31,689 nt of DNA from a virus, in IMG/VR virus record IMGVR_UViG_3300020205_000061, positions 1 through 31,689 of that record, one strand, 5' to 3'. The position numbers were made by a program, and so were the translations under genes. Position 1 is the stretch's first letter; each line of letters starts with the position of its first letter. Positions 1 to 31,689 of the stretch are shown here, in pieces. Under the pieces are notes generated by a model. That model made no database searches, was not told where the DNA came from, and was given only the letters and a program-made list of their open reading frames with translations.

Positions 1-99
1 GCAATATATCCAGCATCTTCTAAGACTTTTCCACCAGACATAATGTACTTATGAACTCGCATCCGTTTGACTCGTTTCTGTCTAACTTCAGTCGTTCCA
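1..99. repeat. Terminal direct repeat, left copy (circular assembly overlap)
   Basis: These 99 bases are identical to the last 99 bases of the window. The portal reading frame that runs off base 1 continues in the same frame at base 31590, so the repeat is best read as the overlap of a circular or circularly permuted assembly. It is not likely to be a biological terminal repeat, because it lies in the middle of a coding sequence. Confidence 0.95.
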
Positions 100-899
100 A
101 TAGCATAAAGAGTAGCTTCTAGCGTTTCATCATTCTGAAAGTCTTTGGTTGTATAGCGTTCTTCTGTGCCATCAATCGCTTGGAATATTCGTATTGTTTC
201 GGTCTTTTCCTCGATCTTGTAATATTCAGCCACAAAGACAATATCAGGAGTTGCCCAGTCAAATTCGTATTGATGAATAATCTTAGGCCAGTCTGTTGGG
301 TCATCGCCATAGGTTTCTTTATAAGATTCCCTGGTCATTGATGAAACTACAAAGCAATACTTTGCATCGGATTTGTCTTGTCGCTTAGCATTGAGATCAA
401 AGAATACAGAACTGTCAGCATCAAAGATTGGCTCAAACCGAATCCGTTGCCGTTCATCTTCATCATTTTCTTCATCTTCATAGACTGTTCTCAGTCTCCA
501 AGCACCAATTCCACCACCTACTGCTTCTTCAAAAGCATTATCATAGGCTTCATCTGCGACTGAGGCTTGCTCATCTGCTCGATATAATCCATCACAAACT
601 TCAGCTAATTTGTCGTTTTCTGTACCATCTTTGGAAACATAATCAACAGTAATTCGGTTATTTCGGTATTCGTTTACGATTCGAATGACTGCCAACATAA
701 TCTTATTGACTTCGAATTTAGGCTTATTTTCGTACTGATCCCAGAGTGGCCCTTCCCATTGAGCACCACAAAGACTATAGAATCTTCGGTCTTGTAAGCA
801 TTGCAAGCGTTCATCACGCAAGGCAGTTTGTATATCGTTAAACTGTCTCAATGCTTCAGAATGAAGATTTGCAAGTCGTTGGTCATTAGTAATAGCCAT
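1..899 (-). CDS. Portal protein, N-terminal part (P22 gp1-like); continues at 31590-30417
   Basis: This is the first 299 complete codons of a portal protein that would be 690 aa once the circle is closed (899 + 1174 nt = 691 codons including stop). P22 portal is 725 aa. The dodecameric portal sits at one capsid vertex; terminase docks on it and DNA passes through it. The N-terminus carries the pattern typical of P22-type portals, with RFYSLCGAQWEG near residues 41-52, followed by acidic and aromatic segments. The start at 899 is an ATG preceded by AAGGATTATT, 15 bp after the terL stop, so terS, terL and portal are consecutive. The reading frame is open through base 1 and is cut only by the window edge. 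The family call rests on sequence pattern plus position before scaffold and coat. Confidence 0.9.
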   Translation of the reverse strand, partial: MAITNDQRLANLHSEALRQFNDIQTALRDERLQCLQDRRFYSLCGAQWEGPLWDQYENKPKFEVNKIMLAVIRIVNEYRNNRITVDYVSKDGTENDKLAEVCDGLYRADEQASVADEAYDNAFEEAVGGGIGAWRLRTVYEDEENDEDERQRIRFEPIFDADSSVFFDLNAKRQDKSDAKYCFVVSSMTRESYKETYGDDPTDWPKIIHQYEFDWATPDIVFVAEYYKIEEKTETIRIFQAIDGTEERYTTKDFQNDETLEATLYAIGTTEVRQKRVKRMRVHKYIMSGGKVLEDAGYI

Positions 900-914
900 A
901 ATAATCCTTATTAT

Positions 915-2141
915 CTACCATCTTTTAATATTTGCAATAGGTGTAAAAACAGCAGGTTTTACCATCTGTGATCGTCTTACTCCTTCACAAGCATATCGTA
1001 AAGCATCGATGACATGATTCTTTTTATCCTCAAGCAATGGTAAGATTCTACCAGTTAAAGGGTCTGATTTGTATGAGTATAAACTCAATTCATCAATCGT
1101 ATGCTGGCATCTTGGATGCACAACAATATCATAATTTTTTAAAAACTCGATGCCTTCCTCTACTGACTTTGCACCTTTGACTGCATTCATGATCTTAGGA
1201 AAGCCATTTTTCTTCATGTGACTAATCGTTTCTGGTCTTGCTGAATCAGCAACAATAGGCCATTTCTCAGATTCAGGTATCTGCATAAACAACTCTGGAG
1301 TATTCACAATCTCGCATCCAACCATATATGCTTCATAGTCAATGTATAGAGTTCTGCCTACAATATGGCATCTGACTAAGACAGTTGGGTCTATTGAGAA
1401 TCCCCAGTCAGCACCTAATCTGTGAATTGCATCAGGTGCTGCTTCGAATTCGTCAATCTTCCAGTTTCTAAAGACTCTTGCATTGCCATTTCTGAGGTAT
1501 TGTCCTTGCCAAACGTGCTGATACTTATCAGGGTCTCGCCTCTGATCGTACTCCATTTCATCCTTGAGGACTTCAGGAAACCAAGGATTATCAGCAAAGT
1601 TCACCTTGATAACTGTTGCATCCTTTGGTGGTTCTGGGCCACGCAATAGAAAATCTACAGGATCGGATATTTGTCTTGGATTCCAAGTAAACCAAAGTTC
1701 TGAATCAGGCTTACGAATTGTCGGTCTTAATAGATCGAGTGAGGTTTGACTAAGGCTTTGGGCTTCCTCCACCCATGCACAATCGTATCCTTCTAGCGAT
1801 TTAATCGAGTCGGCTGTATGATTCTGCATACCTTGAAAGATAATCGCACCATCGCCCTGCCTTGATTTGATTACTGAATCCTGTACTTCAAAGTAAAACC
1901 CAGCGTTCATTGCCTCGATTTTAGTTTCAAGTAACCTTTTTACGGACTGGTTAAGGGATTTCTGTATCTCACGAACACAAACTGATCTTCGTTTCTGATT
2001 CATGATGTGCATTTCAATCATCAGTTCAGCAAATAAATGTGACTTTCCAGAGCCTCGACCACCCCAAGCACCTTTGTATCTTGATGGCTCAAGTAAAGGA
2101 ATTGCCCAATTAGGTGTAGCAAGTTGGAGTGTTTCAGCCAT
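915..2141 (-). CDS. terL: Terminase large subunit (PBSX/Terminase_3-like)
   Basis: This is the packaging motor ATPase plus headful nuclease, which acts at the portal. From the ATG at 2141 the protein is 408 aa. The Walker A motif GGRGSGKS is at about residues 27-34, and a Walker B strand ends in the catalytic pair EE at about 125-126 (YDCAWVEEAQ). The RNase H-like nuclease half shows three acidic positions: D245 (GADWGF), D299 (VADSARPE) and D379 (NHVIDALRY). A TTG at 2162 would add 7 residues, but neither start has a good Shine-Dalgarno, and the ATG gives the usual short overlap (8 nt) with terS. It lies between terS and portal, as in P22-like and many other tailed phages. The headful mechanism is inferred from the relatives, not visible in the sequence. 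Confidence 0.93.
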   Translation of the reverse strand: MAETLQLATPNWAIPLLEPSRYKGAWGGRGSGKSHLFAELMIEMHIMNQKRRSVCVREIQKSLNQSVKRLLETKIEAMNAGFYFEVQDSVIKSRQGDGAIIFQGMQNHTADSIKSLEGYDCAWVEEAQSLSQTSLDLLRPTIRKPDSELWFTWNPRQISDPVDFLLRGPEPPKDATVIKVNFADNPWFPEVLKDEMEYDQRRDPDKYQHVWQGQYLRNGNARVFRNWKIDEFEAAPDAIHRLGADWGFSIDPTVLVRCHIVGRTLYIDYEAYMVGCEIVNTPELFMQIPESEKWPIVADSARPETISHMKKNGFPKIMNAVKGAKSVEEGIEFLKNYDIVVHPRCQHTIDELSLYSYKSDPLTGRILPLLEDKKNHVIDALRYACEGVRRSQMVKPAVFTPIANIKRW

Positions 2142-2481
2142 TCTTAATGATGACTCGTTCAATCTTATTAAATTCTAAGGGTTTGCCATCTGCACCAGTT
2201 ATTTCGTGAGCATGAGTTTCTTTCCATCTTGCTCTAGTCTTTAGCCAAAAGATTGCTGCAGCAGTATTGCCCTTCTTTGCCTGATTAAATAATGTTCCTG
2301 CAATAGCTGAGTTTGCATCAATTCTGCCTTCGTCTAGTTCTTCTTGATAATATTTGACCAGAGTATCAGAGGATATTTTTATCCTTAAAGCGATGTCTTC
2401 ATGAGGAACTCCAAGAGCAGATAATCGCCTTGCAGTATCTCTATCTTGTTGAGTTGGTTCATGTTTTTTGCCTTGAGCCAT
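2134..2481 (-). CDS. terS: Terminase small subunit
   Basis: This 115-aa protein has an N-terminal helix-turn-helix-like segment (ARRLSALGVPHEDIALRIKI, about residues 18-37) followed by a helical stretch that would drive ring assembly. The C-terminus (ARWKETHAHEI and onward) resembles many phage small terminases. It would recognise the packaging site and hand DNA to TerL. The ATG at 2481 has GGAG seven bases upstream and starts one base away from the stop of the Mom-like gene. It overlaps terL by 8 nt, so the two are translationally coupled. The call rests on size, HTH and position directly before terL. Confidence 0.85.
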   Translation of the reverse strand: MAQGKKHEPTQQDRDTARRLSALGVPHEDIALRIKISSDTLVKYYQEELDEGRIDANSAIAGTLFNQAKKGNTAAAIFWLKTRARWKETHAHEITGADGKPLEFNKIERVIIKNG

Positions 2482-2482
2482 T

Positions 2483-3184
2483 TTATAACTCCGAAAGTTC
2501 TGTGGAGCGTATGGATAGGTGTTGCACCTTCGCTGTGTCGATGGAATCGATCATTGCCTGCTTCATACGCTTTGGGTAAGGCTTTGCTAGTTGTTGCACT
2601 TGTTTACGCATATTATCATCTAATGGCATTAAATATCTATGTTTGCCTTTTGTATAAAATATTGTTGCATTTTTGTCTAAATGTTTTTTGACTGCTTCAA
2701 TGTTTTGTTTTATGCCTTTGCTGTGAATAGATTTAGGATGTGTTTTTTTACCATTAACAATAAAAGCCCCCATTGTATTGGCATTTTTTAATCCATCATA
2801 AATCCAATTTGTTGCCTGATATATGCCACCATGATGGTTTTGATCTGCATCTGAATATGAAACAATTAAACGCAGTTCAGGTGATTGTTTTTTTAAAAAT
2901 TTGATAGCAAAAGCAAGTATTTTACTAACATATGTTTCATGTCTTTTTAATGCAATTCTTACTAATTCACATCCTTCATCAGCATTTAATCCAAATGGTT
3001 TAAGCATATTATTGTTTGCACCACGACCAAATATCACAACCCCAATAAATTTATCATTTTCCCATGCACCAACTTTAACTAATTTACCAACTGGTATAGT
3101 TTTACTATAATGCCAATTTTCACACGCATATTTAGATGCTTCGTGACTTGCCCAGTCAATTTTAAGATTAACTTTGTCTTGCAT
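2483..3184 (-). CDS. mom: Mom-family DNA modification protein A
   Basis: This 233-aa protein matches the Mom family (phage Mu Mom, GNAT-derived fold, converts adenine in DNA to N6-methylcarbamoyl-adenine and so blocks restriction). Visible signatures are HY at residues 25-26 followed by a proline at 31, a GVVIFGRGANNN strand-loop (48-59), ELVRIAL (73-79), SYSDADQNHHGGIYQATN (109-126) with WIYDGL after it, and GKHRYLMPL further on. The ATG at 3184 is preceded by GGGAAAGAATTTG; a GTG at 3199 without Shine-Dalgarno would add five residues. It overlaps the ParB-like gene by 17 nt and is followed directly by terS, so it should be made with packaging functions. A second, divergent Mom-like protein is encoded at 4761-5414. 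The chemistry in this phage is inferred from the family. Confidence 0.85.
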   Translation of the reverse strand: MQDKVNLKIDWASHEASKYACENWHYSKTIPVGKLVKVGAWENDKFIGVVIFGRGANNNMLKPFGLNADEGCELVRIALKRHETYVSKILAFAIKFLKKQSPELRLIVSYSDADQNHHGGIYQATNWIYDGLKNANTMGAFIVNGKKTHPKSIHSKGIKQNIEAVKKHLDKNATIFYTKGKHRYLMPLDDNMRKQVQQLAKPYPKRMKQAMIDSIDTAKVQHLSIRSTELSEL

Positions 3185-3671
3185 CAAATTCTTTCCCACA
3201 ATGAGGACAACTAACCCATTTTGGGTCTAATTCATCTAATTTGCCCTGATCATCTTCAGTCGCTGCATCAAAATTTACACCATTTATAAATGCACTTAAT
3301 TCATCAGCATTGAATCCTATAACTTCAAGATTAAATCCATCTGTATCTAGTTGTGATATTTCTAAACTAAGCAATTCAGTGTCCCATCCTGAATTCAATG
3401 CCAATTTATTATCGGCAATTATGTAAGCCTTCTTTTGAGTTTCTGTCATATCTGAGCAGTCAAGCGTTGGAACTTTATCTAGTCCAAGTTTTCTTGCTGC
3501 CAATAATCGACCATGACCAGCTATTATTCCTACTCCATCTACCAAAATAGGATTTCTAAATCCAAATTCTTTTATTGAAGCTGCTAATTGTGCCACCTGG
3601 GCATCATCATGCGTTCGTGAATTATTTACATAAGGGATTAGCTTAGATACTTCTATTTCTTTGATTTGCAT
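3168..3671 (-). CDS. ParB/Srx-fold protein with C-terminal CxxC
   Basis: This 167-aa protein has an N-terminal ParB-like nuclease/CTPase-fold domain (about residues 1-120). The box motif is IIAGHGRLLAARKLGL around 49-64, then IADNKLALNSGWD and a GFNADELSAF segment that is typical of the ParB domain found fused to phage DNA methyltransferases. Here no methyltransferase follows: the protein ends with an acidic linker and a CPHCGKEF knuckle (C155, C158). Two cysteines alone would bind zinc only as a dimer or with a partner. The gene starts with ATG at 3671 and overlaps the Mom-like gene by 17 nt. ParB-fold genes are known neighbours of DNA-modification genes, so a role in targeting or regulating modification is likely but inferred. 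Partitioning is unlikely, since there is no ParA. Confidence 0.82.
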   Translation of the reverse strand: MQIKEIEVSKLIPYVNNSRTHDDAQVAQLAASIKEFGFRNPILVDGVGIIAGHGRLLAARKLGLDKVPTLDCSDMTETQKKAYIIADNKLALNSGWDTELLSLEISQLDTDGFNLEVIGFNADELSAFINGVNFDAATEDDQGKLDELDPKWVSCPHCGKEFDARQS

Positions 3672-3674
3672 AGG

Positions 3675-4004
3675 TTATTTTATCTCAATTTTAATCATAC
3701 CAGCTATTTCTTGTGCAATTTCTATATTTATCTTAGTAAAACATCGATCATCAATCTCTAATGCTAAACACATTCCATCTAAACCAGACTTAATACTTGC
3801 TAACATATTATCCAAGTCCATCCATCGTCTGTTTGGTTTGTAAAAGACAATACTTAGCTCTGAGTAATTACCTTTTTCTATATTAGCCTCTTTTGTTGTC
3901 CAGTAGCAAATATCTTTGTAAATAGCCTTCTTCTTGGCTTTTTCGTGATAATGACAACTACTATTGGGGTTCAATTCTTTAAAATACCAAGGGAAAGTAA
4001 TCAT
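3675..4004 (-). CDS. RusA-like Holliday junction resolvase
   Basis: This 109-aa protein is close to E. coli RusA in length (120 aa). The signature segment RRWMDLDNMLASIKSGLDG (59-77) gives the DxDN pair D63/D65 and K72, and EIDD (83-86) gives the further acidic residues used for metal binding and junction cleavage. RusA-type enzymes resolve branched replication and recombination intermediates, which terminase cannot pass. The ATG at 4004 overlaps the stop of the preceding nuclease gene in an ATGA junction. It sits between the Ref-like nuclease and the ParB/Mom pair, and completes the recombination set found in the rightward operon. Confidence 0.85.
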   Translation of the reverse strand: MITFPWYFKELNPNSSCHYHEKAKKKAIYKDICYWTTKEANIEKGNYSELSIVFYKPNRRWMDLDNMLASIKSGLDGMCLALEIDDRCFTKINIEIAQEIAGMIKIEIK

Positions 4005-4270
4005 AATATAGCCAATGTCAATTCTAATAATTCTTCTTCAGTCGTGGAATACAACTCCTCAAATTTTTTTCTGCCTAAGCCATGAATACCTGTACTTGAA
4101 CCTCGATGGTGGATTGGGCAAAGTCCAATTACAGGTGCAGTATCTCTCTTGCCAGCTTTACGAATATGATGGATTTCAGTCGGAGTATCTTCAATCTTTA
4201 AGACAAATCGGCATAGACTGCAACCAAGTCTTGCAACTTTGTCGTAATGTGATCTCTGGGCTTTATTCAT
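4001..4270 (-). CDS. Ref-like HNH nuclease (RecA-dependent nuclease family)
   Basis: This 89-aa protein starts at the ATG at 4270. It carries CSLC (17-20), EIHHIR (32-37) with a downstream GKRD, and GLCPIHHRGSSTGIHGLG (49-66). This is the pattern of the phage P1 Ref family: a His-Cys HNH nuclease fold with structural cysteines C17, C20 and C51 and nuclease histidines around H34/H35 and H63. P1 Ref cuts DNA within RecA-bound displacement loops; a similar role in phage recombination is inferred. A TTG seven codons upstream is possible but less likely, because the ATG has GCAGG just upstream. It overlaps the preceding 53-aa gene by 8 nt and RusA by 4 nt, so all three are coupled. Confidence 0.8.
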   Translation of the reverse strand: MNKAQRSHYDKVARLGCSLCRFVLKIEDTPTEIHHIRKAGKRDTAPVIGLCPIHHRGSSTGIHGLGRKKFEELYSTTEEELLELTLAIL

Positions 4271-4424
4271 AATCCTGCAATTTATGAGCAATATCCTCTA
4301 ACTTTTGAGCCTGATCTGTAATATCTATCGCTATTTCGTAGGCTTTTGAATACTGTTGTTCGTTACAAGCATCTGAATAGTTCTTTAAAAGATGCTGCAA
4401 TATTAAAAATGGATGATCAATCAT
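4263..4424 (-). CDS. Small helical hypothetical protein (53 aa)
   Basis: I read this short frame directly: ATG at 4424, TAA at 4263-4265. The product begins MIDHPFLILQHL and ends KLQDYE. It is almost entirely predicted helix with heptad-like spacing, is acidic, and has a single Cys. The start lies in an ATGA overlap with the stop of the 110-aa gene and has AAGGAATGTT in front; the end overlaps the Ref-like gene by 8 nt. That packing on both sides supports a real gene. I do not recognise the family. Confidence 0.65.
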   Translation of the reverse strand: MIDHPFLILQHLLKNYSDACNEQQYSKAYEIAIDITDQAQKLEDIAHKLQDYE

Positions 4425-4753
4425 AACATTCCTTTTCTACGGTTAGCACTAAGTGTCTGAAACATATCAAAAATTCTTGTCTGTGAATTGCGTTCATTAT
4501 CCAAAATCTTATATTCCTCTAAAGCCTCTATCCAATTTCTAACTGCAATATCGTATGAAATGCTTGCTATGGCTTTTTCTTGTCGTTCTGCTACTGTCCC
4601 ATCAGACTTCAAAAATTCATGAGCCTTGGCTTGTTTCATAGCTTCCTTGAGGTATTCAAGATGACTATATAGTTTTCCATGTTTAATGTCTGTATCTGCT
4701 AGTTTATTAAATGCTTCTGAAATATCATCTTCATCTAAGTTATTAAAGTCCAT
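4421..4753 (-). CDS. Hypothetical protein (110 aa), helical
   Basis: This is an acidic, helix-rich protein with no motif I can name. The N-terminus is DEDD-rich, the middle (HLEYLKEAMKQAKAHEFLKS) looks like a coiled helix, and the C-terminus ends ANRRKGML. The ATG at 4753 has AAGGAAAAT upstream. It lies 7 bp after the first Mom-like gene and overlaps the next small gene by 4 nt. Proteins of this size and pattern commonly sit among phage replication and recombination genes, but no function can be assigned. Confidence 0.75.
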   Translation of the reverse strand: MDFNNLDEDDISEAFNKLADTDIKHGKLYSHLEYLKEAMKQAKAHEFLKSDGTVAERQEKAIASISYDIAVRNWIEALEEYKILDNERNSQTRIFDMFQTLSANRRKGML

Positions 4754-4760
4754 ATTTTCC

Positions 4761-5414
4761 TTAAAATAAAATTAATTGGGTTGCAACTTTGCCACCTGAG
4801 TTATATTTTTTTGAATCTCCTTTAGGGTATGGTTCACTTTTATACAAAAATTTAGATAAAAGAACCTTTTTATCGTTTTTAGTGCCATGAAAATAAATGT
4901 ACCTATGCTTTCTACTTCTTGGTTTGTAATAAAAATCATCTTTATATTTTTCTTTTAATTGTTCTAAATCTAATCCTTCACCAATATGTCTACTATGTTT
5001 ATGTTCCATGCCTTTAATAGTCCAATCAGTTCTAATTGCTGATAAACCTGTATATATAAAGTTTGTTGCTTGATATACATACCCTACATGGCCTTGCTCT
5101 GTGTCAGCGTAAGAAACAACTATTGTAGGTTTTGGCAATAATTTAATTGAATTGCTAACTAAAAATGAAGATTGGTTCTTTTCATTTTGCATTAAACATA
5201 AACGATTTAATTCCAAAACTTTCTCAGAATAATCTTTGCCACATATACCTATGCACAAATTTGGACTAGCTGGCATACCATAAGTAACAACCCCTATCAA
5301 ATCATTGTTTACAAAAAGACCAAAAGCATAACTTATTGATGGAATACGCTTTGCATAATGTTTTTGTATTAACCAGGAATAACAATCATCACTTTTAATA
5401 GGCAATACTTTCAT
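4761..5414 (-). CDS. mom: Mom-family DNA modification protein B
   Basis: This 217-aa protein has the same key blocks as the Mom-like protein at 2483-3184 but belongs to a different branch. HY is at 19-20 with P25, GVVTYGMPAS at 41-50, ELNRLCL at 68-74, SYADTEQGHVGYVYQATN at 101-118, then FIYTGL, an SRKHRYIYF block and SEPYPKGDSKKY near the C-terminus. Outside these blocks the two have little in common. The ATG at 5414 has AAGGGTAATT upstream. It follows the lambda P-like gene by 2 bp, so it would be expressed with replication rather than with packaging. The modification it makes and its substrate are inferred from the Mom family; an acetyltransferase-like activity on another substrate is the main alternative. 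Confidence 0.82.
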   Translation of the reverse strand: MKVLPIKSDDCYSWLIQKHYAKRIPSISYAFGLFVNNDLIGVVTYGMPASPNLCIGICGKDYSEKVLELNRLCLMQNEKNQSSFLVSNSIKLLPKPTIVVSYADTEQGHVGYVYQATNFIYTGLSAIRTDWTIKGMEHKHSRHIGEGLDLEQLKEKYKDDFYYKPRSRKHRYIYFHGTKNDKKVLLSKFLYKSEPYPKGDSKKYNSGGKVATQLILF

Positions 5415-5416
5415 AA

Positions 5417-5806
5417 TTACCCTTTATAAGTTTTTTTATTAATCATTTCACGCATAGTTCTGAATTGTTCCTTAACAAACTCTTTGTCTTGAGAAGAATA
5501 ACCAGAACTATATCCAATCTCAGAATGAGGTTTACTAGGGATTCGTTCACCAGTCATGCAAAGTTTCTTCACAGCTAAAGCACTAGGAATAAAGGTATCA
5601 TCCATTGAATAAATGGCTTGATCGAGTTTAGGTCTGTAGGTTAAATAAATACCTAATACTTCTTTCCAAGTATCTCGAACTATCTCAAGATCAACTCCTT
5701 CCCAATGTCTGATAAAAGTTGCACCATAGATAGCACCCATTCGAGCAAATAAGTAATCTAATCCTTGATCTGGATCACAAAAATCACTTTCCAAGTAGTC
5801 TGACAT
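5417..5806 (-). CDS. Replication protein P-like (putative helicase loader)
   Basis: This 129-aa protein has the layout of lambda P-type and related phage replication partners. An N-terminal LFARMGAIYGATFIRHW segment (about 19-35) is followed by a W-x3-L helix, then DDTFIPSALAVKKLCMTG (69-86), where related proteins have a WPPSLPEFRALC-like block. Proteins of this type recruit the host DnaB helicase to the initiator. The ATG at 5806 has a perfect AGGAGG eight bases upstream and lies inside the 3' end of the initiator gene (23-nt overlap), as with lambda O and P. The similarity is a pattern match rather than a strong family hit, so the helicase-loader role is an inference supported by position. 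Confidence 0.55.
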   Translation of the reverse strand: MSDYLESDFCDPDQGLDYLFARMGAIYGATFIRHWEGVDLEIVRDTWKEVLGIYLTYRPKLDQAIYSMDDTFIPSALAVKKLCMTGERIPSKPHSEIGYSSGYSSQDKEFVKEQFRTMREMINKKTYKG

Positions 5807-6512
5807 CTTTGTTGCCTCCTATGATTCCTCTGGTTAATCCTGACATGACTGTGCTATTTCTTTCCCCTATGGTTTTTTTCTCTTTAATCCACTCAGCTTT
5901 AAATCCTCTCCAACCATTTTGACAACATAGCATCATGACTTGCTCAAGAGTTAGATTAGCCTTTTGCCCTTCTTTTGCTAAACCATTGATTGCAGTTTGA
6001 GTAACTGGTGCTTTCAATCCTTTGCGTAACTTACAAAAATCTTTAAAGACTTCATCACTAACACCTTCAGGTGTAATAGTATTTATATTGGGTATTGGGT
6101 TAATGGGTATTGGGTATTGGGTATTGGGTAGCATACCGATTGCATTGCATTCGGATTGCGTTTGCAATGCGTTCGCATCAATTCCCTTATTCTTCCTAGT
6201 CCAACGAGCATTAGCACTTGCCCTAGCACTCTCTGATTTTGCATAAAGATGAGCCAATTCTTTATCACATCGAGTATGAATGTAACCTTTTTCAGTCAAT
6301 ACAAAGAAGTCAGTTAATACATTTTGTAGCGATTGTTGTTCGTCTGCATTGCGAACGCTATGCGAACGCATCAATTTCGCAATATCATTAGTTAAAGGTT
6401 GTTCATCCAAATAATAAGTATCAAGTAATTGTCTATAAATCCCATGTTCCAACAATGTTAAATGGCTTGTATCTTTACGATAGTCTCCAATATTATGCTG
6501 ATAGTAGTGCAT
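5784..6512 (-). CDS. DUF1376-type replication initiator (O-like)
   Basis: This 242-aa protein has an N-terminal DUF1376 winged-helix-like domain (residues 1-75: YYQHNIGDYRKDT, then LTLLEHGIYRQLLDTYY). A helical basic region with ASANARWTRKNKG follows, then a Pro/Asn/Ile-rich linker (LPNTQYPIPINPIPNINT). The C-terminal helical domain contains GWRGFKAEWI. DUF1376 proteins occupy the place of lambda O in many phages. The ATG at 6512 has GGAGAGTGAT in front and overlaps the Cro-like gene stop by none; a TTG at 6524 is less likely. The DNA of this gene carries two clusters of 11-bp repeats and a run of TATTGGG repeats, so the origin may lie inside the gene, as it does in lambda O. Confidence 0.78.
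   Translation of the reverse strand: MHYYQHNIGDYRKDTSHLTLLEHGIYRQLLDTYYLDEQPLTNDIAKLMRSHSVRNADEQQSLQNVLTDFFVLTEKGYIHTRCDKELAHLYAKSESARASANARWTRKNKGIDANALQTQSECNAIGMLPNTQYPIPINPIPNINTITPEGVSDEVFKDFCKLRKGLKAPVTQTAINGLAKEGQKANLTLEQVMMLCCQNGWRGFKAEWIKEKKTIGERNSTVMSGLTRGIIGGNKDVRLLGK
6086..6128. repeat. Tandem TATTGGG heptamers
   Basis: TATTGGG occurs five times (6086, 6093, 6108, 6115 and 6122), with one degenerate 8-bp unit, TTAATGGG, at 6100. It encodes the Pro/Asn-rich linker of the initiator on the other strand. The 7-bp period does not follow codons, which suggests slippage or DNA-level function. It directly abuts the 11-bp iteron cluster. Confidence 0.85.
6136..6179 (+). repeat. Iteron-like cluster 1: four tandem 11-mers
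   Basis: Four back-to-back 11-bp units start at 6136, 6147, 6158 and 6169: CCGATTGCATT, GCATTCGGATT, GCGTTTGCAAT and GCGTTCGCATC. They fit a consensus GCGTTYGCATT with one or two mismatches each. The period is not a multiple of three and the encoded residues are not repeated, so selection at the DNA level is likely. Candidate initiator-binding sites of the replication origin. Confidence 0.7.
6348..6369 (-). repeat. Iteron-like cluster 2: two 11-mers in opposite orientation
   Basis: Read on the minus strand from 6369, this holds GCGTTCGCATA and GCGTTCGCAAT in tandem, each matching the GCGTTYGCATT consensus of cluster 1 in 10 of 11 positions. The two clusters face each other across about 170 bp, all inside the initiator gene. 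This supports an origin with bidirectional binding sites. Confidence 0.65.
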
Positions 6513-6513
6513 A

Positions 6514-6714
6514 TCACTCTCCAAATAGGTCAGGTCTAAGCATCTCTTTTGTCAATCTACCCTGAGATAAATTGTTTAGTTTGCGTAAATGTTTAATAGG
6601 TATTTGTCCTCTCGCCATCCAGTTATAAATTGCAGTATTTCTAACACCTAAATGCTTTGATAGTTCATCTAAAGTGCCAAATTCTGCTTGTAACATATTC
6701 TTAATTTCGTCCAT
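6514..6714 (-). CDS. Cro/YdaS-like HTH regulator
   Basis: This 66-aa protein has a complete helix-turn-helix. TLDELSKHLGVRNTAIYNWM (about residues 14-33) is followed by RGQIPIKHLRKLNNL and ends LRPDLFGE, the usual ending of small Cro/YdaS-type repressors of phages. It is the first gene of the leftward operon. The ATG at 6714 has a perfect AAGGAGG six bases upstream. An inverted repeat at 6736-6755, just upstream of its own start, is the likely operator, so autorepression and control of the divergent early operon are expected. No CI-like partner is present. It is followed by the initiator gene, with 1 bp between stop and start. Confidence 0.85.
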   Translation of the reverse strand: MDEIKNMLQAEFGTLDELSKHLGVRNTAIYNWMARGQIPIKHLRKLNNLSQGRLTKEMLRPDLFGE

Positions 6715-6732
6715 AAATCCTCCTTAATTCGA

Positions 6733-6762
6733 ATCTTATCACGAAATTGTGATAAAATGCAA
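6733..6762 (-). promoter_or_regulatory. Candidate leftward promoter
   Basis: On the minus strand, TTGCAT (6762-6757) and TAAGAT (6738-6733) are separated by 18 bp, and the operator arms overlap this spacer and the -10. The predicted start leaves a leader of only about 12 nt before the Cro-like ATG. Match to consensus is moderate. Confidence 0.35.
6736..6755. promoter_or_regulatory. Operator-like inverted repeat
   Basis: TTATCAC (6736-6742) and GTGATAA (6749-6755) are perfect 7-bp arms around a 6-bp spacer, 22 bp upstream of the Cro-like start. A further half site, GTGATA (6802-6807), lies inside the spacer of the candidate rightward promoter. This is what a Cro-type dimer controlling both directions would need. 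Confidence 0.7.
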
Positions 6763-6794
6763 CAAAAATAAATAAATATATTTTAATAAAAGTG

Positions 6795-6823
6795 TTGACT
6801 TGTGATATTTTATGGTTTAAAGT
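6795..6823 (+). promoter_or_regulatory. Candidate rightward early promoter
   Basis: TTGACT (6795-6800) and TAAAGT (6818-6823) are separated by 17 bp, in an AT-rich stretch with no genes. The first rightward gene begins at 6871. The operator half site GTGATA lies in the spacer, so repression by the Cro-like protein is plausible. Confidence 0.55.
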
Positions 6824-6870
6824 GTATTCATGCAGTAAATTTTATTAAATGAAACGAAAGGGAAATGAAG

Positions 6871-7029
6871 ATGGACAAAAATACAATTATTACTTTGTTG
6901 CAAAAATACTATCCACAGGCTGTGGCTTACATTTGCGATGCTTATGATTCTGAATTAGAAGAAATAAACATTGCTTGTCTTGCTACTTTATTAGGTGGTG
7001 AATTAAATAAAATTAAAAACCCTGAGTAA
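6871..7029 (+). CDS. Small hypothetical early protein (52 aa)
   Basis: I read this frame directly: ATG at 6871, TAA at 7027-7029. The product starts MDKNTIITLLQKYYPQAVAY and ends NKIKNPE. It is acidic, helical, and has two cysteines. AAAGGGAAATGAAG stands before the ATG, with GGGA about 7 bases from it; an in-frame ATG two codons upstream has no room for a ribosome site. It is the first gene after the candidate rightward promoter. No family recognised. Confidence 0.65.
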   Translation: MDKNTIITLLQKYYPQAVAYICDAYDSELEEINIACLATLLGGELNKIKNPE

Positions 7030-7042
7030 AGGATAGACAACC

Positions 7043-7132
7043 ATGAAAGACTATATCTATGGAACTATTTTTACAGTTCTAATGAGCCTTACATTGGCTT
7101 TAATCTACATTTACAAAACAGGAGGTTTTTAA
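7043..7132 (+). CDS. Single-span membrane peptide (29 aa)
   Basis: This very short frame starts with ATG at 7043 and ends at TAA 7130-7132. The ending overlaps the next start codon by one base (TAATG). The peptide is MKDY followed by a hydrophobic span of about 18 residues and KTGGF. AAGGA lies about 10 bases before the start. Size and overlap fit a real phage micropeptide of the inner membrane, but the evidence is limited. Confidence 0.5.
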   Translation: MKDYIYGTIFTVLMSLTLALIYIYKTGGF

Positions 7133-7422
7133 TGAAGAACTTTGATTCTTGGTTATGCAATGATCCATCAATTGACGATGGACAAGAACTTATTGATGAT
7201 CGTGCTAACGAACTCATTAAGACTACCTATAGACCATCTATCTTGATTAATGATGCTATTTCTGAATTTACTTTTAAAGAAAATCAGCAAATGGCTGAGT
7301 TTGCAAGTGAAAACGATATGACTGGTTTAGGCAATTACATTTATCTAAAAGCCTACGACTTTGCAAATAAACTAGCCAATCAACAGGCTGAACATGAATT
7401 TTTTAATGGAGATTTAGGATGA
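7132..7422 (+). CDS. Hypothetical early protein (96 aa)
   Basis: This acidic, helix-rich 96-aa protein begins MKNFDSWLCNDPS and ends FFNGDLG. The start has AGGAGG seven bases upstream, one of the best ribosome sites in the operon. Its stop overlaps the annealing-protein start in an ATGA junction, so the two are coupled. I see no motif that gives a function; its fixed position before the annealing protein may indicate a recombination accessory role. Confidence 0.75.
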   Translation: MKNFDSWLCNDPSIDDGQELIDDRANELIKTTYRPSILINDAISEFTFKENQQMAEFASENDMTGLGNYIYLKAYDFANKLANQQAEHEFFNGDLG

Positions 7423-7967
7423 AAACTTTTAATGAATTAAGACTTATCAATGTAAATGAATTTACAGAACGCAAGGGACAATTAACATATTTAAGTTGGA
7501 CTTATGGTTTAGACATCCTCTTACAAAACGATTCTACAGCTACTTGGAAGTTCCTAGAGCCTGTTGTTTATAACGATACGATGATGGTTCGGACTGAGGT
7601 AACTGCCTTTGGCAAGACTTTAGAAATGCAATTACCTGTAATGGATAACAGAAATAACGCAGTTAAGTCACCAGACTCACGCAAAATTTCAGATTCGCAA
7701 ATGAGATGTTTGGCTAAGAATATAGCCTGTTTCGGTATCGGAATGTATGTTTATGCTGGCTCTGATCTTCCATCTGAAGCTATTGATGAAGAAACTCCTG
7801 ATCTGACTGATCTCTGCACTAACTGGGTAGACATGATAGGGGAGTGCCTAGATATAGATACCTTGAAAGGTGCATACGGACAAGCCTATAAAGAATTGAG
7901 TAAAGATAAGGTAGCAATAGATCGTATTTCAAAGGCAAAGGATAAAAGAAAGGCAGAACTAATATGA
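7419..7967 (+). CDS. DUF1071/Sak-type single-strand annealing protein
   Basis: This 182-aa protein matches the DUF1071 family of phage single-strand annealing proteins. The hallmark YLSWTYGLDILL lies at about residues 24-35, followed by ATWKF, a VRTEVTAFGKTLEMQLPVMD strand region (57-76), and SDSQMRCLAKNIACFGIGMY (91-110). Such proteins bind and anneal complementary single strands made by a partner 5'-3' exonuclease. That partner is encoded in the same operon at 9706-10323, together with an SSB-like protein. The C-terminal third (from about residue 125) is charged and variable, which is usual. It overlaps the genes on both sides by 4 nt. Confidence 0.85.
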   Translation: MKTFNELRLINVNEFTERKGQLTYLSWTYGLDILLQNDSTATWKFLEPVVYNDTMMVRTEVTAFGKTLEMQLPVMDNRNNAVKSPDSRKISDSQMRCLAKNIACFGIGMYVYAGSDLPSEAIDEETPDLTDLCTNWVDMIGECLDIDTLKGAYGQAYKELSKDKVAIDRISKAKDKRKAELI

Positions 7968-8155
7968 CATTTAATGAGCAAATAGACTCTTTATTAAATA
8001 AGCAAAAAGAGGTAGATTACATCTTGGTTACTGAAACTATTAAAGAATACCTAGTTACATGGCCATCAAATGTTGATTCGCAGCTCTGGAATCATCGCTT
8101 GGAATCCTTACTGAAAAGAATAGATGAAAAATTTGGGAAAGGAGATAACTCTTGA
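7964..8155 (+). CDS. Hypothetical early protein (63 aa)
   Basis: This 63-aa helical protein (MTFNEQIDSLLNKQ to KFGKGDNS) has an ATGA overlap with the annealing protein and a TTGA overlap with the next start. It has no cysteine, signal sequence or recognised motif. The tight packing supports its reality; function unknown. Confidence 0.7.
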   Translation: MTFNEQIDSLLNKQKEVDYILVTETIKEYLVTWPSNVDSQLWNHRLESLLKRIDEKFGKGDNS

Positions 8156-8610
8156 TTTCTAAATTGTTAATCTTGTTAATGTTTCCTTTGATTACAAATG
8201 CTCAAACATCTTTTGTTGCATCTGAAATAGACAACCCTACAAACAAGTGCCAAGTAATTGTGGCAGATTATCGAGTCGGCTCAGATATAAATTATTTAGG
8301 TAATTGCAGTTGGTCGAGTCTAAAAGGTATAGGTGCTTATGTAGAGAAATGGAATCATGGGAATCATGTTCGAGTTGTGCGAGGTAACTTTAAAAAAGGA
8401 CAATCTACAGACTGGTCAAAAGTTACTTATTTTAATTTATTAAAAAAGACTGTAGTAAGTTCTGAAGAAAACAGTTGGCTGACTCGTAATAGAACTGTAT
8501 ATCAGATTGATGATGTAATTGCAGATATGGTGCGATCTAAAGTAGATATAGACTTGAGTAAAGTTTCTACTTACTTAGTTATCGCTAATTTTATTGATTT
8601 ATATGAATAG
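8152..8610 (+). CDS. Exported hypothetical protein with TTG start (152 aa)
   Basis: The N-terminus MISKLLILLMFPLITNAQ is a typical Sec signal peptide with a likely cleavage after NA at residue 17, so the mature protein should be periplasmic. The mature part has two cysteines and is beta-rich, with repeated short aromatic strands (NCSWSS, KWNHGNHVRVVRG). TTG at 8152 is the best start: AAGGAGAT stands in front, TTGA overlaps the previous stop, and the first downstream ATG would remove half of the signal peptide. It is followed directly by a lipoprotein gene. An early-made periplasmic protein may act on the envelope or against superinfection, but that is only inference. Confidence 0.75.
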   Translation: MISKLLILLMFPLITNAQTSFVASEIDNPTNKCQVIVADYRVGSDINYLGNCSWSSLKGIGAYVEKWNHGNHVRVVRGNFKKGQSTDWSKVTYFNLLKKTVVSSEENSWLTRNRTVYQIDDVIADMVRSKVDIDLSKVSTYLVIANFIDLYE

Positions 8611-8618
8611 GGATTGTT

Positions 8619-8915
8619 ATGAAAAAATTAGTCTTGATTTTAACTTTTACACTTGCAGCTTGTTCTACTTCTCAATCAAAAAAGGATGTTGTATTTGCTC
8701 CACCAGTAGCAAATCAAATTATTAGTAATATTCCAAATGTTGCCTATCTTTATGAAGCTCAAGTATCTGAAATGAGTAGAATACAAGTTATAGAAGCTAC
8801 TAGAATGTGTGAAGATGCCAACCTACGAGCAATTACAGTAATGGCAAAACGTAGAATTACAGGCCAAACTTCTGATGTAATTGTTGATATTCAATGTTTA
8901 CCTAGATACAGATAA
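8619..8915 (+). CDS. Putative lipoprotein (98 aa)
   Basis: MKKLVLILTFTLAAC is a lipoprotein signal peptide with a lipobox LAAC, so cysteine 15 would be lipidated. The residue after it is S, not D, which favours outer-membrane sorting. The mature 84 residues hold two cysteines (C63, C93 by count) and no strong proline-rich spanin pattern. AGGGA precedes the ATG. It stands in the early operon between another exported protein and a sigma-like gene, not in the lysis cassette, so superinfection exclusion is a more natural guess than an o-spanin; neither is shown. Confidence 0.75.
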   Translation: MKKLVLILTFTLAACSTSQSKKDVVFAPPVANQIISNIPNVAYLYEAQVSEMSRIQVIEATRMCEDANLRAITVMAKRRITGQTSDVIVDIQCLPRYR

Positions 8916-9079
8916 TGAAAAATTCGAAAGAACACCGGCATGACAATTATTTTACTCAAGAAGAAGTTGCTTACATCTTGGAAATACCAAGGTTTAAAGT
9001 TGAGCAAATTGAACGAAAAGCATTAGAAAAAGTAACTCGCAGAATTAATCGTAAATATAAAAAGGAAGATTTGTTATGA
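8915..9079 (+). CDS. Sigma-70 region 4-like mini-protein (54 aa)
   Basis: I read this frame directly: ATG at 8915 in a TAATG overlap with the lipoprotein stop, and TGA at 9077-9079 in an ATGA overlap with the next gene. Residues 13-41 (FTQEEVAYILEIPRFKVEQI, then ERKALEKVT) match the form of sigma-70 region 4.2, where a -35-binding helix-turn-helix ends in VRQIEAKALRKL. The remaining residues are strongly basic. It lacks regions 2 and 3, so it cannot be a complete sigma factor. It could bind the beta flap or -35 DNA and redirect host RNA polymerase, or be a plain HTH regulator. Confidence 0.7.
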   Translation: MKNSKEHRHDNYFTQEEVAYILEIPRFKVEQIERKALEKVTRRINRKYKKEDLL

Positions 9080-9273
9080 CTAAAGGAGTCTTTTTTGTAA
9101 TAACAATGTGGATTGTATTCTGTGGCTTCATTATTTATTTGACTGAAGTTAGTCGAAAAGAGGAAGTTTTTAAGTTTAACTGCAACAACCTGATTGGTGG
9201 TTGGCATCCAGACATCCCAAAGAAGTTTGCTGAATTATGTGCTGAAGCTAAAAAAGAAAGGAACGACAGATGA
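9076..9273 (+). CDS. Small membrane-anchored protein (65 aa)
   Basis: This protein has a single N-terminal membrane span (about residues 5-22, VFFVITMWIVFCGFIIYL) followed by a charged soluble tail with two cysteines and an ELCAEAKKERNDR end. It has 4-nt overlaps with the sigma-like gene upstream and the next gene downstream. No family recognised. Confidence 0.7.
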   Translation: MTKGVFFVITMWIVFCGFIIYLTEVSRKEEVFKFNCNNLIGGWHPDIPKKFAELCAEAKKERNDR

Positions 9274-9473
9274 AACCATTTGCATACATATCAGAACATG
9301 GTGTTTTATTTAAAGAATTACCACCTAGTCCTTGGTTTAAATTAACACCGTTATATAGAATGCGTGAATTAACTTATGAGGAAATATCAGATATTCGTGA
9401 TAAACATTTAACACCAAAAGAATGTGATATTTATACATTTGCTAGAGCCATCTTAAAAGCAGCGAGTGAATAA
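9270..9473 (+). CDS. Conserved phage hypothetical protein (67 aa), paralogue 1
   Basis: This 67-aa protein starts with a short beta segment (FAYISEHGVLFKEL) that includes a PLYRM motif. It then has the block ELTYEEISDIRDKHL and ends with YTFARAILKAASE. An LT-x-EEI block followed by FARAI is common in small phage proteins of unknown role. The last 37 residues align with the end of the next protein. ATG at 9270 has AAGGA seven bases upstream. Confidence 0.75.
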   Translation: MKPFAYISEHGVLFKELPPSPWFKLTPLYRMRELTYEEISDIRDKHLTPKECDIYTFARAILKAASE

Positions 9474-9709
9474 TGACTGAATCCAGAGCATATATAAACG
9501 AAATAGAAAATGAACAAACAATTATTATGAATCCTAATATATTGCCTACTCAAGAAGAATGGCAATTAGTTTGTACGATGGTTAAACAACATGAACTAAC
9601 CGATGAGGAAATAAAAGAAGTCTACGGAGAACATTTTGATGTGAAGAATTGTGACTGGTTGCATCTTGAATGTATTAGAGCCATATTAAAAAAAGCGAGA
9701 GAGAAATGA
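9473..9709 (+). CDS. Conserved phage hypothetical protein (78 aa), paralogue 2
   Basis: The C-terminal half (ELTDEEIKEVYGEHF, then CIRAILKKAREK) matches the same block of the preceding protein, so the two look like a diverged tandem duplication. The N-terminal half is different and acidic. The start overlaps the upstream stop (TAATG), and the end overlaps the exonuclease by 4 nt. An internal ATG at codon 19 lacks a ribosome site. Confidence 0.72.
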   Translation: MTESRAYINEIENEQTIIMNPNILPTQEEWQLVCTMVKQHELTDEEIKEVYGEHFDVKNCDWLHLECIRAILKKAREK

Positions 9710-10323
9710 TATATAAAGAAATAGAACAGGGAACTGATGCTTGGTTGCAGATTAGAAAAGGTAAGGTAACTGCTAGTCGTGTAGCAGATGTAATGGCAAA
9801 AACAAAGACTGGTGTTTCAGCATCAAAAGGCAATTATCTAATTGAACTAGCCTTACAAAGGGTTACAGGGGTTATAGAAGTCTCTTATACCAATGATGCT
9901 ATGCAATGGGGTAAGGATAACGAACAGACTGCTAGAACAGCGTTTGAGGTTGCTCACCAAGTCTTTGTTGATCAAGTAGCATTTGTCGATCATCCTACGA
10001 TTAAAGACTTTGGTTGCAGTCCTGATGGCATTATTGGTGATTCTTTGCTCGAACTCAAGTGTCCGTATCAATCAGCAGTCCATTGGTCATATTTTAAAGA
10101 TGGTTGCCCATCTAAATACTATACGCAAATCCAAGCCCAAATGAGTTGCACAGGTGCTAAGTCAGTCTGGTTTGTATCATTCGACCCTCGTATGCCAGCT
10201 CAATCACAGTTATATATTGAAGAAGTTTTAAGAGAAGAAGAATTTATTAAGAAGATGGAAGAAGAAGTTTTGAAGTTTTTGAATGAAGTAGAAGTAGAAG
10301 CAAATCTAATGAAAGGTGAATGA
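9706..10323 (+). CDS. YqaJ/lambda-type exonuclease
   Basis: This 205-aa protein matches the YqaJ viral recombinase family, a PD-(D/E)XK nuclease that digests one strand 5' to 3' from double-strand ends (lambda Exo type). The N-terminal QGTDAWLQIRKGKVTASR block (8-25) is diagnostic. The catalytic core shows E73, the SPDG loop with D107, and E116-L-K118. In this family it works with an annealing protein, here the DUF1071 protein at 7419-7967. The C-terminus ends in a long acidic helix with many Glu. It overlaps its neighbour upstream by 4 nt; the next ATG starts 2 nt after its stop. Confidence 0.88.
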   Translation: MIYKEIEQGTDAWLQIRKGKVTASRVADVMAKTKTGVSASKGNYLIELALQRVTGVIEVSYTNDAMQWGKDNEQTARTAFEVAHQVFVDQVAFVDHPTIKDFGCSPDGIIGDSLLELKCPYQSAVHWSYFKDGCPSKYYTQIQAQMSCTGAKSVWFVSFDPRMPAQSQLYIEEVLREEEFIKKMEEEVLKFLNEVEVEANLMKGE

Positions 10324-10324
10324 A

Positions 10325-10573
10325 ATGGCTATTAAATATTACATCAAGGCAGCAGTATCCGAGTATCAAGATAAAGATGGTAAGGCAAAAAAGAAGTATC
10401 AAAGCATAGGAATAATCTTAGAAACTAAGAATGGCCTCATGCTAAAGCTAGAGACTATCCCATTATTTAGTTTAAAAGATGGTTGCTTGATTGCTTATTT
10501 GAACGATCCTGAGCCTGTTAAAGATGCCTTTCCTAAGACTTTAGCAGACATGCCCGATGACGTACCCTTTTAG
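10325..10573 (+). CDS. SSB-like protein with acidic DDVPF tail (82 aa)
   Basis: This short, beta-rich protein (IKYYIKAAVSEY, then KKYQSIGIILETKNGLMLKL) ends DMPDDVPF, which closely imitates the C-terminal tail of bacterial SSB that docks recombination and repair proteins. It lies directly after the exonuclease, completing an SSAP, exonuclease and SSB set. The ATG at 10325 has AAAGGTG upstream; a GTG at 10316 would add three residues and overlap the exonuclease. The OB-fold assignment is an inference from strand pattern and tail, not from a family hit. Confidence 0.65.
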   Translation: MAIKYYIKAAVSEYQDKDGKAKKKYQSIGIILETKNGLMLKLETIPLFSLKDGCLIAYLNDPEPVKDAFPKTLADMPDDVPF

Positions 10574-10582
10574 GAGAACATA

Positions 10583-10771
10583 ATGAGCCAATACGAATTG
10601 ATTGTTATTGCACTTAGTAAGTGGATTAGCCCTCTTGATGCGTTGCACAAAGCTGGAACGATGAAACTATCGACCAGAGTTGGAGAACTTCGAGCCAAAG
10701 GTTACATTATTGAAGATCGATGGCATGAAAGTCGCAAGTTTAAAATGTATAGATTGGTAAAAAAACCATGA
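10583..10771 (+). CDS. Small HTH protein (HTH_39-like, 62 aa)
   Basis: This 62-aa protein has the segment SPLDALHKAGTMKLSTRVGE (16-35) followed by LRAKGY and a beta hairpin ending MYRLVKKP. This is the winged-helix pattern of the HTH_39 family, frequent at the end of phage early operons. AGGAGA stands before the ATG. It overlaps the last early gene by 4 nt. It may be a DNA-binding regulator; the target is unknown. Confidence 0.8.
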   Translation: MSQYELIVIALSKWISPLDALHKAGTMKLSTRVGELRAKGYIIEDRWHESRKFKMYRLVKKP

Positions 10772-10923
10772 CACCATACACAACTAAGACCGGTGTTCAA
10801 ATAGGGATTAATTGCCAACCTAGAGCATATTTTGAAAATGACCGAGATATGCTTAATCTCCAAGAAGCACTCCTTAAAAAAGAGGTTTCTTGGTGGATGT
10901 TATTTAAAAATTGGTTTTGGTAA
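10768..10923 (+). CDS. Small conserved phage protein (51 aa), end of early operon
   Basis: I read this frame directly: ATG at 10768 in an ATGA overlap with the HTH gene, stop TAA at 10921-10923. The N-terminus MTPYTTKTGVQIGINCQPR and the following DMLNLQEALLKK helix resemble small proteins found in many podovirus-like genomes. The C-terminal SWWMLFKNWFW is very Trp-rich and may touch a membrane. The stop abuts the stop of the endolysin gene on the other strand. Confidence 0.68.
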   Translation: MTPYTTKTGVQIGINCQPRAYFENDRDMLNLQEALLKKEVSWWMLFKNWFW

Positions 10924-10932
10924 TTAGCCAAT
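10901..10932 (-). terminator. Weak terminator-like hairpin at convergent gene ends
   Basis: On the minus strand, ATTGG (10932-10928) pairs with CCAAT (10914-10910) and is followed by TTTTTAAA. It lies exactly where the long leftward operon ends at the endolysin stop. The stem is only 5 bp with a large loop, so it may be weak or not act at all. Confidence 0.3.
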
Positions 10933-11460
10933 CATGGTTGAGGCAGATGTTTTAACATCAGCAACTCGTCTCAACCATCCTTTACCATAGGTTTCAAAAG
11001 TAGGTAAGGCTTTATAAAAGGCTTCTTTGCTCTGGCTAAACTTATCAAGTAATTCTAATCCATCAGCTTCTTGGATTGCCTTCAAAGTAATTGCACCAAT
11101 CGCACCATCTGGAGTAACACCTAATGCTCTTTGAATCATCTTACGAGCAGCCATTGGCCCTGCGTTAATCGCGAAATCAAACACAGCATAATCAACCCCA
11201 ATGGGTAAATCATCGCCCTTGACTGCATCCCAATAATCTCGCTTGTAAAGAGGTTTAACATCATCCTTCTTCAATGCTTTCATATCATCTTGAGTTACTT
11301 CATGTCCTACAAATCTCTCCCAAACTGCTTGAGTACAACCCCACATAGTTGAACCTTTACGACCATTTGGTAACTTATTACCAGGGTCTCTTTCATCATT
11401 AGTAAATCCACCCTCATGGGCAATAACCATATCAAATGACTTATCCCAATTACTTAGCAT
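10924..11460 (-). CDS. Endolysin, GH108-type muramidase
   Basis: This 178-aa protein has the GH108 signature near its N-terminus: HEGGFTNDERDPGN (15-28) with the catalytic glutamate E16, then GRKGSTMWGCTQAVW. The C-terminal part (GVTPDGAIGAITLKAI and onward) resembles the PG_binding_3 region found in this family. It hydrolyses the glycan backbone of peptidoglycan. There is no signal peptide, so it depends on the holin candidates encoded just upstream. The ATG at 11460 overlaps the 3-TM holin gene by 11 nt. Length fits the family (about 170-190 aa). Confidence 0.88.
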   Translation of the reverse strand: MLSNWDKSFDMVIAHEGGFTNDERDPGNKLPNGRKGSTMWGCTQAVWERFVGHEVTQDDMKALKKDDVKPLYKRDYWDAVKGDDLPIGVDYAVFDFAINAGPMAARKMIQRALGVTPDGAIGAITLKAIQEADGLELLDKFSQSKEAFYKALPTFETYGKGWLRRVADVKTSASTMIG

Positions 11461-11851
11461 TTTTCTTCATCTCCATTACTTTTTCTAGAGTTCTACCACC
11501 AAAATAAAAGCTCATTATTAACATACCCCATTGACCAAGAAGTTCCACATAATTGTTATTTACCTCAATATCCCATGCACTCATCATGCCAAAGACTGTA
11601 TAGGTGATTAGAATAAATATAAGCGTCATAGGGCGAATGTTCTTAGACAGCCAAGAGTCTGACATCATGTCGGCAGATTGTCGCTTGGTGAGTTCTTGAG
11701 TCTCTATATTATCAGCGTTTAATTCAGCTAATTTACCCTCTTGTTGCATTTGTAAAAGTTCTTGCTGGGCTTTGGCTTTAGCTTCTGGATCGGGAATAAA
11801 CTTATCCAAGACTTTCATGCCAACATCAAATAACGCTGTTAATGGAAACAT
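11450..11851 (-). CDS. Holin of the 3-TM family (GTA-type)
   Basis: This 133-aa protein has a first helix (PLTALFDVGMKVLDKFIP), then the charged helix DPEAKAKAQQELLQMQQEGK, then SDSWLSKNIRPMTLIF followed by two membrane spans (about 73-91 and 103-118) and FYFGGRTLEK. This order is typical of the three-span holin family first described in gene transfer agents. It sits directly before the endolysin with an 11-nt overlap, the classical place for a holin. It is the best holin candidate of the cassette. Confidence 0.8.
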   Translation of the reverse strand: MFPLTALFDVGMKVLDKFIPDPEAKAKAQQELLQMQQEGKLAELNADNIETQELTKRQSADMMSDSWLSKNIRPMTLIFILITYTVFGMMSAWDIEVNNNYVELLGQWGMLIMSFYFGGRTLEKVMEMKKNAK

Positions 11852-12141
11852 TATTTAGCCTTTCTAAAATGAAGTAATGCTAAGTCAAATATGATAATTG
11901 ATGCACCAATATCTTTAGTTATCCAAAGTGGAAACAAAGTATCTATAGGGTATGCACCATACTCAAAATAATGGAGTGATCGCATGACTTGTACCATTAA
12001 TCCCATAGTCATTACAAATATGCCAATCTTAGACAACATTCGCATTTCAGTAAAGAATCCACTAAATGCTAAGAAAGCTACTGTAAAGACTGCAATCAAT
12101 TCAATAAATAAGATAGACATGAGCCAATGAATTAATGTCAT
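11851..12141 (-). CDS. Three-span membrane protein of the lysis cassette
   Basis: This 96-aa protein is almost entirely hydrophobic, with spans at about residues 4-28, 37-55 and 72-92 and short charged loops. It starts within the 3' end of the upstream holin-like gene (4-nt overlap) and shares one base with the next gene. It may be a second holin, an antiholin or a pinholin-like modulator. No sequence motif decides between them. Confidence 0.7.
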   Translation of the reverse strand: MTLIHWLMSILFIELIAVFTVAFLAFSGFFTEMRMLSKIGIFVMTMGLMVQVMRSLHYFEYGAYPIDTLFPLWITKDIGASIIIFDLALLHFRKAK

Positions 12142-12494
12142 TTCTTTGCTCTTTTATGTTTAATCTCGTCTGCTACTTCACCAATATCCATGTGTTCACG
12201 CTTACTCATATAATTAGATACCCAATTAATGACAGCTACACTACATAAACCAAGCACCCATGCTAATCCAATTAACACATCTAACTTTTCAGGATTAATA
12301 CCTAGTTTTTCAGCAGCTAGTCCTGTAAACGCAAAGCCAGCCATTGCAGAAATACCACCTGCAATAAAAACAGATGCAACCTTACCTTTTTCTTGTAATT
12401 TTTCAGGTGTCCAGAACATTGCTAGACTTAATCCACCAAATAATCCACCTAGAGCTGGTGCTAGTTTCTCAATAAGAAATCCATCTGGCATCAT
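12138..12494 (-). CDS. Putative holin (118 aa, three spans)
   Basis: It has three predicted spans: LAPALGGLFGGLSLAMFW (about 11-28), a Gly/Ala-rich span (40-62) and LDVLIGLAWVLGLCSVAVIN (71-90). A charged cytoplasmic tail (EVADEIKHKRAKK) follows. Three spans and a basic C-terminus resemble class I holins. The start has two consecutive ATGs; the first overlaps the upstream 48-aa gene by 4 nt. Several holin-like genes in series make the exact role of each uncertain. Confidence 0.7.
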   Translation of the reverse strand: MMPDGFLIEKLAPALGGLFGGLSLAMFWTPEKLQEKGKVASVFIAGGISAMAGFAFTGLAAEKLGINPEKLDVLIGLAWVLGLCSVAVINWVSNYMSKREHMDIGEVADEIKHKRAKK

Positions 12495-12637
12495 TTCTTA
12501 TTCCAAAGTTCAAACAATGTTTTTACTTTTTCTTCAAGGACTGATACTTTATTATCCATTTTTGCAAGAACAATAACAAGGGTAACAAACCCTACTAACA
12601 AAGGCCATATCTTTGCTAGGATGTCTACGGTATCCAT
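12491..12637 (-). CDS. Single-span protein with coiled coil (48 aa)
   Basis: I read this frame directly: ATG at 12637, TGA at 12491-12493 in an ATGA overlap with the holin-like gene. The product has one span (about residues 8-25, AKIWPLLVGFVTLVIVLA) and then a helical heptad tail (NKVSVLEEKVKTLFELWNKK). The layout resembles XhlA-type accessory proteins or a very short i-spanin. It shares a base with the stop codon of the upstream gene. Confidence 0.68.
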   Translation of the reverse strand: MDTVDILAKIWPLLVGFVTLVIVLAKMDNKVSVLEEKVKTLFELWNKK

Positions 12638-12834
12638 TATTTAATTACTACTGCTTGTACAAGTTCCATAAAATTATCTTTGCCAAAAAAAGTAATAACA
12701 ATAAGGGCATAAAGCATATATTCAATACGAGCCATACGTTTAGAACCTCGTTCGAATGACTCCTCTATTCTCTGGTATCTTTCAGCACATATTGCCTCAT
12801 GAACAGATATACGCTTATCGTTCTCTGCCTCCAT
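12637..12834 (-). CDS. XhlA-like membrane-anchored helical protein (65 aa)
   Basis: A charged helix (residues 1-37, with ERYQRIEESFERGSKRMARI) leads into one membrane span (about 39-52). The order helix then C-terminal anchor is that of haemolysin XhlA-type phage proteins, which act together with holin and endolysin. It is the first gene of the lysis group and shares one base with the preceding small structural gene. Confidence 0.65.
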   Translation of the reverse strand: MEAENDKRISVHEAICAERYQRIEESFERGSKRMARIEYMLYALIVITFFGKDNFMELVQAVVIK

Positions 12835-13187
12835 TACATACCTTCGCCTTGTACGATATATACAGTAGATGCACTTGTAGCTAATCCACTAAAGTAGGCT
12901 TCTCTAGTAAATCGTAATACTTCAACAGCACCAGGCACTAATACAATCGCAGGACTTGGATCACCAGCTATCGGTGCAACAGCATTAGCAGTAGCAAGTG
13001 CAGCAGTTGAACCTACTCCTAAAAATACAATATTAGAACTTGAGTTAATAATTCGATATTGTCCTGTTGATTGTGCATCAAACCTTGCATCAACTAATGC
13101 TTGAACTCCGGTTGGTGCAGATGCAGCAGCAGCGACTACTACCGTTTCGCCTAAAGGTGCAAATGCAATTTGACTATTTTGTGCCAT
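12834..13187 (-). CDS. Small beta-rich virion-type protein (117 aa)
   Basis: This beta-rich, low-charge protein contains QYRIINSSSNIVFLGVG (43-59), PSPAIVLVPGAVEVLRF (77-93) and an ending STVYIVQGEGM. Comparable small proteins occur beside tail fibre genes in other short-tailed phages, with a form like a decoration or fibre-tip protein. It lies between the last tail gene and the lysis cassette. The exact place in the particle cannot be read from sequence. Confidence 0.65.
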   Translation of the reverse strand: MAQNSQIAFAPLGETVVVAAAASAPTGVQALVDARFDAQSTGQYRIINSSSNIVFLGVGSTAALATANAVAPIAGDPSPAIVLVPGAVEVLRFTREAYFSGLATSASTVYIVQGEGM

Positions 13188-13189
13188 GA

Positions 13190-13432
13190 TTAATTCCTTT
13201 CTAATGAAGCTCTATATGCTGCAATCACAGATTCAGTATGTGTAGCTGAACAAATGGCTTTTACACGATCATCTTCAGCACTATAGTCATCACCAGGTGC
13301 TACAACATGACGATGAAATGTACTGCTAACTTGGTTGCCATCTTCCATAATGGTAGTTTTGGTGCGAACTTGCACAGAGCCATTTTCAATTACTTCAATC
13401 TGATCAACAACAATTTGTTTTGTAAGAGACAT
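13190..13432 (-). CDS. Conserved tail-region protein (80 aa)
   Basis: The pattern KQIVVDQIEVIENGSVQVR (5-23), then TKTTIMEDG and FHRHVVAPGDD is common in small proteins encoded next to tail fibres in many phages. It shares the MSLTK start with the preceding tailspike. It may be a fibre-associated or chaperone-type protein; no activity is known to me. Confidence 0.7.
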   Translation of the reverse strand: MSLTKQIVVDQIEVIENGSVQVRTKTTIMEDGNQVSSTFHRHVVAPGDDYSAEDDRVKAICSATHTESVIAAYRASLERN

Positions 13433-13482
13433 ACTGTTTTCCTTTTTGCAAAATTAAAATTTAATTGCGGTGAAAATTGATT

Positions 13483-15144
13483 TTAGCTTTCATCCGTAAT
13501 GTAAGTCATAGTAAATAAAACATGATTAGCATTAGCACCTGTTGCCAACTCACTTACAACTTTAGCAACATTAGCACTATTACTTACGATGTAATAAGGA
13601 GTAACATATTTATTTCCCTCAGAACCTATTACAATATTTGGTGCGCCTGTTCCCCAACCTACGTTATCTGTAACAACTGCGCCTACGTTTTCTAAAATTC
13701 CACCTTGATTGGCAATGTTATACGGTAAACAATTTATTTTTACTGCACCTGCTGGTGTGCCAGTAACTATATCCATAGACGTAGTTCTAATATCTACAGT
13801 TACCGTTACAACATTACCAACTCTAACAAAATTAACTGCTTGACTTAAATAAACTGGTGGTACAGTAAATGCACCTGTAGTAGGTGAAAAAGTTGCCGTT
13901 AATGTACCTACTTCATAGTTTTTTAGTAATGATCCGCTTTTTAATATAATTCCAGAATGACCATAAAAACTGTATGTTCCAGTTGTTTCAGAATAAATTG
14001 AACCGTTTGTTGGATCAAATATTGCCTCAGATATAAGTGTACTAATTGTAGTATTAAAAAGACCTATTCTTCTTTTCCCACTATTTGCACCTTCATAATA
14101 ATTATACGCAATAGTATTACTTTCACTAACTCCACCAATCCTAAAATTAGACGATAAACTACCTAAAATGTTGGCATAAAAAACATTTTGATTACCGTTT
14201 TGTAATGCAATGTTTGCACATCCGTTTGTCCAATCATTACATTGAGAGTTAATCTGACTGTTTGTAATCGTCATTCCAACCATTAAACCAACACCATTTG
14301 CAGGTACAGTACTGCCTTGAAGTTGTACATCGCAGTTATACCCACCATAGATTAAACATCCATCCATCATTAATTCAAATGTTGGAATTATTACACCATC
14401 TAGGTAAAGAAATCTAGAAAAAGCTATTGTTCCAGCCGATTCTGCTTGAAAACTTGCATAATAATCATTTATCGGTGGTGTAAGGTCTAATGGAACTGAG
14501 CCCATTGTGTAATCAAAAGACAATGTACTTACATTAGAAATTTGAAATAAACCAGAATAAGGCAAAGTGCTATTAGTTCCGTCTGGGAATCCAACTCCAG
14601 TAACTCTTATCCATGTTCCATTAGCTAGTCCATGTGCCGTAGCTGTTGTGACTGATGCAACTGTTCCAACAGCACTAATTGTAGCTATTGCCACATTAGG
14701 CGCACTAGCTAAATTTTGTGAGGCAACATTGTGTAACTGAAAACGTCTACCAGCACCATAAATCATACGAACAGTAGTTGTTCTTAAAAAAGTGCTTGTA
14801 GCATCAATAAGAAAAGAAAGTCTGTCAAATACTGTGTCTTGTAAATAAAAATTGTTTTTTCCTGTAATTAAATCAATGTCACCTGAGCTTGTTATTTTAA
14901 AATTAATTCCAGCTACATAGGTTGACCATGCTTTTTCGGTAAACAATCTTTGTTTATTAAAAACTTGAATTGGGCCATCAACAGTATAAAGACCATCAAA
15001 ACAGACATCGTTTCCTGTATCTATAGCTGCTTGTATTGCGGCACGATTTGTTGTACCAATGGTATCTGATGTTGTAGCTCCAAAATCCTCCACAAAAACT
15101 GGAGCATTAGAAATCATTGAGTGGCTTACTTTTGTAAGTGACAT
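13483..15144 (-). CDS. Tailspike / beta-helix receptor-binding protein (553 aa)
   Basis: The N-terminus MSLTKVSHSMISNAPVFVED is typical of phage tailspikes, followed by FGATT and RAAIQAAIDTGNDVCFDGLY, the opening of a pectate-lyase-like parallel beta helix. The middle is rich in Asn, Gly and short hydrophobic strands, as expected for beta-helix coils. The C-terminal part from about residue 420 has a fibre-like beta fold. It has no P22-type head-binding domain; that domain is encoded separately at 16308-16793. It should bind and possibly cleave host surface polysaccharide. No catalytic residues could be assigned with confidence. Confidence 0.78.
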   Translation of the reverse strand: MSLTKVSHSMISNAPVFVEDFGATTSDTIGTTNRAAIQAAIDTGNDVCFDGLYTVDGPIQVFNKQRLFTEKAWSTYVAGINFKITSSGDIDLITGKNNFYLQDTVFDRLSFLIDATSTFLRTTTVRMIYGAGRRFQLHNVASQNLASAPNVAIATISAVGTVASVTTATAHGLANGTWIRVTGVGFPDGTNSTLPYSGLFQISNVSTLSFDYTMGSVPLDLTPPINDYYASFQAESAGTIAFSRFLYLDGVIIPTFELMMDGCLIYGGYNCDVQLQGSTVPANGVGLMVGMTITNSQINSQCNDWTNGCANIALQNGNQNVFYANILGSLSSNFRIGGVSESNTIAYNYYEGANSGKRRIGLFNTTISTLISEAIFDPTNGSIYSETTGTYSFYGHSGIILKSGSLLKNYEVGTLTATFSPTTGAFTVPPVYLSQAVNFVRVGNVVTVTVDIRTTSMDIVTGTPAGAVKINCLPYNIANQGGILENVGAVVTDNVGWGTGAPNIVIGSEGNKYVTPYYIVSNSANVAKVVSELATGANANHVLFTMTYITDES

Positions 15145-15158
15145 GATATTTTTCTTTG

Positions 15159-16298
15159 TTAAGTAGTTTGGTATATGCCTGATACTTGAATTTCAGCACT
15201 TCCATTATATATTGGTATTCCAGAACTTAAACCACCTCCTACCGGAACTTGCCAATGTTCCCATTGTGTGGCTCCACTTGACATAATTCCCCCATTGGGA
15301 ACATTAAGCGCAGTAAATGTTTCTCCATATGTAAATACACTAAATGGTGTTTGTGCGCCAGCATTAGAAGCAAAAGGAAAACCAGTAATTATCGTTGTTC
15401 CAGTTCCAGTATGCGCTGACCATGCAATAGAAAGAGAAATACGTACAGAGTTACCTATTTTTGTGTACCGTCCAACTTGTGATCCATAAGTTCCAGCCCC
15501 AGCAGTTGAACCACCTATAATAACAGGTGTCCAAGTGCCTTCTTCATAGTCAGCCAACAATTCGCTTGTGCCTGTGCCTGATGTTGCAGCAAAATCAATA
15601 CCTTTTCCACTTGCAACAACTACATTTCCTGTTAATTTAATATTACCTACAACGTCTAATTTTTCAGCAGGATTTATTAATCCAACACCTACTCGATCAT
15701 TTGTAGCATCAGTAAACAATAAATTGGCATCTGTATCACCTTCTATTCGTACATTAAATACTGCACCAATCTCATTAATTACTAAATTGGTCGTACCAAT
15801 AATCATTTTTTCAGTAGATGCACCACCAGTCGCAGTTTCAAAATGAAGTTGTCCCTGTTCAGCACCTGAAGTAGGGCTTAAAATTGAAGCATGAATAAGT
15901 CCATATTGTTGTTTATTTCCTGCTGAATCTTCACCATTAAACTCAATCTCGCCTAATGTATCTGAAGCTGCAGGAGTTGCTGAGTCTCTATATAAGTCTA
16001 ATAATGGAGCTGCACTAGCACCAGCATCAGTAGAATTGAGAGTTATATTAGCAAAATTACCATCCGAGCCACCTTCAACTCTTTGCCAGACTGCACCGTT
16101 ATATACTATCCAATCACCTATGCCAAAGAATAATAGTAGGCCACCAAAAGTCTGAGTTCCTGCTGTGCTAGTCACATAATAGTCACCTTTAGCACCAGTT
16201 CCATCTGCCAAAGTTGGAGTATTGCTTGAGGCATTCCATGTGCCTTTATAGTTCAAAGCACCAAGTGCGTTTGTGATAGATGATATTGTTTTTAACAT
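15159..16298 (-). CDS. Tail fibre protein (379 aa)
   Basis: This protein is made of short Gly/Ser/Thr-rich strands. An N-terminal domain (NYKGTWNASSNTPTLADGTG, 16-35, then GDYYVTSTAGTQTF and IVYNGAVWQRVEG) is typical of phage fibre attachment or adaptor parts. The middle (ASDTLGEIEFNGEDSAGNKQ) resembles repeated fibre shafts seen in marine and freshwater phages. The C-terminal domain begins EEGTWTPVIIGG and GRYTKIGNSVRISL, a receptor-tip type fold. AAGGA precedes the ATG. It lies between the head-binding domain and the tailspike and is likely part of the same adsorption apparatus. Confidence 0.75.
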   Translation of the reverse strand: MLKTISSITNALGALNYKGTWNASSNTPTLADGTGAKGDYYVTSTAGTQTFGGLLLFFGIGDWIVYNGAVWQRVEGGSDGNFANITLNSTDAGASAAPLLDLYRDSATPAASDTLGEIEFNGEDSAGNKQQYGLIHASILSPTSGAEQGQLHFETATGGASTEKMIIGTTNLVINEIGAVFNVRIEGDTDANLLFTDATNDRVGVGLINPAEKLDVVGNIKLTGNVVVASGKGIDFAATSGTGTSELLADYEEGTWTPVIIGGSTAGAGTYGSQVGRYTKIGNSVRISLSIAWSAHTGTGTTIITGFPFASNAGAQTPFSVFTYGETFTALNVPNGGIMSSGATQWEHWQVPVGGGLSSGIPIYNGSAEIQVSGIYQTT

Positions 16299-16307
16299 AA
16301 ATTTTCC

Positions 16308-16793
16308 TTAACCAAAGACAAATTCGATTATCGATGAAAATGGTGGTGCTTGACTAAATGTTACACTACCGTTGGCAAAACTGTAAGTATTTTGATTCTG
16401 ATATACCCCATTTATATAAATAGCACTTGGATCAGAACTTACAGTAAAGATTGTTTGTGTGCCATTTCCTGTTGCATTAGATGCAATTATATTTGAAGAA
16501 CCTAAATTTCCATTAAGTGAAGTATAAACTACAGTACCTTTTTTATCTTTGACTTGAATACTATAATCAACTCCAACATAAAAACGAGCTGGAGTACCCT
16601 GATAAACAGGATAGCCACCAGATGTTCTTATAGGTTGAGCAGCAGTAATAGTTAATGCACTATCCCAATAAACATTAATAGGGTTTGTAATTGGATTTAA
16701 GTTCGCTGTGCCAATATTAATATAACCATCTTCAAGAGGTTGTCCATCAATATCAGCAAATGCTGGATATGGAGCTTCTACTGATTGGCTCAT
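16308..16793 (-). CDS. Stand-alone P22-type tailspike head-binding domain (161 aa)
   Basis: The block FADIDGQPLEDGYINIGTAN (12-31), then NPINVYWDSALTITAAQPIR, GGYPVY, TPARFYVGVDYSIQVKDKKG matches the N-terminal head-binding domain of P22 tailspike (gp9), which attaches the spike to the tail machine. In P22 this domain is fused to the catalytic beta helix; here it ends after a short extra beta segment with IYINGVYQNQNTYSF. It should be the adaptor to which the separately encoded fibre and spike attach. ATG at 16793 directly follows the stop of the large ejection protein gene. Confidence 0.88.
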   Translation of the reverse strand: MSQSVEAPYPAFADIDGQPLEDGYINIGTANLNPITNPINVYWDSALTITAAQPIRTSGGYPVYQGTPARFYVGVDYSIQVKDKKGTVVYTSLNGNLGSSNIIASNATGNGTQTIFTVSSDPSAIYINGVYQNQNTYSFANGSVTFSQAPPFSSIIEFVFG

Positions 16794-19112
16794 TTATTGA
16801 TTCTCCTCAATGTTTCTGCCTGATTGTAAGGCACTCTCTAAGTATTGTATTCGTTGATCTACGGATTTTGGTAACTTAACTGCATCAGCAAACCTTTTAA
16901 ATGACTGCGAATTGGCTGCTTTAGTAATTGTTGCCTTACTTGGTGTTCCTCTAGTGGCAGATTCAATTAAAAGATTTTGGAATCCTTCATCAGCAAATAA
17001 TTTACCAGCAGCTTTTACACCATCTTTATTACCCTGAGTTAATGCTGTCATAACCATTGAAGTTCCACCAGCAAGAACTGGCCCACCCATTGCAGTTGCA
17101 GCGACTACTGTACCTTTGGCAATAGTGCTTTCCATCAGTTTTCCAAGTAGATTTTCAGCTTGCATTCCTTGCAATAGTGCTTGATTTGCTTTACCTGTAG
17201 TTAAAACATTAGCCCTAGCATCTGTAACACGCTTAGAGACTTCAAATAAATCACGCAATACACCTGCTGACTCTGTGCCTAGAGTGTCTACAATTGTCTT
17301 ATAAACAGGTGGATTGGCTCTTAATTTAGGGTAAATATCTGCAAATTCCGAGAATCCAAAGCCACCTTTTTCAGCACCTCTAGTTGATCTAGTTACCGAG
17401 GCTAAAGCAGTAGCAATAGTTTCTTTTCTTAAATCTTCGGGTACAGCCTTTAATAATCGATTGAAGTCTCCTGTATCACCTTTAGATGCACTAGTAATAG
17501 CTGTTCGCATCTTATTAGCAATACTTCCTTCAATGTCCTCACCAAAAGCAGTAACAATTCTTTGCCCTAAAGCACGTTCTTTAGCATATAAAAGATTAGC
17601 AGCCCTTAGTTCTTTTCTTAAAGTGTCTCCACCAACATTAAAAGCATTTGTAAGTTGATCTTCACTCAAGGCAGCATATAAGCGTTTTAAGTCTGCTTCT
17701 GCCATGCTTCCATAAGTTGATTCTTGGTTTTTTAATGCTTTTCCAATAAGGCTTTTTTCACGCATTAATTGACCATAGGTTGCTTTGCCATCAGTAACCA
17801 TTTTTAATAAATTCTTCTCAGATGCAGACATTCCTTCTTTGGTTACTTCTTTTTCAACTGCTTCTAAAGTCTCTCGCAGTTTAGGCAATCCAACAATCAT
17901 TTCTTTTTTAATTTGACTGTTTGCACTTGTATACAACTTATCAGCCTCATCTGCCAAAACCTTCTTTTGCCCAATTAGACTATCTTTTATCTTTTGCGAG
18001 ACAACTCCTGGTGCAATCGTACCTTCTACAAATGTAGCATCAAATTGTTTAATAACATCATCAGCTCTATCGACTGCTGTAGAAACTGTATTTCTCCATG
18101 CAGCTTCAGGTTCACTACCAGCGACTGATCGAGTTAAACCTGCTGCAGCTCGAACCTGTGGATTATCACTAAATACATCTGCTGGCAATGTAATGCCTAA
18201 ACGATCTGCTGCTTCTTTTGCACCAATATTAACTTGTGCTAGATCAGCTAATTGATCTTTAGCAGTTTTTGAACCAGCACCTGTACCAGATGCCCTTTTA
18301 ACTAAATTACCAATTTCTTCCTCAGTAATACCTTCAATAGTAACTGTTCCAACTGGAGTTACTGGAGGAGTTGTCGGTGGAGTTGGAGTTACTGTTCCTG
18401 CAGGTGGTAATGGTTCAACCATTCCTGCACCCATCGTAGGTTCTACTTTAGTAGCAACTTGTGTTGGAGTTGTAAGTCTCTGAGCACCTTGCTTAACTGC
18501 TGATACAACTGGAGGAATGGCTCGTTGAATTACTTGTCCTAATGGCCCAGTTGCTCCTGCAAGTGCTATTTCTTTGACTTCTTGCATACCAGTACCACCA
18601 CCAGTCATTGCTTGAGTAGCTTCAATGGCTGCTTGAGTAGCTGCACCACCGGCAACAGCACCACCTATTGTTGTTGCTCTTCCTGCTGGAGTAAATGCTA
18701 ATAATCCACCAAGTGCTCTTGGAATATCTCCTACAGAAAAGCCAGGTGGTATTGCATATTCTTTTGCATCAATAGAAGATTTTAAAATGTAATTACCCTT
18801 TTCATCTTGACGAACTTGCACATTAGGATAATTGCTTTGTAAAATCTGTACTGTTTCTTTTGGATTACTTAATAATGTTCCTAAAGCAGTTTTAAAAGAG
18901 GCTACACTCATCGAACCAAGTTCTGGCATTGATGTCCACTCAGGCAAAGTCTGTGTCTCAGGAGTGGCTCTTTGTGTTCCTGTTACTTGCTCAACTATAC
19001 CTTCAAAGAAACCCATCTCTGGCTTTGATGTAGGTTGTGCAGGAGCAGCACCAGATTTGGCTTCTAATTCAGCTAATCTTCGTAATGCTTCTAAATCTTC
19101 ACGATCACCCAT
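16794..19112 (-). CDS. Putative DNA ejection protein, gp16-like (772 aa)
   Basis: This is the largest protein of the genome. N-terminal charged helix, then IPPGFSVGDIPRALGGLLAF (121-140), a Gly/Ala-rich amphipathic stretch that could insert in membranes, and a Pro/Thr-rich linker (PTPPTTPPVTPVG) near 243-255. Long helical domains follow, and a second Gly/Ala-rich hydrophobic segment (GTVVAATAMGGPVLAGG) lies near the C-terminus. It has the position and build of P22 gp16, the last of the three proteins expelled with DNA. Sequence alone does not prove ejection function, but size, order and membrane-active segments agree. Confidence 0.7.
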   Translation of the reverse strand: MGDREDLEALRRLAELEAKSGAAPAQPTSKPEMGFFEGIVEQVTGTQRATPETQTLPEWTSMPELGSMSVASFKTALGTLLSNPKETVQILQSNYPNVQVRQDEKGNYILKSSIDAKEYAIPPGFSVGDIPRALGGLLAFTPAGRATTIGGAVAGGAATQAAIEATQAMTGGGTGMQEVKEIALAGATGPLGQVIQRAIPPVVSAVKQGAQRLTTPTQVATKVEPTMGAGMVEPLPPAGTVTPTPPTTPPVTPVGTVTIEGITEEEIGNLVKRASGTGAGSKTAKDQLADLAQVNIGAKEAADRLGITLPADVFSDNPQVRAAAGLTRSVAGSEPEAAWRNTVSTAVDRADDVIKQFDATFVEGTIAPGVVSQKIKDSLIGQKKVLADEADKLYTSANSQIKKEMIVGLPKLRETLEAVEKEVTKEGMSASEKNLLKMVTDGKATYGQLMREKSLIGKALKNQESTYGSMAEADLKRLYAALSEDQLTNAFNVGGDTLRKELRAANLLYAKERALGQRIVTAFGEDIEGSIANKMRTAITSASKGDTGDFNRLLKAVPEDLRKETIATALASVTRSTRGAEKGGFGFSEFADIYPKLRANPPVYKTIVDTLGTESAGVLRDLFEVSKRVTDARANVLTTGKANQALLQGMQAENLLGKLMESTIAKGTVVAATAMGGPVLAGGTSMVMTALTQGNKDGVKAAGKLFADEGFQNLLIESATRGTPSKATITKAANSQSFKRFADAVKLPKSVDQRIQYLESALQSGRNIEENQ

Positions 19113-19114
19113 AT

Positions 19115-20491
19115 TTATCTCGTAGTAGGAGTCTGTAAGCGTTTTCTTAATTGCTCAAGTTCAGCTCGTTCTTGAGGAGTTAAGTCTGATGATACAGGTG
19201 GTGTAGCAGTAGGCTCTGGCCCAAATACATTATCAGGATTTAACTTGTAATTCTTAACCACAACCCCTAAAGCCTTCTTATCTTCTCCAGCTTTCTTTTG
19301 TGAAGCATCATGATACTGTTTTGCTAAAGCTACATATTCTGCACGTTGTTTAGAATCTAATGCAAATAATTGACCACTTTGCAATTTTTGGGAATTATTC
19401 AATAACTTTTGATATAAGCCACCGGTATCTCTAGCAGTTGCAAATTCAGTCTCACGAACAACAGAACCAGGGTCAAGCATCTTCATAAAACCAGTAATCA
19501 AAGCAATATCACCAGGGCCATTTTTTGCATTTGCTGATGCTTCTAGATTCGATAAAATAGTACTAACTTCGCCAAATTTTTCTGTTCTTTTAGTATATTC
19601 TTTGCGTAATTTTTCTTCTTGTTCAAAGTTTTTAGCTGGATCAACTCCTCCTGATGCCTTCAGAGCCTCTAATTCAAGTGCTGCCTTTTTTACTTCAATA
19701 CTTGATTTAGAAGTATCTACTAATACTTTATTTTTTTGTGCATTTGTTAATCCAAGATCAGCAGCCATCTTTTCAAGTCCTGCTCTAGCATTTTGATCTG
19801 CAAATTGAGCATCAACTTCTGCTTTTGTTGCATTTGCTATAGCCAATCTTCTATTTGCAGCAGCTTTTTCATCTGCATTTGTAGCTTCTGCTTGTGCTGT
19901 TGTAGCATCAGCAACTGCCTTATCAGCATCGGCTATTTTTTTAGTTAATGAACTAGGTGCTGCTTCTGCAGTTGATTTTGCGTTTACTATTTTTGTAAAT
20001 TGATCAGGATCAATATTAGATAAAGCCAAATTGAGTGTACCTTGTGCAGCTTTAGTATTACCATCTTCTAAAAATTTAGCTGCTTGTCCATAAAGTCCTA
20101 ATGGTTCTTTGGAGTTTGTTTTCGCTGTAATAATTTCTTGAAGAAGTTTATTGGCAACTTCTGTATTATTGTTTTCCAAAGCGTTAGAAATTTGAAATCC
20201 TTGATTGAATTCATTTTTTATTCTTTCCTCTCCAAATTGTTTTCTAGCAGATTCAATAGATGAAACCATAGCTGGACTTCTACCATGTTTAGCTAGTAAA
20301 TTAGCAAAAGACTTTTGAGATGGGTCATTAATTGTTGCTTGAAAGTCAGTTACATATTGTTTCTGTTGATCTTCTAATAAAGTCTGAGCTTGTCTTTTTT
20401 GAAGTGCTTCTCCAAGTCCAGAAAATTGTTCACTAAGATTAATTTGTGAACCCATGTAATTAATTGGAGGCTGTAAAGGATTAATTGCCAT
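19115..20491 (-). CDS. Putative DNA ejection protein, gp20-like (458 aa)
   Basis: This protein is nearly all alpha-helical, with long coiled-coil stretches rich in Ala, Lys and Glu (for example ADKAVADATTAQAEATNADE near 188-207). The N-terminus MAINPLQPPINYMGSQINL, then FSGLGEALQKRQAQ, recurs in internal virion proteins of short-tailed phages. The position between the gp7-like and gp16-like genes corresponds to P22 gp20. It has no signal or membrane span. The C-terminus has a Pro-rich linker followed by a helix (LTPQERAELEQLRKRLQ). Confidence 0.7.
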   Translation of the reverse strand: MAINPLQPPINYMGSQINLSEQFSGLGEALQKRQAQTLLEDQQKQYVTDFQATINDPSQKSFANLLAKHGRSPAMVSSIESARKQFGEERIKNEFNQGFQISNALENNNTEVANKLLQEIITAKTNSKEPLGLYGQAAKFLEDGNTKAAQGTLNLALSNIDPDQFTKIVNAKSTAEAAPSSLTKKIADADKAVADATTAQAEATNADEKAAANRRLAIANATKAEVDAQFADQNARAGLEKMAADLGLTNAQKNKVLVDTSKSSIEVKKAALELEALKASGGVDPAKNFEQEEKLRKEYTKRTEKFGEVSTILSNLEASANAKNGPGDIALITGFMKMLDPGSVVRETEFATARDTGGLYQKLLNNSQKLQSGQLFALDSKQRAEYVALAKQYHDASQKKAGEDKKALGVVVKNYKLNPDNVFGPEPTATPPVSSDLTPQERAELEQLRKRLQTPTTR

Positions 20492-20500
20492 ATATTTTCC

Positions 20501-21385
20501 TTAAAATTTGAATCCTGATGCAACTTTAGCAATTCCAAGAATATCTCCAAATGCTTGACGATTAACATTTCCTGCAGCCAACTGTCCACCAGCTATTGCT
20601 GCACCTTGTTGTGCTAATAAGTTTGCAACATTAGATGCTGATCGTTCACCAGCCTGTGCCTGTCCAGTTAATAAATTACTGATATTAGTGGCAGAACTTG
20701 TGCCACCTGCAGCTTGACCAGCAGCAGCAGCTTGACCTAATCTTGATAAGAATTCTGTTGCACCTTGACCAGATGTTGCCAAATTTTGTGCAGCAGCACC
20801 ACCTAATGCAGACAAACCACCTAATCTTCCATATTGTTGTTCTATTGCTTGTTGTAATAAAGCTGGTCTAAATTGTCCTAAAGCAGCCTGAACATTACCA
20901 CCTCTTAAACCACCAGTAGCAGATGCTCTTTGTAATATTGCTTCTTCACCAGCCTGTGCTTGTGCTTGATAACCTGCATCTTGCTCAATACCAGCGATGG
21001 CTTGTCTTTGTCTCTCTGGGCCAAGTAATCCAGCGATTGCTTGTTGTTGTTCTAATGCAGGAGCACCGGCAGCAGCATATCTTTCTAAAATAGGCACAGC
21101 ACCAAGACCTGCAGTTTGATATGTTCCAAAGCCACCTATTGCTGGTAATCCTACTTGAGCATAAGGTGACATCAGTCCTACTAATTTATTAAAAGCCTCT
21201 CTTTGCTCTAATACACCTTTTTCAGCTAAACCAACACCAATATCAAACTGTCTACGCTGTTCAGCTATACCTAATTCAGATGTGCCAGCTTGCGTAGCTG
21301 CTGCACGTTCTGCAGCTTGACCAGCTTGTTTTGCACCTGTAATACTACCAAATACATCACCAATAAAATCACCGACAAAACTCAT
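20501..21385 (-). CDS. Putative DNA ejection protein, gp7-like (294 aa)
   Basis: From the ATG at 21385 the protein starts MSFVGDFIGDVFGSITGAKQ and continues with Ala/Gln-rich helices and many Gly-Gly/Ala segments (QAAAAGQAAGGTSS). It looks like P22 gp7-type internal proteins. GGAGGTCAGC is an excellent ribosome site for this start, and ATGA overlaps the stop of the upstream gp14-like gene; a longer frame to 21454 would run over that gene with no site. The three ejection proteins follow each other on the same strand with gaps of 2 to 9 bp between them. Confidence 0.75.
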   Translation of the reverse strand: MSFVGDFIGDVFGSITGAKQAGQAAERAAATQAGTSELGIAEQRRQFDIGVGLAEKGVLEQREAFNKLVGLMSPYAQVGLPAIGGFGTYQTAGLGAVPILERYAAAGAPALEQQQAIAGLLGPERQRQAIAGIEQDAGYQAQAQAGEEAILQRASATGGLRGGNVQAALGQFRPALLQQAIEQQYGRLGGLSALGGAAAQNLATSGQGATEFLSRLGQAAAAGQAAGGTSSATNISNLLTGQAQAGERSASNVANLLAQQGAAIAGGQLAAGNVNRQAFGDILGIAKVASGFKF

Positions 21386-21837
21386 GCTGACCTCCATTCT
21401 TCTCTTGTAATTCCAAGAATGTAAACATCTTTTAACACTCCATTTTGTAAACAAGCGTTTCTTCTACAACCTTCGTATTTCATGCCTAGTTTTAAACCAT
21501 AATTTTTAGCAGTTTCTAAGCCTTGAATAATATAAGCCGTTACCCTTGCTATTGGATTAGCAGTAAATGCCCAATGTAAAAAAGATTTACCCAATGCTCT
21601 TGAATAAGGCAATGATGTTTTTTTAAGAAAAGAATGCCATTCGATTTCTAAGGTAGAGAATTTAATAGCCATAAAAGCACCAGCAAATGTATCGCCAACC
21701 CATGCTGACAAATAAGTTACATTTGGATGATTAATCGGTGCAGATGCTCGATGATCATGCCCTACTTTTGTAATATAGGGATCAGAATAAACATCTGACA
21801 AATGTTCTTGAGTGATTCCTACAGTAACCGTTGGCAT
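21382..21837 (-). CDS. gp14-like GNAT-fold protein (151 aa)
   Basis: The C-terminal half has the acetyltransferase-like order: a strand with EIEWHSFLKKTSLPYSRALG (69-88), a helix, VTAYIIQGLETAKNYGLKLG (98-117), then MKYEGCRRNACLQNG and a final strand. The same place, before gp7, is occupied by gp14 (DUF2824) in P22-like phages. P22 gp14 is listed as a head assembly protein of unclear activity. Whether it still binds acetyl-CoA cannot be told from sequence. GGAGTTTAT precedes the ATG, and the 63-bp gap upstream contains a candidate promoter. Confidence 0.7.
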   Translation of the reverse strand: MPTVTVGITQEHLSDVYSDPYITKVGHDHRASAPINHPNVTYLSAWVGDTFAGAFMAIKFSTLEIEWHSFLKKTSLPYSRALGKSFLHWAFTANPIARVTAYIIQGLETAKNYGLKLGMKYEGCRRNACLQNGVLKDVYILGITREEWRSA

Positions 21838-21891
21838 ATAAACTCCGTTTTCAGAGTAAGCTGCTGGTGGCTTTGGATTCTCAGCGATTTA

Positions 21892-21900
21892 ATTATAGCA
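21892..21900 (-). promoter_or_regulatory. Candidate extended -10 promoter inside the structural operon
   Basis: On the minus strand TGCTATAAT gives a perfect -10 with the TGn extension. It lies at the head of a 63-bp gap, one of the longest non-coding stretches within the structural genes, and points to the gp14-like gene. There is no clear -35, but an extended -10 can act without one. Confidence 0.4.
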
Positions 21901-22296
21901 TTAATCTTCATCTTCTTCATCTTCCCAAGCCTGACAAACTCGCATATCGTTACAGATAAAGTTCAGTTTCTCACAATGACCACGATAACCTGCTCCTTTA
22001 TCATAACTACCCATAGGTATTTTTTCAATTCGAACTTGAGTCATGAAAGAATTATCATAATATCCACAGTTTGAGCAATGTTTCCGTCTAGCATCTTTTT
22101 CTTCACATTGCATTGCATCAGCTAAAGCCATATAAAACTCTTTATTAGCACCAGCTTCATTCGTAGGCTTCTCTGGGCCATAATTCCAATCTTCGACTGC
22201 AACGATATAATTTGCATTATTCTCAGCCTTAGTTAAGAATTCTTCTTCACTTGGAAGTCCATTGAATCCCCTAGGGATAACCATAAATTCCTTCAT
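21901..22296 (-). CDS. Cysteine-rich, probable metal-binding protein (131 aa)
   Basis: The protein has a CSNCGYY knuckle (about 74-80) and then GHCEKLNFICNDMRVCQAW, giving five or more cysteines in the C-terminal 60 residues, enough for a zinc or iron-sulphur site. The end is very acidic (EDEEDED). Similar Cys-rich proteins exist as unknown proteins in the structural regions of short-tailed phages. The ATG at 22296 has AAGGAGAAGTT; ATG at 22284 is also in frame. Function unknown; a folding or assembly factor or a minor virion protein are both possible. Confidence 0.7.
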   Translation of the reverse strand: MKEFMVIPRGFNGLPSEEEFLTKAENNANYIVAVEDWNYGPEKPTNEAGANKEFYMALADAMQCEEKDARRKHCSNCGYYDNSFMTQVRIEKIPMGSYDKGAGYRGHCEKLNFICNDMRVCQAWEDEEDED

Positions 22297-22305
22297 AACT
22301 TCTCC

Positions 22306-22641
22306 TTATGTTATTTCTCGCCCAGAGGCACGAATCGTTAAACTGGTTGCTGCACTTGCAAGAGTAGATATAAAGCTACTAGGTTCTAAAGCCTGACCAA
22401 CTAACTCAGGACAAGTATAAGTCTCATCAACTGCAATACTTCTAGCATCTATGATTAAGTTACTTGCACCTGCACTTCCACCACTTGTAACCAAGTTTGC
22501 ACTAAAAGTCACATTGCCAGCACTTGTATTTGTAACTGTAAATTTATCAATAATTGCTTTGCAATTTGTCGCAGTATATTGCGTTGTTTGTGCATTTTCT
22601 GCTTGTTTTGGTGGTATTAATACCTTAATCGTAACTGCCAT
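22306..22641 (-). CDS. Small beta-rich structural-type protein (111 aa), paralogue b
   Basis: This protein is beta-rich with low charge. KFTVTNTSAGNVTFSANLVT (33-52), then GSAGASNLIIDAR, and a C-terminal SLTIRASGREIT. The order matches that of its neighbour at 22651-22986, which has the same length (111 aa), a TVTNT/SIANT strand, a GSAG loop and an ASG-x-E-x-T end. The two probably arose by tandem duplication. Position near the gp10-like gene suggests minor virion proteins. AAGGAGATATT precedes the ATG. Confidence 0.68.
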   Translation of the reverse strand: MAVTIKVLIPPKQAENAQTTQYTATNCKAIIDKFTVTNTSAGNVTFSANLVTSGGSAGASNLIIDARSIAVDETYTCPELVGQALEPSSFISTLASAATSLTIRASGREIT

Positions 22642-22650
22642 AATATCTCC

Positions 22651-22986
22651 TTAAGTAGCTTCTGCTCCACTAGCAATAATCGTTAAACCTGTTGATGTGG
22701 CTTGAATCTGTATCGTATCTCCAGCATTCAGAATCTCAATTCCATTATATTGTAAGGCATTTGCAGTAGGTACTGGCACATCATATAAAAACGCATTTGT
22801 TGTTCCTGCACTACCTGCTGATGGTACTAAAAACACTCGAACTGGTATATCTGCACCAGTTGTATTAGCAATACTGAACTCTTTTAAAAGTGTACGAGTA
22901 CTAGCTGGAACTGTATAGAGTGTAGTCACTCCAGTAGTGATTGCAGCTTGACCTAGTTTGGTAGGGGTTATTACATCGAAAGCCAT
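22651..22986 (-). CDS. Small beta-rich structural-type protein (111 aa), paralogue a
   Basis: This protein has VTTLYTVPASTRTLLKEFSI (19-38), then ANTTGADIPVRVFLVPSAGS and AGDTIQIQATSTGLTIIASG. It is beta-rich and of the same length as the next protein with which it shares the SAG and ASG-x-E-x-T blocks. The fold could be of the head-fibre or decoration type. It overlaps the candidate needle gene by 16 nt. The role in the particle is not known. Confidence 0.7.
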   Translation of the reverse strand: MAFDVITPTKLGQAAITTGVTTLYTVPASTRTLLKEFSIANTTGADIPVRVFLVPSAGSAGTTNAFLYDVPVPTANALQYNGIEILNAGDTIQIQATSTGLTIIASGAEAT

Positions 22987-23456
22987 GTTAGTACCTGATT
23001 TGATCGAACTCGTTGGGTTTGATTAGCATAAGGCAAAATGCCTACAACATCGTGTTCTAACTCAATATTATTACGAATTGGTGCTAAAGCTAATAACTCT
23101 AAAGATTGTGCCAATCGTGGTATTGCATCTAAACTGAGTTGAACTTTTGCATTCAGTACAGCATTATCAACAGCAATATTTTGTCCTAAGACAGGTATTG
23201 CATCTAAAGCCTGTTGAATTTTAGCACTTAAAACTGCATCTTCAACTTCTGTACTTTGAGCCAAACTAGCAATTTCAGCCAAAGCATTATTTGCAGAAGC
23301 AAATGCTGTATCTGCCTGATATTCAAAATCAGTACCAACAATGACTTGTAACGTATCTACAGTTGAAAACAATAACTCAAACTGCTTAATCTGTTGTTGA
23401 TCAGACAGAAAAGTAGCTAATTGATCTCTGGTTAAGTTGAGTTTAGTGAATGCCAT
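22971..23456 (-). CDS. Repeat-containing tail protein, candidate needle (161 aa)
   Basis: The N-terminus MAFTKLNLTRDQLATFLSDQ and QQIKQFELLFSTVD is a common opening of small phage tail proteins. The centre has a 25-residue repeat in three copies: about 46-70 (degenerate), 71-95 and 96-120, with VEDAVLSAKIQQALDAIPVL against VDNAVLNAKVQLSLDAIPRL. Such helical repeats suggest a trimeric coiled coil. It directly follows the gp10-like gene, the position of the P22 tail needle gp26 that plugs the tail. Its needle role is inferred from position and repeat; sequence similarity to gp26 is not visible. Confidence 0.55.
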   Translation of the reverse strand: MAFTKLNLTRDQLATFLSDQQQIKQFELLFSTVDTLQVIVGTDFEYQADTAFASANNALAEIASLAQSTEVEDAVLSAKIQQALDAIPVLGQNIAVDNAVLNAKVQLSLDAIPRLAQSLELLALAPIRNNIELEHDVVGILPYANQTQRVRSNQVLTWLSM

Positions 23457-24865
23457 TAGTATGCTAATGCCTCAATCTGTGCTTCCAAACGAGCATAAGA
23501 TACATGGGAATCACTATCACCTTGAAAGCGTTGGATTCTCCAATTTCTCATGTGTCCTTGCTGAAACCATGAAAGTCTTTTTTTACGATTACCTATAGTT
23601 CCAACTGAAATAAATCGATCTTGACTATAAGTTAATCCATCAACTGTATAGCTTGTAGAGATTTGAGGTTCAGTTCCTAATTCAACATTTCCAGTTAAAC
23701 TAACCAGTTCAAGTTGCTTCATTAAAGCACCCTTGCCCTCGTTATAAACAATCAATGTACCAAACTCCCATCTAACCTGTTCACCCCAATGGTGACCGAT
23801 ATCTTGCACCAAATAGCCAATATTCGTTGATTGAGGATCACCAACTAGCCATTTGTCATAACACCAGACTAAATTTCTCGCTCGATATTGATTAAAACCT
23901 ACGATTGTACTTACCAAAGTAAACCAAACTTGAGTTTGCAATGCTAGTGAAGCTGAAGCATCATAAACAATGGTTCGATCAGGTAAATGCACATATAAGT
24001 GTTGATGACTCTTATCGTTCCTTGCTTCTATTTTGACTAAAGCTAATTGTGCTTCTGTGTATTCTAAGAGTAGATTATCGATCTCTTGCGTACTAATCTT
24101 CTCAGTTTGTGCTGCAGCTCCTACATAAATTGCAGGTGCTTCATTTCTACCACTACCTAAAAATGCAATTCGATCAACATAAACACAGCAAGCAAAAACT
24201 CCTACACAACCTTTTTGTACTTGAGCACCACTAATTACTTGAAATGGAAAAGGAATAGCCAATGCAGTATTATCGTAAACTTCCATCGTGTATCGATTAA
24301 TTGCATAAACTTCGTTTCGTAAACGCAACAAAGAAGTAACTGGATCAGGATCAGCAATAGGTTCTTCAAACGCAAAAGCACCAATCGTAAATGGATCACC
24401 AATATCAGTTAAAAATAATCGTTCACCGTCAGTAATCATGAATCTGCCATCAATGAAGCAGAAATCAATAATAAAGCCAATCGTTACTGCTGAGTAGTTT
24501 GCTTGAGTTAATGTAGTACCATTCCAAAAGAACATATTGCCACCAGAACAAACACCTAACTCATTAAAACTGTAATCAAAAGTAACTAGATTAGAACCAC
24601 CAACTTCACCTAAAACTGTAACTGTTCCTGTACTTGAAATTTCTACCAATTTAGTCCCCATGACTCGATAGCATTCATTATTCCAATTAATGCCACCTCG
24701 ATCAATGCCTGGTCCTGTTCCATTCGAAACAATTCCATCCCCTGGTCGTAAAAACCCTGAACTAATACCTGATTCTTTAGGTACAGGCACAAGATTAACT
24801 GGATAACTAGTACGCAGTTCAGGAGTGCTATCTACATAAATTCCGTTCAGAATAGGTATCTGCAT
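23456..24865 (-). CDS. Packaged DNA stabilisation protein, gp10-like (469 aa)
   Basis: This 469-aa protein matches the P22 gp10 family (472 aa), the hub that continues the tail beneath gp4 and closes the portal channel. The N-terminus IPILNGIYVDSTPELRTSYP (3-22) and VNLVPVPKESGISSGFLRPG (23-42) is diagnostic. It is followed by a long beta-propeller-like series of strands (MFFWNGTTL, FIDGRFMITDGERLFLTDIG). The start and stop each share a single base with neighbours. It is essential for keeping DNA in the head in P22. Confidence 0.9.
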   Translation of the reverse strand: MQIPILNGIYVDSTPELRTSYPVNLVPVPKESGISSGFLRPGDGIVSNGTGPGIDRGGINWNNECYRVMGTKLVEISSTGTVTVLGEVGGSNLVTFDYSFNELGVCSGGNMFFWNGTTLTQANYSAVTIGFIIDFCFIDGRFMITDGERLFLTDIGDPFTIGAFAFEEPIADPDPVTSLLRLRNEVYAINRYTMEVYDNTALAIPFPFQVISGAQVQKGCVGVFACCVYVDRIAFLGSGRNEAPAIYVGAAAQTEKISTQEIDNLLLEYTEAQLALVKIEARNDKSHQHLYVHLPDRTIVYDASASLALQTQVWFTLVSTIVGFNQYRARNLVWCYDKWLVGDPQSTNIGYLVQDIGHHWGEQVRWEFGTLIVYNEGKGALMKQLELVSLTGNVELGTEPQISTSYTVDGLTYSQDRFISVGTIGNRKKRLSWFQQGHMRNWRIQRFQGDSDSHVSYARLEAQIEALAY

Positions 24866-25155
24866 TATTTTTTATTTCTTTTAGTAATCGCTTTTGCTTT
24901 AGATTTAGCATCTGCCTTTGAACTTGCACCCCAAGCATTTAATGATAAAAGTAGTCTTGTAGGTTTTCCATCTTTATATTCTGGCCCTTCATTACCAGCC
25001 ATTCTAGCTAAGAAACTTGCCCTTCTAGGATTGTCTCCAGACTTGACTGGTGGTTTTAAATTCATGCCTTCAGCTTTAGCACTTGCACGACCTTTAGCGT
25101 TCAAACCACCTTTCGGGTTCTGTCCTTCTTTTCGTGCATAGGCTGGAGTTTTCAT
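24865..25155 (-). CDS. Small Lys/Ala-rich conserved protein (96 aa)
   Basis: The block KTPAYARKEGQNPKGGLNAK (2-21), then GRASAKAEGMNLKPPVKSGD and NPRRASFLARM, GKPTRLLLSLNAWGAS, DAKSKAKAI is well known from small unnamed proteins of cyanophages and other aquatic phages. It is strongly basic. It overlaps its upstream partner by 4 nt (ATGA) and shares a base with the gp10-like gene. A DNA- or head-associated role is plausible but not known. Confidence 0.75.
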   Translation of the reverse strand: MKTPAYARKEGQNPKGGLNAKGRASAKAEGMNLKPPVKSGDNPRRASFLARMAGNEGPEYKDGKPTRLLLSLNAWGASSKADAKSKAKAITKRNKK

Positions 25156-25385
25156 CTAAAGCCCTTAATCTTTTCTGCAATCTTTTTAGGTTGTTTTGCA
25201 AACTGTTTACCTTTGGCAGTAGCCTCTCGCTTGGCTCTAGTAGTCGCTGAATACTCAGCACTTGTTAATGCTTTAATAGCCTTTTCGGGCAAATATCTTT
25301 CACCAGTCTCAGATGATGGCTTACCTGATTTAGTAGTCCATTTCTGAGCACCCCAATCTTTAAGGCTTTTCTGTGGTGCTTTCAT
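25152..25385 (-). CDS. Small basic conserved protein (77 aa)
   Basis: This is a strongly basic protein with KSLKDWGAQKWTTKSGKPSS (6-25), then ETGERYLPEKAIKALT, AEYSATTRAKREATAKGKQF and a Lys-rich end. The pattern recurs in small proteins of aquatic phages. It has ATGA overlaps on both sides and belongs to a run of three basic genes before gp10-like. Function unknown. Confidence 0.72.
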   Translation of the reverse strand: MKAPQKSLKDWGAQKWTTKSGKPSSETGERYLPEKAIKALTSAEYSATTRAKREATAKGKQFAKQPKKIAEKIKGFR

Positions 25386-25561
25386 TTATAACCACCACCT
25401 TTAGCTTTATATTCTTTCGCTAATAACTGGGCTTTTCTAGCTGACCATTCTCCTGCATCTGTTCCTTGCGTAGACTTACCTTTGATCTTCTCAAATAGTT
25501 TTTTACGCATTGTTGGCTTTGTATAGTTTCCAGCACTATTAACAGAAGATTTTGTTGCCAT
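25382..25561 (-). CDS. Small basic conserved protein (59 aa)
   Basis: I read this frame directly: ATG at 25561, TGA at 25382-25384. The protein begins MATKSSVNSAGNYTKPTMRK and ends with GEWSARKAQLLAKEYKAKGG-GYK, a block I recognise from small conserved proteins of cyanophages and other large-water phages. It shares a base with the stop of the upstream gene and overlaps the next by 4 nt. Confidence 0.75.
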   Translation of the reverse strand: MATKSSVNSAGNYTKPTMRKKLFEKIKGKSTQGTDAGEWSARKAQLLAKEYKAKGGGYK

Positions 25562-26610
25562 TATGCAGTTACAGCCTTAATGACTGCAAATGCAATAACA
25601 ATCGCTTCAGATAATGAACCTAAAGAAATATTACGCACATTGATACTTGCTGAACCTGCAGCAGACTGAGCATTTAATAAATATGAACCAGCAGTACCAC
25701 CACTAATATGATTCATAATCAAAATATCACCAGCTTCAATTACTGTATTAGTTAAGGTAAAACTTACTGTAGTAGATGCAGCTAATGCAGCACCATCTAG
25801 TGTAATTTGTCCAGTAGATTTACTTAATGTTACTCCTGTAGCTTTACTAGTTATTTGAGTAACAGTTCCACCTGCGCCTGTAGCATATCCATGCTTACCA
25901 GTACTTGAGATAACTTGATTACCTGTTGTGCTAAGACTTGTACCAGTAGCTACACCTAAAGTTGGAGTTACCAAAGCAGGACTAGTAAATGTTCCTGTAG
26001 TTACTGTTGGATTAGTGATTGTTGGTGTTACTAATGTTGGACTAGTTGCAAATACTAAAACTCCTGTACCGGTCTCATCAGTCATTGCAGCTCTAAGATT
26101 AGCACTTGACGGAACTGCTAAGAAAGCCTGTACATTCGTACCATAAACTGCATCAGCATTAATTTGATACCAAGAATTTGTTGGTTGATAGTATCTCAAT
26201 ATAGTTGCAGTACCAGCACCCAAAAATGATACAGTCCCAAAGATTGCAGTTGCACCATTTAAAGCAATCGTTAAAGATGTGATTTCTTGCGTAGTTGTGA
26301 TTAATACCGTTGTGCCATCAGGAACACCAGTATTCAAAGGTAATGTAATCGTGCCACTTGCTAATGTACTAGCAGGTTGAATTAACATCCATTGGGTATC
26401 ACTTACTGGTGTTGGTACGGTTATATTAAATCCAGCACTAGGTACATATAAATTAGTCGAAACTGTTGGACTAGCAAAAGTCTGCTGAAAATAGGTAAGC
26501 AAACTACCTATTGATGTTCTTCTTGCATCGCCATTATTTGGTGAATATACAGGTAACTGATCTCCACTAGATATTGTACTGAGTACAGGAAGTTGATTAA
26601 TTGTTGGCAT
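25561..26610 (-). CDS. Structural protein, fibre/decoration type (349 aa)
   Basis: From the ATG at 26610 the protein starts MPTINQLPVLSTISSGDQLP and VYSPNNGDARRTSIGSLLTY, an attachment-type opening seen in phage head and tail appendages. A Thr/Pro repeat zone follows (TLVTPTITNPTVTTGTFTSP, about 220-239), then a C-terminal domain with KHGYATGAGGTVTQITSKAT and ISLGSLSEAIVIAFAVIKAV that recurs in structural proteins. AAGGATAATC gives the right start; the longer frame to 26700 would run over the gp4-like gene. It may form an appendage between head and tail. Confidence 0.7.
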   Translation of the reverse strand: MPTINQLPVLSTISSGDQLPVYSPNNGDARRTSIGSLLTYFQQTFASPTVSTNLYVPSAGFNITVPTPVSDTQWMLIQPASTLASGTITLPLNTGVPDGTTVLITTTQEITSLTIALNGATAIFGTVSFLGAGTATILRYYQPTNSWYQINADAVYGTNVQAFLAVPSSANLRAAMTDETGTGVLVFATSPTLVTPTITNPTVTTGTFTSPALVTPTLGVATGTSLSTTGNQVISSTGKHGYATGAGGTVTQITSKATGVTLSKSTGQITLDGAALAASTTVSFTLTNTVIEAGDILIMNHISGGTAGSYLLNAQSAAGSASINVRNISLGSLSEAIVIAFAVIKAVTA

Positions 26611-26618
26611 GATTATCC

Positions 26619-27098
26619 TTAATATTCTAATGGGCCATCTGGCCCTGCATCCACAGGGAAATATGGTGGTCTGACAAATGGATTGTCGTAGACTCTCCAA
26701 GGTTTATTACCTGCACCTGCTGGCATAGTAGCTGGCAGTTGTTTCTCAAGTGGGAATGTTGCTCGTTGTAACAAAATATCATAGCCCTGTTTTGCAACAG
26801 CTTTCGTTTCCATCATGACTACTCTGCCATAACTAGGAGCAAGTCGTATTCCTAAACTGCAAATAATTGCTTCATAAGCTGAGTCTGGCACTAGTGTTTC
26901 TTCATCTAAACTACCATCTTCAGGACTAGATGGCAAAGGGTATCCTAAACGAATGCCTTTTGCATTCCAGTCTGCCATCATCGCATCAAGCCTTCTTCTA
27001 GCTGATTCGAGTTGTTCAGGTTGCATATCGAATGTATACGATGCTAAACCAATTTCTTCTAAGGAAGCCTCTACAAATTGTCGTTTAGTGTAACCCAT
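26619..27098 (-). CDS. Tail accessory factor, gp4-like (159 aa)
   Basis: This protein matches the P22 gp4 family (166 aa), which binds beneath the portal to extend the channel and start the tail. The opening YTKRQFVEASLEEIGLASYT (3-22), then ESARRRLDAMMADWNAKGIR (31-50), LGYPLP, and VPDSAYEAIICSLGIRLAPS are typical. The C-terminus has proline-rich turns. It shares a single base with the upstream small gene. P22 gp4 can also have muramidase activity, but I cannot see such a site here. Confidence 0.88.
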   Translation of the reverse strand: MGYTKRQFVEASLEEIGLASYTFDMQPEQLESARRRLDAMMADWNAKGIRLGYPLPSSPEDGSLDEETLVPDSAYEAIICSLGIRLAPSYGRVVMMETKAVAKQGYDILLQRATFPLEKQLPATMPAGAGNKPWRVYDNPFVRPPYFPVDAGPDGPLEY

Positions 27099-27394
27099 TA
27101 CACTCCCATAGTTTCATTGATACGATTAAGTAAAGTTGAATCTTTCCAACGCTTATCAATTACTAATCCTATTTTATCAGCTTGTTGCACCATTTCTTCA
27201 CGACTTATTTCTTTTATTGGTTCTTTTATAACTTCTTGATAAACTTCAATGCTTTGACCAATAGGTGATGGATGCACTTGCTTAATCAACTTGCGTTCTA
27301 TTGCCTGTTGTTTTCTAACTTTACGTTTTTCTAACCTCACCTTTTGCCAAGGTGAAATAGTTTTAATCTTAGTAATTGCAGCAGACTTAATCAT
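27098..27394 (-). CDS. Hypothetical basic protein in head-completion region (98 aa)
   Basis: The N-terminal half is very basic (WQKVRLEKRKVRKQQAIERK, about 16-35) and the C-terminal half is a mixed helix (MVQQADKIGLVIDKRW). No signal or cysteine. It lies between the 53-aa basic gene (4-nt overlap) and the gp4-like gene (1-nt overlap). I do not recognise it. A role in DNA contact or head completion is only guessed from charge and place. Confidence 0.68.
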   Translation of the reverse strand: MIKSAAITKIKTISPWQKVRLEKRKVRKQQAIERKLIKQVHPSPIGQSIEVYQEVIKEPIKEISREEMVQQADKIGLVIDKRWKDSTLLNRINETMGV

Positions 27395-27552
27395 TTTTTC
27401 ATTGGTGCTTTGCTAGGCTTACCTGCAGACTTTGCAGATTTAGCAGCCATACCTAAAGACATAGCAACTGCCTGTTTTTGTGGCTTTCCTGCTTTCATTT
27501 CCATCTTGATATTCTTAGAAATGGTTTTAGGTGAATAACCTTTTTTCATCAT
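27391..27552 (-). CDS. Very basic small protein, DUF6496-like (53 aa)
   Basis: I read this frame directly: ATG at 27552 (followed by a second ATG), TGA at 27391-27393 in an ATGA overlap with the next gene. The protein MMKKGYSPKTISKNIKMEMK and AGKPQKQAVAMSLGMA ends with Lys/Ala/Ser repeats. The KPQKQAVA block is that of small conserved phage proteins (DUF6496 type). GGAGAGTATC is the ribosome site; it lies in a possible CTCC-A7-GGAG hairpin. Confidence 0.68.
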   Translation of the reverse strand: MMKKGYSPKTISKNIKMEMKAGKPQKQAVAMSLGMAAKSAKSAGKPSKAPMKK

Positions 27553-27605
27553 GATACTCTCCAAAAAAAGGAGTAGACCAACAAGATGTCAGCCTACCCA
27601 ATACA

Positions 27606-28217
27606 TTAAGAAATACGATAAGCAATAAACGTATCTGCAGCAGTTTTGCGTAAACGGAATCTAGCTGTTGAGCCAGCCGTTGCAGCAGTCACAGCAGCAC
27701 CAACAATAGTTACACCTGTATTAACTGTAATAGTCAAAATAAATGCACCCAAAGTAATAAATGTACAATCAAATGCTTCACCGATTGCCCATTCAGTTGC
27801 TAAGTCCAGATTTGCACCTGTTGGTAGTTGAAGATTACGATTCTGCGTTATTGTTGATGTAACGATACCAGTTAAGATATTCGCTGCTGTAGCAATCATC
27901 GAACCGCCATCAGCTATATCTGCTGGTGCTCCTTGTTCTTGCCAATTTCCATCATCACTAATGACAGGTGATACACCAACGGCATAACTTGCACCAGATG
28001 CACCAGCTTGAATAATGACTGTAGTTGCAGCACTAAATGCAGCAGATGTGTAAGTAGTATTTTCAACTACAGACAACAAGTCATTCGTCTCAGGGAAATT
28101 GGGATAACCAACTTCTTGAAACACGCTAGTTGGTGAATAAGACTGTACTACAATCTTCTCACCGGCTGGTACTGATACAGTCGCTGTACCTTGATTAAAA
28201 ACAATGTTATAACTCAT
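27606..28217 (-). CDS. Head-associated beta-rich protein (203 aa)
   Basis: This protein lies directly after the coat gene. It is beta-rich, with VSVPAGEKIVVQSYSPTSVF (14-33), then NGTTY-like strands, GVSPVISDDGNWQEQGAPAD near 82-101, and TARFRLRKTAADTFIAYRIS at the end. The QEQGAPAD and RFRLRKTA-type blocks recur in phage head proteins encoded behind the capsid gene. A decoration or head fibre role is likely. It is not a known P22 gene; P22 has no such insertion between coat and gp4. Confidence 0.7.
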   Translation of the reverse strand: MSYNIVFNQGTATVSVPAGEKIVVQSYSPTSVFQEVGYPNFPETNDLLSVVENTTYTSAAFSAATTVIIQAGASGASYAVGVSPVISDDGNWQEQGAPADIADGGSMIATAANILTGIVTSTITQNRNLQLPTGANLDLATEWAIGEAFDCTFITLGAFILTITVNTGVTIVGAAVTAATAGSTARFRLRKTAADTFIAYRIS

Positions 28218-28226
28218 GATCGTTCC

Positions 28227-29513
28227 TTATGCTTGGTTAAATAACAAAATGCCAGACATCTCAGGCTGTTTATTGACCACACCGAATAATGTATCTAGAC
28301 GATACTTAGTTTTCATTGTGTTCACATCGTATTGCTTCTGCATGACCAACTCGATACCTTGATCTGTAGAAGCACGCATTACTGCAACTCCTGCATCACT
28401 TGGTACTGCATAACGACCAGGCAATATTTCTAAAGCATCTTTTTGCCAGAAGCAGTTAATCGGTGCAGTTGTAGTATTCAATCGGTTGATTGTACGACCA
28501 GAAGCAGCAGTTACGATACAGTTTTGATACTGTAGTTCTGCATCAGTTCCACCTTGAGCCGAAATAATCGGAGGTGTAATAACGCAAGTCGTAGCATTTG
28601 TAACGGAAACCACTCGGAAAGTCTTGGAGAATCCAGTACCTTGCTTAGTGATGTGATGTACAGCTTCAACTCCTTGAATCTCAATAGCAGTTCCTGCTGG
28701 TAAGTCTGTTGTGCTAGAAACAGTTATAGTCTGGAATCGATTATCTACGTTCTGAGTTTCACCAGTTACGGCAGTTTGAGTTGCTGTTGGAACATAGTAG
28801 TTATTAGCAGAAGCTAATGTGCTCATTGTTGGATCAGCACCAGTCGCACCAGTTAGACGATTTGCGTAGTCTAGTTTATAGGTTTCGAAACCTGCAACCA
28901 TACCAACATAAGACCGTTCAAACGCTGTGTTTGACTTGTTACCTGCAAAACTACGAGATACAGAAGCACCACCTGCACCACCGGCAATGTTACCAGCAAT
29001 ACCGTTGTAATCACGACTTGATAGAGCCATGTAACGATCAAAGGATTGAACTCCTTGCTCATTCATAACTGAATCGCATAATGCTACATCGTCATAGTCA
29101 CCAGCAGCAGTAGAAACAGTTACAACTAATGAACCTTGAGCAGCAGCTACGTTCATAATTGCAATGTTAATATCTGAGGCTAATTTCTGTTTTGCAGCTT
29201 CACCCAAACGACCTTCTTGGAGTGCATCACGCAACTCTAAGGCATCGAGGATAAAAGGTACAGACTTTTGAAAACCTAATGTTGCCGGTACTGACAACTG
29301 TGTATAAGCACCAAAGTTACCAGTCTGATCCATACCATCATAAGACTGAGCAATATATGGCTGTGGTCGATAGATTACGTTGTTTGTGCGTTCCATCATT
29401 GAACCATCTGTATTGTAGATGGATACATTTCTTGATAATACTAAAGCATCGTTAAAGCCTTCGAGGATGTCCTCAAACGCTACACGTTCTTCTTTACTGA
29501 ATGAATTACTCAT
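28227..29513 (-). CDS. Major coat protein, P22 gp5-like (428 aa)
   Basis: At 428 aa it is almost the length of P22 coat (430 aa). It has the HK97-like fold of that family. The N-terminal helix FSKEERVAFEDILEGFNDAL (5-24) is followed by YRPQPYIAQSYDGMDQTGNF, VPATLGFQKSVPFILDALEL, a domain rich in beta strands around residues 250-350 (the inserted I-domain region) and a C-terminal RLDTLFGVVNKQPEMSGILL. AGGAGCTCATT is a strong ribosome site, as expected for the most abundant protein. It follows scaffold by 16 bp. Confidence 0.92.
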   Translation of the reverse strand: MSNSFSKEERVAFEDILEGFNDALVLSRNVSIYNTDGSMMERTNNVIYRPQPYIAQSYDGMDQTGNFGAYTQLSVPATLGFQKSVPFILDALELRDALQEGRLGEAAKQKLASDINIAIMNVAAAQGSLVVTVSTAAGDYDDVALCDSVMNEQGVQSFDRYMALSSRDYNGIAGNIAGGAGGASVSRSFAGNKSNTAFERSYVGMVAGFETYKLDYANRLTGATGADPTMSTLASANNYYVPTATQTAVTGETQNVDNRFQTITVSSTTDLPAGTAIEIQGVEAVHHITKQGTGFSKTFRVVSVTNATTCVITPPIISAQGGTDAELQYQNCIVTAASGRTINRLNTTTAPINCFWQKDALEILPGRYAVPSDAGVAVMRASTDQGIELVMQKQYDVNTMKTKYRLDTLFGVVNKQPEMSGILLFNQA

Positions 29514-29529
29514 AATGAGCTCCTATTGT

Positions 29530-30360
29530 TTATTTAGATGCTGATCGTTTTTGAGCTTTGTACTGGATGACTTTCGTCATATTACCAGTTCTCGCTGCAT
29601 CTTCTCTCAGCCGTTCAAGGGTTGAATCAACTGCACCAGACGATCTTGCTGTACCAATTACGATACGTTCAGGGTTTGGTGCTGCTCTACGATTGGTCAC
29701 TTTCAATTCTTTCTCCAGTTTTGCAACCGCAAAAGCAAACTTTACGGGGTCTTTGATTTCTGCTAACTCTTTAGCCTTCTTGGGATTCTTACCGAGTGCG
29801 TACACGACTAATGCAGAGTTATCTGCACCTTGAAGCATTACACCTTGTTGGGTTACTGTAAAGAGTTCTTGGCAAACTGCCTCGGCATCTTCATAGTCCT
29901 TAACTCGTAGTTCAGCTTTCGCTTTGCCATAGTTATCCAACTTAGCTTGCCAAGCCTTTTGCTGATCCATAACTTCAGCTTGTTGCTTGGTATTTATTTC
30001 ATCGGCTTGTCGTTTCCTTTCAAACCAATTACTTAATGCTTCCTCGTACTTATCAGAGTCATAATCATGATCTTCGAGTTTTGGCTTTGTTCCTATCACG
30101 ACCGGATTAGGCTCAGTCGGTACAGTTTGTAGCTTACTCTGCAACTCACGATTCTGTCTTTGCAGTTCACGATTCGTCTTACGCAACTCTCGTACCCATT
30201 CCGGTGCTTGAGTGTGTTCTTCGGGAGGTGGCGACTCCTCACCAATGCTAACGATTACTTCTTCTTCTTCAGTTTCCTCTTGGTCGATTACTACTTCTTC
30301 CTCAAGTACTTCATCCTGAATTACGATTTCTTCGTCATCAATTACTGCCTTTTGGTTCAT
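29530..30360 (-). CDS. Scaffolding protein (276 aa)
   Basis: The N-terminal 50 residues are extremely acidic (runs such as EEEVVIDQEETEEEEVIV), then a coiled coil at about 57-78 (RELRKTNRELQRQNRELQSK), long helices and a basic C-terminus QYKAQKRSASK. This layout is that of P22 scaffold gp8 (303 aa), whose basic C-terminus binds the coat. It stands between portal and coat, as in P22. It should guide procapsid assembly and leave before DNA is packaged. Confidence 0.85.
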   Translation of the reverse strand: MNQKAVIDDEEIVIQDEVLEEEVVIDQEETEEEEVIVSIGEESPPPEEHTQAPEWVRELRKTNRELQRQNRELQSKLQTVPTEPNPVVIGTKPKLEDHDYDSDKYEEALSNWFERKRQADEINTKQQAEVMDQQKAWQAKLDNYGKAKAELRVKDYEDAEAVCQELFTVTQQGVMLQGADNSALVVYALGKNPKKAKELAEIKDPVKFAFAVAKLEKELKVTNRRAAPNPERIVIGTARSSGAVDSTLERLREDAARTGNMTKVIQYKAQKRSASK

Positions 30361-30416
30361 CTTTAGACCCCATTCAACTCAATCATTAACGGCTGATTGG
30401 ATACCGTAAAATAATA

Positions 30417-31689
30417 CTAAACCATATTTTGCTGATTGACAACAGGTTGCACAATTTCACTTCCTGCTATCTGTTGGACTGCTTGAGCATTCTGAATTGC
30501 AATATTCTGCACAGTTTCGTCTACTTTACCCAAAGTTTCCAAAGTTTGTGCTCGTTTTAGTTCAGCAGTAGCTATCGTTTCAACTGTATCTGCTCTTGCT
30601 TTGGCTGCCTTAGCTATTGCTTCTTCTGCTGCAGCTTGTAAATAAGTAGCATTCGGGTCTTCAATCTTACCTTGCATTTCAGCCTGTAATTCTTCAGCTT
30701 CAACATCGGTAGGCTTAACAACACCCATCCTCAATAGTTTCTTACGGAAATAAGCATTCGCATCGCCTACTCCTTCACCTTCCATGTTCATCATTGCCAT
30801 TGCTGTTAAGACTTGAGCAGTTTCAGGATCATTAGTAATCTGTAACATTCCTGTTAATGCTCGAACTGTCGCAGCTCGTTTACTACTGGATGATGGCCCA
30901 ACATCAGCAACTACATCAAAAGTCGCATCTGATAAGTCATTTGTAGTCTTAATCTCGCCAGTCTCCTGATCGATCATTGGTTGCATCAGTTCAATCATGC
31001 CAGCTTCACCAGTCGGTGCAATCGTCTTCATCTTACGATTTTCTTCGGTGTAGATGTCTTTTGCCATCGATAACCAAATCTCGCCACAGCGTTTCATGCC
31101 CTTGGCAAAGTTACTCATATAAATAAATGATTGCATATCAACTCTGGTCTGTATCATTTCAACTGCTTTACCTGATACTCCAGACACCATTTTGTCAGCA
31201 CCTTGAGGATTACCCAAAATCTCTTGCATATCGGACTCAGTAACTGCTAGAAGTGCAGCCATTGCCGGTGGAATTTGAGGAGACTTTGTATAAGCAACTG
31301 GGCCACTAACTGTAGTTGAACCATCAGCACCAGTAATCGGATTGACTAACAAATAAGGGTAATCCCTTAGATTATCTTCAGCCCACATGAGTTGATGACC
31401 AGCCACCTGTTCAGGCAATAGAATCGGTTTCTCAATAGATGATAAGGCAGAAATCTCACCTAGTTTTGATAGTTGCATATTCTTGAGTCGTTGAGCATCT
31501 TTAGCCAAACGAACTGCACCCATGCACCTTTCAATGTTATCCACGAACCAACGCTTGCCATAAACAACTACGATTGGAATACACTTGCCAGCAATATATC
31601 CAGCATCTTCTAAGACTTTTCCACCAGACATAATGTACTTATGAACTCGCATCCGTTTGACTCGTTTCTGTCTAACTTCAGTCGTTCCA
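30417..31689 (-). CDS. Portal protein, C-terminal part (P22 gp1-like); begins at 899
   Basis: This is the rest of the portal gene that starts at 899. Bases 31591-31689 repeat bases 1-99, so the unique part is 30417-31590. The stop is TAG at 30417-30419. The middle has NNIERC-like and WAEDNLRDYPYLLVNP segments typical of P22-type portals. The C-terminal 120 residues form an Ala/Gln/Glu-rich helix (YLQAAAEEAIAKAAKARADT) that may correspond to the helical barrel of P22 portal. An internal ATG at 31652 is not the start: the frame is open beyond it. Together the parts give 690 aa. Confidence 0.9.
   Translation of the reverse strand, partial: GTTEVRQKRVKRMRVHKYIMSGGKVLEDAGYIAGKCIPIVVVYGKRWFVDNIERCMGAVRLAKDAQRLKNMQLSKLGEISALSSIEKPILLPEQVAGHQLMWAEDNLRDYPYLLVNPITGADGSTTVSGPVAYTKSPQIPPAMAALLAVTESDMQEILGNPQGADKMVSGVSGKAVEMIQTRVDMQSFIYMSNFAKGMKRCGEIWLSMAKDIYTEENRKMKTIAPTGEAGMIELMQPMIDQETGEIKTTNDLSDATFDVVADVGPSSSSKRAATVRALTGMLQITNDPETAQVLTAMAMMNMEGEGVGDANAYFRKKLLRMGVVKPTDVEAEELQAEMQGKIEDPNATYLQAAAEEAIAKAAKARADTVETIATAELKRAQTLETLGKVDETVQNIAIQNAQAVQQIAGSEIVQPVVNQQNMV
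31591..31689. repeat. Terminal direct repeat, right copy (circular assembly overlap)
   Basis: Identical to bases 1-99. Removing one copy closes the genome at 31,590 bp and makes the portal gene whole in one frame. Confidence 0.95.

Follow-up and report, generated by a model that had tools for sequence, protein, structure and literature searches.

Introduction

The Mom enzyme of phage Mu, whose product is N6-carbamoylmethyl-adenine, disguises the DNA of that phage from restriction enzymes, and Mom has been studied mainly as this single enzyme with a short, loose target. The virus record IMGVR_UViG_3300020205_000061, whose whole stretch of 31,689 nucleotides was analysed here (the window), raises the question of why one phage would carry two divergent Mom genes, called MomA and MomB in the following. 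A first-pass annotation, made from the sequence alone, had suggested that the two proteins could add different groups, act on different sequence contexts or act at different times.

Both proteins belong to the Mom family

The two open reading frames noticed in the first-pass annotation (2483-3184 and 4761-5414) are real and lie on the minus strand, which that annotation had omitted. MomA comprises 238 aa when read from a GTG start at 3199, and an internal ATG at 3184 gives the shorter form chosen earlier (Table 1). In profile searches both proteins fall inside Mom: PF25680 (Pfam Mom, cut-off 27.1 bits) is matched by MomA with 154 bits (E=5e-45, model positions 2-202 of 202) and by MomB with 140.8 bits (E=6e-41, positions 4-202 of 202), and phrog_1384 is matched with E=4e-60 and E=3e-59, respectively, all far beyond chance. 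Every Mom block quoted in the annotation is present, namely HYSKTIP in MomA and HYAKRIP in MomB, SYSDADQNHHG and SYADTEQGHVG, YQATNWIY and YQATNFIY, and KHRY in both. The top fold match of both AlphaFold2 models (mean pLDDT 85 for MomA and 80 for MomB) is 8bv8, a crystal structure of the S124A form of Mu Mom, with Z 19.3 over 181 residues for MomA and Z 19.1 over 174 residues for MomB, while the next GNAT follows at Z 12.2 and 12.5. Judging by these models, both adopt the Mom variant of the GNAT fold and resemble Mu Mom more than they resemble other GNATs.

Although family and fold (Z 19) are shared with Mu Mom, identity to it is only ~21-28%. In an alignment of MomA and MomB with Mu and 16 other sequences, the complete invariant set (H58, Y59, E108, L109, R111, S146, D149, G156, Y159, A161, N163, G168, H183 and Y217 in Mu numbering) is kept in both, as is the equivalent of S124, the residue changed in the S124A enzyme that is inactive according to PDB entry 8bv8. 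Both proteins are apparently intact, with no sign of decay in their sequences. The statement that they are very different elsewhere is borne out by an identity of 27% between MomA and MomB and by their positions in two deep clades.

Table 1 Features of the window discussed in the text.
Feature	Position	Strand	Basis
Terminal repeat, left copy	1..99	.	exact 99-bp match; right copy 31591-31689
Closely packed gene run	915..6524	-	ORF table and family matches
Terminase large subunit (terL)	915..2162	-	PF04466; 77% to ct3Oc712, 68% to PBR31
Terminase small subunit (terS)	2134..2481	-	phrog_309
MomA, Mom-family DNA modification protein, ParB-linked clade	2483..3199	-	PF25680 154 bits, phrog_1384, 8bv8 Z 19.3, clade A in tree
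Exchanged MomA segment, candidate specificity region	2651..3010	-	residues 59-178 of ATG form; comparison with L017
ParB_N-domain protein with C-terminal CPHCG knuckle, predicted MomA partner	3168..3671	-	PF02195, phrog_620 / phrog_498
MomB, second Mom-family protein, 217 aa, stand-alone clade	4761..5414	-	PF25680 140.8 bits, phrog_1384, 8bv8 Z 19.1, clade B in tree

A complete genome with both genes in one run

The terminal repeat lies inside the portal gene, and the portal open reading frame, cut by the contig ends, is in frame across both of them; the window is therefore a single, complete genome of ~31.6 kb, which excludes a joining of two fragments. Its coat, portal, scaffold and terminase genes form a P22-like set. 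The nearest relative is Caudoviricetes sp. ct3Oc712 from Manatee Spring, with 66% identity in the coat protein besides the similarity in terL; Xanthomonas phage PBR31 is also related through terL (68%), and the coat protein of Pseudomonas phage PfAn1 (Lake Baikal) is 53% identical. DNA-level comparison with GenBank phages found no close relative. From the P22-like relatives, our guess would be a gammaproteobacterial host.

Eleven genes on a single strand, spaced by at most 15 nt or overlapping, make up the run that holds both Mom genes, in the order primosomal-like, orf129, MomB, orf110, orf53, RecA-dependent-nuclease-like, RusA-like, ParB-like, MomA, terS and terL, and the portal gene comes next after a gap of 15 nt. 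MomA sits between the ParB-like gene, which overlaps its start, and terS. MomB lies four genes upstream of the ParB-like gene and adjoins two genes leading to the DUF1376/primosomal protein. As far as position is concerned, the earlier description of one copy near replication genes and the other near packaging genes is thus accurate. Expression at different times finds no support, because the one closely packed run holds both genes; scans of the window gave no excess over chance for promoters (20 found, 29 expected) or terminators (3 found, 4 expected). At the head of the minus-strand run (6514-6714) is a small HTH protein with a carph-isopro domain, likely a regulator.

Two clades, one of them linked to ParB

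A tree built from 154 Mom proteins places MomA with the Moms of Enterococcus phage phiEf11, Arthrobacter phage Martha and Microbacterium phage Appa (clade A, support 0.97-0.98), whereas MomB groups with those of Listeria phages, Bacillus phage Riggi, Acinetobacter phage JeffCo, and Proteus and Staphylococcus phages (clade B, support 0.83-0.87). The Mom of phiEf11 is 61% identical to MomA, and the Moms of Listeria A511 and LP-114, Riggi, JeffCo and Proteus PM87 are 42-45% identical to MomB. Among the differences fixed between the clades, one adjoins the YQATN block (G120 in A, Y112 in B) and others lie in a loop (P63 and L66 in A, G56 and G59 in B).

These fixed differences by the catalytic block and in the loop, the deep divergence, and the many donors served by the GNAT fold would all fit an arrangement in which one of the two enzymes, more likely MomA together with ParB, uses another acyl group or another base. 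Such a division of chemistry appears quite improbable, as neither enzyme has lost any of the residues that are invariant between Mu and the two clades, and no extra biosynthetic gene was recognised among the families searched. The idea of a second, unknown chemistry in the first-pass annotation is accordingly left with no positive evidence, although the fixed differences at the catalytic block (G120 against Y112) would be compatible with another donor or another product.

The clades also differ in their gene neighbourhoods. A ParB_N-like gene occurs within 400 bp of mom at 85 of 88 clade-A loci and at 0 of 115 clade-B loci (Fisher p ~2e-54, the loci not being fully independent). At all 86 clade-A loci that could be evaluated (mom is at a contig end in the other two), the ParB gene immediately precedes mom and has the same orientation. 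The phages phiEf11, Martha and Appa share both the clade and the upstream ParB-like gene with MomA, but unlike the window they have no second Mom detectable by our searches, and A511, LP-114, Riggi, JeffCo and PM87 each have a single Mom with no adjacent ParB. Phage Mu also differs from the window, with one Mom whose translation is controlled by Com and, in its annotation, no ParB beside mom.

The ParB-like protein of the window (167 aa) matches ParB_N plus a zinc knuckle only. Identification as a ParB of a ParABS partition system was rejected (TIGR00180, 26.7 bits against a cut-off of 58.45), and the genes searched included no recognisable ParA. A different connection is offered by phage fusions of ParB_N to N6/N4 methyltransferases, such as that of ct3Oc712 (MW202867; L318:15252-16511). 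The fusion occupies the slot before terS in which the window has ParB plus MomA, its ParB part is 55% identical to the ParB of the window, and the gene after it is 49% identical to the window's terS. In these fusions a SAM-type methylase is joined to ParB, whereas the window has a separate GNAT-type Mom; no Mom was found in ct3Oc712. Because a fused ParB-N6/N4 methyltransferase fills the same slot in the nearest named relative, we infer that the ParB-like protein would be a shared front end for interchangeable modification enzymes. Two carriers of MomB-type genes (L087 and L096) likewise have ParB-methyltransferase fusions instead of ParB plus MomA. When methyltransferases were searched for more broadly, relatives of SAM-methylases turned up near Mom at only 1 of 87 clade-A and 9 of 115 clade-B loci, so that MomB plus a ParB-methylase is an occasional and not a general combination among MomB carriers. 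Published work is broadly in line with this view: phage ParB-fold proteins frequently occur as fusions with N6/N4 methyltransferases, the NTP bound varies among ParB folds, and GTP is the ligand of one bacterial fusion of ParB with an acetyltransferase (PMC12704722); a Bacillus ParB-methylase has been reported to nick DNA (PMC5512222).

Exchange of the middle segment of MomA

Both genes are also present on L017, a 4.8-kb contig from a sister phage. Its MomB protein is 100% identical to that of the window, the DNA of MomA is 70% identical, and that of the other genes 80-98%. The divergence of MomA is concentrated in its middle: each flank (residues 1-58, residues 179-206) retains 89% identity, while residues 59-178 show 50%, 67% and 15% identity in three parts, the most extreme being residues 132-178 (2651-2791) with 15%. 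In this variable segment the window resembles another locus, L006 (82%), and the sister phage resembles L072 (90%). The same segment is the most variable one between pairs of clade-A proteins, with 44% identity against 69-78% elsewhere. As MomB is identical while the middle of MomA has been swapped in the sister phage, these comparisons suggest an exchangeable specificity region and a switching of target specificity. Alternatively, the variable segment could respond to a partner or an inhibitor and not to DNA sequence. Together with the ParB link in only one clade, the exchange supports the different-contexts idea of the first-pass annotation.

Phages with more than one Mom

The annotation had implied that a phage with two Moms is unique, which does not hold for IMG/VR: of the 149 environmental virus records with Mom, 18 contain a double or triple set of Mom genes clearly over the cut-off (2 of 50, 12 of 50 and 4 of 49), and one further record (G062) is marginal. 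Since the 149 records came from similarity searches and include many fragments, they should not be taken as a random sample or a complete census; the 18 correspond to ~13 separate combinations by tree groups. In named phages a second copy is almost never detected, as three Mom queries against 50,697 GenBank phage records matched 205 records at 205 places, 297 at 298 and 325 at 325. A scan of genome contigs (51 loci) gave no clear double Mom, and those flagged look like single genes split by frame. Within the limited literature covered, no paper on two Mom genes in one phage was found, which makes the novelty of multi-Mom phages provisional.

Partner identities in multi-Mom records are mostly 19-34% (50% in L060 and 45% in L133), and such low values indicate that the sets were assembled across clades and did not arise by recent duplication. 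The combination of A and B is seen in the window and its sister contig only. That a multi-Mom phage unites a ParB-linked with a stand-alone Mom, as the window does, is a genuine feature and to some degree an unexpected one. The three-Mom records L122 and L168 each contain one long-branch copy (9252-9947 and 4696-5433) that has lost invariant residues, D149 (to G) in L122, and G168 and H183 in L168.

Two rather different explanations of the pair can be weighed against these observations. In the first, MomA and MomB would be redundant through recombination, with the same product and the same target, brought together by mosaic exchange and kept for now without any division of labour. Phage genomes are mosaic, MomA has been exchanged between sister phages, and one copy suffices for most Mom phages. 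Redundancy is nevertheless unlikely, since every invariant residue is kept in both copies, the pair recurs in the sister contig, and multi-Mom sets nearly always mix different clades. In the second, the two proteins would form a mixed dimer within one modification complex, perhaps with ParB. Overlapping adjacent pairs of Mom genes in five records (L060, L122, L129, L133 and L168) and the common direction of both genes in one run of the window could be read this way. We regard a mixed dimer as very unlikely, as 1.5 kb and five genes separate MomA from MomB, and MomA-type and MomB-type genes are usually found alone, from which it follows that each works without the other.

A proposed model of two Moms with different targeting

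The explanation to which we give slightly more credence than doubt, based on the sequence comparisons above, is that both Moms are active enzymes, probably with the same chemistry and different targeting, MomA acting with ParB, and that they protect more jointly. Both would modify adenine at N6 by the Mu-type reaction (addition of carbamoylmethyl) but in different sequence contexts, and the pair might thereby shield the genome against a wider range of restriction enzymes than one of them could. MomB would act by itself, while MomA would act with the ParB-like protein encoded upstream as a DNA- or NTP-binding front end, as in ParB-methyltransferase fusions. MomA residues 132-178, between YQATN and KHRY, would help to set the target and be exchanged between related phages. 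Activity, product and protection, the functional partnership with ParB and the role of the segment in specificity are what we infer from conserved residues, gene neighbourhoods and exchange patterns. Allelic divergence alone, or dosage, could also maintain two copies.

A bolder possibility, and a doubtful one, is that the two Moms make different modifications, or that MomA is a ParB-guided, NTP-switched modifier whose target is switchable via the exchangeable segment. Phages could then build multi-layer disguises from interchangeable Mom and methyltransferase modules. Multi-Mom phages, a ParB-coupled clade and an exchangeable segment would make Mom specificity testable and supply natural variants. 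Through them, Mom would also be connected with the ParB-fold modules of phage modification and anti-restriction, a class that is growing.

Minor observations

The Mu Mom target consensus is SASNY. The window contains 1344 such sites against 1478 +/- 32 expected, a mild depletion that carries no weight, both strands of a coding-dense genome having been counted. The product of Mu Mom is a glycinamide, and glycyl-tRNA was considered as a possible donor. The idea was set aside as a weak lead, as ARAGORN revealed no general pattern over 109 loci, with no tRNA in the window and mixed tRNAs elsewhere. A tRNA-Gly lies directly after a ParB-linked mom in two unrelated phages (L101:3681-3755 and L100:3624-3696); Microbacterium phage Appa has tRNA-Gly after mom, and so does Salinibacter phage B2_17 according to its annotation.

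Follow-up and report, generated by a model that had tools for sequence, protein, structure and literature searches.

A putative autorepressing Cro/YdaS-type regulator and a conserved leader behind a predicted promoter in the divergent control region of a virus genome

What does a Cro-type regulator control in a phage in which no CI partner is found? The question is raised by positions 6715-6870 of virus record IMGVR_UViG_3300020205_000061, which was analyzed over its whole length of 31,689 nucleotides (the window). The record carries an exact terminal repeat of 99 bases, and a 728-codon open frame, the portal gene by position, reads across its ends; thus, the map is circularly complete at about 31,590 bp. 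The interval is the sole divergent gap separating rightward from leftward genes. Rightward are the main frames of 6865-10923, a block of 14 frames (frame list, Pfam and PHROG) made up of small unknown genes together with those for a Sak annealing protein (7419-7967) and a RecE-like exonuclease (9706-10323). The remaining frames run leftward and include the regulator, replication, RusA, terminase, DNA-ejection and endolysin genes. Besides the regulator, two small HTH proteins are encoded, both on the rightward strand: a 54-aa sigma70 region 4-like protein (8915-9079; PF04545, 5.6e-6, above the cut-off) and a 62-aa winged-helix HTH_39 protein (10583-10771; PF14090, 1.3e-4, above the cut-off, and marginally below it at 20.6 bits in the genome search). 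The sigma70 region 4-like protein could act on phage promoters.

The regulator, a putative DNA-binding protein of 66 aa, is encoded leftward at 6514-6714. It matches the YdaS family (PF15943) at 8.3e-12 and 45.2 bits, above the curated cut-off of 30, and the profile of Xfaso 1 Cro at 1.2e-10. Its structure model (pLDDT 83, pTM 0.60) has its best match in PDB 3bd1, which is Xfaso 1 Cro (Z 11.2, 1.5 A, 64 residues aligned). The Cro-like nature proposed by an earlier sequence-only reading is therefore in agreement with the sequence profile and with the modeled Cro-like HTH fold, features of a small HTH protein shared with Xfaso 1 Cro and with the Cro of the temperate phage P22 (1rzs). Xfaso 1 Cro comes from a Xylella prophage element, whereas no CI partner was found in the window phage. 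Directly downstream of the regulator lies a leftward gene for a DUF1376 primosome/replication-initiator-like protein (5784-6524; PF07120, 9.1e-30; PHROG primosomal and O-like families). The "toxin" in the Pfam name of the YdaS family is contested in print (PMC5917428).

The 150-bp gap appears to hold two sigma70 promoters, both predicted, as if the two early promoters of lambda had been set back to back. The rightward candidate was found by a promoter scan and consists of a -35 TTGACT (6795-6800) and a -10 TAAAGT (6818-6823), which jointly score 9/12 over a 17-bp spacer and give a predicted +1 at 6830. The leftward candidate was recognized by eye and is absent from the scanner's output; on the minus strand it combines a -35 TTGCAT (6757-6762, 4/6) and an extended -10 TGA-TAAGAT (6733-6738) over an 18-bp spacer, scores 8/12 plus TG, and has similar elements in relatives. 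Promoter-like matches in 6500-7200 number three against a shuffle mean of 3.9, and are thus not above shuffles.

Between these promoters the sequence-only reading had placed one strong operator, and a perfect 7-6-7 dyad, TTATCACGAAATTGTGATAA, was found at 6736-6755, 21 bp from the ATG at 6714, as the proposed operator of the regulator. The perfect form TTATCAC-N6-GTGATAA proved unique in the whole record. When up to three mismatches were allowed, the genome gave three matches against 2.42 expected, and the other two sites, with two mismatches each, were rejected as operators at chance level. Among 2000 dinucleotide shuffles of 6715-6864, a perfect 7+7 dyad with a spacer of 0-10 also arises in 527, and one with at least two G/C per arm in 78, so the dyad alone is only moderately unusual. 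Its placement in a promoter and its recurrence strengthen its case. The dyad takes up the leftward promoter's spacer and extends over three bases of its -10, which makes autorepression the best reading. Among the 16 distinct protein/upstream versions compared in the EFGTLD[EA]L clade (window included), eight have a dyad with 6 or 7 of 7 arm positions matched at the same place, with the centre 31 bp before the gene in the seven for which position was measured; the other eight are without a clear dyad at that place, and L096 has its best dyad elsewhere. In L018, whose regulator is 74% identical, TCAC/GTGA is replaced by ACAC/GTGT in both arms and symmetry is kept. Distant relatives often carry another inverted repeat between the promoters, of the TTAGGGA..TCCCTAAT type, about 56-86 bp before cro; it was seen in L040, L055, L023 and L031 and is absent from the window's clade. 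For distant clusters, dyads in the neighbourhood of the cro promoter spacer were rejected as support, because, by a rough estimate, DNA this AT-rich often has a loose dyad there. A perfect 6+6 dyad does lie within the cro promoter spacer of L055.

The strongest support for the operator comes from outside the family, from MW202867 (Caudoviricetes sp. ct3Oc712, Manatee Spring), whose terminase is 77% identical and the closest among the phages listed. In MW202867, a cro gene of the P22_Cro Pfam family is followed by repA and diverges from recombination-type AAA and exonuclease genes; no CI or integrase is annotated, and integrase and HTH_3 searches were empty. Its cro promoter (TTGCAA at 12309-12314, 18 bp, TAAGAT at 12333-12338) has a -10 and spacing identical to those of the window's leftward promoter, and its dyad, ACCGGA-TT-TCCGGT, is centred between spacer bases 11 and 12, as in the window (hand count). 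The annotated cro start at 12337 overlaps the -10; a later ATG stands one residue ahead of the Pfam match. The two systems differ in the Pfam family of Cro and in the letters of the dyad, and the 12-base core of the leader described below is absent from MW202867. An autoregulatory operator predicts just such a shared layout in which both the protein and the letters have changed.

The best explanation overall, with a probability of about 0.7, is that the regulator is an autorepressing damper of the Cro/YdaS type, acting at a single dyad between two divergent promoters. The leftward promoter would drive the regulator, the replication protein and the long leftward block, and the rightward promoter would drive the recombination and small-gene block. 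A dimer of the 66-aa protein may bind the dyad in its own promoter's spacer and block RNA polymerase there; once accumulated, it would limit expression of its own gene and of the replication operon, with a weak effect at most on the rightward promoter. We infer this binding, dimer formation, repression and timing from sequence features. Since a CI-type opponent was not found, the arrangement would be a one-way damper rather than a switch. Control of late genes, which the sequence-only reading had added to the timing of early ones, found no support, with no second operator above chance.

Such a design is mostly ordinary, as a solitary Cro-type regulator is of a kind already known. The YdaS proteins of Rac and CP-933P belong to the same Pfam family (PF15943). 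Rac has the order ydaS-ydaT-ydaU, in which YdaU is a DUF1376 protein, and this resembles the regulator-DUF1376 order of the window, although in the window, unlike in Rac and CP-933P, the DUF1376 gene follows the regulator directly. In Rac and CP-933P the position opposite YdaS is occupied by a CI-type repressor (RacR or PaaR2), whereas in the window it is occupied by the early gene block. The CP-933P YdaS is described as binding both promoters of its intergenic region (PMC8630535). A Cro with a single operator is described for PY54, and in this PY54 is like the window with its one candidate operator; unlike the window, it keeps CI, and negative autoregulation is left open there (PMC4488713).

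The absence of CI and integrase claimed by the sequence-only reading was borne out by zero matches in the window genome, although two more small HTH proteins are encoded there. The window has neither the divergent CI-type repressor nor the several shared operators of a lambda-type bistable CI/Cro switch, nor the integrase of a temperate integrating phage. The gene divergent from the regulator encodes a 54-aa protein without a repressor match in Pfam or PHROG, and S24 and HTH_3 searches of the window gave no match. A family set of 35 records was also searched, consisting of the window and 34 relatives picked from 76 (lengths of 8.7 to 47 kb, with many fragments among them). Neither integrase (PF00589) nor the S24 repressor was detected in any of these 35, fragments included, and it looks as though CI is absent lineage-wide rather than freshly lost. 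HTH_3, with a sensitivity too low to detect the window's own Cro, was found in 7 of the 35; six matches are the Cro gene itself by hand comparison of coordinates, and the seventh is a 59-aa HTH in G009 about 6.5 kb from Cro. Among 15 further records (13 leader records, P19250A and MW202867), none has integrase, and two have HTH_3 matches, both under the cut-off: that in G047 is Cro itself by coordinates, and that in G046 covers 21 residues of a 112-codon frame located some 6 kb away from Cro.

These searches bear on two readings that invoke lysogeny. That the phage is a recent virulent derivative of a temperate one, having lost CI and integrase, is decidedly improbable. The lambda-like gene order is borne out and would suit such a loss, as would the sole relative found in bacterial genomes, a Paraglaciecola MAG (L128), in which, at L128:5260-6075, a YdaS-family gene is divergent from a CI-like HTH gene, with a replication-type gene and DnaB also present. 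The L128 layout is a temperate arrangement, and the window has the recombination block on the CI side. Against a recent loss stand the absence of integrase and S24 from all 35 family records and the HTH_3 matches, which are Cro itself but for the one in G009, as well as the distribution of relatives: 1 among 25 stretches from the bacterial genome collection vs. 88 among 89 from viral contigs, both counts being lower bounds because the regulator profile scans relied on one peptide pattern. The temperate ancestor suggested by the sequence-only reading therefore holds in a deep sense only, and not as a fresh loss. The CI-like protein of L128 has a strong HTH_3 match and none to S24, which makes HTH_3 the better CI probe of the two. 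Hidden lysogeny, through a CI missed by the searches or as a plasmid-like prophage, is highly improbable. The window encodes a ParB_N protein (3168-3671) and has several rightward genes without a family, among them one (9473-9709) with a very weak excisionase match (E 0.086); however, the ParB_N gene adjoins a Mom-like gene, which suggests DNA modification, a ParA-type ATPase was found in 0 of 16 records, and a PHROG scan of all 14 rightward frames gave no CI-like match. Serine resolvase (PF00239) was likewise found in none of 16 records, the window included.

Other readings retain the regulator or the dyad and change its target or its ligand. The protein may chiefly repress the rightward early promoter in the manner of lambda Cro, through its own operator and a weak half site, TTGTGATA (6800-6807, plus strand), located in the rightward spacer, with GTG following the -35 in many relatives as well. 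This is unlikely, as the site is a half site only, and its five copies in the window (2.28 expected) are barely above chance, with at least five in 7 of 100 shuffles; moreover, L002, whose protein is 98% identical, no longer has it, and the same GTG is found alongside very different regulators. A working rightward operator at this half site is thus not supported. It is quite unlikely that the dyad serves another factor, either one of the two further small HTH proteins or a host regulator, even though symmetric AT-rich sites fit many dimeric regulators: the dyad lies in the regulator's own promoter, MW202867 offers a parallel, and HTH_39 is present in just 5 of the 32 searched records. An autorepressing damper of the Cro type, kept across a wide phage lineage with no lysogeny repressor detected, would favour a function for Cro in purely lytic growth.

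The interval contains a further element that the sequence-only reading missed, a conserved leader, ATGCAGTAAATTTTATTAA (6830-6848, plus strand), whose first base is the predicted rightward +1. In the window it has a single match at up to three mismatches. The exact 19-mer occurs in 52 viral-contig stretches, and 45 distinct contexts were obtained from all collected loci and the window. A sigma70-like promoter precedes the leader in 43 of these, with the -10 ending 5 nt (6 contexts), 6 nt (22) or 7 nt (15) before it, while about 18% of base-shuffled upstreams give a -10 at 5-7 nt; the two contexts without a promoter, L080 and L123, look like chance sites. Grouping at 70% ungapped identity divides the 43 contexts into 19 groups by upstream sequence and 31 by downstream sequence. 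A looser scan gave 102 stretches, and many of the 80 listed resemble coding sequence without a promoter.

A separate set of 77 loci was gathered through the regulator and not through the leader motif. The leader core lies 6-7 nt after the -10 in 48 of these loci and in 12 of 17 regulator clusters, and is absent from the other five (L019, L023, L031, L060 and L062). Leader positions 10-16, which were unused for selection, are 71-90% conserved in this set, and conservation falls to 47 and 55% at positions 17 and 19; conservation in the flanks, which is lowered by the lack of gap alignment, is 36-78% over the 24 bases upstream of the -10 and 37-75% downstream of the leader. Of the 77 loci, 30 have a best match of at least 16/19, a level that no base shuffle out of 1540 reached. 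Across 23 longer records, the exact 12-base core is present in 14, once each in 13 of them, and the reversed control in none. The leader also occurs where the upstream gene is co-directional and no divergent regulator is present (L081, L087, L089, L110 and L120), and twice in one genome (L081).

Several identities of the leader were rejected. An RNA structure was ruled out by the lack of any Rfam match at E<=1 for 6500-7200 and by a fold z of +1.48, and an obligatory two-codon frame (ATG CAG TAA) by L003, L054 and L063, which have no ATG there. The leader is not the regulator's operator, being constant while recognition helices and dyads differ, nor the target of the HTH_39 protein, given the 5 of 32 records above. 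A recombination joint for the exchange of early gene cassettes would suit a phage that encodes a Sak protein, but the fixed distance from leader to -10 speaks against it. We tentatively regard the leader, at slightly less than even odds, as an undescribed promoter-attached element common to many phages, almost unchanged in its letters where the promoter, the regulator and the genes downstream all vary. It would work at the level of early RNA synthesis (start and escape) or else give early mRNAs a shared 5' end that decides their fate. No convincing BLAST match to the leader was found in named phages, and no relevant paper was found for its sequence strings. If tied to the start site in many diverged promoters, the leader would represent a novel kind of early-transcript signature, one by which such promoters could be located in metagenomes; it is a better lead than the operator, matters more than the damper, and is the part worth following.

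In Methylophilaceae phage P19250A (L078:5168-5458), a VRR-NUC nuclease gene occupies the place of Cro, with a resembling promoter by eye. The stretch after that promoter also resembles the leader by eye, with no match at up to three mismatches and without the 12-base core. Two Mom-like DNA modification proteins are encoded in the one small window phage, at 2483-3199 (the gene adjoined by that for ParB_N) and at 4761-5414 (phrog_1384, 3.7e-60 and 3.3e-59). TATTGGG repeats at 6086-6125, within the DUF1376 gene, may mark a replication origin, and they are placed like the origin repeats of lambda, which sit in gene O.
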